Source: a virus
Virus record (IMG/VR): IMGVR_UViG_3300045940_000045
Location: 1 to 41,027 of that record
Length of the DNA: 41,027 nt
Reading direction: 5' to 3' (one strand)
The position numbers were made by a program, and so were the translations under genes. The notes under the pieces are model-generated. The model was not told the origin of the DNA. It worked only from the letters and a program-made list of their open reading frames with translations, and did not search any database. This document shows, in pieces, positions 1 through 41,027 of the stretch (positions are counted from its first letter, which is position 1; every line of letters begins with the position of its first letter).

Positions 1-179
1 TCGGCGAGGTGTACGCCGAAGAGACCTCACGCCGTCGCGTCCCGAGGATTCAGCCGACGCAGAAGACGCCGACCGAGGGGCAGGAAGATGAGACGACGTC
101 GCGGAGCGATTGGTGGAACGCGATAACGCCCGAGGACCAGCAGGGCTTCCACATCGACGGCGACAAGAGCTACGAGTAG
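1..179 (+). CDS. Hypothetical protein, 3' part (5' end off window)
   Basis: An open frame (codons from base 3) runs from the left edge to TAG at 177-179, giving 58 visible residues. It is hydrophilic, rich in Glu, Thr, Gln and Arg, with a Trp pair near the end (SDWWNAITPEDQQ). I recognise no family. If the window is a circular contig, the frame continues unbroken from the ORF that starts at 40946 on the right end, giving a protein of about 86 aa. It is followed by a 140-base gap containing the promoter-like motif, so it is the last gene of its own unit. GC-rich codon use matches its neighbours. Confidence 0.6.
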   Translation, partial: GEVYAEETSRRRVPRIQPTQKTPTEGQEDETTSRSDWWNAITPEDQQGFHIDGDKSYE

Positions 180-207
180 GGCACCTAAGTGCTTGTCCCG
201 CAAGGGG

Positions 208-235
208 CTTGACAGGGTGTGTATCTTAAGGTGAG
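208..235 (+). promoter_or_regulatory. Conserved promoter/operator motif, copy 1
   Basis: The site reads CTTGAC, seven bases, then GTATCTTAAGGTGAG. The same layout occurs at 6305-6332 and, less perfectly, on the minus strand at 32902-32929. TTGAC resembles a sigma70 -35 box, but no -10 box lies at normal spacing: TAGAAT at 236-241 is 21 bases downstream, and the conserved TAARGT is only 12 away. It could be a phage-modified promoter or an operator. It is the only plausible start for the early transcript beginning with the DUF932 gene. Confidence 0.5.
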
Positions 236-239
236 TAGA

Positions 240-323
240 ATGCAGTACCTAACGCGAACGGTCGCGTTAGAATCTCTCAGGGTGCCGACGTTCCGTTCGG
301 ACCCAGAAAGGCAAGACCGATGA
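240..323 (+). CDS. Candidate 27-aa leader peptide upstream of DUF932 gene
   Basis: ATG at 240 opens a 27-codon frame ending in TGA at 321-323, overlapping the ATG of the next gene by the ATGA junction used throughout this genome. AAGGTGAG at 228-235 sits 4 bases upstream and could serve as ribosome binding site. Against it: the frame contains CTA, TTA, TCT and AGG codons that are rare in the neighbours, and a strong hairpin (249-270) lies inside it. It may be a leader/attenuation ORF or chance. No homologue is recognised. Confidence 0.22.
   Translation: MQYLTRTVALESLRVPTFRSDPERQDR
249..270 (+). other. Hairpin/palindrome in early leader
   Basis: CTAACGCGA and TCGCGTTAG form a perfect 9-bp stem around a 4-base loop (ACGG). 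It lies just downstream of the promoter-like motif and 50 bases before the DUF932 start. It has no U tract, so it is more likely an mRNA 5' stabiliser or a dyad operator than a terminator. Confidence 0.5.
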
Positions 324-1408
324 CCACGATTCACTCAGCCTCTCACCAGTGGGCCACGCGCCCCGAGGACGAGCGTTTCACGAGCCTCGAAGCGATGTAC
401 GCCGCAACGAAGGCGTACCGCGAAGCCTCAGTCGAGAAAGAGCGCAACTGGTCCGACCTGCGCGTCGAAGCGCAGGGTGAGGACCTCGCGCTGATCGGGA
501 AGGCGGGCATCCCGGCGAAGATCGGGCACTACGCCTTTGGTCAGTTGGCCGCGCGCATCGGCGCACCGGCCGCGTACCTGCGTGAGCTTCCGACCACGCT
601 GGCCGCGCAGAACCTCAACTTCGGACTGAAGGAGCGCGTGACCGGTATCGCCTCGCTGCTGTTCAAGAAGGGTGCGGACCTGATCCTTCGCGCAGCGACG
701 TCCGACAAGTACGAGCGCGTGTGGGACCACGAGGTGATCGCGCGCCTGATCGACTTGTCGGCGCGTGAGAACCTGATCGCTGGCCGCACCACGATGGGCG
801 GCGCGGACAACCCCGAGGGGCTGGACATGAACGGCAAGCCGTCGCGCTCGCTGTACGCGTCGGACCACGACATGTTCGCCTTCCTCATCAGCGACAAGCA
901 GATCATCGACCCCGTCGGTCAGTCGATGTATCGCGGCCTGATCGTCGCGAACAGCGAAGTCGGTGACCGCTCGCTCATGGTGCAGTCGTTCCTGTTCCGT
1001 GAGTGCTGCTGGAACCACAACATCTTCGGCGCGAAGAACATCGTCGAAGTCAAGCTGCGCCACGTCGGCGAGATTCGGAACAAGTGGCTGAGCGCCACGG
1101 CGCAGATTCGCCGCTACCTCGACAGCGACACGTCGTTGGAGCAGGCGAAGTTCTCCCAACTCCGCGCGCAGATCGCGGGGACGAAGGACGAGGTGCTCGA
1201 CACCCTGTTCGGCAAGCGGTCGCTCGGCCTGTCGCGCAAGGCGCTCGAAGCCAGCTACGAGGCGGTCGTGCCGGAGCAGGATGGCGACCCGAAGAGCGTG
1301 TGGGGCTTCGCGCAGGGCGTCACGCGTCACTCGCAGACGCTGCCCTACGCGGACGAGCGGTTCGAGATGGACCGCGCGGCTGGTCGGTTGATCGACCTCG
1401 ACTTCTAA
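320..1408 (+). CDS. DUF932 / phage-plasmid-like protein (TIGR03299 type)
   Basis: 362 aa. The sequence matches the DUF932 family of phage and plasmid proteins: an N-terminal section with an AYLRELP stretch, a central region around GADNPEG and YASDHDMFAFLIS, and the conserved GLIVANSEVGDRSL...FRECCWNHN block followed by VKLRHVG. Members are widespread in phages and plasmids, often near replication genes; their biochemical role is not established. The start is supported by GAAAGG upstream (about 8 bases spacing). It is the first substantial gene after promoter-like motif copy 1 and is followed by a hairpin-rich gap, so it may be transcribed strongly on its own. Confidence 0.85.
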   Translation: MTTIHSASHQWATRPEDERFTSLEAMYAATKAYREASVEKERNWSDLRVEAQGEDLALIGKAGIPAKIGHYAFGQLAARIGAPAAYLRELPTTLAAQNLNFGLKERVTGIASLLFKKGADLILRAATSDKYERVWDHEVIARLIDLSARENLIAGRTTMGGADNPEGLDMNGKPSRSLYASDHDMFAFLISDKQIIDPVGQSMYRGLIVANSEVGDRSLMVQSFLFRECCWNHNIFGAKNIVEVKLRHVGEIRNKWLSATAQIRRYLDSDTSLEQAKFSQLRAQIAGTKDEVLDTLFGKRSLGLSRKALEASYEAVVPEQDGDPKSVWGFAQGVTRHSQTLPYADERFEMDRAAGRLIDLDF

Positions 1409-1646
1409 TCGCAGAGGGGGCGCGCGGCAACGCGCGCTCAATGCGGCAGGCCGGTCCCAAGCCCGGCCAGCAGCAACAAGTGAGGGGCTAGACGTCGGAC
1501 GGGGAGCGCAGGCGCGGGCTCGACACTCGCGTAGTCACCTGCAGGCCCGGCCGGGTATGTCGCGGAGCCGTTGTCGACGGCGTCAGGACCGTGCTGGATC
1601 GTCCCCAGCTAGCCCCAGCAGTCTACTCGAACGCTGAGAGGATCGA
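1409..1646 (+). other. 238-base gap with two GC hairpins
   Basis: No convincing gene here. Bases 1420-1437 form a 7-bp GC stem closed by a GCAA (GNRA-type) tetraloop, extendable to 1418-1439 with a G-U pair. Bases 1449-1468 form a second stem, GGCCGG against CCGGCC. Neither has a following T run. They may stabilise or attenuate the DUF932 transcript. I looked for a tRNA cloverleaf and found no T-arm. The ribosome binding site of the next gene (GAGAGG) lies at the end of the gap. Confidence 0.5.
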
Positions 1647-1814
1647 ATGGCGACACGCGCTGAAACGATGGCTATCCTCGCTCGCATGGTCATGGACGCT
1701 GACGCGCTCCGTGACGCTGCGAACCTCGCCGACGACGTCCCCGTCGACGAGTACCTCGAAGTCAAGAAGCTACGCCGTGCCGTGCGCGACCTCTACTACC
1801 GGATGTCGCGATGA
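1647..1814 (+). CDS. Small hypothetical protein, 55 aa
   Basis: ATG at 1647 preceded by GAGAGG five bases upstream; TGA at 1812-1814 overlaps the next start (ATGA). The protein is predicted mostly helical, with alternating acidic and hydrophobic residues (MVMDADALRDAANLADD) and a basic C-terminal half (VKKLRRAVRDLYYR). No family recognised. The good ribosome binding site, GC3-rich codons and coupled junction make it a real gene. It opens the cassette of small early genes. Confidence 0.7.
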   Translation: MATRAETMAILARMVMDADALRDAANLADDVPVDEYLEVKKLRRAVRDLYYRMSR

Positions 1815-2470
1815 GCCTCTACGACGACCTGAAGGCCTCGCTCGACGAGGACTGGTCCGCGTTCGAGCAGTCGGTCGCGAAGCAAGCCGAGCGCCTCGCG
1901 TATCCTGCGCTGCAGCCGCCCGCTGAGCGCCGCCGCGCTCCGCGACGGAATCCGAACCTGCGCGACACCGACCTGCCCGAGCCCGAGGTGCGCGCGCCGT
2001 CGCACACCGCCGCGCTCTTCGAGTCACCGCAATCGTTCGAGCGGATCGTGCGCTGGGTCTCGCGCCACGTTCGCGCGGGCAAGTTCGACGCCATCGCGGG
2101 CTCCGGCCACTCCGGCCTGCTCGTCATCGGAGCCGTCGCCGTCCGCACCGGCGTTCGCATGTTGGCCGTCCGCAAGGACGACGACTCACCGAAGGGCGAC
2201 TCGCGGCGCGTCAACGGCGCGCTGCCGAACACGCCCTGTCGCTACGCGTTCATCGACGACCTCGTCTCGAGCGGTGAGACGCTGCGCCGCGTTCACGGCT
2301 CGATTGGCTATGCGTTCCCGCAGGCCGAGCTTGCGGGCCTCATCATGTACCGTTCTCACTATCCAGCGGACCTCCGCTGCGACCTCGCGCGGGTGATTGG
2401 CCCCGAGCGCGCCGAGCGCGCTCTCGTCAAAGTCTTCGACGATTGGAGCAACGATGACTCTACCGATTGA
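1811..2470 (+). CDS. Phosphoribosyltransferase-like protein
   Basis: 219 aa. The C-terminal part (about residues 75-219) reads as a type I phosphoribosyltransferase domain: FDAIAGSGHSGLLV, a central VRKDDDSPKGDSRR stretch like the flexible loop of this family, and FIDDLVSSGETL at 147-158, matching the PRPP-binding motif (acidic pair then S/T-S/T-G-x-T). Type I enzymes transfer phosphoribose between PRPP and a base. The first ~75 residues are charged, Arg/Pro-rich and probably disordered. The substrate cannot be told from sequence. Start is coupled to the preceding 55-aa gene by ATGA. It could also be a PRTase-fold regulatory protein. Confidence 0.75.
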   Translation: MSLYDDLKASLDEDWSAFEQSVAKQAERLAYPALQPPAERRRAPRRNPNLRDTDLPEPEVRAPSHTAALFESPQSFERIVRWVSRHVRAGKFDAIAGSGHSGLLVIGAVAVRTGVRMLAVRKDDDSPKGDSRRVNGALPNTPCRYAFIDDLVSSGETLRRVHGSIGYAFPQAELAGLIMYRSHYPADLRCDLARVIGPERAERALVKVFDDWSNDDSTD

Positions 2471-2789
2471 AGTGAACGACCCGACGGTCGACGTCCCGAC
2501 CGAAGAGCCGCACAAGGTCGAGACGTTCATCGCTGGCGTCGACACGAAGTCGTGGGTCCGTGGCCGTCAGGATGGCTACGAGACTTTCACCGCACCGGAC
2601 GGGCGTGTCTGGACGCGCGCCCGCGCTGACGAAGTCGAGGATGCCATCGTGACCTTCACGGGAACGAGGCATCGCGGGCTCGGGCCCATGCGGCTCGTGC
2701 TCGCCGAGTATTCCTACAACCTGAAGGGCGCAGCGACGCGCAAACGCCGTGAGGCGGCAGAGCTACGGAAGCGGGGCTATGATGTCTGA
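2454..2789 (+). CDS. Hypothetical protein, 111 aa
   Basis: ATG at 2454 follows GGAG by 4 bases and overlaps the end of the phosphoribosyltransferase-like gene by 17 bases. The N-terminal third is acidic (MTLPIEVNDPTVDVPTEEP). The middle looks like a small beta domain (WVRGRQDGYETFTAPDGRVWTRAR cut at its motif GRVW), and the end is basic (KRREAAELRKRGYDV). No family recognised. It belongs to the tightly packed early cassette. Confidence 0.65.
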   Translation: MTLPIEVNDPTVDVPTEEPHKVETFIAGVDTKSWVRGRQDGYETFTAPDGRVWTRARADEVEDAIVTFTGTRHRGLGPMRLVLAEYSYNLKGAATRKRREAAELRKRGYDV

Positions 2790-3015
2790 GGTGACAACGC
2801 GCAAGGCGGTCGGCGAGCAGGTGCTCAAGGCCGCGCTGCAGATCGAGCTTGCGTACACACCGCTGTCGCTCGAAGAGCGATACGCGCCGAACCTGTGCCG
2901 CCTGAACCGCGACGAGATGTTCGAGCTTGGCAAGATTCGCGAGAGTCTCGTTGCCTTCCGCCGTCGGCTTGAGCGGCCCGCGATGTCCAACACCGAATAC
3001 TACGGGAGTGACTGA
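2779..3015 (+). CDS. Hypothetical protein, 78 aa
   Basis: ATG at 2779 (a second ATG follows at 2782) with GGAAGCGGGG upstream as purine-rich ribosome binding site; overlaps the previous gene by 11 bases and ends with TGA overlapping the next start. Predicted helical, acidic-amphipathic (VGEQVLKAALQIELAYTPL, MFELGKIRESLVAFRRRLE). No family recognised. Confidence 0.6.
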   Translation: MMSEVTTRKAVGEQVLKAALQIELAYTPLSLEERYAPNLCRLNRDEMFELGKIRESLVAFRRRLERPAMSNTEYYGSD

Positions 3016-3125
3016 TGAACGACAAGAATACGCTGTTCGCTCAGTGCGCCGCTGGCTGCCTCGTCCTGATTTTCTGGGCGGTGGTGGCCTACGTCGCATT
3101 CCACTTCATCACGAAGTGGTGGTAG
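3015..3125 (+). CDS. Tiny single-pass membrane protein, 36 aa
   Basis: Starts on the last base of the previous stop (TGATG) and ends with TAG at 3123-3125. A short polar start (MNDKNTLF) is followed by one hydrophobic segment, about residues 11-31 (AAGCLVLIFWAVVAYVAFHF), and a short ITKWW tail. This is the size and layout of small inner-membrane phage proteins that modulate host membrane functions, but no family is recognised. Confidence 0.55.
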   Translation: MNDKNTLFAQCAAGCLVLIFWAVVAYVAFHFITKWW

Positions 3126-3127
3126 CC

Positions 3128-3529
3128 ATGGCGCGCAAAGACAAGGACGCCATCGACGCGGCAGCGCGCGCATTCCAGCGCGCGAAGATCGCAGTGATAG
3201 GCGCGAACAACCCGCGCGACCCCGGCTGCTGGCCGGGGACGAAGTACATCGAGGCGGCCGTCGATGCCTACCTCGCGCACCCCTACGCGGAGAAGGTGAC
3301 GACCCCGCCGACCTTCACCGGCGACTTCACGCTCGCCATGATGACGGGCCCGACGATGGTGTCGAACAGCGCCATCCTCGAAGCCATCGACGCGCTTCGG
3401 CGCTACATCGAGATGGTCGCGCAGCAATCGCAGAGCTACCGTCGCACGCAACTGCTGACGAAGCTCGCGAGCAATCTCTACTTCGACGTCGCGGACTTCC
3501 AGATTCGCGAGAGGTTCCCGACCGAATGA
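3128..3529 (+). CDS. Hypothetical protein, 133 aa
   Basis: ATG at 3128 two bases after the previous stop. It looks alpha-helical: an N-terminal helix (DKDAIDAAARAFQRAKIA), a loop with GCWPGTKYIEAAVDAYL, and a C-terminal helical half (NSAILEAIDALRRYIEMVAQQ). The 3' end couples to the next gene through ATGA. No family recognised. GC-rich codon use like the neighbours. Confidence 0.65.
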   Translation: MARKDKDAIDAAARAFQRAKIAVIGANNPRDPGCWPGTKYIEAAVDAYLAHPYAEKVTTPPTFTGDFTLAMMTGPTMVSNSAILEAIDALRRYIEMVAQQSQSYRRTQLLTKLASNLYFDVADFQIRERFPTE

Positions 3530-3684
3530 CCGGCCCATGGGAAGCAAAATCGGATGGCCTCGGCTTCTGGTACTGCGTCAACCGGCGTCCGCGCGTTCCC
3601 GAAACCATTCACTGCCGGTGTGAGGAGCACGCGAAGCTGATGGCGCGCGCACTCAACCGGCTTGAGGAGACCTTCAACAAATGA
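3526..3684 (+). CDS. Small Cys-containing protein, 52 aa
   Basis: Frame from ATG 3526 to TGA 3682-3684, coupled at both ends by ATGA. Residues include GFWYCVNRR, then TIHCRCEEHAKLMARALN. The C/H spacing (C-x(13)-C-x-C-x3-H) could form a minimal metal knuckle. This type of short phage protein, a Trp/Cys core followed by a helix, is common but uncharacterised. Confidence 0.6.
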   Translation: MTGPWEAKSDGLGFWYCVNRRPRVPETIHCRCEEHAKLMARALNRLEETFNK

Positions 3685-4004
3685 AAAAGCTGACGAGAAC
3701 CAAAGCCAAGCTGAGCAACGGGCGGACCATCTACCTCAAGGCCGTCTCGTTCGAGAAGGCCCTGCCCGCGCTGCGCTCCGGCCAGCGCCTGCGTCGTCGC
3801 GCGTGGCACCCCGAGAGCTACATCTTCGCGCTCGGCGACAAGGTCTTCCTGAAGCTGCCCGACGGCGTCCGCCCGTTCGAGCAGAAGCAGGAGTACCCCG
3901 CCGAGTACAACGACAACCGGCCGGGCATGTACGGCAGCGCCCCGACGTTCTGGCGGCCGTACCCGCAGGACATCCTCGCGCGGGACTGGTGGGTAGTCGA
4001 GTGA
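3681..4004 (+). CDS. tad2-like: DUF2829 / Tad2-like anti-Thoeris protein
   Basis: 107 aa. The layout matches DUF2829, the family that includes the Thoeris anti-defence protein Tad2: an opening SFEKALPALRSGQRLRRRAW (pattern F-x2-Al-x2-L-x-G-x-rv-x-R-x-x-W), a hydrophobic strand (YIFALGDKVFLKL), a variable middle, and the terminal PYPQDILARDWWVVE, equivalent to the family's T/Q-D-[IL]-L-A-x-D-W-x-[VI] ending. Known Tad2 proteins bind and sequester the cyclic ADP-ribose-type signal made by ThsB. About 15 residues longer than typical at the N terminus. Coupled to both neighbours (ATGA, GTGA). The function is inferred from family resemblance only. Confidence 0.72.
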   Translation: MKKLTRTKAKLSNGRTIYLKAVSFEKALPALRSGQRLRRRAWHPESYIFALGDKVFLKLPDGVRPFEQKQEYPAEYNDNRPGMYGSAPTFWRPYPQDILARDWWVVE

Positions 4005-4333
4005 GGGAGAACCGCGCGAAGCTGCCCAAGTGGGCGCAGGCGCTCCTGCAGGCGCGCGAGGCCGACGTCCGGTACTGGAAGGACATTGCGATGAAGGCGA
4101 CCGAGGGAAAGACGCGCGTGTTCTTTCAGGAGTACGACGACAACCTCGAAAAGGAAACGCGTCATCTGCCCGACGACCGCGACATCACGTTCGAGATTGG
4201 ACCGCGCGCGAAGATCGACGTGCGGATCGACCGGGACCACTACGGCCGTCCGGCACTGATGGTCATGGGCAGTAACTCTATCTCGGTCGAGCCGTCAAGC
4301 TCCAACGTTGTCTACCTGAGGATTCGCGAATGA
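4001..4333 (+). CDS. Phage protein with KLPKWAQ N-terminus, 110 aa
   Basis: GTG at 4001 overlaps the TGA of the Tad2-like gene (GTGA). The N terminus KLPKWAQALLQAREADVRYWKD resembles a small family in actinophages and other phages that begins KLPKWAQ followed by a coiled-coil helix. The rest is a beta-rich stretch (TRVFFQEYDDNLEK, DITFEIGPRAKIDVRIDRDH, PALMVMGSNSISVEP). Function unknown. I chose GTG because no upstream ATG in this frame avoids a long overlap with the preceding gene. Confidence 0.6.
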   Translation: MRENRAKLPKWAQALLQAREADVRYWKDIAMKATEGKTRVFFQEYDDNLEKETRHLPDDRDITFEIGPRAKIDVRIDRDHYGRPALMVMGSNSISVEPSSSNVVYLRIRE

Positions 4334-4542
4334 GCGGCACAGGCGGTCACGGCAGCTTTCAGGTGGACCTGCGCGTCATCACCTACCCCGACCGACCGGG
4401 GATCGCGCGCATCTACAGTGGCGACTCGCTTCTGTTCGACGCCGCTGACGAGACGGTGACCGACGCGACCGTGCGCGTCGCTGTCCCGTTCCACTCTCAC
4501 TTCGAGAACGCGAGCTTCGCTGTCGCGTACCGGGAGAAGTAA
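4330..4542 (+). CDS. Hypothetical protein, 70 aa
   Basis: ATG at 4330 overlaps the previous stop (ATGA). After a short Gly/Ser start it is predicted beta-rich with aliphatic strands (FQVDLRVITYPD, GIARIYSGDSLLF, DATVRVAVPF, NASFAVAYREK). No family recognised; possibly a small beta-sandwich. Only 2 bases separate its stop from the next ATG. Confidence 0.55.
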   Translation: MSGTGGHGSFQVDLRVITYPDRPGIARIYSGDSLLFDAADETVTDATVRVAVPFHSHFENASFAVAYREK

Positions 4543-4544
4543 CG

Positions 4545-4976
4545 ATGCTTCGTCGCATTCGAGTCTACGCGCGGATCGCGCTGCGCTGGTTCGTTCGGTA
4601 CATCACGGGCCGCCGCTACACGATGCCGATAACGGTGGACCTGCAGAAGGTCCTGCCCATCCTGTCGAAGCGATGGACCGACGCCGCGCTCTTCCTGCGC
4701 GAGCGCGAGCAGAACAACCGCTCGCTGCTCACCGGCATGGTGGTCGCGCTGTCGACGGGCAGCGTTCCACCCTACACGGGCTGGGAGTGGTACAAGAACG
4801 CCGCGCGGAAGCGGAGCGGGCTGCGGAAGGGCGTGCCCTACCGCCTCGTCGGCCGCCCCGTCGTCTACAAGTTCAAGGACACGAAGATCGGTGTCACCGA
4901 GTGGGCGCAGGACTACGTCCCCCGCAGCGAGCAACTCGCTGCACGGAAACGTCTCAAACAGATGAGGACCGCATGA
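4545..4976 (+). CDS. Hypothetical basic protein, 143 aa
   Basis: ATG at 4545, with GAGAAG 6 bases upstream inside the end of the previous gene. The first 26 residues are basic-amphipathic (RRIRVYARIALRWFVRYI); an internal start at 4623 (MPITVDLQK) would remove them but lacks a ribosome binding site. The middle has a helix (RWTDAALFLREREQNNRSLL) and a GWEWYKNAARKRSG segment; the C terminus is basic. No family recognised. Confidence 0.6.
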   Translation: MLRRIRVYARIALRWFVRYITGRRYTMPITVDLQKVLPILSKRWTDAALFLREREQNNRSLLTGMVVALSTGSVPPYTGWEWYKNAARKRSGLRKGVPYRLVGRPVVYKFKDTKIGVTEWAQDYVPRSEQLAARKRLKQMRTA

Positions 4977-5302
4977 AAGAGAAGATCGAGGCAGTGGTCG
5001 AGGGCGCGGTGACGGCTGTTGGCGTTCTGCTCGTCGTCGCGTTGCTGCTGATGCTCACCGGCTGCGACCCCGTCGTCGAGCAGCGCCAGATCGGCCCGGC
5101 CGAGACGCGCCGGTACGAGACAACCGAGATGGGCCCCGGCTTCTGCACGACCTGTATGCCGGGCATGGACGGCAAGATGACCTGCGGGTTCAAGTACAGC
5201 AACTTCTGCCCGCACCCCGCGACGCGCGACGGCACCTTCGTGCCGCTCGAACGGAAGCACAAGAGTGGTCTCGTCGACACTCTATGGAGCGGGCCGCGAT
5301 GA
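4973..5302 (+). CDS. Small lipoprotein, Cys-rich
   Basis: 109 aa, ATGA-coupled to the previous gene. The N terminus contains a hydrophobic segment (VGVLLVVALLLML) followed by the lipobox LTGC (Cys about residue 30), then Asp at +2, which in Gram-negative bacteria usually signals inner-membrane retention. The mature part has the cluster CTTCMPGMDGKMTCG plus a later NFCPHP, suggesting disulphides or a metal site in the periplasm. An early-region phage lipoprotein facing the periplasm suggests superinfection exclusion or a host-surface effect, but no homologue is recognised; an o-spanin is less likely because it lies far from the lysis genes. Confidence 0.65.
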   Translation: MKEKIEAVVEGAVTAVGVLLVVALLLMLTGCDPVVEQRQIGPAETRRYETTEMGPGFCTTCMPGMDGKMTCGFKYSNFCPHPATRDGTFVPLERKHKSGLVDTLWSGPR

Positions 5303-5502
5303 GCGCCATCAATCCCATCCCGGTCGTGAAGAACAACATCGAGGCCTACCGCGCCGAGGTGTTGAAGCAGATCGCGCAGACCATCGAGAAGCGCGCGAAG
5401 CTCGACGCTGAGCTTCGGACGCTAGACGAGCTAGCGCGCGTCGTCGGAATAACGACGCCGACGCAGCCGGAGAATCCTGACGCCGTGGTGGACTGCCTAT
5501 GA
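5299..5502 (+). CDS. Small coiled-coil protein, 67 aa
   Basis: ATG at 5299 overlaps the lipoprotein stop (ATGA). Residues about 10-50 form one long amphipathic helix (IEAYRAEVLKQIAQTIEKR, AKLDAELRTLDELARVVG), likely an oligomerising coiled coil. No family recognised. Its stop overlaps the next start (ATGA). Confidence 0.6.
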   Translation: MSAINPIPVVKNNIEAYRAEVLKQIAQTIEKRAKLDAELRTLDELARVVGITTPTQPENPDAVVDCL

Positions 5503-5678
5503 AACAGGGATGCCCGGCGATTCAGTACAACACGAAGGTGCCCGACTACTCCTGCGGCAAAGAGCAGGGACACTCCGGCGGCCACGTCGACCCCGCAACG
5601 CAGCAGCCGTGGGGAACACCGGCCCGCCCCTACGGGATGCGCGGCGCGAAGGCCGCGAGAAAGCGGAAAGTGAAATGA
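5499..5678 (+). CDS. Small Cys/His protein, 59 aa
   Basis: ATG 5499 to TGA 5676-5678, coupled at both ends. The pattern MKQGCPAIQ...DYSCGKEQGHSGGH could form a CHCH-like zinc knuckle; short phage proteins of the type 'C..SCG...HSGxH' are common, and this resembles them. The C terminus is strongly basic (GMRGAKAARKRKVK). Function unknown. Confidence 0.6.
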   Translation: MKQGCPAIQYNTKVPDYSCGKEQGHSGGHVDPATQQPWGTPARPYGMRGAKAARKRKVK

Positions 5679-5932
5679 TCGTGCAACTCGACATCCACCC
5701 CACCGACGCCTCGGCGCTGGTGAAGTTCCTGAACGACGACGCTGGCCTGCGGAATGCCGTCGCGGAGAAGCTGATTCCGCAGAACAAGCCGGAGAACGTC
5801 GCCAAGCTGACATCGGTCGTCTCGGCGCTGGGCGCAATCTCGCGCGGGCTCTCGCTCGCGCTCGACGCCCAAGCGCAGTTCGATGCTGACTTCAAACGGC
5901 AGCGCGCGGCCGAGCAGGAGCAGACCCCGTGA
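5675..5932 (+). CDS. Hypothetical helical protein, 85 aa
   Basis: ATG 5675 overlaps the previous stop. After a short strand (MIVQLDIHP) it is predicted helical throughout (DASALVKFLNDDAGLRNAV, ALGAISRGLSLALDAQAQF). The end is highly charged. No family recognised. GTGA junction with the following gene. Confidence 0.6.
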   Translation: MIVQLDIHPTDASALVKFLNDDAGLRNAVAEKLIPQNKPENVAKLTSVVSALGAISRGLSLALDAQAQFDADFKRQRAAEQEQTP

Positions 5933-6300
5933 AGAAGTTCTACCTCTCACTCTCAACGTGGTGTGACCACACCTACGCCTCAATCGCTGACGAGACGGGC
6001 GACACCGAGTACCGCGTGACGTATGTGATGACGAAGAAGGACGCCAAGAAATTCAACGATTGGGACGGCTACAGCACCTACTCGAAGGGCGACCGGACGG
6101 AACGCTTCTGGTCCGAAGAGGACGCGATGAAGGCGGCCATTCGACTCTTCAACCGGAAGCGGAAGGCGCGCCGGTGGATTCTCTATCGCGCTGGCATGTG
6201 GGGCTTCACCGATGTGGGCCCCGAGCCGCTCGCTGGCCCGCGCACGACCGTCGCGCGGCTGCACCGTAGCTGGGCAAGGCGGAAAGCGAAGGCCGCCTGA
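5929..6300 (+). CDS. Hypothetical basic protein, 123 aa; last gene of early cassette
   Basis: GTG at 5929 overlaps the previous TGA. The N-terminal half has a strand-rich stretch (KKFYLSLSTWCDHTY, EYRVTYVMTKKDAKKF) and an aromatic loop (WDGYSTYSKGDRTERFW); the C-terminal half is basic (RLFNRKRKARRW, SWARRKAKAA), possibly nucleic-acid binding. No family recognised. It is followed by a 159-base gap with the second promoter-like motif, so it closes the early unit. Confidence 0.6.
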   Translation: MKKFYLSLSTWCDHTYASIADETGDTEYRVTYVMTKKDAKKFNDWDGYSTYSKGDRTERFWSEEDAMKAAIRLFNRKRKARRWILYRAGMWGFTDVGPEPLAGPRTTVARLHRSWARRKAKAA

Positions 6301-6304
6301 GGCA

Positions 6305-6332
6305 CTTGACGTCTTCCGTATCTTAAAGTGAG
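6305..6332 (+). promoter_or_regulatory. Conserved promoter/operator motif, copy 2
   Basis: CTTGAC, seven bases, then GTATCTTAAAGTGAG: 14 of 15 bases of the second block match copy 1 at 208-235, with the same spacing, while flanks and spacer differ. It sits at the start of the second largest + strand gap (6301-6459), upstream of the nucleotidyltransferase, helicase and replication segment. The rest of the gap shows nothing clear beyond a short GGCC-GAGG-GGCC hairpin near 6441-6452. The bias towards gaps argues for transcription control. Confidence 0.55.
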
Positions 6333-6459
6333 CAGGGGCGCGCGTAGTCGCGAGCTATGCAAGACAGGCTTCGGCCATTCGCACTCGCCACCTCTCTAGG
6401 AACGCGGCCCCGCTCACTCTCACTTCACCGCTTGAATTCGGCCGAGGGGCCTGCGACCA

Positions 6460-6708
6460 ATGATCGACACACCAAAGCAAGACCCATGGTATTTCGAGTG
6501 GGTCCCCACAAAGCGCGCGTTCGACCTAGGACAGGTGTCCAGCGACGCCGTCGCGGATGGTCACGGCCGCATTCACCGTCGGCGCTATGCCGACGGCCTC
6601 GTCTCAATTCACCGGGATCGCTTCGATCCTGACCGCTCATGGCTGCACGCCGTAGCCCACGCAATCGTCGACATCATCCCGTGGTTCTTCAAGGGGATGC
6701 CACGATGA
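6460..6708 (+). CDS. Hypothetical protein, 82 aa
   Basis: ATG at 6460, GAGGGG about 10 bases upstream; first gene after motif copy 2. Aromatic/His-rich (DPWYFEWVPTKRAFDLG, GRIHRRRYADGLVSIHRDRF), with an amphipathic C-terminal helix (SWLHAVAHAIVDIIPWFFKG) that may touch a membrane. No family recognised. ATGA junction with the nucleotidyltransferase-like gene suggests a joint role. Confidence 0.6.
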   Translation: MIDTPKQDPWYFEWVPTKRAFDLGQVSSDAVADGHGRIHRRRYADGLVSIHRDRFDPDRSWLHAVAHAIVDIIPWFFKGMPR

Positions 6709-7388
6709 CCCGCGTCATCGTCACCGCCGCCGGTGAAGGCACACGCTGGGGCAACCACCGTGGTGTGCCGAAGCACCTACTGCCGTCCCCCGCGAATTCA
6801 TCCGAGACGCTGCTCGGGCGCATCGTGCGCCAGTGCCTCGATTACGACGCGCGACTCGACGTCGTCGTGTCCGGCCCGCGCCACTACGCGCAGCCGGGCG
6901 CGCGCATCTTCACGCCGACGTACCGGCCCAACGACTTCGAGTGCTCGATCTACACATGGACGAGCGAACTCTGGAACCAGAACGGCCGCACCGTCTACCT
7001 CTACGGCGACACCTTCTACACGGACGCCGCCATCGCGACGATTCTCGGCTTCACGCCGGAAGAGTGGCACCTCTTCGCGCGCTTCAAGGAGTCGAGCGTG
7101 ACCGGCAAGCCGTGGCCTGAGGTGTGGTCACATTCGTTCTGGCCCGAGCAGATCAACGAGGAAGTCGTGATGATAACGGGCGCGGTCGAGGCGCGTCACC
7201 GTTTCGGCTATCCGCGCGCGTCGATCTACGAGATGTACAAGGAACGCTTCGGCAGGTTGGTCGGCGGCTTCAGCTACGACCAAACGAACCTCGGCGCGAT
7301 GACGGAGATTGACGACTGGACCGAGGACTTCGACTTCCCGAAGGACTACGACCTGTTCTGCCTGAACTACGCGAGGGCGCACGCATGA
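6705..7388 (+). CDS. Nucleotidyltransferase-like protein (GT-A fold, NTP_transf type)
   Basis: 227 aa. The first residues RVIVTAAGEGTRWGNHRGVPKHLL match the signature of sugar-phosphate nucleotidyl- and MobA-like transferases (AAGxGxRxG...PKxLL), which binds the NTP. A later YLYGDTFYTDAAI supplies the expected acidic residue after a strand (metal-binding position). Such enzymes make NDP-sugars or transfer NMP to an alcohol. The C-terminal third (YPRASIYEMYKERFGR, TEIDDWTEDFDFPKDYDLF) resembles the end of phage-encoded members where a substrate-binding WTED/FDxPxD motif is seen. Substrate unknown. ATGA junctions on both sides. Confidence 0.75.
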   Translation: MTRVIVTAAGEGTRWGNHRGVPKHLLPSPANSSETLLGRIVRQCLDYDARLDVVVSGPRHYAQPGARIFTPTYRPNDFECSIYTWTSELWNQNGRTVYLYGDTFYTDAAIATILGFTPEEWHLFARFKESSVTGKPWPEVWSHSFWPEQINEEVVMITGAVEARHRFGYPRASIYEMYKERFGRLVGGFSYDQTNLGAMTEIDDWTEDFDFPKDYDLFCLNYARAHA

Positions 7389-7783
7389 TCGACTGCTGCG
7401 AGCAGGATCGCAAGAAGTCTCTGCGGCGCGTGACGTATCGCTTCGAGCGCGGCATCAAGGTGATCGCGCGGCCCTGCGACCGGAAGCGTTGGGCGTGGCA
7501 GGCCTACGTCTGGAAGAAGTACGGGCTCGCCGCGTGGGACATCGCGAAGATGTGGAACGAGCAGGCGGGCAAGTGCCCCATCTGCCGCGCGGACCTGAAC
7601 ACGAAGCGTTGGGTGATCGAGCACCGGCACGTCGTCGGCTGGAAGAAGATGCCGCCGCACATGAAGCGGAAGTATTTCCGTGGCGTCGTCTGCAACTGGT
7701 GCAACCACCGCGTGCTCTCCATCTGCGAGCGCGCGGGCCGGGAGCGCATCGTGAACGTGCTGGCGTACCTCACATGGTTCTAA
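7385..7783 (+). CDS. Recombination endonuclease VII-like HNH nuclease
   Basis: 132 aa. It carries the zinc and active-site layout of the endonuclease VII family: CPIC at 64-67, EHRH at 79-82 (catalytic His region), and RGVVCNWCNHR with CNWCN at 103-107. The preceding helix (YGLAAWDIAKMWNEQAGK) matches the usual 'YGL...D...M...Q.G.C..C' lead-in. T4 endo VII resolves Holliday junctions and branched DNA; many phage relatives are small nucleases of unknown target. The first 45 residues are basic. It overlaps the helicase gene by 10 bases. Confidence 0.88.
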   Translation: MIDCCEQDRKKSLRRVTYRFERGIKVIARPCDRKRWAWQAYVWKKYGLAAWDIAKMWNEQAGKCPICRADLNTKRWVIEHRHVVGWKKMPPHMKRKYFRGVVCNWCNHRVLSICERAGRERIVNVLAYLTWF

Positions 7784-9021
7784 GGGCCTACCAGAAGTCG
7801 GGCGCGGCCTTCCTCGCGTCGAGGAAGAAGGCCCTGCTCGGCGACGAGCCCGGTCTGGGCAAGACGCGGACGGCGCTGCACGCGACACACCTCATCGGCG
7901 CGGAGCGCATCGGCGTCATCTGCCCCGCCATCGTCCGCCCGCAGTGGTGGAAGGAAGCGGCGACGATGGGCGTGCAGCTAACGACCGTCGCGTCGTACAA
8001 TGGGCTCGTCGACAACGGGCCGGAGCACATTCCTCAACTCGACGTCCTGATCGGCGACGAGATTCACTTCACGAAGCACCGTCACTCGCAGCGCGCGAAG
8101 GCATTCTTCGCGCTCGCTCGACGTGTGCTCGACAACGGCGGTCGCGTCTGGACGCTCTCCGGCACGCCAATGCCGCGCAACCCCGGCGAGCTTTACGGGC
8201 TCGCGGTCGCGCTCTGGCCGAAGACCGTGGCGAACATGGGGCTCGGCAACTACGTCGCGTGGCTGAATCGGTTCACGCGCTGGAAGGCCAGCCGCTACGG
8301 CATCAAGGTCTACGGCGCGCAAAACGTTCCGATGCTGCGCGAATTCCTCGACAAGGTGATGTTGCGCCGCCTCGTCCGCGACGTCGCGCCGGACCTTCCC
8401 GGCCTGCGGTTCGGGACCATCTCGCTCGATGTGCCGTCGGTCGCGGGCATCCTGCTCGCCGAGGCCGAGCTAGACCCCGGCCTGCGCGACGCGCTGTCGC
8501 GTGGTGAGCTACCGCCGATGTCGCCGCAGCTTGCTCGCTACCGGCACCAGATCGGCGACCTCAAGGCTCCGGTCGCCGCCGCGCTGCTGCGCGATGAGCT
8601 ACTCAGTGAGCCCGAGACGACGAAGAAGGTCGTCTTCGCGTATCACCGCTCGGTGCTCGATAAGCTCGAACAGGAGCTTGCGCCGTTCGGCGTCGTTCGC
8701 ATCGACGGCGCGACATCGCCGTCGCAGCGCGAAGAGCGCAAGCGCCAGTTTGAGACCATCCCCGCGCGCCGCGTCTTCCTCGGACAGATCGAGGCCTGCG
8801 GCACAGGGCTCGACGGTCTGCAGTACGTCGCGAACGACGCTGTGATTGTAGAGCCTGAATGGAAGTCTGACTTGAACGAACAAGCCCCTCGACGCCTCGC
8901 ACGCATGGGCCAGTCGCTGCCCGTCCTCTGCCGCTTCCTCTCTCTCGCCGGTTCACTGGACGACGCTATCGTCCGGTCACATGAGCGGGAAGTGAGGATG
9001 CGCGTTGAAGTCACGGGTTAG
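7774..9021 (+). CDS. SNF2-family DEAD/DEAH-type helicase/ATPase
   Basis: 415 aa, start ATG 7774 chosen because residue 1 opens directly on the Q-motif-like LRAYQKSGAAFL. Motif I GDEPGLGKT at 23-31, motif II DEIH at 95-98, motif III SGTP at 129-132; the second RecA lobe has KVVFAYHRSVLDKL, IDGATSPSQREERKRQF, and the motif V/VI region GLDGLQYVAN...APRRLARMGQ. This is the compact SNF2-like helicase common in phage replication modules, expected to move on duplex DNA using ATP. It lies between two HNH-type genes and overlaps both. Confidence 0.9.
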   Translation: MVLRAYQKSGAAFLASRKKALLGDEPGLGKTRTALHATHLIGAERIGVICPAIVRPQWWKEAATMGVQLTTVASYNGLVDNGPEHIPQLDVLIGDEIHFTKHRHSQRAKAFFALARRVLDNGGRVWTLSGTPMPRNPGELYGLAVALWPKTVANMGLGNYVAWLNRFTRWKASRYGIKVYGAQNVPMLREFLDKVMLRRLVRDVAPDLPGLRFGTISLDVPSVAGILLAEAELDPGLRDALSRGELPPMSPQLARYRHQIGDLKAPVAAALLRDELLSEPETTKKVVFAYHRSVLDKLEQELAPFGVVRIDGATSPSQREERKRQFETIPARRVFLGQIEACGTGLDGLQYVANDAVIVEPEWKSDLNEQAPRRLARMGQSLPVLCRFLSLAGSLDDAIVRSHEREVRMRVEVTG

Positions 9022-9430
9022 CACACCATGCAAACGATGCGGGGGCGACGAGTGGTACGAGCAGCGGGACGGCACGCGGATGTGCAAGCCCTGCCAGCGC
9101 GCGCGCGTCAAGCGACGTCGCGACGAGCTTGGCAAGAACCGCGCGTACCGGCTCTGGAAGAACGCGCGTGATCGAGCTAAGGCGGTGGGGCTGCTGTTTA
9201 CGGTCACGGTCGAAGACATCGCGCGCGTCATGGGCGCGCAGTGCCCGGTATACGGCACGCCGTGGGGCACGGGCCGGAACGCGCCGAGCCTCGACCGACT
9301 CCGGCCGCGCGAGGGATACACACCGAAGAACATCGCAGTGATTTCGGTTCGGGCGAACGCCATCAAATCCGACGCGAATGCCGAGCAGGTGCTCCGCGTC
9401 TACAAATGGATGAGAAAGAAAGGACTCTAA
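9005..9430 (+). CDS. Zinc-finger HNH-like nuclease (phage homing/VSR-like type)
   Basis: 141 aa, start TTG at 9005 overlapping the helicase end; no in-frame ATG precedes the first Cys pair, so TTG is the best choice. N-terminal zinc ribbon: CKRCGGDEW...CKPCQRARVKRRR. Then WKNARDRAKAVGLLFTVTVEDI, CPVYG, and PSLDRLRPREGYTPKNIAVIS, ending with RANAIKSDANAEQVLRVYKW. This matches a widespread phage family with conserved SLDR...GY...N..vis..aN.iKsda, usually annotated HNH or homing endonuclease. It may be a mobile gene inserted after the helicase. Confidence 0.8.
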   Translation: MKSRVSTPCKRCGGDEWYEQRDGTRMCKPCQRARVKRRRDELGKNRAYRLWKNARDRAKAVGLLFTVTVEDIARVMGAQCPVYGTPWGTGRNAPSLDRLRPREGYTPKNIAVISVRANAIKSDANAEQVLRVYKWMRKKGL

Positions 9431-9431
9431 C

Positions 9432-9716
9432 GTGATCTTCGAGACCATCGCAGAACGGCCACCGCGCAATCGCGCCAGCCTCGGTGCGCCGGGTGACGAC
9501 GACCTAGAGGCGGCATTGCTCAACACCTTCTATCTGGGCAACGCGATTCGCGTGCCGCTCGCCTTCTTCCACACGAGCCCGGCGAAGGGCCGCCTCTGGA
9601 AACGGGGCTGGCGTGTCCTTCACCGCGTGCTGCCGGATCGGGAGTCGGTCGCCGCGTGGGTCGAGCGCGGAGTGCCCCGGCTCGGCAACATGACACCGAC
9701 ACAGGAGACCGAGTAA
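9432..9716 (+). CDS. Hypothetical protein, 94 aa
   Basis: GTG at 9432, one base after the previous stop; ends TAA overlapping the ATG of the DUF2800 gene (TAATG). The core LEAALLNTFYLGNAIRVPLAF suggests one amphipathic helix and strand, followed by basic GRLWKRGWRVLHRVLP. The C terminus contains the AGGAG ribosome binding site for the next gene. No family recognised. Confidence 0.6.
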   Translation: MIFETIAERPPRNRASLGAPGDDDLEAALLNTFYLGNAIRVPLAFFHTSPAKGRLWKRGWRVLHRVLPDRESVAAWVERGVPRLGNMTPTQETE

Positions 9717-11023
9717 TGCCACCGAAACTACACGCTCGACTCGGCGCTTCATCGGCCCACCGCTGGATGAATTGCGCGGGCTCCGTTCGCATGAGCGCCG
9801 GGCTGCCGAATCCCGAGACGCCGTACCAACTCGAAGGGCGCGCAGCGCACGCGCTGGCCGAGTACGCCTTCACGCACCCCGACCTCTGGACGCAGGTGAT
9901 CGACATCGACATCGAGACCGAGGAAGGCACGAAGGGCTTCCCCGTCGATGACACGATGCGCGAGGCGGTCGCGCTCTTCGTCGCAACGGTCAAGGCCGCG
10001 CAGGAACGCCTCGGGCAGGATGGCTTCGACGCCCGCCTGTTCATCGAGCGGTCCTTCGACCTCGGCATCCTGCGTCCGCCCGAGGCGATGTTCGGGACAG
10101 CGGACGCTGTCATCGTCGCGACGCGGCAGTACCCGGCGCTGAACGACGCGTCACGGATCATCGAGGTGTTCGACCTGAAGTATGGCGCGGGCGTCGTCGT
10201 CGAGGTGCAGGACAACGAGCAGTTATTCTACTACGTTCTCGGGGCCATCCTCGCGGAATTCACACGCTGCGTGATGGACCCGAACAGCCCCGTCCTCGTC
10301 GAGGATGGCGAGACCATTCTCGAAGCGGCGACGAAGATGTTTGACGAAGTACGCGTCACCATCGTACAGCCGCGCGCGCCGCACACCGACGGCGCGGTTC
10401 GCACCAGCCTGACCTTCTCGGGCGGGGACGTTCGCGTCTTCGCCGAGAAGCTACTCGACCGTGCCCGCGCGACCCAAGCGGCAAACGCTCCCCTGACAGC
10501 CGGTGAATGGTGTCAGTTTTGCCCGGCGCGCGGGCACTGCCCCGAATTGGCCGCACGCTCGAAGCTCGTCGCGATGACGGACTTCGAGTCGGTGCCGGTC
10601 GAAGCGCCACCGGCCGTCGAACATCTCCCCATCGAGCGCGTCGCGGCGATGCTCACACAGGTCGAGGTGCTGAACATCTTCATCGCAGCACTGAAGGAAC
10701 GAGTGACGCGCGAGCTTGAAGCGGGCCGAGAAGTACCCGGCTGGAAGCTCGTGAACAAGCGCGCGCAGCGGCAGTGGAACAACGCCGAGGACGTCGAGAT
10801 GTTCGCGTCGACGCTCGGCTTCGACCCCTACGTCCGCGAGTTGATGTCGCCCGCGCAGATGGAGAAGATCATCGGGAAGGCAGGACTGCCCGAGGAGTTA
10901 TACAGTCGTGTATCGAGTGGACTCACTCTCGTCGCATCGAGCGACGCTCGGCCTGCTGCGGCAGTCGGCCCCGCCGAGGATTTCGCACAACTGCCAAAAC
11001 CGGAGACCGAAAACAATGGCTAA
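9716..11023 (+). CDS. DUF2800, Cas4/AddB-like PD-(D/E)XK nuclease
   Basis: 435 aa. Family features: LGASSAHRWMNCAGSVRMS at the N terminus with the first cysteine, EGRAAHALAEYAF with the conserved His, GTADAVIV (acidic), EVFDLKYG (D-x-K), then DNEQLFYYVLGA (Gln motif), and WCQFCPARGHCPE, whose three cysteines with the N-terminal one could hold a 4Fe-4S cluster as in Cas4/AddB. DUF2800 proteins pair with DUF2815 and a family A polymerase in many phages. Probable role: exonuclease in recombination-dependent replication. AGGAG precedes the ATG. Confidence 0.9.
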   Translation: MPPKLHARLGASSAHRWMNCAGSVRMSAGLPNPETPYQLEGRAAHALAEYAFTHPDLWTQVIDIDIETEEGTKGFPVDDTMREAVALFVATVKAAQERLGQDGFDARLFIERSFDLGILRPPEAMFGTADAVIVATRQYPALNDASRIIEVFDLKYGAGVVVEVQDNEQLFYYVLGAILAEFTRCVMDPNSPVLVEDGETILEAATKMFDEVRVTIVQPRAPHTDGAVRTSLTFSGGDVRVFAEKLLDRARATQAANAPLTAGEWCQFCPARGHCPELAARSKLVAMTDFESVPVEAPPAVEHLPIERVAAMLTQVEVLNIFIAALKERVTRELEAGREVPGWKLVNKRAQRQWNNAEDVEMFASTLGFDPYVRELMSPAQMEKIIGKAGLPEELYSRVSSGLTLVASSDARPAAAVGPAEDFAQLPKPETENNG

Positions 11024-11591
11024 GAAGCTCATCACCCCTGCTGCGGTGCTGTCGTATCCGCACCTCGACGAACCGCAGGCCCCGATGAACGGGCAGGGCA
11101 ATCCGAAGTACAGTGGCTCTCTCGTCTTTCTGCAGGGCACGGACCTGTCCGCGCTGCAGGCCGCCGTCCTCGAAGCGGCGACGGACAAGTGGGGCGCGAG
11201 TGCTGCGGCGAAGCTGAAGAGCGGCGCGCTGAAGTCGCCGTTCCGCACCGACGCCGAAGCGAAGGGCTACCCCGAGGGCGCAATCTTCATCAACGTGCGC
11301 TCGGAGCAGAAGCCCGGCACCGTCTACCTCTACCCCGACGCGACGACGGGCAAGCCCGCCATCGTGCCGGACGACAAGGTGAAGGAGACGTTCTACGCGG
11401 GCGCGACGGTTCGCGCGAGCATCACCGCGTTTGCCTACGACCGGCCGGAGTCGAAGGGTGTCTCGTTCGGGCTGAACAACATTCAGCTTCTCGACGGGAC
11501 GACACCGCGCCTCGATGGCCGCAAGGCCGCCGTGGACGAATTCGAGGCCGACGCCTCGATGAAGCCCGCGAACATCGACGACGTCGAGTAG
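11016..11591 (+). CDS. DUF2815, ssDNA-binding-like protein
   Basis: 191 aa. Matches DUF2815: an opening strand LITPAAVLSYPHLDEPQAP, the phrase PKYSGSLVFLQGTDLS, then PFRTDAEAKGYPEGAIFINV, and an OB-like core (VKETFYAGATVRASITAFAY...KGVSFGLNNIQLL) with an acidic tail (FEADASMKPANIDDVE) typical of single-strand-binding proteins. Its partner DUF2800 lies immediately upstream with an 8-base overlap; GGAG serves as ribosome binding site. Likely coats ssDNA at replication forks. Confidence 0.9.
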   Translation: MAKKLITPAAVLSYPHLDEPQAPMNGQGNPKYSGSLVFLQGTDLSALQAAVLEAATDKWGASAAAKLKSGALKSPFRTDAEAKGYPEGAIFINVRSEQKPGTVYLYPDATTGKPAIVPDDKVKETFYAGATVRASITAFAYDRPESKGVSFGLNNIQLLDGTTPRLDGRKAAVDEFEADASMKPANIDDVE

Positions 11592-11598
11592 TCGCACA

Positions 11599-11629
11599 GG
11601 CCGCGCGGGGTTCGACTCCCCGCGCGGTC
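11599..11629 (+). other. 12-bp hairpin with T-loop (tRNA minihelix-like)
   Basis: Bases 11601-11610 and 11618-11627 pair perfectly (10 bp), extended to 12 bp by a G-U and a G-C pair. The 7-base loop TTCGACT, flanked by GG and CC, matches the tRNA T-arm consensus GGTTCGANTCC. Twelve pairs plus a 7-base T loop is the geometry of a tRNA acceptor/T-arm minihelix, but no CCA follows and no D or anticodon arm precedes (that sequence is coding). It sits 7 bases after the DUF2815 stop and just before the AAAGGAG of the next gene. Confidence 0.75.
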
Positions 11630-11646
11630 CCTGAAAGGAGAAGCAC

Positions 11647-12141
11647 ATGACCGAACAGATCGCTCAGAAGATCGAAGAGGAATGCGCCTACTGTGGTGAG
11701 GTGGACTGTCAGCACCAGCGCCACACGAAGCAGCATTTCCGCGAGATTGCCGCGCAGGCGGCCGTCGAGCGCGGCGAGTCGCACTACTACAACGTCGACG
11801 CGGAAGGCAAGCGTAGATCGCAGGTGCTGGTGAACAACGAGGACTTCCTGCGCGACCTGCTGTGCGCGTCGATGAACCACCCTATCGCGCTTCGGCGCGG
11901 TGATTTCAAGACGCTCTCGTGCATCTGCGGGAAGTGGCTAAAGCAGGTGAGCCACGATGACGACGGCATCATCTCGCAGGTCACCGTCGACGCGCTGAAC
12001 GAAGAAATTCGGCAGCACCGCGCGATTCAGCACGACCTGCGGACGCGCGTCGAGTGGCTGATCGACCAGATCGGATGGAGTGAAGAGGGCTGCTTCACGT
12101 TCCCCGACGGGGAAACATGGTGGAAGGAACCGAGCGAATGA
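11647..12141 (+). CDS. Hypothetical Cys/His-containing protein, 164 aa
   Basis: ATG at 11647 with AAAGGAG seven bases upstream. Near the N terminus CAYCGEVDCQHQRH could be a zinc site; further on LSCICGKWLKQ is a second Cys pair. The middle has a helix (NEDFLRDLLCASMNHPIAL) and a C-terminal helix-rich section (VDALNEEIRQHRAIQHDLRTR). No family recognised. Position between DUF2815 and the polymerase, and ATGA overlap with the polymerase, suggest a replication accessory role. Confidence 0.65.
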   Translation: MTEQIAQKIEEECAYCGEVDCQHQRHTKQHFREIAAQAAVERGESHYYNVDAEGKRRSQVLVNNEDFLRDLLCASMNHPIALRRGDFKTLSCICGKWLKQVSHDDDGIISQVTVDALNEEIRQHRAIQHDLRTRVEWLIDQIGWSEEGCFTFPDGETWWKEPSE

Positions 12142-14162
12142 TCGCGGCCTCTATCGACTTCGAGACATACAGCACCGTCGAGTTGAAGCGCACGGGCGTC
12201 TACCCCTACGCGCGCCACTCGGACACCGGCATCTGGTGTATGGCGTGGAAGCTGCCGCACGACGCCGACGTGAGCATCTGGCACCCCGGCCAGCCATTCC
12301 CCGAGCGGTTGCAGCAGCACCTCGATGCGGGCGGCGTCCTGCGCGCGTGGAACGCATCGTTCGAGCGCGTGATGTGGAAGCTCTGCGCGCAGCGGCGCTA
12401 TGGCTTCCCGGCCGTCGCCGACGAAGTGTTCTACTGTACGATGGCCGAGGCGATGGCGATGGCGCTGCCGCGCTCGCTCGAAGCCGCCGCGAAGGTGCTC
12501 CGGCTGCCGCAGCAGAAGAACATGGACGGCAAGAAACTCATGTTGAAGATGTGCCGCCCGCGTCGCTTCGACGACGAGGGTAACCCGCAGTGGTGGGCAA
12601 GCGAGACGAACCTCGTCGACCCGCTGATCGTCCGGCTGGGCGACTACTGCAAAGACGACGTCCGCACCGAGGAAGCGATTCAGGCGTTCGTCAATCCGTT
12701 GAACGCGCGCGAGCGCGAGATTTACCTGCAGACGCAGCGCATGAACGACCGTGGCGTGCAGCTTGACGTCGAGCTTGTCATGGCCGCGCAGGTCGTCGCG
12801 CAGCAGGAGATTGACAAGCAGAACGCCATCCTCGCGGAAGCGACGGGCGGCGCGGTCACCGAGATAACGAAGGTCGCGAAACTGAAGGAGTGGCTGGCCG
12901 CGACGCAGGGGCTGACGAACGACGATGGCGGCCCGCTCGACTCGCTCGACAAGACCGCCATCAAGGAATTGCTGTCCGACACTTCGTCGCTGACCGGCCC
13001 GGCTGTCATCGCGCTGCAGGCCCGGCAAGAGGCGGCGAAGTCGTCGCTGAAGAAGATCGAGGCGATGCTCGACTGCGTGGACCGGGACAGCCGATGCAAG
13101 GGGCTGATCCTCTATCACGCGGCCTCGACGGGCCGCGACTCGGGCCAGCTTGTGCAGCCGCAGAATTTCCCGCGCGGCAACGACGTCAAGAATCCCGAGC
13201 AGTACATCCAGCAGGTCTTGGAGTGGAAGCCGACGCCGCTCAGGTATCTCGCGGCGATGCTCCGCTCAATGCTGACCGGCCGCCCCGGCTCCGACCTGCT
13301 GTGCTCGGACTTCGCGGCCATCGAGGCGCGCGTTCTCGCGTGGCTGGCCGAGCAGGACGACCTCGTCGAGGCGTTCGCGAACGGCTCGCCCATCTACAAG
13401 ATGATGGCAGCGAAGGTGTACAACTGCGCCGTCGAGGACATCATCAAGCCGAGCGACGCGTACACGCTGGGCAAGTCGCTGATCCTCGGGTGCGGGTTCC
13501 AGATGGGCGCGGTGAAATTCGTTAACTCGTCGTGGGACCAGTACGGTCTGCGCGTTGAGCCGACGCTCGCCGAGGACGCCGTGCGCGCCTACCGGACGCA
13601 GAACCACAAGATCGTGAGCTACTGGCACGAAGTGAACAAGTGCGCGCTGGACGCCGTCGAGCATCCCGGCGAAACGTTCTACACGCGCGGACGCCGCGTG
13701 AAATTCATCAAGCGCGGCGGCTACCTGTGGATCAAGCTGCCGAGCGGCCGGGCTCTTGCCTACGCCGCGCCGAAGATCGTCGACCGGCCGGTGCCGTGGG
13801 CGAAGAAGCCGACGAACGCCGAGGAACTGAAGAACTGGAAGCCCGAGACTCGGCCCGCTGTCGAATTCAGCGGCATGAACAGCTACTCGCGCAAGTGGGA
13901 GCGCATGGCGCTGTACGGCGGGCTCATCACCGAGAACATCGTGCAGGCTGTCGCGCGCGACTTCCTGATGGACGCCTGCCTGCGGACAGAGGCAGCGGGC
14001 TACCCCATCATTCTGCGCGTGCATGACGAGCTTGTCGCCGAGCGGAAGCTGGGCGAGGGCTCGCTCGAAGAATTCGAATCACTAATGAAGACCGTGCCGG
14101 AGTGGGGCAAAGGCTGCCCCATCTCGTGTGAGTCGTGGCGCGGGTTCCGCTACCGCAAATAG
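12138..14162 (+). CDS. Family A DNA polymerase with 3'-5' exonuclease domain
   Basis: 674 aa. The exonuclease domain opens with IDFETYS (D7, E9) and continues with WNASFERVMWK and KDDVRTEEA. Polymerase motif A DFAAIEARVLAWLAEQ starts at D391; motif B is GKSLILGCGFQMGAVKF, a form found in phage-type PolA; motif C is VHDELV with H629-D630-E631. It lacks a 5'-3' exonuclease domain and so resembles the compact phage replicative polymerases. Acts in genome replication with the primase-helicase two genes downstream. Start ATG 12138 overlaps the previous stop (ATGA). Confidence 0.95.
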   Translation: MIAASIDFETYSTVELKRTGVYPYARHSDTGIWCMAWKLPHDADVSIWHPGQPFPERLQQHLDAGGVLRAWNASFERVMWKLCAQRRYGFPAVADEVFYCTMAEAMAMALPRSLEAAAKVLRLPQQKNMDGKKLMLKMCRPRRFDDEGNPQWWASETNLVDPLIVRLGDYCKDDVRTEEAIQAFVNPLNAREREIYLQTQRMNDRGVQLDVELVMAAQVVAQQEIDKQNAILAEATGGAVTEITKVAKLKEWLAATQGLTNDDGGPLDSLDKTAIKELLSDTSSLTGPAVIALQARQEAAKSSLKKIEAMLDCVDRDSRCKGLILYHAASTGRDSGQLVQPQNFPRGNDVKNPEQYIQQVLEWKPTPLRYLAAMLRSMLTGRPGSDLLCSDFAAIEARVLAWLAEQDDLVEAFANGSPIYKMMAAKVYNCAVEDIIKPSDAYTLGKSLILGCGFQMGAVKFVNSSWDQYGLRVEPTLAEDAVRAYRTQNHKIVSYWHEVNKCALDAVEHPGETFYTRGRRVKFIKRGGYLWIKLPSGRALAYAAPKIVDRPVPWAKKPTNAEELKNWKPETRPAVEFSGMNSYSRKWERMALYGGLITENIVQAVARDFLMDACLRTEAAGYPIILRVHDELVAERKLGEGSLEEFESLMKTVPEWGKGCPISCESWRGFRYRK

Positions 14163-14170
14163 GAGCCGCA

Positions 14171-14356
14171 ATGGCAACCATGAAAAAGTTCTACTTCATG
14201 CGCGAACAGCGCGCGGCCGAGATGGCCGAAGACGAAGAGTCGGCGCGCCTCATGCTCGCCGAAGTCTACGGTGACGACACCGAGGACTTCATCCTGATGG
14301 ACGTCAAGGACATGATCGAGATTGCGCCGGGCGAGTGGAAGGTGTTCGGCCAATGA
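14171..14356 (+). CDS. Small acidic protein, 61 aa
   Basis: ATG 14171 with AGGAG five bases upstream, 8 bases after the polymerase stop. Sequence is acidic, with one helix (EQRAAEMAEDEESARLMLAE) and a C-terminal strand pair (DTEDFILMDVKDMIEIAPGEW). No family recognised. ATGA junction to the primase-helicase. Confidence 0.6.
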   Translation: MATMKKFYFMREQRAAEMAEDEESARLMLAEVYGDDTEDFILMDVKDMIEIAPGEWKVFGQ

Positions 14357-16737
14357 CCTTGTTCCCCGTGATGCTGTTCGAGCGCGGCTACGCCGACCTT
14401 ATCTCGGTGATTCCGCCGAAGGCGACGCTCTCGCCGAACAGCAAGATCGCTGCCTCATCGCTGGGCAAGTCGCCCGGCGTCCGGTACGACAACGGAACGT
14501 GGGGCGGCTACAACTGGCGCGCGCATCGCGCGACGCTGGCTGACATCCAGAAGTGGGCGCAGGCTGGGGCGAACGTCGGCCTGCGCGCCGGGAATTTCCC
14601 CGGCCTCGACATCGACTCGCTCAATCCGACGATTGTGGCGAAGGTGATCGAGCTTGCCCGCGCCGTTCTCGGGCCCGCGCCCGAGCGCGTGGGCCGCGCC
14701 CCGAAGACGCTGCTGATGTACCGCACCGATGAGCCCTTCGCGCGGATGCGAATCACGCTCGAAGGTGAGACGTCGAGCGGGAAGCCCGAGACGCACCTCA
14801 TCGAGATGCTCGGCGAGGGGCAGCAGTACCTCGTTCACGGCATTCACGCGACGACGCTGCGCCCGTACCAGTGGGACCGGGAGCCGCCCCCGGCCGCAGA
14901 CCTGACGCCGGTCTCAGCCGAGAAGGTGAACGCGCTCTTCCTGCAGATCAAGGAACACTACGAGAAGCTGGGCTTCACCGTCCGCAGGGAAGGCAACGGA
15001 AAGAAGCAGGACCGCACCGGCGCGCAGGACCAGACCGCGCTGCGCGCGCCGAGCATCGACGCGCTGCGGTTGGCGGTGTCAGCGATACCGAACAACAGCG
15101 CGTTCAAGGACCGCGACGCGTGGATCAAGATGGGCTACGCGATTCGCGCGGCCTGCGGTGACGACCTCGAAGATGGCTTCGAAGTCTTCGCCGAGTGGTC
15201 CGAGCGGTGGGAAGACGGGACCAACGACCCCGACGACGTCCGCGCCAACTGGAACCGGATGACCGGCAGCTACAGCGTTGGCTGGCCGTGGATCGCGGAG
15301 AAGGCGCGCGGGTTCGGATACAATGACGCGCAGGACGACTTCACGGCGGACCCGAACGCGGTCGCGCCTGCCGTCCCCCCTACGCCGCCCGCTGCCGGGC
15401 CGATGAGGATGTCAGATCAGTGGCTCGCCGAGCGGGTACTTCGCCGCATCGGTGACCGACTGCGCTACGTCGCGGCACGCGCGGCGTGGTATGTGTGGGA
15501 CGGTTCGTATTGGGCACCGGACGCTTCGGAGCGCGCGCTGTGGACTATCGGCGACGCGCTACGTCAGATCAGCATTCAGGAGACAGCGACGGCAACGCAG
15601 GGCCGGGCGGCGCAGCAGGACGCGAAGCTCATGGAGTCACAGAACACGCGCCAGCGCGTGGCGTCGCTCGTGCGCTCCGACCCCAGCATCGCCGTGGAGA
15701 TGGAGTCACTCGACGCGAACGCGTGGCTGCTCAATACGCCGGGCGGCGTCGTCAACCTGAAGGATGGCACGGTGACCCCACCGCTGCCTGAAGACCTGCA
15801 CACGAAGATGACGGCGGTCGCGCCCGAAACGCGGGAGCCGACACTCTGGCTGAAGTTTCTGCGCGAGACGACCAACGGAGACGACGCTCTCATTGCCTAC
15901 CTGCAGCGGCTCGCGGGCTACTGCCTCACCGGAGTGACGGTGGAGCAGGTCCTCGTCTTCATCTGGGGACCGGGCGGCAACGGGAAGTCGGTCTTCCTGA
16001 ACGCTATCAGTGAGGCGCTGGGCGACTACGCGACGGTGTCGACGATGGACGTCTTCAGCGCGAGCAACATGGACCGGCATACGACGGACATCGCGGACCT
16101 GATGGGCTCACGGCTCGTGACGGCCAGCGAGACGCAGTATGGAAGACGGTGGGACGAGCAGCGCCTCAAGGTGCTGTCCGGCGGTGAGCGCGTCAAGGCG
16201 CGCTTCATGCGGCAGGACAACATGATGTACCGGCCGACGTTCAAGCTGCTCTTCTCCGGCAACGCGCAGCCGCACATTCGCTCGCTCGACGAGGCGATGC
16301 GTCGCCGGATTCACATGGTGCCGTTCACGCAGAAGCCAGCCGAGCGCGACTCACTGCTCGGTGACAAGCTGCGCGCGGAGTACCCAGCCATCCTGCACTG
16401 GATGATTCAGGGATGTCTCGCGTGGCAGAAGCAGGGCCTGACAGCGCCGGAGTCGGTGCTGGCGCAGACGAAACAATACTTCGAGAACGAGGACCTCATC
16501 GGCCGCTGGATCGACGACTGCTGCGACCGCGCCGAGGGGCTCGACTCGACGGCGGGGAAGCTCGCCGAAAGCTGGAAGGAGTGGTGCGGCCTGAACAACG
16601 AACGACCGGGCCGAATTCAAGACCTCATGCAGCAACTTCGCTCGCGCGGATTCACCGTAACGAAAGACATCCAAACGCGCGTCGTTCACGTCGCAGGGCT
16701 CGCGGTCAACAGGGCCGCAGAGATGGGGGACCTATGA
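14353..16737 (+). CDS. Primase-helicase: Prim-Pol (AEP) + PriCT/D5_N + SF3 helicase
   Basis: 794 aa. N-terminal Prim-Pol domain: GYNWRAH, NVGLRAGNFPGLDIDS with the metal-binding D86-x-D88, and GEGQQYLVHGIH (the sxH-type motif). A PriCT-like helical region follows (AFKDRDAWIKMGYAIRAACG, WNRMTG). From about 375 a D5_N-type domain, then the SF3 helicase: Walker A GPGGNGKS at 539-546, RLVTASETQYGRRWDEQRLK (Walker B region), and FKLLFSGNAQPHIRSLD with RRRIHMVPF (motif C and arginine finger). Expected to prime and unwind at the fork, as in P4 alpha-type proteins. Start ATGA-coupled. Confidence 0.93.
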   Translation: MTLFPVMLFERGYADLISVIPPKATLSPNSKIAASSLGKSPGVRYDNGTWGGYNWRAHRATLADIQKWAQAGANVGLRAGNFPGLDIDSLNPTIVAKVIELARAVLGPAPERVGRAPKTLLMYRTDEPFARMRITLEGETSSGKPETHLIEMLGEGQQYLVHGIHATTLRPYQWDREPPPAADLTPVSAEKVNALFLQIKEHYEKLGFTVRREGNGKKQDRTGAQDQTALRAPSIDALRLAVSAIPNNSAFKDRDAWIKMGYAIRAACGDDLEDGFEVFAEWSERWEDGTNDPDDVRANWNRMTGSYSVGWPWIAEKARGFGYNDAQDDFTADPNAVAPAVPPTPPAAGPMRMSDQWLAERVLRRIGDRLRYVAARAAWYVWDGSYWAPDASERALWTIGDALRQISIQETATATQGRAAQQDAKLMESQNTRQRVASLVRSDPSIAVEMESLDANAWLLNTPGGVVNLKDGTVTPPLPEDLHTKMTAVAPETREPTLWLKFLRETTNGDDALIAYLQRLAGYCLTGVTVEQVLVFIWGPGGNGKSVFLNAISEALGDYATVSTMDVFSASNMDRHTTDIADLMGSRLVTASETQYGRRWDEQRLKVLSGGERVKARFMRQDNMMYRPTFKLLFSGNAQPHIRSLDEAMRRRIHMVPFTQKPAERDSLLGDKLRAEYPAILHWMIQGCLAWQKQGLTAPESVLAQTKQYFENEDLIGRWIDDCCDRAEGLDSTAGKLAESWKEWCGLNNERPGRIQDLMQQLRSRGFTVTKDIQTRVVHVAGLAVNRAAEMGDL

Positions 16738-17306
16738 TGACGATAACGGGCGAGCACGTCACCGCGACAAGCGGTGCGCCCTCGCTCGAAGCGATGGCTC
16801 TCGGGCTGTCGCGGACGTTCCGCTTCGCGGGGCAGACGCTGCTACCGTGGACCGTCGCGGACCACATGAACTGCTTGGCGCGCTACATCAGGCGCGTCCA
16901 CGGCCCGTTCCGCAGCAGGCTCACGCTGCTCCTGCTGCTGCACGACGCGCACGAGTCGATGACCGGCGACGTGCCGACGTCGTTCAAGACGCCGGACATG
17001 AAGGCGCTGCAGAAGGACCTCGACCAGCGCATCTTCGCTTCGCTCAACGTCGCATTGCCGAGCGAGAGCGAGAAGGTGGAGATTCGGTACTTCGACGAGA
17101 TGGCGCTGCTGTCGGAAGCCGATGTCCTCTGCCCGCGCGCGACCTATGACAAGCTCGTCGAGGATCGCGAGCGGATGTCGAACGCCATCTACTGCGACGT
17201 CATCGCGGAGTATCTCCACGAGGACATCGACGGATCGAGCGCGTGGCTGCAGGACGTGCAGGCGCTGGTTCATCATCACGCGCGCGCGATTCAGGTGGCG
17301 ATATGA
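16734..17306 (+). CDS. HD-domain nucleotide phosphohydrolase (YfbR/DatZ-like)
   Basis: 190 aa. The HD signature is complete: WTVADHMNCLARY (H44), LLLLHDAHESMTGDVPTSFK (H70-D71, E74), and a later acidic EADVL. This is the arrangement of YfbR-type 5'-deoxynucleotidases and of the phage dATPase DatZ. Expected to hydrolyse a deoxynucleotide to nucleoside plus phosphate(s). It is the first of three consecutive nucleotide hydrolase genes, coupled by ATGA. Substrate cannot be read from the sequence. Confidence 0.85.
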   Translation: MMTITGEHVTATSGAPSLEAMALGLSRTFRFAGQTLLPWTVADHMNCLARYIRRVHGPFRSRLTLLLLLHDAHESMTGDVPTSFKTPDMKALQKDLDQRIFASLNVALPSESEKVEIRYFDEMALLSEADVLCPRATYDKLVEDRERMSNAIYCDVIAEYLHEDIDGSSAWLQDVQALVHHHARAIQVAI

Positions 17307-17653
17307 AGACGCTGCGCGAGATGCAGAAGGCGGCCTACGCCAACTCGAAGGCGCACGGATTCCATGACGGACTCTTCGAGACGTCGCCGAGTGAAGTGAC
17401 GGCGAAGCTGATGCTCGCCGTTGGGGAGCTATCCGAGGCGGTCGGAGAGATTCGGAACGGACACCCCTACGACAAGGTGTACTTCAAGGATGGCGGGACG
17501 AAGCCCGAGGGATTCGGCATCGAGCTTGCCGACGCCATCATCCGTTTGCTCGACACGGCCGAGATGGTCGGCGTCGATCTTCAGGACGCGGTCACCCTGA
17601 AGCACAACTACAACCTGACACGGCCGCACAAACATGGGGGCAAGGTCCTGTGA
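17303..17653 (+). CDS. MazG-like nucleotide pyrophosphohydrolase
   Basis: 116 aa. The all-alpha NTP pyrophosphohydrolase motifs are present: VGELSEAVGEIR (E42, E45, E49) and, after a loop, IELADAIIRLLD (E74, D77), giving the four-carboxylate magnesium site. Typical single-domain phage MazG-like size. Converts NTP or dNTP to NMP plus pyrophosphate; some phage members act on (p)ppGpp or on dGTP. Coupled to both neighbours (ATGA, GTGA). Confidence 0.85.
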   Translation: MKTLREMQKAAYANSKAHGFHDGLFETSPSEVTAKLMLAVGELSEAVGEIRNGHPYDKVYFKDGGTKPEGFGIELADAIIRLLDTAEMVGVDLQDAVTLKHNYNLTRPHKHGGKVL

Positions 17654-18054
17654 GCCAACTCGAAGTCCAGCAACCCTACGCCGACGGCGTGGACCCACTG
17701 CAGAATCCGAAGGATCGCATCGGAGTGACGAAGGTGCCGCTGTGGCTCGTCCCCAGCGCGGGTATCATTCACGAGGCGATGGGCTTCTCTGACGGCGCGG
17801 TGAAGTACGGGCCGTACAACTGGCGCGCGAAGCAGGTGCTCGCGACCATCTACGTCTCGGCCGCGCTGCGCCACATCTACCAGTACCTCGACGGGGAAGA
17901 CTTCGACGGGGAGAGCGGCGCGCACCACCTCGGGCACGCGCGCGCGTGCCTCGGCATCATCCTCGATGCCGAAGCCACCGGCAACCTGAAGGACGACCGG
18001 CCGCTGCCGTCCAATACGGCCGGGCTGCTCTCGGCTCTGAGGAAAGTGCTCTAG
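17650..18054 (+). CDS. dATP/dGTP diphosphohydrolase-like protein (DUF5664)
   Basis: 134 aa, GTG start overlapping the previous TGA. Sequence fits the phage DUF5664 family: DRIGVTKVPLWLVPSAGIIHEAMGFSDGAVKYGPYNWR (shown in shorter parts in the family as W..vP......a.....G..KYg..NWR), ALRHIYQYLDGEDFD, and SGAHHLGHARACLGIILDA with the conserved H-x(3)-H-A and D. The family is annotated as dATP/dGTP diphosphohydrolase, related to MazG-type helical enzymes. Last gene of the + block, right before the terminator. Confidence 0.8.
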   Translation: MSQLEVQQPYADGVDPLQNPKDRIGVTKVPLWLVPSAGIIHEAMGFSDGAVKYGPYNWRAKQVLATIYVSAALRHIYQYLDGEDFDGESGAHHLGHARACLGIILDAEATGNLKDDRPLPSNTAGLLSALRKVL

Positions 18055-18075
18055 CAGGAAGGGTGTTGCATGAAC

Positions 18076-18108
18076 AGGGCCCGTTGCTCACTTTGAGCAA
18101 CGGGCCCT
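18076..18108. terminator. Convergent intrinsic terminator between the two blocks
   Basis: A perfect 15-bp stem (18076-18090 with 18094-18108) around the loop CTT. On the + strand it is followed by TTTCTACTTT, a fair U-rich tail; on the - strand the tail is TGTTC, weaker. It lies between the last + gene (stop 18054) and the end of the last - gene (stop 18116), so it probably stops transcription in both directions. Confidence 0.9.
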
Positions 18109-18115
18109 TTCTACT

Positions 18116-20899
18116 TTAGAAGAGCGGGATTTTCTTGTGGACGAACAGGTCGAGGATGTCGTTCGGTGCGACGCCTGTATGCTGCGCGGTGCGCCCGACC
18201 GCGTCCTCGAAGATTTGCCAGAACTCCGGTCGCGCGCGATTCAAGCCGAAGACGCCGGTGCGCGGTCCAGCCCCGCCCCACTGCGCGGCCTGTACGGCCG
18301 CCGTCGGGTCGCGACCGGATGGCACTCTGACCAACCCCTGATCGGCGAACTCCGCAGCTTTCTCCGCGAACGCCTGCGAGTACGGGTCCCAGAACACGCC
18401 CATGTCGGGGCTCTTGTAGCTTCCGTTCAGCGGAAGACCGTAGTCGATGGCCGCGCGCTTCCCGTGGATGTCGAGCACATGGCGTGCCCAATCACCTCCG
18501 AGTGCGAACGCGTAGGGCTGCGCCTTTGGCGCGTTCTCAATCGGCAGCACACCGCCGTTCTGTTCGAGCAGCCGTAGCATCTTGCCAACCTGCGTTGGAT
18601 AGAGCGGGCTGAATCCCGGCGAGTACATCGGCGATGTCGGGTTCGCCGTCCTGAAGTATTGGTAGCCCGCGTTGCGAAGGTTCGGTACCGGTGGCGTCTG
18701 TATCGACGTCGGGCCCATGAAGCCCATCAACTCGTTGAAGGCCGCCGAGCCCGCGTCGGTCCCGAGTCGGCTGATGAACTCGCGATAGATCGGATCGGTG
18801 TTGTACCAGTAGTCGAAGCCAAGGTCCGCGCCGCGCCGCACGTCTTCGGCGAAGAGCGGATTGTCGAGGACATGCCGCGCGATGTCGTAGCGACGCCGCC
18901 ACTCACCGCGCTTCAGCGGAGTTGGTAGCCCCTCGGTGCCGCCGAGGATTTCGCTCTGTGGTACGCGCAGGATCGAGCCCGGCTCCGCGTAGTTGAGCGC
19001 GAAACCCGACTCGGGACGCCCGTGCAGCTTCTCCATCGGCGCGATGTTCGGTACGCCCTCGCTCGGGTCGAACAGTGAGCGAAGCAGCCCGACCGGCCGG
19101 TCATTCACGCGCGCGGCGCTGAGCAGGTCCGTCGGCACCGGGAATTCCTGCGCGTGATTGAACGGATTCATCAGGTCCGACGAGTGAAGCTGCGTATACT
19201 GCGACGCGAGTCGTGGGGCCTGACCGGTTGCTCCGGCCATTGTTCGCGCTTCCTCGCGCGTGATCTGACGCCCGCGCGTTGTTTGGAAGCCTTCGGAGCC
19301 TCGGATCGTCGCGTTGCCGCGATTGCGCTCGATGGCTGCACGGCCCTCGGGCGTTGCGCGGAGCGCCTCTCCGGCCGCCTCGCTCGCGAGCGCATGATTG
19401 GCTCCCGTGTAGTAGTTGCCATCCGCGCCCTGCACCGATGGCATTTTGATCCGTTCGGGCACAATCGACGGATAGTCGCCCATCAGCGCCTCAGGCCACA
19501 GCGCGGCCTTCTGCTCGCTGAACGGACGCGTTGGGGCGGGAACGTCCTTGTGCGGGCCGTAGTTGAACCACGAATTCTGCCCGCGCGTCTCGGTCGCCAT
19601 GACGCGGCGCGCTTCCGGCGAGTACATCTGCGCGTGCGAGCGGAACGCATTCTCTTCGCCGCGCGCATTGAATGACACCTCGTCAACGCCGTGGCCCACA
19701 ATCTCATGGACTGCGCGGAAGAGGTTGTTCTGCTCATTCGTCATCAGCGGGTGAGTCTGGTCACCCTGCGTCTTGTAGACCTTGATGTGATGATTCTCGC
19801 GCAGGTCGCGCAGCATCGCCTTACTGCCGCCCTTTGATGGCGGATACGGATCGTAGTCGACGAACTCCCACGAGTACCCGGCGTTGCGGAGTGCTTCCGC
19901 CTGCGCCATAGTCTCGTCGTTGAACGCGCGGTAGGCGCGGACGACATCAGGATTCGTCGGGTCTGACTTCAGGTTCTCGTAGGCTTCCGCCATCTGCGTT
20001 GCCGCACCCTCATCGACCTTGTCGATGCGCGGCAGCCCCTCGTCGCCGCCCATGCTGCGGCGGAACATCGTGCGGACGTCCTGAAGGGTGTTGCCGGTGC
20101 CGCCAAGGATCGACGGAGCGCCCTCGGGCAAGAATGGAGCGCGGGGAGTGAACGCCGGAGCTTCAGCGGCGCGCGCCTGATCGAGGCGGCGCAGGAGACC
20201 CATGACGTCGACGGGCGTGTGCGCTTCACGGGCCGGACCTGCCTGACGCGCAGCGCGCTCGGCATCACGTTCGGCCTGCGCGGCGCGACGGCGCTCATAG
20301 GTTGGGCGGTCGAGGCCTTCCTTCGGAAGGTTGGGGTCCGGTACCGCGCGCTCGGAAGCCAGCCGCGCGCGAGCGCGCGCGCGAGCCCCGGCGCGCACCT
20401 CGGCCTTGCGGCCAGCGCGAAGCAGCATCGCGTTCGCGACCTGCTCGGTCGCATTGCGTGCGATTTCGCGCGGAGCGACCTCGTTGTCGACGAGGCGCGG
20501 GTGCCCGTTGTTCCACTCCCACAGTCCGCCGCCCTGCATCGCGCGCTGAGCGTTGTACCCCATCGTCGCCATGCCCTGCGCGGCGTCGCGGATGGTCTCG
20601 ATGGGCCCGAGCGGTTCACCGCGCCCGCGTCGCCGCAGCGCGCGATGAATCTCAGCGTCTACATCGACGCCCTGCGATTCGAGTGCCTTCCGTGTCTCAG
20701 GGTCGCGCAACTCTTCGAGTGTGTACGAGCCGATGCCCTGCAGGAGATTGATAGGAAACATGACGAGGCCCTTGGCGGTATTCCAAAGGCCTTCGCCAAT
20801 CCCCGACGCGACCTCATCGGCCGTGCCGGGGACGTACTCATATCGCGGCTCGCCGAATCGGTCGTAGCCAACAATCCTGCGCTTTGGTTTGTCCGGCAC
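18116..20899 (-). CDS. Large internal virion/ejection protein with HExxGH-EENA-ETRGQN module
   Basis: 927 aa, GTG start. N terminus (RRIVGYDRFGEPRYEYVPG, then a hydrophobic ITGLV-like patch MFPINLLQGIG) and long Arg/Ala-rich helical region (150-230) fit a phage internal or ejection protein. The middle carries a compact motif set: H398-E399-I-V-G-H403, GEENAFRSH (E415, E416, H422) and ETRGQNSWFNYG (E437). This domain recurs in large phage 'polyvalent' proteins. The HE-x-x-G-H spacing is that of the 2-His ligand pair in aromatic amino acid hydroxylases rather than HExxH proteases. A late half (TGANHALAS to the C terminus) is globular. Last gene of the late block, next to the terminator. Enzyme function is inference. 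Confidence 0.7.
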   Translation of the reverse strand: MPDKPKRRIVGYDRFGEPRYEYVPGTADEVASGIGEGLWNTAKGLVMFPINLLQGIGSYTLEELRDPETRKALESQGVDVDAEIHRALRRRGRGEPLGPIETIRDAAQGMATMGYNAQRAMQGGGLWEWNNGHPRLVDNEVAPREIARNATEQVANAMLLRAGRKAEVRAGARARARARLASERAVPDPNLPKEGLDRPTYERRRAAQAERDAERAARQAGPAREAHTPVDVMGLLRRLDQARAAEAPAFTPRAPFLPEGAPSILGGTGNTLQDVRTMFRRSMGGDEGLPRIDKVDEGAATQMAEAYENLKSDPTNPDVVRAYRAFNDETMAQAEALRNAGYSWEFVDYDPYPPSKGGSKAMLRDLRENHHIKVYKTQGDQTHPLMTNEQNNLFRAVHEIVGHGVDEVSFNARGEENAFRSHAQMYSPEARRVMATETRGQNSWFNYGPHKDVPAPTRPFSEQKAALWPEALMGDYPSIVPERIKMPSVQGADGNYYTGANHALASEAAGEALRATPEGRAAIERNRGNATIRGSEGFQTTRGRQITREEARTMAGATGQAPRLASQYTQLHSSDLMNPFNHAQEFPVPTDLLSAARVNDRPVGLLRSLFDPSEGVPNIAPMEKLHGRPESGFALNYAEPGSILRVPQSEILGGTEGLPTPLKRGEWRRRYDIARHVLDNPLFAEDVRRGADLGFDYWYNTDPIYREFISRLGTDAGSAAFNELMGFMGPTSIQTPPVPNLRNAGYQYFRTANPTSPMYSPGFSPLYPTQVGKMLRLLEQNGGVLPIENAPKAQPYAFALGGDWARHVLDIHGKRAAIDYGLPLNGSYKSPDMGVFWDPYSQAFAEKAAEFADQGLVRVPSGRDPTAAVQAAQWGGAGPRTGVFGLNRARPEFWQIFEDAVGRTAQHTGVAPNDILDLFVHKKIPLF

Positions 20900-20900
20900 G

Positions 20901-22604
20901 TTAATGCCCCGTCGTGTCCTGCTGGAAGAATGGATTCGTTAGCTGTGGAAGCACGCCGCCCATCGACGCGCCCACGTTGCCTGCGTGCATATACCACGGG
21001 CTCAGGCCATGCAGGTAGTCGAGATGCCCTGCGAGCGGGCGCGGAGTGTAGAGGGGCCCGGCCATCTGCCGCGCCGCGCGCTGCGCGCGCTGCCACGGCT
21101 CGCCGCCCATCTCCTGCAACATCTCACTGTGCAGCGTGACCTTATTCTCGACCGGCACACCGGACGAGCGTGCCGCGCGCGACAGTCGACGCTCCATTGC
21201 CGCGAGGCGACTGGCGCGTTCAGCGAGCGGGCCGTAGGCCGCACGAGCTTCCGCCATTCCCTCGCCACCGGCGTCGATGGTCTGCTGCAATTCCTTCGCC
21301 CATCCGCGATAGCGCGCGGCGCTGCCGCCGCGACCGGCGCGCTGCATACGGCGCGCTTCAGAGACAAGCTCCTGACGGATGTCTTCGAGGACGCGGCCGG
21401 TAATCGGTTCGCCCGCAGTGATCGCTTGCTCGGCGAGCATCCGGCCCATGATGCGCTTCAGCGGTTTCGTGTTGAGAATGTCTGCGACGCGCTGATTCTG
21501 CAGCGGCTGCTGCAGATTCTCCCACGGCGCACCAGCGGCAACCTTCGCCTGCTGCGCGGCCTGTAGCTCGGAACGGACGCGCGTCAGCGCCTCAGTCGTC
21601 GCTTCGGCGCTCGCGCGACGAATCTCCTGACCGAGTCGACCGAAGGTCGTGCCTTCCAATTCCGCGAGCATCGGGTTCGGAGTACCGGACGCGCGAACGG
21701 CTTCAGTGAGACCCGGCTCACGACCGGCCGCCTCGAACGCCTTTTCCAAACGGAGCGCGCCCGGTTCGCGCATCGCGAAGAGGCGCTTACCCATCAGACC
21801 GGGGACCATACCGAGCCCGGCACCGACGAGTGTGTTGACTCCGATTGGGACCGCATTCTCGCGGTAGTTCTCGATGTTCTGCTCGGGCAGGTCCGCCAGC
21901 GAGCCGAAGAGCGAGAGCCCGCCCCCGACCGCACCGCTCTTCAGAATCCCCATCGGGCCACCCGTGCCACCGGTCGCAAGACCGGTCGCTGCGCCACCCC
22001 AGAACTCGGGATTCAGCACACCGCCATTGCTCGACAGCTTCGCATTTTCAAGGTACTGCCGCTGCGCGTCGCGCGCGGCGCGGAACGTCTCGCCGTAGCC
22101 CGGCGAGCCCGGCTGATTCGTCTCGCGCCCGCCGAAGAGCTTGCGTCCCATCGCGAGCAGACCCTGAAGCTCATCGGACGAACCCAGCGTCATGCCGTGA
22201 CCGACTCGAACGGTGCGTGCGAGCGCCCCGCGCTCTGCCAGAGACAGATCGCCGGGATCGACCGGCCGCATCCCCATGCGGTCGAGTCGCTGGATCATGT
22301 TCGAAAGCTCTTGGAAATTCCGAATGGGCGAAGTCGCCGCGTTGCCTGCACCCGCGACATTCTCCGCAATCCACTGGTCAATCTCCGCGCGCTTGAAACG
22401 CCGCTTTGTCACCGGATCGACGAGGCGGCCATGATTCAGGTCGACGGCCTTGTCGTAAATCTGGCGAAGCGCCGCGTAGTAGCTGTTGTCCTTCGCTTCG
22501 CCAAGGTCGACAGACCCCAAGCGGAGTGAAGCAGCGGGCGGCGTCCCCGGCCCGACCGAAGCAGCGGCCGGGGGCGACGTCATCGTGTTATCTGGGTACG
22601 GCAT
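20901..22604 (-). CDS. Internal virion protein, 567 aa
   Basis: ATG at 22604 with AGGA upstream. Contains a Gly-rich hydrophobic middle (FWGGAATGLATGGTGGPMG, VNTLVGAGLGMVPGLMG) able to insert in membranes, flanked by long helical, Arg/Ala/Glu-rich regions (RRASAEATTEALTRVRSEL, EARAAYGPLAERASRLAAM). No enzyme motif seen. Position with three other large late proteins after the tail hub is that of the ejection (E) proteins of podoviruses. Function inferred from position and composition. Confidence 0.65.
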   Translation of the reverse strand: MPYPDNTMTSPPAAASVGPGTPPAASLRLGSVDLGEAKDNSYYAALRQIYDKAVDLNHGRLVDPVTKRRFKRAEIDQWIAENVAGAGNAATSPIRNFQELSNMIQRLDRMGMRPVDPGDLSLAERGALARTVRVGHGMTLGSSDELQGLLAMGRKLFGGRETNQPGSPGYGETFRAARDAQRQYLENAKLSSNGGVLNPEFWGGAATGLATGGTGGPMGILKSGAVGGGLSLFGSLADLPEQNIENYRENAVPIGVNTLVGAGLGMVPGLMGKRLFAMREPGALRLEKAFEAAGREPGLTEAVRASGTPNPMLAELEGTTFGRLGQEIRRASAEATTEALTRVRSELQAAQQAKVAAGAPWENLQQPLQNQRVADILNTKPLKRIMGRMLAEQAITAGEPITGRVLEDIRQELVSEARRMQRAGRGGSAARYRGWAKELQQTIDAGGEGMAEARAAYGPLAERASRLAAMERRLSRAARSSGVPVENKVTLHSEMLQEMGGEPWQRAQRAARQMAGPLYTPRPLAGHLDYLHGLSPWYMHAGNVGASMGGVLPQLTNPFFQQDTTGH

Positions 22605-23658
22605 TGTCGATCCTCGTCACTACAGGGTTGCGGTGCGGGCCGAACGACGGCACCTCACCGATGAAGTCCCACATCCGCTTGAACGCGTCGGCGTTCGGGT
22701 ACGCGAGGTGGTACTTCCGCTGCAGATCGTCAACCACGCCCTGCTGCTCATCCGACAACTGCGTAATCATCGGGTCGAGCGTCCGCAGCAACTCATCGCG
22801 CTGCGCCTTCGTCATCGTATCACTTTCCGTCAGCGACCCGAGCAGCTTCATCAGCGGGCCGATGAGGTGAATATGTTCGAGCGCCCCGAGCCCGCCCTCG
22901 CTCTTCGCGAGAGCCGTTCGGGTGTTCAGGATTCGCTGCGCGGCCTGATAGAGCGTGACGCTGTTCGTGTGCGACAGGTCCGCACTCCGTAGACGATTGA
23001 TCGTCGTGACGTCGCGACGAATGTCCGCCCACGGCTCCAACCGGCGCATCGACTCCGCGTACAACTGCGCGCCGTCCGGCGTCTGCAATTCCTTCGGGAA
23101 TTGCCCGAGCACCGTGCCGTCGCGCGGATCGTAGATCAGGTCGCCATGAACGCCGACGTTCGGCGTCCGCAGCGAGGTGCGAAGGTCGGCCGCAGCTTTC
23201 GCTTCATCCATATAGCCGCCCGCCTGAAGAGCGTTCGCCATTGCGAGCAGCCGGTCGTCGCGCTGCCGGTCAGTCTCGCCGGGCTTCGCGCGATACTGCG
23301 CGATGATTTGCTCCGCGCCATTCTGCTGTTCGAGCTTCTGCTGCATCAGCCGAAGCTGCATCCCGTTCTGCGCGACGGACGCGAGACGCTGCGACCACGC
23401 GTTCGGGTTCAGTGCTTCCGCGAGGTTGGCACCGAGACCCGGCATCGTTCCCTGAGGGTACGGCCGCTGCCCTGTGGACAACAGCGAGAGCCCGGCGCTG
23501 CGGAGAGCCATGCGGCGCTCTTCGTCAAGCTGCTCGGGCGGAATGATTCCTTCGTAGGCCCCAGCCGGATAGAGCGCCTTCAGCAGCCCGCCGAACAGCG
23601 AGCTTGACGGCTTCTCAGTTTCGGGCGAGGCCATCGGGCCTGCCATCGGTGCGGTCAT
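22588..23658 (-). CDS. Internal virion/ejection protein, 356 aa
   Basis: ATG at 23658. N-terminal Pro/Ser-rich stretch, then SLFGGLLKALYPAGAYEG, and long helices rich in Gln, Arg and Leu (LASVAQNGMQLRLMQQKLEQ, DRLLAMANALQAGGYMDEA). The C-terminal part is helical with a conserved-looking DDLQRKYHLAYPNADAFKRM. No catalytic motif. Its end overlaps the next - gene by 17 bases. Similar proteins sit in the ejection cassette of many podoviruses. Confidence 0.65.
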   Translation of the reverse strand: MTAPMAGPMASPETEKPSSSLFGGLLKALYPAGAYEGIIPPEQLDEERRMALRSAGLSLLSTGQRPYPQGTMPGLGANLAEALNPNAWSQRLASVAQNGMQLRLMQQKLEQQNGAEQIIAQYRAKPGETDRQRDDRLLAMANALQAGGYMDEAKAAADLRTSLRTPNVGVHGDLIYDPRDGTVLGQFPKELQTPDGAQLYAESMRRLEPWADIRRDVTTINRLRSADLSHTNSVTLYQAAQRILNTRTALAKSEGGLGALEHIHLIGPLMKLLGSLTESDTMTKAQRDELLRTLDPMITQLSDEQQGVVDDLQRKYHLAYPNADAFKRMWDFIGEVPSFGPHRNPVVTRIDNAVPR

Positions 23659-23660
23659 CT

Positions 23661-24485
23661 TTATTGTCCAAACCCGGTGGGCCCAAGACGGAAGCCCTGA
23701 CCGAACGTCGGAAATTCAATCGGTTGCCCGCCCGGCACATAGCCCGGCAGGAAGGACGCGGCCGGTGCGACCGGCGACTTCGGCCCGCCGCCCGCGAAGC
23801 TCAGACCCGTCATCGCGCCGCCGAGCATACTCTGGAAGAAGCCCGGCTTCTCCGTCGGCGTCGTCGACTTCGTGTAGAGGGGCTGGCCGAAGCTCGACTG
23901 CAGCATCTGCAGCGCGCCCATGTTCCAGTTACGCTGACGGTCGGTCAGGTACTGCCCGTAGCCTGCGCCCGCCTGCGCGGCGTTGAAGCCGAGCCCCGCG
24001 CGCGCGAGCAGATTGCCGCGCAGCGACTCGAACGCGTTCATGGCGTTCTGCGACTGCAGGTTGTTGACCTGCGAGAAGTCCGGCCCGAGCGCGCGCGAGC
24101 GCGCACCGAACGTTGCGCCCGCCGCCATGCGCTTGTTGTAATCGTTGCTGAGATTGGCCCGCATCTGATCGTACATCGGGTTCATCGCCGCGAGGTACGG
24201 GTTCATCTGCGACATCATCGCGGCGGGGTCCGACATCGCACGCATCGCATCGAGCCCCATGCTGCCGAAGCCCTGAATGCCGGAGAGCGCCTGCAGGAAC
24301 GCTGGGTCGAGCGCGGCCATTGGCTGGCCCGCGTAGCCCATCGCCATGTCGCGCATGTTGCGGATGTAGGCTTGCGAATTCGGATCGAGCGACTGCATCG
24401 TCTCCTGCGGCTTGTTGCTGCCGAAGAGCGAACTCAGTCCGCCGAGTGCCGCGCCGATACCCGCGCCAACGAGAGGAGCTACCAT
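23661..24485 (-). CDS. Ala/Met/Gly-rich internal virion protein, 274 aa
   Basis: ATG 24485 preceded by GGGA. Starts with a hydrophobic Gly-rich segment (VAPLVGAGIGAALGGLSSLFG), typical of ejection proteins that insert in the host membrane, then Met/Ala/Gln-rich helices (MRDMAMGYAGQPMAALD, NPMYDQMRANLSNDYNKRM). The C terminus is Gly/Pro/Phe-rich. Two bases separate it from the next gene. P22 gp7/gp20-like role inferred from layout, not from sequence identity. Confidence 0.65.
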   Translation of the reverse strand: MVAPLVGAGIGAALGGLSSLFGSNKPQETMQSLDPNSQAYIRNMRDMAMGYAGQPMAALDPAFLQALSGIQGFGSMGLDAMRAMSDPAAMMSQMNPYLAAMNPMYDQMRANLSNDYNKRMAAGATFGARSRALGPDFSQVNNLQSQNAMNAFESLRGNLLARAGLGFNAAQAGAGYGQYLTDRQRNWNMGALQMLQSSFGQPLYTKSTTPTEKPGFFQSMLGGAMTGLSFAGGGPKSPVAPAASFLPGYVPGGQPIEFPTFGQGFRLGPTGFGQ

Positions 24486-24494
24486 TGCTGTCCC

Positions 24495-26006
24495 TTACCT
24501 TTTTCCTGCCGGGATAACGCCGAGCTTCGGAATGCCCACACGCCAATCCGTCGCGACCACTTCGTCCACCCTGAGTCGAACCTGTCGTGCCGTCAGCCGC
24601 GTCGGGGTGGGCTCGCTCGCGGTGAAGGGTCCTACCTGTCGCTCGGTCGCAGTCGGATGGAATGCGCCGAAGAGAGTCATCGAGACATCGCCCAGCGTCT
24701 TCTCGTCTGGGATGATGCGCTGCACGCGCATCGCCTGCTCGCCCTCACCGATTTCGATGGGGCCGCTCTCCGCGAAGACCGTCATGCCGGTGCGGTTCGC
24801 GCCGTACTCGTGCTCGATCAGGTTGCCGCTGTCGTCGGTCAGGAGCGGATACTCGTACACGCCCCGGTCGATGCCGCTGGATCGCGGCAGGTCGCCGATG
24901 ATCCAGTGATCGTCCTTGTAGTTGTAGCCGACGTACTGATCGTTCTCGTAGGTGGTCCGGTCCTTCGAGGGATAGGTCCACCAGACTTCGTTGAACAGCG
25001 TCATCGGGATCGCTTGCACTTTCGCGCGCTGCGACTGGTCAAGCTGGCCGAAGACATGGTCGAGGACGTCGCAGCGCATCGGCTTCAGCGCACCGTCGTA
25101 CTCGAAGAACTTGCCGTAAGACATCCAGAAGATTCTATCGCCGAGCACCGCGCACGCCTGCGGGCCGACGATGCCGCAGTTGTCACCAAGCTGCTCGAAC
25201 GCGTAGACGTCCGTGCCGCCGACATACGTCATCGCGAACACGTCGACGTCGGTCCAGAGAATCGTCTGCCTGCGCGTCCGTCGGCCGCACACAAGGCGAC
25301 CCTTCGTCGGCAGGTCGACCTCGTTCGCCTGATTGGTTTCCAGAATCTCCCAATCCGTCAGCGACTCGATGTCCGGCCACTTCACGCGCCGCGCGATGCC
25401 GTCCGCGCCGAGCGCCACGATGAAGTGTTCGGGTGTGACGACGACGGCGGTGTTACTCACCGGTGCGGTCGCATCAACCTCGGCCATGTCGCCGCCGCCG
25501 GGAGCACCGACGAGTAGGCGGCCGTCGACAGTGTGGCACGCGACGTACTTCTCACCGAAGTTGTCGATGGTCCACGTCGCCGGAGCGACGAGCGTCAGCG
25601 CGCCCGAGCCCGTGCCGTAGTAGCCCGCGCCGAACAGACCCGAGCCGTAGTTCCCTGCGACGAACGCGCCGTTGACGAACTCGTCGCCGGTGCCGGTTGC
25701 CAGATCGGATGGCGTGACATCTTCGAGCGTGCCGTCGGTGTACAACCACATCTTCGTGTGGGTGCCGATGGCTGCGTGCGAGACGCCGTCATTATCGCGC
25801 CAGCCGTACATCGCGCGCGGCTTCCCCGTCACTGCGAGGTTGACCGCGCTCGAATCCTTGACGTTACGCCAGCCCCCAATGGGGCCCATGATGCCCTCGT
25901 TCCAGCGCACACCATTGGCATCGTACCAGCGATTCTTCGCCTGATAGCGCGTCCCGTTCCGATAGACGCCGGGCGGAAGGCGCAGACTTATCGTCCTCTC
26001 GATCAT
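24495..26006 (-). CDS. Tail hub/nozzle protein, P22 gp10-like
   Basis: 503 aa. Beta-rich throughout, with the start ERTISLRLPPGVYRNGTRYQAKNRW and the phrases GPIGGWRNV, WIDNF-type TWTIDNFGEKYVA, RRVKWPDIESLTDW and LFNEVWWTYPS that recur in P22 gp10-type tail stabilisation/nozzle proteins, which form a hexameric beta-propeller tube below the adaptor. The C terminus (ARQVRLRVDEVVATDWRVG) matches the final strands of this family. ATGA overlap with the endolysin gene upstream. Confidence 0.85.
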   Translation of the reverse strand: MIERTISLRLPPGVYRNGTRYQAKNRWYDANGVRWNEGIMGPIGGWRNVKDSSAVNLAVTGKPRAMYGWRDNDGVSHAAIGTHTKMWLYTDGTLEDVTPSDLATGTGDEFVNGAFVAGNYGSGLFGAGYYGTGSGALTLVAPATWTIDNFGEKYVACHTVDGRLLVGAPGGGDMAEVDATAPVSNTAVVVTPEHFIVALGADGIARRVKWPDIESLTDWEILETNQANEVDLPTKGRLVCGRRTRRQTILWTDVDVFAMTYVGGTDVYAFEQLGDNCGIVGPQACAVLGDRIFWMSYGKFFEYDGALKPMRCDVLDHVFGQLDQSQRAKVQAIPMTLFNEVWWTYPSKDRTTYENDQYVGYNYKDDHWIIGDLPRSSGIDRGVYEYPLLTDDSGNLIEHEYGANRTGMTVFAESGPIEIGEGEQAMRVQRIIPDEKTLGDVSMTLFGAFHPTATERQVGPFTASEPTPTRLTARQVRLRVDEVVATDWRVGIPKLGVIPAGKR

Positions 26007-26482
26007 TGCGCCGCCTCCCAGCGGACAAACTTCGACTTTCCTTCAACGCGACGCACACGAGCAAAAACGCCAAAGCCTTCTCGGCCCCCGCCCCCATTGG
26101 TGTTGCCCTCAATGGTCTCGTAGCTGTCACCCGTCACTCGCGTGACGATGCCGACGTGAGCGAATCGCCGGAGCGACTCGTTCCACAGGATGAACAGGTC
26201 ACCGACGGCCGGTCGGTCCTGAAGGACTCCCGGCTTCGAGGCGGCCCATGCTGCGAGCACTGCGACGCCCGCCGTGCGCGGACACGGCCATCTGTGACCT
26301 ACTGCCTGTCGGCCCATCTGGCCGACGAAGGCCATGCACCACGGGAACGCGCCTGCGGGGTCCAGCCCCGCCTCACGAATCCAGTAGTCGATGCACAGGC
26401 CCCGGTTGCTATTCTTCGGAGACTCGACAACACCGAGGTATCGTCTCGCCTCGGCAATCAACGCGTCAGTCTGTTGGCTCAT
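26003..26482 (-). CDS. Endolysin, CHAP/NlpC-P60-like amidase or peptidase
   Basis: 159 aa. Start ATG 26482, with GGTGGGGG upstream, overlapping the holin candidate by 17 bases. The CHAP-like core: GLCIDYWIREAGLDPAGAFPWCMAFVG with catalytic Cys49, GDLFILWNE, FAHVGIVTRV with His109, and YETIEGNTN. No cell-wall binding domain is visible. Expected to cut peptidoglycan at the end of infection after holin action. An upstream start (26503) is possible but has no better ribosome binding site. Confidence 0.88.
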   Translation of the reverse strand: MSQQTDALIAEARRYLGVVESPKNSNRGLCIDYWIREAGLDPAGAFPWCMAFVGQMGRQAVGHRWPCPRTAGVAVLAAWAASKPGVLQDRPAVGDLFILWNESLRRFAHVGIVTRVTGDSYETIEGNTNGGGGREGFGVFARVRRVEGKSKFVRWEAAQ

Positions 26483-26765
26483 GGTCGCCCCCACCGAGCG
26501 CACGCCGTTCGAGTATTGCCTTCGCTTCGTCGCGGATCGCGCCGACTTCAGCCTCGGCTCCGCGACGGTTCAGCCACGCCGTGATTCCCTTCAGCCCGTA
26601 GGGCAGGGCCATCGACAGCGAGCCCCACGCGAGCAGGAAGGTCCACGGTGCGCGGATGTGAACGAAGTACGCGAACCAGCCTAACCCGCCCAACCATGAA
26701 ACGGTCGCGACCATCTTGTAGTGATTGTCGAGACCAAGCAGTTCTCTCAGCGTGTCGTTTCTCAT
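26466..26765 (-). CDS. Holin candidate, two membrane segments
   Basis: 99 aa from ATG 26765 (a GTG at 26771 would add two residues). Hydrophobic segments at about residues 18-37 (MVATVSWLGGLGWFAYFVHI) and 43-65 (TFLLAWGSLSMALPYGLKG), followed by a charged tail (RRGAEAEVGAIRDEAKAIL). Size, two-segment layout and immediate position before the endolysin suggest a class II-type holin. Not matched to a named family. Confidence 0.65.
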   Translation of the reverse strand: MRNDTLRELLGLDNHYKMVATVSWLGGLGWFAYFVHIRAPWTFLLAWGSLSMALPYGLKGITAWLNRRGAEAEVGAIRDEAKAILERRALGGGDHEPTD

Positions 26766-26840
26766 CTCCACTCTTTCAGTGAGTCGGGCGCGGTCTCGAA
26801 GCGGGTGAGTGGGGTTCCCACAAACGTCCGCTGACCCCGA

Positions 26841-27092
26841 CTACTTGTTTTGCGCCACGCAGCGAAGCGGTGTGTCGAGCTTCGCCTGCAGGCAGATCAG
26901 TGTGTCCAGCTTTCGGTTCGTCTCGCGCGCCTGTAGCTCGTGCTCGCGAAGTTCCGATGCGACGGCCTCGACCTTGCCCGGCAGCTTTGAGAAGCCGAGG
27001 ACTCCGACGAGGACGCCGACCGTTATGACGATAGTCGTCACGATTGCTTTGATGTCGCCCGCATGAGCGGCGACTTTCGCGAGAGTGAGCAT
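26841..27092 (-). CDS. Single-pass membrane protein with coiled coil (i-spanin/holin-like)
   Basis: 83 aa. ATG 27092 overlaps the tail-fibre stop (TAATG). One N-terminal membrane segment (IKAIVTTIVITVGVLVGVLG) is followed by a helical stretch (KVEAVASELREHELQARETN) and a tail with two cysteines (LICLQAKLDTPLRCVAQ). The layout fits an i-spanin or a second holin/antiholin of the lysis cassette. A 75-base gap to the holin candidate contains nothing clear. Confidence 0.6.
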   Translation of the reverse strand: MLTLAKVAAHAGDIKAIVTTIVITVGVLVGVLGFSKLPGKVEAVASELREHELQARETNRKLDTLICLQAKLDTPLRCVAQNK

Positions 27093-28111
27093 TAGTGCAA
27101 CACCGCCGCGAGCCACGTCTTCGTGGCGAGAAGGTTCCGAGTGTTCGCGCCCGCGTAGGTCTGCGCGCGCAAGCGATAGACGGCCGCGCCGTCTGGATCG
27201 TTCACGAACGCGCGCACCTGAATGCGGAAGCCCGTCGACAGCCCGTTCTGCGAGTCGAGGTGGACCCACGACTCCGCGAGGATGTTGCTGGACCCGTCTT
27301 CGATCCACGCGCGCACCGTCGCGGCGTTGTCCGGTGAGGGGTCACCGCCCGCGTCGATGGCGACCTGTCCAATCAATTCGAGCAGGTGGTCGTCGAAGTC
27401 GTCGGCGGGCACCCTGATGCCCGTCGAGGACAACTGCCACGTTCCGACATCATAGTCCGTCGGCGTGCCCGTGAAGACCACCGACGTCGCGCTGTTCGCA
27501 CCGATTGACTGGTCCGACGCGAGGTGCATCTTACACCGGCGCGGATATGCAGCGGCAACCTTCGCCTCAGTGACGGCATCGTCCGCCAGCTTGGCGGTCG
27601 TGACGTTCGCGTCGAGAATCTTCGCCGTGGTCACCGAGTCGGCCTGCAGCATCGAAGCTGCGATGGTCAGGGCGTCCTGCACGCCGTGATGCACGCCGTA
27701 GACCGTGGTGCCGTTGTCGAGCGTGAAGAATTCGAGCAGCGAGGCCGGGCCGAGCGTCGGTGCGACGCCGGAGAGCCAAGTGATGCCCGAGAACGTCGTC
27801 GTGTAGTCGTCGCCGTCGATGACGAGGACCCACATACGCTGGGCCGCAAGCAATCCGCTCGTGTCGGCCCGCCACGCGGTCGTGCTGATCGCTGTGTTCT
27901 GGTTTACCGTGACCTTGTGGACCGTGGCGAGCGTCGCCGAGAGAACCGTTGAGGCTCCCGACGTCGTCACCGCCTTCCGCAGGATCGCTGGGATACCGAG
28001 CAGCGAGTCGTAGCTGTCCGCGTCCGAGTTGAGCTTCGTGCCCCAAGTGCCGGACGAGCCGCCCACCTCGGGTTTGACGAACGCGTAAATTGTGGTCGTC
28101 GTATCAGACAT
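27092..28111 (-). CDS. Tail fibre/spike protein
   Basis: 339 aa. Opens with [25 protein letters not shown], the common N-terminal signature of phage tail fibre proteins ('P..G....WG.kLN...d.id'). The middle has short repeats ([20 protein letters not shown], then VTEAKVA) typical of trimeric fibre shafts. The C-terminal half ([19 protein letters not shown] to the end) looks like a TNF/C1q-like jelly-roll head that could bind the host surface. Between adaptor and lysis genes, as expected. Confidence 0.85.
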
Positions 28112-28827
28112 TAGAAGCTCCTCGGCAACTGAATGCGTTTCCTGCTAGCCGAGAACTGCGCGCGCTCGCGCTCCTTGTTGACCTCGGCGATGGCCTGCGT
28201 GAAGCGATTCTCCCACAGCGGGAGCCGCTCGTCATGCTCGTAGTATGGCGCGGTCTCGACGAGCGTCCCGTACATGTACAGGTCGGGATGCCGGAGATAG
28301 AGCCCGTTCACCGTGTTCGCGTCGAGCGCGGGCAGGTCGCGGATGAACTCGAAGTCGACCTTGTAGCTCCCGTCGATGACGACACGCGGGTGTAGATAGA
28401 GGAAGGCACCGTGCGCCGCCTCGGCCCCGCCGACGTCGGGGTCGACGAGGAAGCTGTCCATCTGGGGCACGATGACGGCCTTGTTCGCGCGCCCGTTGCC
28501 GACCGACGAATTCAGCGCCGTGAATCCGCGCCACGCGGACGGCGTCACGATTTCGATTTCACCGTGCGCGTCGTCCGTCGCGTTCCACATCGTGGTCACC
28601 TCGCGAACGTAGTTCGGAAGCTCCATGGGGTACGCCGTGACCGACAGCGGGTTGCCGCTGTTCGCGAGGCTGTAGATTTGGCGGAACCACTCCTGCTGTC
28701 GCCGGATGCGGGCTTCGCAGAGTGCCACCCACGTCGGAAACCGCGCGATGGCATCATCGTCATCGGTGCGGTCCAGCCACGCGAGGACCTCGTCCTGCAG
28801 GTCCTGATAGGTTTCGAACTGTGCCAT
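28111..28827 (-). CDS. Head-tail adaptor (SU10/P22 gp4-type)
   Basis: 238 aa. N-terminal helix [27 protein letters not shown]-like with [12 protein letters not shown], then [10 protein letters not shown], a beta region, and the C-terminal [21 protein letters not shown] with [14 protein letters not shown], the hallmark of phage adaptor proteins that dock under the portal ('yPdlllygaL.ea..yl.d......w...y..al'). Overlaps the fibre start by 1 base. Function from strong resemblance to the family. Confidence 0.82.
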
Positions 28828-28835
28828 CGTCCCTC

Positions 28836-29597
28836 TTACGCCAGAGTGATGATTCTTGACTGCTGGCCCAACTCTGGGTGCTGGGCCAAGTATTGTTCCG
28901 CGTGTGGGGCCATGTAGGCGAACTCACCGAGGTGAGCAATCTCCTTCGAGATTTCGTGATCGAGGATCAGCGGCACTCCGGCCTCTTCGAGCTTGAGACA
29001 GAAGTAGACGTCCTCGCCCATATGCCCGCCCGGCTTCCCGCTCGGCTGAATCTGCGGGTTGTAGCCCACCATGAAGTAGGGCTTCGACAGCTTCTCGCGG
29101 ATCATGTCCGTCCGCAGCAGAATGACGCCGAACCCGATGGCCGCGATGCGCTGCGTCGCCGGTGACTGCGCGGTCGTATACGCGCGCATCCCGTAGTCCT
29201 TCGAGTCAGTGAACGCGACCGGCCGGAACGGCTCGCCGCGCTCAGTGTAGTTCGCGCAGACGGCGGGCGCGTGATGGTTCAGCATCCTCGGGATGAGATT
29301 CTTCGGGAACCGCATGTCCGAGTCGAGAAACAGAATGTGCGTGATGCTCTCGTGCGCGAGTACCGTATCGACCAGATTCTCGCGCTGGCGCGGGATCAGC
29401 GAGCCCTTCGCCATGATGATCTTCAAGTCGATGACGTCGGACAGATTCAGCGCGGTCCACGCCATCATTCTCGCTAGATCGTAGGCGAAGAAGGTCTTCA
29501 CTTCGTCGCCGCACGGGATGCAGATTGCCACGACCGCCTTCGGCGGCTTCACGGGCTCGGCCTGCTCCGCTTGAATCACTGTCTCGTCCCCGCTCAT
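28836..29597 (-). CDS. Glycosyltransferase, GT-A (family 2-like)
   Basis: 253 aa; start ATG 29597, placed by AGGAG eight bases upstream. Nucleotide-sugar fold: VVAICIPCGDEVKTFFA, LKIIMAKGSLIPRQRENLVD, and the metal motif D92-S93-D94 in HILFLDSDMRF. Later GFGVILLRTDMI and GEDVYFCLKLEEAGVPLILD supply the acidic acceptor-side residues (ED) typical of GT2-like/Anp1-like enzymes. No membrane segment. It sits among structural genes, between the 103-aa protein and the adaptor; it may glycosylate a virion protein or host glycan. Confidence 0.83.
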   Translation of the reverse strand: MSGDETVIQAEQAEPVKPPKAVVAICIPCGDEVKTFFAYDLARMMAWTALNLSDVIDLKIIMAKGSLIPRQRENLVDTVLAHESITHILFLDSDMRFPKNLIPRMLNHHAPAVCANYTERGEPFRPVAFTDSKDYGMRAYTTAQSPATQRIAAIGFGVILLRTDMIREKLSKPYFMVGYNPQIQPSGKPGGHMGEDVYFCLKLEEAGVPLILDHEISKEIAHLGEFAYMAPHAEQYLAQHPELGQQSRIITLA

Positions 29598-29609
29598 TGT
29601 CCCCACTCC

Positions 29610-29921
29610 TTAGACCTTCATGTTGTTGGTTCGCCACGCGCGGTTATCTGGGTCGTTCAGCCACGCGCGCAGCTTCTTCTGATCGTCGATGATGCCCTTC
29701 TGCTTCAACTCCATGTAGATGTTCAGAGGGACGCTCGCAACGCGACGCATTCCGCTGGACTTGTTGGGCGAGGCGTCCGAATTCTGCAGCGCCTTGTTCA
29801 TCTCGACCAAGTCTGTGACGTCCTGCTCGTCCGTGATGGTGAATTGCTCGGTCTGCGGGTCCCAATGGAACCGCTGGACCGTTTTCGTCAGTGCATCGAC
29901 CTCGAAAAGTATGCCGCTCAT
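29610..29921 (-). CDS. Conserved phage protein, 103 aa
   Basis: ATG at 29921. Contains DLVEMNKALQNSD...RRVASVPLNIYMELKQKGIIDDQK and RAWLNDPDNRAWRT (in short pieces), the pattern of a small conserved family common in podo- and siphoviruses in the head-tail gene region ('vAsIPl.v...l...gi..d...lk.wLndp.n..frt'). Its role is not established. One base from the next gene. Confidence 0.75.
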   Translation of the reverse strand: MSGILFEVDALTKTVQRFHWDPQTEQFTITDEQDVTDLVEMNKALQNSDASPNKSSGMRRVASVPLNIYMELKQKGIIDDQKKLRAWLNDPDNRAWRTNNMKV

Positions 29922-30488
29922 CTAGAACCTCACCGAGAACACGTTCAGGGTGACGCCCACGCCCACTCCGAGCGCAGGTTTTCCGTTTGACTGCACGCCA
30001 ACGACGCCCGCGAAGACGCCGACGCCGATGTTCGGGCCGACAATGCGCGGGTACAGCTTCGGCCGGGCGTCGAGCGCGCTCTTCAGCGCCTGATTCGAGG
30101 CCTGAAGGAGCGTGATCTGACCGGCGCGAGCCTCATTCTGCTCGTGCAGCAGCGAGATTTCTCCGTCTTGTGAGGCGATGACCGCGTCGCGCGCCGCAAT
30201 ACTCGGGGCGCAGGACGTGTCGGGATGAGAGACTGAATCTGCGACAGCGACCTCGCGCCTCGCGACGGTCGTCTGCCGGTGCTGCTTGCCCAATCTATCT
30301 TCCAGAACGTTCACGCGGTCCTGCAGCATGTCGACCTCGACCTGCTTCGCGTGTTGGAAGTCGAGCGCGAGGCGGGCCTTTGCCTCGAACTGCTCAGCGC
30401 GGCGGTAGAACACCTGCCCGAGACGGCCCGCGACGAGCGCGACCGCGACGGCGACGACTGCGATGCTCCACGAAACCTTGCCGCTCAT
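29922..30488 (-). CDS. Membrane-anchored coiled-coil protein with beta C-terminus
   Basis: 188 aa. One N-terminal membrane segment (WSIAVVAVAVALVAG), a long coiled coil (about 32-75 and 105-135: EAKARLALDFQHAKQVEVDM, LQASNQALKSALDARP), then a Gly-rich alternating C terminus (IGVGVFAGVVGVQSNG, GVGVGVTLNVFSVRF) ending in Phe. The last part looks like outer-membrane-type beta hairpins. It could be a unimolecular spanin-like lysis protein or a virion protein. Placed away from the lysis cassette. Confidence 0.6.
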   Translation of the reverse strand: MSGKVSWSIAVVAVAVALVAGRLGQVFYRRAEQFEAKARLALDFQHAKQVEVDMLQDRVNVLEDRLGKQHRQTTVARREVAVADSVSHPDTSCAPSIAARDAVIASQDGEISLLHEQNEARAGQITLLQASNQALKSALDARPKLYPRIVGPNIGVGVFAGVVGVQSNGKPALGVGVGVTLNVFSVRF

Positions 30489-30514
30489 GCTATCCCCTCA
30501 GGAACAGCCGGACA

Positions 30515-30536
30515 CGGCGGGCCATTCGGCCCGCCG
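30515..30536. other. GC hairpin downstream of capsid operon
   Basis: CGGCGGGCC (30515-30523) pairs with GGCCCGCCG (30528-30536) around ATTC, a perfect 9-bp stem in a 60-base gap after the 69-aa gene on the - strand. The strand direction has no T run after it. A plausible partial terminator or mRNA 3' end stabiliser that would keep capsid expression above that of the downstream genes. Confidence 0.55.
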
Positions 30537-30548
30537 CGCCCTGCTGGA

Positions 30549-30758
30549 TTAGTCGCGAAGGTTGGAGACGGTGGTAGCGGTGCTGGTGACCATTTCTTTG
30601 CAGTGAGCGACTTGCCCCTGCGAAGCGACCGAGAAGTCGTAGGCCACGAGAACCTCGGTGGTGCTCGGGTTCCCGATAACGATTCCGGCTTCGGTGACAC
30701 CCGTATCGCCAGAGGCGATGAAGGTGACTACCGCGCCGGGGGACTGAGTGGCTGCCAT
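30549..30758 (-). CDS. Small hypothetical virion-region protein, 69 aa
   Basis: ATG 30758; GGA lies 12-15 bases upstream in the MCP-gene downstream gap. Predicted beta-rich (PGAVVTFIASGDTGVTEAGI, TEVLVAYDFSVASQGQ) with a Thr/Ala end. It follows the major capsid gene directly, a typical place for a head decoration or head-completion protein, but no family is recognised. Confidence 0.6.
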   Translation of the reverse strand: MAATQSPGAVVTFIASGDTGVTEAGIVIGNPSTTEVLVAYDFSVASQGQVAHCKEMVTSTATTVSNLRD

Positions 30759-30780
30759 GGTAGGTTATGTCCTTTCTGGC

Positions 30781-31749
30781 TTACGCCACAGTCAGGTCGG
30801 CGACGAGGCCGAGAGCCTGTTCGTTTTTGACCTTGAGCCCGTACTCGCCGAGCAGCATCCGCTTCTCCGCGTCGCCCGTCTTGCTGAGCGGCTCGGTGAA
30901 GAACGGACGGAAGTAGGCGACCTCGATGTAGTTCCAGTCGATCAGGAACGCATCGCGGGGGCGCTGGAAGCGGTTCGGCACGACGCTGATCGGCCCGCCG
31001 AAGTCACCGACGTAGAAGTCAGCCGCGCCGATGATGGCCGCAGGCTTGACCGCCGTCTGCTCGATGGTCTTCGTGGCGATACCGTCGAAGCCCGACACCT
31101 GCTGCTTGTTGAACCCGCCGACCATCAGCGTGCTGAATTCCGCGCCGCTGTCCCAGCCCTGAAGCAGAACGTCCTGCAGCAGAAGCTCGGTGAACGTCCG
31201 CTGCGTACCGTTGGTACGGACAGACGTCGGGATGTTCGTGTAGATCGGGTTCGCGCCGTTCGAGGCCTTGTTGACGTTCGTTTTGATGAAGGCGAGGATG
31301 GAACCAGTCTTGCGCGGAGCGGAGTCATCGACACCGGCCGACGCGGCCTGATTCTCCAACAGAATCGACTCGACGTCGCGCTTCAACTCGGCGCTTTTCT
31401 TCGCCATGTTGAAGGCCAACTCGTCCGAGCGGCCGTACTTCTTGGCCTGCTGGTTCGAGCCCGAGACGGCGGCGGTCTTCCGGCTGATCTGGCAGTAGTT
31501 GCCCAGACGAGTCGTCGGAACGGACGCATCGACTTCGTCGATGTCGTCACCTTCGAGTTGGGCGTTGCCGGTATCCGGCGCTTCCAACTCGTCGATCTGC
31601 CACTCGAACAGAGACTGCGACGCCTCGCCCTTGCCCGCGTTGCTCATCAGCGGGGTGGTCTTGGGCGAGATGTTGTAGATAGCGTCGGACACGTCTTCCT
31701 GAATTCCGACGGTATCGTATTGGGTATAGGTACCCGCGAACTGAGACAC
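30781..31749 (-). CDS. Major capsid protein, DUF5309/SU10 type
   Basis: 322 aa from GTG 31749, chosen because GGGGAAGGG lies 7 bases upstream; the longer GTG at 31767 has no ribosome binding site. N terminus SQFAGTYTQYDTVGIQEDVSD with AIYNISPKTTPLMSN is the family signature. Further features: FEWQIDELEAP, SRKTAAVSGSNQQAKKYGR, and the C-terminal DWNYIEVAYFRPFFTEPL, ending KRMLLGEYGLKVKNEQALG. HK97-fold capsid shell protein, the most abundant virion component. Lies between scaffold and a small head gene. Confidence 0.93.
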   Translation of the reverse strand: MSQFAGTYTQYDTVGIQEDVSDAIYNISPKTTPLMSNAGKGEASQSLFEWQIDELEAPDTGNAQLEGDDIDEVDASVPTTRLGNYCQISRKTAAVSGSNQQAKKYGRSDELAFNMAKKSAELKRDVESILLENQAASAGVDDSAPRKTGSILAFIKTNVNKASNGANPIYTNIPTSVRTNGTQRTFTELLLQDVLLQGWDSGAEFSTLMVGGFNKQQVSGFDGIATKTIEQTAVKPAAIIGAADFYVGDFGGPISVVPNRFQRPRDAFLIDWNYIEVAYFRPFFTEPLSKTGDAEKRMLLGEYGLKVKNEQALGLVADLTVA

Positions 31750-31787
31750 TGTGCTACCCTTCCCCACTCACTGTCATCGCGATGCGT

Positions 31788-32906
31788 CTACTTGCGCGGA
31801 GCGCGCCGGATGACGTGTGAAAAGACCGATGCGGCAGCTTCGAGGCTGCCCTGATTGCGGAGATTATCCTGTGCGCGCTTCTCGTCGGAGACGGGCTTGG
31901 GTGCGGGCTTCTTTCCACCGGGCGGGGCCGTCTTCGTCGGCTTGGCGACGACTTTCGGCTTTACCTTCCCGGCGTTCTTCTGCGCGCGGTCCCAGAGCAT
32001 CGCTTTGCGAATGAGGAGCAGATAGCGGTGATCCACCGCGTTGTCCACTTCCTCTTTCGAGAATCCGTTCGCCAGTGCATACTGCGCCATCGCTTGCGCG
32101 TCGGCCGCACCGACCTTCGGATCGACCCACTCGGGGATGGCGGACATCAGAGCATCGACTTCGCTCTTACGCCACTTCGAGTAGTCCTCGGCGAATTTCT
32201 CTGCACGTTCCTTCGCGACCTTCTGCTCTTCGGCTTCGACTCGGTCGCGTTCCGACTTGTACGCCTGATAGTCTGCCACGGCGTCAGCGAACTCCTCGGG
32301 AGTCAGCTTCTTGCGAAGCTCGGGCCAGTTCGGTTCCTTCACGACGAACCGGTCCATCGCTGCTTTGACCTGTGCCAGATTCGCGGCGTATTCAGCGGCG
32401 CGTTCACTCCAAGACTGTTCGGCCGCCTCGGCCTTGCGACGGGCTTCGGCTGCTGCCTGCGTCTTGTGAGTGTAGTCTTTGGTGCGGAGATAACCGTTGT
32501 ACGCTTCGTCCTCGGAGACGTCCGCTTCCGTACCGTCCGAAAATTTGAGCCTGCGGCTCTTCGGGGTGGTGGGTTCCGTCTCTTCCTCTTCGGCGTCTTC
32601 GGTCTGCTCGACCTCTGACTCTACCTCGTCCGTCGTCTCCTCGGTCGTCTCTTCGACGTCCGTGTCGGCGGCTTCGGTAGTTTCCTCGGCCTCGGGCGTT
32701 TCCTCGTCCTCGGTCTCTTCGACCTCCGGTTGCGAGTCAGGCGCGGTGCCCTGCGCCGCCTTCGACTTTGGCGGATTCTCTCCCGGTCCTTTCGGTGTCC
32801 CAGCAAGGGATGGAAGGCTTCGGAAGGCTGCGGCTGCTGCGGCGAGGCTGCCGGGCCCATCGTGTGGGCTGGTTGGCTTGGCCTCGGGGCGAGTGTCCTC
32901 GCTCAT
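31788..32906 (-). CDS. Scaffolding protein
   Basis: 372 aa. N-terminal disordered Pro/Gly-rich part, then a long acidic run (about residues 60-112, nearly all Glu/Asp/Thr), then DGTEADVSEDEAYNGYLRTKDYTHK, a coiled-coil-rich centre (AAEARRKAEAAEQSWSERAA) and a basic C terminus (VIRRAPRK). This acidic-to-basic helical layout directly upstream of the capsid gene is that of podovirus scaffolds, which guide procapsid assembly. ATG 32906; an AAGGAG sits 11 bases upstream. Confidence 0.85.
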   Translation of the reverse strand: MSEDTRPEAKPTSPHDGPGSLAAAAAAFRSLPSLAGTPKGPGENPPKSKAAQGTAPDSQPEVEETEDEETPEAEETTEAADTDVEETTEETTDEVESEVEQTEDAEEEETEPTTPKSRRLKFSDGTEADVSEDEAYNGYLRTKDYTHKTQAAAEARRKAEAAEQSWSERAAEYAANLAQVKAAMDRFVVKEPNWPELRKKLTPEEFADAVADYQAYKSERDRVEAEEQKVAKERAEKFAEDYSKWRKSEVDALMSAIPEWVDPKVGAADAQAMAQYALANGFSKEEVDNAVDHRYLLLIRKAMLWDRAQKNAGKVKPKVVAKPTKTAPPGGKKPAPKPVSDEKRAQDNLRNQGSLEAAASVFSHVIRRAPRK

Positions 32907-32929
32907 TTTAACTTACGCTCCTTGTCAAG
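32902..32929 (-). promoter_or_regulatory. Weaker copy of the CTTGAC-N7-GTA..TTAA..TGAG motif
   Basis: Read on the - strand: CTTGAC, seven bases (AAGGAGC), then GTAAGTTAAAATGAG, with the same spacing as the copies at 208 and 6305 and 11 of 15 matches to copy 1 in the second block. It overlaps the stop of the upstream gene, the ribosome binding site and the ATG of the scaffold gene. It may be a promoter for scaffold and capsid, or coincidence because several bases are already fixed by the coding and ribosome-binding signals. Confidence 0.3.
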
Positions 32930-33218
32930 GGTTGTTGTTGGACTGCTGCTGTTCCCGCCCCCTCAACGTCTTAGCGGCAGCAGCACCTCGGTCAACGACC
33001 TTCTGTATCTCGGTGTCCACAGCGCGGATGCCTGTCATGCGTGCGAAGGCTTCCTCTCGCTGCTCCACCGTCTTGCCGGTCTCCCAATCGCGATGGGCCG
33101 ACTCAATCGCGGCTTCCATCAGCCAGCGGAACGGCTCGCTGTTCGCCATCGCGCGGATGGCTTCGGCCCGCCGAGTCATCTCGACGGCGTCGATTTCTCC
33201 ATGTCCCCAGAGACTCAT
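32925..33218 (-). CDS. Hypothetical protein upstream of scaffold, 97 aa
   Basis: ATG 33218 with AGGAG eight bases upstream. Helical: EMTRRAEAIRAMANSEPFRW, LMEAAIESAHRDWETGKT, REEAFARMTGIRAVDTEIQK, with a Gln/Asn-rich tail. Proteins of this size and type precede the scaffold in many podoviruses. No named family seen. Gap to scaffold is only a stop-ribosome-binding-site overlap. Confidence 0.65.
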   Translation of the reverse strand: MSLWGHGEIDAVEMTRRAEAIRAMANSEPFRWLMEAAIESAHRDWETGKTVEQREEAFARMTGIRAVDTEIQKVVDRGAAAAKTLRGREQQQSNNNP

Positions 33219-33230
33219 CGCCCCACTCCT

Positions 33231-34661
33231 TTATGCCGCGAGCAACGCCACGGACGCAGCGTTGATTGCGCGGTCGAAGATGTATAGCTCATCAAACGAG
33301 CCCCACGGCTTCGTCGAGCTAAAGTTGTTGCCGATGAATGATCCAACGCCGTAGACGCCGGAGTCGACTGCAACAACATTGATCGCGGCCTGCGACGAGA
33401 TGAGAACGCCATCGAGATAGAACCGCAGTTTGTTCGCCGCCACATCGTTCACGACCGCGATGTGGTGCCACCCGGCCGAGAGCGACGCGCTACTGATGCC
33501 CGACTCGTAATCGTTGTTGACGCTGATCGACCCAGCGCGCGCCTTAAACGTCCCGCCCGCACGCACAAGAAATTGGCACTGCGGCGATGCGATGCCGTTG
33601 TGATCCATCAGGTAGTTCTCGCCGCTGCCCCAGCTTCCTTCGCCGAGGTTGAACCGCACAGCCAGCGACCATGACTGGTTGCCGTTGAATCGCGCGAGCG
33701 CGTCGGTCGGCTGATAGACGCCGTCGGTCGCCGTGTTACGGCAGCCCTTACCTGAGTACGCCGTGAACTTCTCCATGTGAAACGCGCTGACGACCTCGCC
33801 CGGCAGGACGATGCTGCTGCCCGGCGCGTGCCCACCGCCGCCCCGGCCACTCGAAATGAGCGGCGCGGTTGATGTCTCGTTGCACGAGAAATAGTACAGC
33901 GGGTCCGAGACGTCGGGGCCCGGCAGAATCTCGCCGTCCGCCGTGCCGTCGACCGAGTCGGTCGTGGCCGTGATCGTGACCGAACCTTCGAGGACGCCGG
34001 TGACGAGCCCGTTCGAGTCGACCGTCGCCTTCGTGCCGTCGCTCGTAGCCCAAGTGAACGTCTTGCCCGAGATGATGACGTTGCTCGAATTGTACGCCGT
34101 CGCCGTCAACTGAACCGTGTTGCCTTCGCCGACGGCGAACGGGTCCGGCGTCACGGTGACATGGTCGACCGTCGGCGATGTCGCGTAGATATGACACGAC
34201 GCGGTCCCCACCGCGCCGTCGATGACGGCGCTAATCGTTACGTCGCCGGTGGCGACGCCTGTGACGAGCCCGGTTGACGAGACGGTTGCCTTCGTCGGAT
34301 CGCTCGACACCCAGCCGACATCGTGACCAAAAAGCTCGTTGCCATCCTCGTCGAACGCCCGCGCGGTCAACTGCTGTGTCGTCGCCGGTGAGGCGATGAC
34401 CGAGAACGGCGTCGGCGTCACGGTGACCGTCGTCGCGAACGCAGGCACCTCGGGCTGATTGCCGCCGACCGATGCCGTCGCGGTGTATTCGCCGCGCGGC
34501 CAGATTTGCCCGTCGTCCGGCCGGTCGCGCAGCGCCCCGAGGAAGGGCTGGGGAAACCGCCCGCCCCGCGAGAAGGCCTGCGCTGGCTGCAGCCGAAACG
34601 TCTGCTCGGCCGCGAGTAGCGTCAGCACCTCGACGCGCTCGACGTTCTCAAGATTCGCCAT
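33231..34661 (-). CDS. Virion protein with two BIG2 Ig-like domains and LamG-like domain
   Basis: 476 aa. Residues 1-62: a module ending QPFLGALRDRPDDGQIWPRGEY, shared with the 67-aa neighbour. About 75-160 and 163-248: two bacterial Ig-like group 2 repeats (ATVSSTGLVTGVATGDVTIS; ATVDSNGLVTGVLEGSVTIT). About 255-476: a concanavalin/LamG-like lectin domain (WSLAVRFNLGEGSW, LSAGWHHIAVVND, KLRFYLDGVLISS, FDELYIFDRAI). This is a surface-exposed adhesion architecture: virion attachment module, spacer, carbohydrate-binding head. It lies between portal and scaffold, so it may decorate the head or neck. Confidence 0.85.
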   Translation of the reverse strand: MANLENVERVEVLTLLAAEQTFRLQPAQAFSRGGRFPQPFLGALRDRPDDGQIWPRGEYTATASVGGNQPEVPAFATTVTVTPTPFSVIASPATTQQLTARAFDEDGNELFGHDVGWVSSDPTKATVSSTGLVTGVATGDVTISAVIDGAVGTASCHIYATSPTVDHVTVTPDPFAVGEGNTVQLTATAYNSSNVIISGKTFTWATSDGTKATVDSNGLVTGVLEGSVTITATTDSVDGTADGEILPGPDVSDPLYYFSCNETSTAPLISSGRGGGGHAPGSSIVLPGEVVSAFHMEKFTAYSGKGCRNTATDGVYQPTDALARFNGNQSWSLAVRFNLGEGSWGSGENYLMDHNGIASPQCQFLVRAGGTFKARAGSISVNNDYESGISSASLSAGWHHIAVVNDVAANKLRFYLDGVLISSQAAINVVAVDSGVYGVGSFIGNNFSSTKPWGSFDELYIFDRAINAASVALLAA

Positions 34662-34864
34662 TAGATGATCCCCAGCTTATCGCGCTGCGGGAATTCCTGA
34701 CGCGGCCACACCTGCCCGTCGGGCGGCCGGTTGCGGCGCAGGCCGAACACCGGCTGCGCCACCTCTCCCTGCCGAACGATGCCCTGAAAGGGCAGGAAGA
34801 TAATCTCTGTGGGCAGTCGCGACGTCCGTGTCTGAATCTCCTTGACGTTCAGGACGTTCGCCAT
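34661..34864 (-). CDS. 67-aa stand-alone copy of the N-terminal virion module
   Basis: ATG 34864 overlaps the previous stop and its own TAA overlaps the next ATG (TAATG at both ends). MANVLNVKEIQTRTSRLP at the start and QPVFGLRRNRPPDGQVWPRQEF at 36-57 match the first 60 residues of the following Ig/LamG protein: 13 of 22 identical in the second stretch. It probably arose by tandem duplication and may bind the same virion site without a head. Confidence 0.75.
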   Translation of the reverse strand: MANVLNVKEIQTRTSRLPTEIIFLPFQGIVRQGEVAQPVFGLRRNRPPDGQVWPRQEFPQRDKLGII

Positions 34865-35751
34865 TAGTCGAAGCGGATGCCCCACCGCACGTCGGAGTCG
34901 ACGGCGGCCGTCTGGTTGTTCACGACGTTGTGCGATGCGTTCAGCAACTGATAGGTCCGCACCTGACCGTAGACCGTAAGCGTGAAGCTGCCCTCGGCCG
35001 TGAAGTCGCCAGTCTTCGAGAGCGTGAAGTTGGTGCCCGGCTGCTTCGCCGCGCCTGCGAACATGATGACGAGTGAGATGCCGACGTTGCCGTCGAAGCT
35101 CGATGGCGACTCAGCCGCGAGAACGTAGCCGAAGCCACCCTGCTCGGGCGGCTGCGAGCCACCGGTAACATTGATGTACTGCGACCGCTTCGTGCTACCG
35201 CCGTCGGTCGCGAGCGTGTAGTTGAAGTAAAGCCCGTCGGTCGTATCGTTCCCGTTCGAATCTTTCGACCGCTCGATGCCGAAGAGGAAGTGTCCGATGT
35301 TCGACGTCGCCACTCCCATCGCGCAGACGACGCGGTTCGTGTCCGCGCTGCCGTACTGGTGCGTGATCGTTGCCGACGACGTGTTGCCGCCGACCTGAAT
35401 GTCCGTGACGTATGCGCCCGTGATCGCACCGGTGCCCGTATTGACACCGGACCCGATGGTGATGTAGATGGCGGGTGTGTTCGCCGCGCCGCCCGAGGCG
35501 TAGTCGATCCGCATGTAAATCGGCCGCGTCGACTGCAGCGCGTCGTCCATGCGATAGACGAGGAAGCCCTTTTTCGAGTTGGCGACCGTCGGATGCAGGA
35601 GCGAGGCGACAGCCGTCTCGCCCGTGCAGGTGACCTTCACCCACACGCCGGTGATCTGCAGCAGGTCGTCGATGAACGCGCACCACGCGCGAAAGTGCGC
35701 GTCGGTGTCGTTAATCATCGCGATAGTTGTTGAATCGCTCTTGGTTGCCAT
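34864..35751 (-). CDS. Structural protein of unknown role, 295 aa
   Basis: ATG 35751. Beta-rich, Gly/Thr/Ser/Asn-rich (YITIGSGVNTGTGAITGAYV, SATITHQYGSADTNRVVCAM, LSKTGDFTAEGSFTLTVYG), as in virion surface proteins. N-terminal helix AHFRAWCAFIDDLLQITGVW. No family recognised. Its ends overlap neighbours by one base each (TAATG). It may be part of the head fibre or decoration set with the next two genes. Confidence 0.7.
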   Translation of the reverse strand: MATKSDSTTIAMINDTDAHFRAWCAFIDDLLQITGVWVKVTCTGETAVASLLHPTVANSKKGFLVYRMDDALQSTRPIYMRIDYASGGAANTPAIYITIGSGVNTGTGAITGAYVTDIQVGGNTSSATITHQYGSADTNRVVCAMGVATSNIGHFLFGIERSKDSNGNDTTDGLYFNYTLATDGGSTKRSQYINVTGGSQPPEQGGFGYVLAAESPSSFDGNVGISLVIMFAGAAKQPGTNFTLSKTGDFTAEGSFTLTVYGQVRTYQLLNASHNVVNNQTAAVDSDVRWGIRFD

Positions 35752-36317
35752 TACGCGGTCGCCGTCTCCAATTCCACAATCGTCATGTCGAATGAAATGA
35801 CGGCGTCGCTGCCGCTGTCATTCGTGATCGCGTAGTAGATGATGGTGCCCGTTGGATCATCGCCGTTGTACAGCGTGATGACCGGAGCGACCTTCATCTC
35901 CACGTCCACCCAATCCGCAGTGATAATGAATTCCCCGACGACGCCACGTCCGGCCTCTGGGTCCTCGGTGCGCGCGCGAGTCGAGTCGTCATCGCGAGCG
36001 GCCGACGTCGCGTAGAAGCGAATCCAACAGGGCGTGTCGACCGTCAAGCCGATAAGCTGATTGCTCGGCGTCTGAATGTCGATGCTGCCCTCTTCAGTAT
36101 CGTTCGTCCCGATAGTGCCCGTCGTCCGTGACTGTACGGCGCGCACGAGCTTCCCCGCCTGAATGATCGTCTCAGTCAGGGTGGGGCTGATCTGTGTGAC
36201 CTGAATCGTTCCGGCCGCTGCGGGCTGGGACAGGGCGCGCTCGATGAGTCGGCGCGTCCTGTCTTGGTCCGCCTTGTCGTATCTCGCCGGTGCTTCGGGT
36301 AGCTTCTCCTTACTCAC
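35751..36317 (-). CDS. Virion-region protein, 188 aa
   Basis: GTG 36317, overlapping the portal stop by 8 bases. N-terminal charged helix (AEKLPEAPARYDKADQD-like; DRTRRLIERALSQP), then beta-rich with TIQVTQISPTLTETIIQAGK, WIRFYATSAARDDDSTRARTE (arg/asp-rich loop), and a strand-rich C terminus. Probably a structural beta-sandwich. No family recognised. Confidence 0.65.
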   Translation of the reverse strand: MSKEKLPEAPARYDKADQDRTRRLIERALSQPAAAGTIQVTQISPTLTETIIQAGKLVRAVQSRTTGTIGTNDTEEGSIDIQTPSNQLIGLTVDTPCWIRFYATSAARDDDSTRARTEDPEAGRGVVGEFIITADWVDVEMKVAPVITLYNGDDPTGTIIYYAITNDSGSDAVISFDMTIVELETATA

Positions 36318-38550
36318 GCGGCTCCCCGTCTCTCTGCCGTGTGACCGTCACGCTCTCGCCGCCCTCGGCGTCGCGCGACCGCGTCACGGTGTGGCTGCCG
36401 CCGCCGACGACCTGCGCGGCGCGAGCCTTGACCTGCGCGACGGTGATCTGCGCGCCGTACTTCAGGTTCATCTCTTCGATCTGCAGTGCGGCTTCGATCT
36501 GCATCTTCTCGCGCTCGCGCTGGTCCTGCAACTCCATCTCGCGCTCGCGCAGCTTCAGGTCCTCGGCCGCGCGCTGCACCTCGACCTCGTGCTTCGCCTT
36601 GGACACCTCGACGTCGATGCCCTTCTTGTAGACATCGGCTTCGGCCTTCTTTGCCTCGGCCTGCGCGATGACCATGTTCGGGTCCTGCGCGTTCGGATCG
36701 GGCGGCGGCGGGGAGTACGACGCGTTGCCCCACATCATCTCCGCGTCCGTGAACCCGCGCAGCTTGAGGATGCGCTGGCGCTGGTCGACGTACTGCTGGA
36801 CCGAGAAGGCCGGATTCTCCGGCCCGAGGACCTGCAGCAGGGCTTCCATCGCGGCGACGGATTCCTGCAGCGCCGCGACGCGCTCGGCCGTTGTTCCCGC
36901 CCCGATTGGGACGTTGATACGAACGTCGAGGTTGGCGCTCCACGAGCGCGGGTCCATGGCGATGTACTCGCCGTTGACGCGGACCATGCGTTCGGGGTCA
37001 GGGTTCTCGACGATAAGTTCGAGGATGTGGCGGAACAACTGCTTGACGCCGGTCTCAGCGAAGATGCGCGCGAACAGTTCGATGTGTTCCTGCGCCTTCG
37101 ACTGCGCGGCGGCGACCGCCATCGCCGTCGTCGACTGCATCGCGTCGGCTGTCAGGCCGCTCGACGCGTCGTCCACACCGACGCGGTTCTTCAGCACCTT
37201 CTGGATCGCTTCGAGGACGGGCAGGGATGCCGCGCCAACGAAGTTGTGTTCGATAACCTGTAGCGCGTTCGCCGGAGCCGAACGCGTCCGAATCGGAGCG
37301 CCCAAGTCCATGTTCATCAGGTCTTCGAGTGAGACCTCGCCATCGACATACGCGATGCGCGGGTTCAGCGCGAGCACCAGCGAGTCGAGCGTCGAGCGCC
37401 AGATTGCCGAGGTAACGTCCTGAATGTCCATCGTCAGGTCGGCTAGCGACCCGCCCTCGACTTGGTGCGGCTTCGGGTCTGGGCAGAGAACGCTGAATGG
37501 ACGACGAGCGGCCGGTTCGGGCTTCCCGATGATCTGGTAGCCGGGACCGAGCATGATGACCTTGTAGAGGCGCGGTGCCGTGTCCCCGTCGAGCATGAGG
37601 AACGGATAGGCCTCGATGTAGAGGCTGGTCTTGTTTTCCTCGCGCGGCTCCTGTGAGTCGAGCTTCTGGCCGCCCGGCTGGCGCGCGATGTTCTGCGCGT
37701 TCGTTTGGAGGGAAGTATCGGGGAACGCGTAGGCGTCGATGTCTTCCTGCTCGATGCCCATCGACAGAAGCTGGCCCTTCGTCATCTCCGTCCGGTGAGC
37801 GACGAACGGCGCGGCGCCCGGCATGTGCGGGGCGTTGTCGGTCGAGCGCGAGCCCGGCGTGTAGATGTACTCCTCGGGTGGGACGCAGACGACGCGGATG
37901 TGCTTCCAGTGCTGCTGCTGCGTGTAGTCGCAGTCGTACAGGTCCGCGCCGGGCGGCGAGTATTCGCAGGGGCGAACCTCGTCGATGGTCACGGTGTCGT
38001 CCGACGCGAGGATGAGAATCTGGTCGTAGCTCTGATAGAGGACCGAGAAGCTGCGCGTCTCGGTGCCCTCATCACGCCACGACTTCACGACCCCCATGCC
38101 CTTGAGCAGCGCGTCCTTGAACCAGTCATGGTAGACGATGAGGCCGGGGTTGTCCTGCTGCAGGACAACGTCGAGGACGTAGCGCGTGATGTGCTCGGCG
38201 AGCTTGATCTGCTCCTTGAGCACCGGACCATATTCAACGGCCGGGTACGCGCCAAAGAAGATGCGGATGAGCGACGGCACGACCTGCAGCACCGTATCGC
38301 GCACGACCGACATCACAATCTTCGAGCGGTTCTCTTCCTCGTTGCCGAACGGCTCCGCGTTGTAGTATCGCTCGGCCTTCGCGCGCGCTTGGCTCAGGGC
38401 CCCGTCCGCGTGCTGAACGGCCTCGATGACCATCTGCCCCAGCGCCGCCTGAAGCTCGGCCTGCTTCGCGTCCGCGTCCGACTGCTCCGCTACGCGAGGG
38501 ATGTCGGCGTCAGAGGCGTCCGACGGTGACTGCATGACAAGGTTCGGCAT
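36310..38550 (-). CDS. Portal protein, P22-like (long type)
   Basis: 746 aa, in the size range of P22-type portals. Features: RAKAERYYNAEPFGNEEENRSK near the N terminus, VPSLIRIFFGAYPAVEYGP, DWFKDALLKGMGVVKSWRDEG (with the crown/wing region after), RSFSVLYQSYDQI, PPEEYIYTPGSRS, and the stem region DIQDVTSAIWRSTLDSLVLA. From about 650 a long charged coiled coil (EAKKAEADVYKKGIDVEVSK, RAAEDLKLREREMELQDQ) forms the barrel. AGGAG precedes the ATG. Ring at the packaging vertex, partner of TerL upstream. Confidence 0.93.
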   Translation of the reverse strand: MPNLVMQSPSDASDADIPRVAEQSDADAKQAELQAALGQMVIEAVQHADGALSQARAKAERYYNAEPFGNEEENRSKIVMSVVRDTVLQVVPSLIRIFFGAYPAVEYGPVLKEQIKLAEHITRYVLDVVLQQDNPGLIVYHDWFKDALLKGMGVVKSWRDEGTETRSFSVLYQSYDQILILASDDTVTIDEVRPCEYSPPGADLYDCDYTQQQHWKHIRVVCVPPEEYIYTPGSRSTDNAPHMPGAAPFVAHRTEMTKGQLLSMGIEQEDIDAYAFPDTSLQTNAQNIARQPGGQKLDSQEPREENKTSLYIEAYPFLMLDGDTAPRLYKVIMLGPGYQIIGKPEPAARRPFSVLCPDPKPHQVEGGSLADLTMDIQDVTSAIWRSTLDSLVLALNPRIAYVDGEVSLEDLMNMDLGAPIRTRSAPANALQVIEHNFVGAASLPVLEAIQKVLKNRVGVDDASSGLTADAMQSTTAMAVAAAQSKAQEHIELFARIFAETGVKQLFRHILELIVENPDPERMVRVNGEYIAMDPRSWSANLDVRINVPIGAGTTAERVAALQESVAAMEALLQVLGPENPAFSVQQYVDQRQRILKLRGFTDAEMMWGNASYSPPPPDPNAQDPNMVIAQAEAKKAEADVYKKGIDVEVSKAKHEVEVQRAAEDLKLREREMELQDQREREKMQIEAALQIEEMNLKYGAQITVAQVKARAAQVVGGGSHTVTRSRDAEGGESVTVTRQRDGEPRE

Positions 38551-38558
38551 TGTTTCTC

Positions 38559-40070
38559 CTAGACCACCGTTCTGATTCTGCGGCGGATGGGTTTACGCCA
38601 CGACGTCGTGGCCTGACTCCCGTGAGCGAGCGTGATCGCTTCGGAAGCAAACGTCAACATGAACGCGTCGGCACCGTCCGGCGAATCCATGCCGCGCTTC
38701 TTTAGATCGTCCTTCGTTTCGACTTCGAGCTTCTGCGAGCCCTTGCGGAAGCGATACTTCACTTTGGTCAACTCACCCACCAAGTCGACGCCCTCGAACC
38801 GCGACTTGATGTCGCCGTACTGGTCCGGTATCGAGCAGTCCTTCGCCGCGAACCACGCGCGGCCCCTGAACCACAGGTCCGCTTTGAGATTCGCGTACTT
38901 GTCCTTGTCGCGCAGCGCCGGTGACTCCGACACATTGATGCCGCGCACGGGCAGGCCGAGCATTCTCAGCCGGTCGACGACGCCCGCGCCGATGCCGATG
39001 ACGTCGACATTGATTTCCGCCGGTCTCTGGGACAGAGGCGTGTCGTCCCACTCGATCTTGATCTTCGCCGCTAGCTCCATGGTGTCGAGCTTCACCCACC
39101 AGCGGATCGGTTCGAGCAGACGGTTCTGCTGTCTCTTGGCGAGTGTCGATCTGTCCCGACCGAAGCGCGCGCAGTCGACGCCCCAAATGATCGGGGCGGT
39201 TTTGTTCGTCGACACATCGCGATGCAGCGACGCCTCCACCAAGTCGAACGGGATGACGGTGTCATCGTCGCTCACCGGGAACTCACCCAAGACGCGGACG
39301 CGGTACGCGTTGCTGTTCTCGCCGTAGCGCATCTTGATGTCGAGGACGAAGTCCTCGGTCACCTGCTCGGGAACATCGAGGCAGGAGACGTGGTGGCACT
39401 TCCACGTTCCCTTCGTGCCATCCCCGGCGAGCTTGGTGTGGCTGTCGAAGAACAGGCCCTGCGTCCGAACGGGGTTCCCCGTCAGGATCGTCATCGCGCC
39501 CGCGCCCGCCATTGATCCGACGGCTGACTCGAACACCGGTTCGGGAACACCGCTCGCCTCGTCGGCAATGAGCAGGACCCAATCCGAGTGGACACCGGCC
39601 AGCGCCTCGGGCGTCTCGGCCCGCGACGTCGCGCAGGTCGTGAAGCTGATGCCGCGCGCCTGAACCAACTCCGCTCGGTCGTGCTTCACCTCGATGAGGG
39701 AAGCAAGCTCGGGCCGGAGCGCGGCGTTCCACTTCTTCACTTCCGCCCAGAGAGCGTTGTACAACTGCTTCTCGGTCGGGGCGGTTACCTGCGTCTTCTG
39801 CGGCGCGTAGAAGAGGATGTGGTGCAGGATCATCCACGCGAGCAGCGTCGTTTTCCCGACGCGGTGGCCGGAGCGAATGCTGATCCGGCGAACGCGCGCG
39901 TCGTAGTCCTTCAGCACCTCAAGCTGCCACGGCCACGGCTCCGCGTGAAGCTCCTCGCGAATGAACGCGACGATGTCGCGCCGATAGCGGTCGCGCCACG
40001 CGAGCGCCTCTTCGAGCGCGCGCTGCTTCTCAGCCTCGCGGCTGTTCACCGGGCGCGGGTTACCGGGCAT
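38559..40070 (-). CDS. terL: Terminase large subunit
   Basis: 503 aa. ATPase: adenine-binding region WPWQLEVLKDYD, Walker A SGHRVGKT at 67-74, Walker B VLLIADEA with D169-E170, coupling motif TGNP. Nuclease: WGVDCARFGRDRS (first acidic, about residue 298), VDVIGIGAGVVDRL (second), DGADAFML (third). Cuts and pumps concatemeric DNA into the procapsid through the portal. ATG 40070 lies 11 bases inside the end of the zinc-ribbon gene. No obvious small subunit is identified in the window. Confidence 0.95.
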   Translation of the reverse strand: MPGNPRPVNSREAEKQRALEEALAWRDRYRRDIVAFIREELHAEPWPWQLEVLKDYDARVRRISIRSGHRVGKTTLLAWMILHHILFYAPQKTQVTAPTEKQLYNALWAEVKKWNAALRPELASLIEVKHDRAELVQARGISFTTCATSRAETPEALAGVHSDWVLLIADEASGVPEPVFESAVGSMAGAGAMTILTGNPVRTQGLFFDSHTKLAGDGTKGTWKCHHVSCLDVPEQVTEDFVLDIKMRYGENSNAYRVRVLGEFPVSDDDTVIPFDLVEASLHRDVSTNKTAPIIWGVDCARFGRDRSTLAKRQQNRLLEPIRWWVKLDTMELAAKIKIEWDDTPLSQRPAEINVDVIGIGAGVVDRLRMLGLPVRGINVSESPALRDKDKYANLKADLWFRGRAWFAAKDCSIPDQYGDIKSRFEGVDLVGELTKVKYRFRKGSQKLEVETKDDLKKRGMDSPDGADAFMLTFASEAITLAHGSQATTSWRKPIRRRIRTVV

Positions 40071-40206
40071 GGCGCACCTTGAAGATGCTGCCGCACCCCA
40101 AACACTTCGCGTAGGTGTACATCGTGTTCGGCCACTCGGGCGTCACGAGTCGCTCACCGTCGCACACCGGGCAGGCTACGCGCGCCACACGCGTCTCTTC
40201 GCGCAC
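40060..40206 (-). CDS. Small zinc-ribbon protein, 48 aa
   Basis: GTG 40206 chosen because AGGAG is five bases upstream. Two Cys pairs spaced for a zinc ribbon: CPVCDGERLV...CLGCGSIFKV. Overlaps the previous gene by 31 bases and TerL by 11. Such ribbons often accompany phage terminases; no known function. A later GTG start would remove only a few residues. Confidence 0.6.
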   Translation of the reverse strand: MREETRVARVACPVCDGERLVTPEWPNTMYTYAKCLGCGSIFKVRHAR

Positions 40207-40415
40207 TCGTACTCCTGCGGATCGCAGTGTCCGTCCGGTAGAATGATCCGTGGCGGCACCGTGTCCGTCACCGCCGAATCGGGCGCGGCCGGAACGAGCG
40301 GCGTCAACTCCTGAACGTCGCTCTGCACGCGCATAAAGCACGCGACCGCCGCTCCCATCGCGAGGATGGCCCAGAGAAGTAGCCGCCATCCGTCACCGCG
40401 CCGCATAGACAACAT
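40176..40415 (-). CDS. Small membrane protein, 79 aa
   Basis: ATG 40415 with AGGAG 11 bases upstream; overlaps the previous gene by 23 bases. N-terminal basic then hydrophobic segment (WRLLLWAILAMGAAVACFM) whose end AVAC is a weak lipobox, followed by a Pro-rich segment (LTPLVPAAPDSAVTDTVPP) and a CDPQEYEC pair. Fits a type II membrane or lipoprotein, possibly an o-spanin-like protein; not in the lysis cassette. Confidence 0.55.
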   Translation of the reverse strand: MLSMRRGDGWRLLLWAILAMGAAVACFMRVQSDVQELTPLVPAAPDSAVTDTVPPRIILPDGHCDPQEYECAKRRVWRA

Positions 40416-40818
40416 CGCAACCGAGACTCCTGTCGTAGGCCATGAACCACTCGATGCCCGACTCGGGCCGAGGTAGATCGAGCGGTCCCGCCATCGGCGC
40501 AGTCTTCCCGTTCCTGAATTGCCACACCGCCCACGGCCTTTTCGGCCGCCGTGCGCCGCGAGCGAAGTCGACACCGATGACGACCGGCGCGCGCATTGCC
40601 TGCAACTGGAATGCGAGGATGTCTTGACGCTGCTGCCGCATCGCTTCCATCATCTGCTCGACGAAGCCCGTCTTCCCGCACTGGCGCGCCATCTGGATGA
40701 CACTCTGGCGCTGCCCGAGCGAGCCACCACCAATGATGCCCGGCGGCAGGAGCCCGGCGATTCCACCGAGAGCGCCAGCGAGGTTTTCTGACAGACCTGC
40801 AAAATTTTTCCGAGCCAT
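40393..40818 (-). CDS. Hypothetical protein, 141 aa; first late gene
   Basis: Start ATG 40818 with GGAAGGAAGG upstream; the longer frame to 40971 reads through the G run and is rejected. After MARKNFAGLSENLAGALG comes a Gly-rich hydrophobic stretch (GIAGLLPPGIIGGGSLG), then a helix with Gln/Arg (FVEQMMEAMRQQRQDILAFQ) and a beta part (APVVIGVDFARGARRPKRP, WFMAYDRSLGCDVVYA). It occupies a place where some phages have the small terminase, but I see no DNA-binding HTH. Confidence 0.6.
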   Translation of the reverse strand: MARKNFAGLSENLAGALGGIAGLLPPGIIGGGSLGQRQSVIQMARQCGKTGFVEQMMEAMRQQRQDILAFQLQAMRAPVVIGVDFARGARRPKRPWAVWQFRNGKTAPMAGPLDLPRPESGIEWFMAYDRSLGCDVVYAAR

Positions 40819-40886
40819 AGTGCCTTCCTTCCCACTGAGGAAAGTCGCATCCCGTTGTCGATCCCCTAGCGTCCGCTTCCGCCCCG

Positions 40887-40911
40887 CCTCGCTAGCGCGA
40901 GGGGGGGGGGG
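40887..40911. other. Hairpin followed by an 11-base G run
   Basis: CCTCGC and GCGAGG pair around TAGC (40887-40902), and the G run continues to 40911 (11 consecutive G). It lies in the divergent gap between the first - strand gene (start 40818) and the + ORF starting 40946. A long homopolymer is a likely length-variation or assembly weak point. The gap 40819-40945 also holds the ribosome binding site of the - gene; no clear promoter is seen. Confidence 0.6.
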
Positions 40912-40916
40912 CTCCA

Positions 40917-40945
40917 CTGTCGCGACGCTGTCGCGACACTGTCGG
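40917..40945. repeat. Three 11-bp-spaced CTGTCGCGAC repeats
   Basis: CTGTCGCGAC at 40917-40926 and 40928-40937, then a partial CTGTCGG at 40939-40945. The repeat period is 11 bp, about one DNA turn, and each copy contains the palindrome TCGCGA. This is the appearance of a small iteron-like protein binding array (operator, terminase/packaging site, or replication site). No repeat of this kind is seen elsewhere in the window. Confidence 0.55.
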
Positions 40946-41027
40946 ATGGCTCGAAGGCCTCGCCGCAGCAAGGATCGTGCCGCTAGGCTGGCACTGAGAC
41001 GCAGAGCCAGCGTGCCATCCTTGCACT
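40946..41027 (+). CDS. 5' part of a basic protein, runs off window end
   Basis: ATG at 40946 opens a frame of 27 codons to the edge (MARRPRRSKDRAARLALRRR, then ASVPSLH). Highly basic. No clear ribosome binding site. If the window ends join, it continues in phase into the ORF at 1-179 and forms an 86-aa protein; otherwise it is a truncated gene. Inverted repeats (GCAAGGAT at 40968-40975, ATCCTTGC at 41017-41024) lie inside it. Confidence 0.4.
   Translation, partial: MARRPRRSKDRAARLALRRRASVPSLH

Follow-up and report, generated by a model that had tools for sequence, protein, structure and literature searches.

Phage SAM lyases, among them the T3 SAMase and Svi3-3, are described as early counter-defense proteins against restriction and as trimers of alpha-beta sandwiches (PMC7877911), and the T3 SAMase is reported to be the first protein that T3 expresses (PMC8406200). 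Among polyvalent proteins, ∼36% carry zincin-like domains, some of them with an HEXXXH motif (Iyer et al., PMC5512222). Histidine motifs close to the one analyzed here are also found in Coq4 (PF05019), whose metal motif is HDxxH-x11-E (PMC9774615). In bacterial aromatic amino acid hydroxylases (PF00351), HDVFGH is followed by a Glu at a distance of 41 residues, as counted from the fetched sequences. Two phage protein clusters are relevant as well: PHROG 3170, which has no assigned function, and PHROG 7806, whose proteins (LKA1 gp07, phi15 gp02, and Issaku_00001) are small and early. We analyzed a window of 41,027 nucleotides, IMG/VR virus record IMGVR_UViG_3300045940_000045, in which a late gene encodes a protein with a PHROG 3170 module; to that cluster we add a set of invariant residues, a fold model, and genomic partners.

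The module is embedded in the last protein of the late unit

The open reading frame and residue numbers of the original prediction, which had been made from the sequence alone, proved exact; the frame is open on the minus strand only, a strand that the prediction had not named (Table 1). The carrier gene is the final gene of a leftward late unit, downstream of the genes for SU10-type capsid, adaptor, and virion proteins. Its stop lies 8 nt before a terminator-like hairpin at the point where the late (minus) and early (plus) units converge, which supports the description of the product as the last late protein. Given this position and its polyvalent-type homologues, the 927-aa carrier is probably an internal or ejected virion protein.

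The whole carrier matches PHROG 3170 (E 4.7e-25, residues 300-447), as do the module alone (E 1.9e-26) and 13/13 scanned members of alignment A1. This module is the sole recognized domain of the query carrier, and neither carrier nor module matched a family in Pfam or NCBIfam. A scan of viral contigs with the whole 927-aa protein returned zero relatives, and the carrier is therefore poorly conserved outside the module; its stretch 690-847 is common to L111 only. Contig L015, which has 45% identity to the query over the module, additionally encodes a late virion protein of the query phage, upstream of its own carrier. Two further minus-strand genes of the window were noted by eye. One, upstream of the capsid gene (33231-34661), encodes a 476-aa protein that has Ig-like repeats in two stretches and resembles LamG in its C-terminal part, and the other, inside the late unit (28836-29606), encodes a 256-aa glycosyltransferase-like protein.

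Table 1. Features of the carrier gene and its module in the window
Feature	Coordinates	Strand	Evidence
Carrier gene, 927 aa, GTG start	18116..20899	minus	translation, PHROG 3170 match
Terminator-like hairpin, 15 bp, perfect	18076-18108		consensus scan only
Conserved module, residues ∼290-475	19475..20032	minus	homologues, two alignments, AlphaFold2
H398-E-I-V-G-H403 (family consensus HDxFGH)	19691..19708	minus	both His 116/116; helix end
E415 to H422 (E-E-N-A-F-R-S-H), second helix	19634..19657	minus	E415 and H422 invariant
E437-T-R-G-Q-N442, third helix	19574..19591	minus	E437 and Q441 invariant
Q463-K464	19508..19513	minus	K464 invariant

Key motif residues are constant in all 116 aligned members

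H398-E-I-V-G-H403, E415/E416, H422, and E437 were all found where they had been claimed, together with Q441, within bases 19574-19708 of the minus strand. The composition of the carrier protein predicts a count of 0.0003 for H[ED]xxGH-x11-E and of 5e-7 for the same motif with H at +19 and E at +34. Conservation among the aligned sequences is more decisive than these statistics for the reality of the motif. In an alignment of 116 members, which spans phage, plasmid-type, and chromosomal copies, residues Q333, R395, H398, H403, G414, E415, H422, E437, Q441, and K464 are invariant; homologues without these residues were sought among the 116 members, and none were found. The HExxGH pattern as proposed thus holds for its two histidines, but the Glu after the first one is the exception, since residue 399 is Asp in 113/116 sequences and Glu in 3/116 (the query phage being among the three). 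G402 is replaced by Ala in six members. Of the paired acids at 415 and 416, only the first is the invariant one. Judged from the alignment, the invariance of the named residues across phages, plasmids, and bacteria supports the proposal of an enzyme-like, probably metal-binding module.

A plasmid-type branch (L012, L013, L014, L127, L128, L146, L160, and L164) has the motif HDAIAH or HDAFAH. Its proteins are ∼450 to 585 aa long and come from actinobacterial plasmids and related contigs, one of which is the linear plasmid pAL1; in the tree, these copies form a distinct branch with support of 100/100.

AlphaFold2 gave confident models of two members, the query module with a pLDDT of 91.7 and a pTM of 0.87, and a gammaproteobacterial copy (the second model) with a pLDDT of 91.7 and a pTM of 0.89. 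The predicted order of elements is the same in both: two N-terminal helices, a strand, a helix, a strand, and then three motif helices, with an extra hairpin after the second strand in the second model. HDxxGH closes the first motif helix (model residues 109-125), E415 and H422 lie on the second (133-144), and E437 and Q441 lie on the third (149-168). The spacings of E415/H422 (i, i+7) and E437/Q441 (i, i+4) place each pair on one predicted helix face. Because the loops between the helices are also short, it is plausible, from helix positions in the models, that the residues form a joint site.

Neither model gave a significant hit to a solved structure in the PDB by Foldseek, and PDB profile searches with alignments A1 and A2 returned no credible match. 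For the first model, VIA produced few rows, with IrrE/PprI and selecase at Z 2.3-3.2 (IrrE/PprI at Z 2.6-3.2) beside globins and others; for the second, there was no row at Z 2 or more.

Resemblance to aromatic hydroxylases and Coq4 is limited to the motif

The spacing of the histidine pair had been taken for that of the iron ligands of aromatic amino acid hydroxylases. The H-[ED]-x-x-G-H pair is present, taking the form HDxFGH in most of the family, and HDxFGH with a later Glu occurs in bacterial hydroxylases too, but the Glu of the module lies at +34 rather than +41. Kinship with these enzymes was not borne out: hhalign against 20 fetched hydroxylase sequences aligned the motif only (14-44 columns, probability 34%). 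Foldseek listed tryptophan and tyrosine hydroxylases for both models with E values of 1.1 to 4.3 and TM-scores of <0.2, no fold match was found, and aromatic hydroxylases were absent from the VIA rows of both models. There was no Pfam hit either, and on sequence membership in PF00351 was rejected. Coq4 differs from the module by one residue fewer between the two histidines. Membership in that family was likewise rejected on sequence, with 2.5% by hhalign against 14 fetched Coq4 sequences and a Pfam hit in one member only (E 0.19); Coq4 structures were not among the listed fold-search rows, which carries no weight either way. Both resemblances are therefore at the level of the motif, because the profile alignments cover the motif only or score low. 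As a statement of membership the hydroxylase reading fails; what is left of it is one possible mode of action.

The family is widespread and includes early proteins of T7-like phages

A tblastn search with the module recovered 201 phage records, 187 of them from Mycobacterium phages, as well as four actinobacterial plasmids, and an alignment-based scan confirmed the module in 117 genome contigs and in at least 585 viral loci. Carriers range from stand-alone copies of 189-192 aa, which Streptomyces phage Dagobah and Bacillus phage P59 carry within or next to their terminal repeats, to proteins of >3000 aa. That related modules occur in large phage polyvalent proteins, as had been suggested, was supported: many carriers are large phage proteins of polyvalent type fused to ART-PolyVal, InPase, PBECR5, RNA_pol, or LPD domains, and among 30 homologous carriers some hold ART-PolyVal, InPase, PBECR5, RNA_pol, Mu_F, LPD22, and LPD38. 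Several carriers (L005, L006, and the records behind hits H2 to H5) bear the public names “lysin,” “crystallin beta/gamma motif-containing protein,” and “RelA/SpoT,” which do not fit the module domain.

Foldseek in BFVD linked the module to small proteins from T7-like and related phages, among them LKA1 Q0E607, Percy A0A0M4R437, and one from Scott, with a probability of 1.00. LKA1 gp07 (PHROG 7806) contains NAWFRAFHDLGH and DTVGQS. Aligned by hhalign, a profile of seven T7-like proteins matched the 116-member alignment A2 at 95.6% (P 1.1e-8) over 116 columns. By profile comparison, the module is thus remotely homologous to an early protein that T7-like Pseudomonas phages encode. The two groups have the pattern N..FR..HD.GH....E....D/E-T-x-x-Q in common; the PHROG 7806 proteins have one residue fewer between the two histidines (HDxGH) and D-T-x-x-Q where the module has E437-T-R-G-Q, so that Asp stands in place of E437 in this remote branch. 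A tblastn search with LKA1 gp07 found 123 records, of which 111 were from Pseudomonas. The gene precedes that of RNA polymerase at the left end of the T7-like genomes, as the first gene in Issaku (Issaku_00001) and the second in phi15 (gp02), whereas the query module sits in a late virion-type protein. A literature search on tests of LKA1 early proteins returned nothing concerning these proteins.

Chromosomal copies adjoin sulfur- and methyl-cycle genes or a defense-like block

Stand-alone copies from Pseudonocardiaceae, Streptomyces, Nocardiopsis, Actinomadura, one Micromonospora, and one gammaproteobacterium are located in a sulfur/methyl-cycle operon. A SufS-family desulfurase and a cystathionine-synthase-family enzyme are encoded beside the module gene in all of them. 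Most also have a homocysteine S-methyltransferase gene, which may lie beyond the fetched stretch in the others, and another conserved open reading frame whose VLDVACG motif suggests a methyltransferase. SAH hydrolase is present in four of the operon loci (L141, L162, L165, and L169). In L162 (5914-12310) and L165 (2521-10828), AhcY, homocysteine S-methyltransferase, the cystathionine-synthase-family enzyme, SufS, and the probable methyltransferase are encoded together with the module. A conserved 150-residue minus-strand frame beside the actinomycete copies was dropped as an antisense overlap with the desulfurase gene.

A second set of partners involves DUF3293. In Ruegeria and Pelagibius, the module gene is accompanied by a DUF3293 gene and a SAHH-like gene, and in Actinophytocola all three are joined in one polypeptide. 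DUF3293 was detected in 5/49 viral contigs (three over the cut-off), always within the module's own polypeptide, so most phage carriers are without it. A local DUF3293-like profile added L108, where the domain is fused, and L035, L071, and L073, where it is in a neighboring gene; the query phage had no hit with this profile and no SAM-lyase match. In the phage-derived L002, a single stretch has matches to DUF3293 and to the SAM-lyase family alike, with 25.4 bits by hmmscan (below the cut-off) and 30.5 bits (above the cut-off). The SAM-lyase-like/DUF3293 domain is a recurrent partner of the module, and its link to SAM lyases depends mainly on L002. SAM lyase structures were not recovered from the PDB with profile A5 or with the L002 stretch alone, and a literature search on DUF3293 returned nothing concerning these proteins.

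Micromonosporaceae copies are arranged differently, in the gene order N6-methylase, module gene, Ser/Thr kinase, UvrD helicase, and Cas3-type (Cas3-HD) helicase. This block, present in L131, L159, L171, and 22 other Micromonosporaceae loci, looks defense-like, but it is family-wide. The copies of the SAM operon form one clade in the tree (100/99) that is distant from the query, and their substrates may therefore differ. The Micromonosporaceae copies form a separate clade (99/93), which falls with the query and several phages into a supported group of 25 rows (99/93). DUF3293-associated carriers fall on several separate branches. Exchange of the module between phages and chromosomes is likely.

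Possible functions of the module

We tentatively propose, as the most likely reading, that the module is a metal-dependent early effector, embedded in the query phage in a delivered virion protein, with a SAM-cycle metabolite as its substrate. The active site would consist of the two histidines on one helix (H398 and H403), E415 with H422 on the next, and E437 with Q441 on the third. In the query phage, the module would be packaged within the late protein and delivered with the DNA; in the T7-like relatives, it would act as a small early-expressed protein, encoded by the first gene in one genome. The substrate may be a small molecule of the SAM, SAH, or homocysteine-sulfur cycle, and the phage would benefit if SAM-dependent restriction or other host functions were blunted at entry, an early counter-defense role like that described for phage SAM lyases (PMC7877911). 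The module itself shows no sequence match to those enzymes and belongs to a different, His/Glu-rich kind of domain. A SAM-cycle substrate is suggested because the genomic partners of the family include SAM/methionine-cycle genes, and this chemistry is the best-supported hint on the substrate. Against it, the Micromonosporaceae copies, which are the nearer chromosomal kin of the query, have a setting outside the methionine cycle, the SAM-operon clade is distant from the query, most phage carriers are without DUF3293, and the query phage has no SAM-lyase or DUF3293-like match.

An unlikely alternative is a zincin-like metallopeptidase, divergent and of the polyvalent type, which after injection would cut its own carrier or a protein of the host. 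HEIVGH of the query agrees with the HEXXXH variant described in polyvalent proteins, both models have their elements in a zincin-like order (strands, His helix, and Glu helix), HDxGH of the T7-like branch has zincin spacing, and the weak VIA rows of the first model include IrrE/PprI and selecase. The catalytic Glu is nevertheless Asp in nearly all members; with HDxxGH in 113/116 and HExxGH in three, a canonical zincin was rejected by sequence. The Pfam hits of alignment A1 members include no peptidase family, the second model had no VIA row at Z 2 or more, and the chromosomal copies lie in small-molecule operons.

We consider it rather improbable that the module is a mononuclear non-heme iron oxygenase, which would hold iron by two His and one Glu in a hydroxylase-like mode outside that family and have an amino acid, thiol, or nucleoside as its substrate. 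The consensus HDxFGH coincides with the bacterial phenylalanine-hydroxylase motif, tryptophan and tyrosine hydroxylases are among the top nonsignificant Foldseek rows for both models, and cysteine- and homocysteine-handling enzymes are among the partners. Against this stand the restriction of the profile match to the motif, the displaced Glu, and the low TM-scores, and the additional invariant residues H422, E415, Q441, and K464 would be left unexplained. Slightly less probable still is that the module serves structure or packaging in ejected virion proteins, with its conserved residues holding a structural metal. Large virion-type proteins are common among the carriers, and the copy of Rhodococcus phage E3 is annotated “structural protein,” but the stand-alone copies of Dagobah and P59, the early genes of T7-like phages, and the chromosomal operons without virion genes all argue against such a role.

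Extended to the whole family, the early-effector proposal becomes more doubtful: the module would represent an undescribed metalloenzyme superfamily acting on SAM/methionine-cycle metabolites, used by phages as a first strike against methylation-dependent defense, either ejected with the DNA or made from early T7-like left-end genes, and later acquired by the chromosomes of actinomycetes and proteobacteria. The module is widespread, with more than 180 mycobacteriophage records among its carriers, yet it is without a Pfam or NCBIfam model. It is known from virion-type proteins and early genes of well-studied laboratory phages of Pseudomonas putida and Mycobacterium smegmatis, and its function is therefore directly testable. 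If the substrate does belong to the SAM cycle, the module would add a second chemistry beside the SAM lyases to early anti-restriction.
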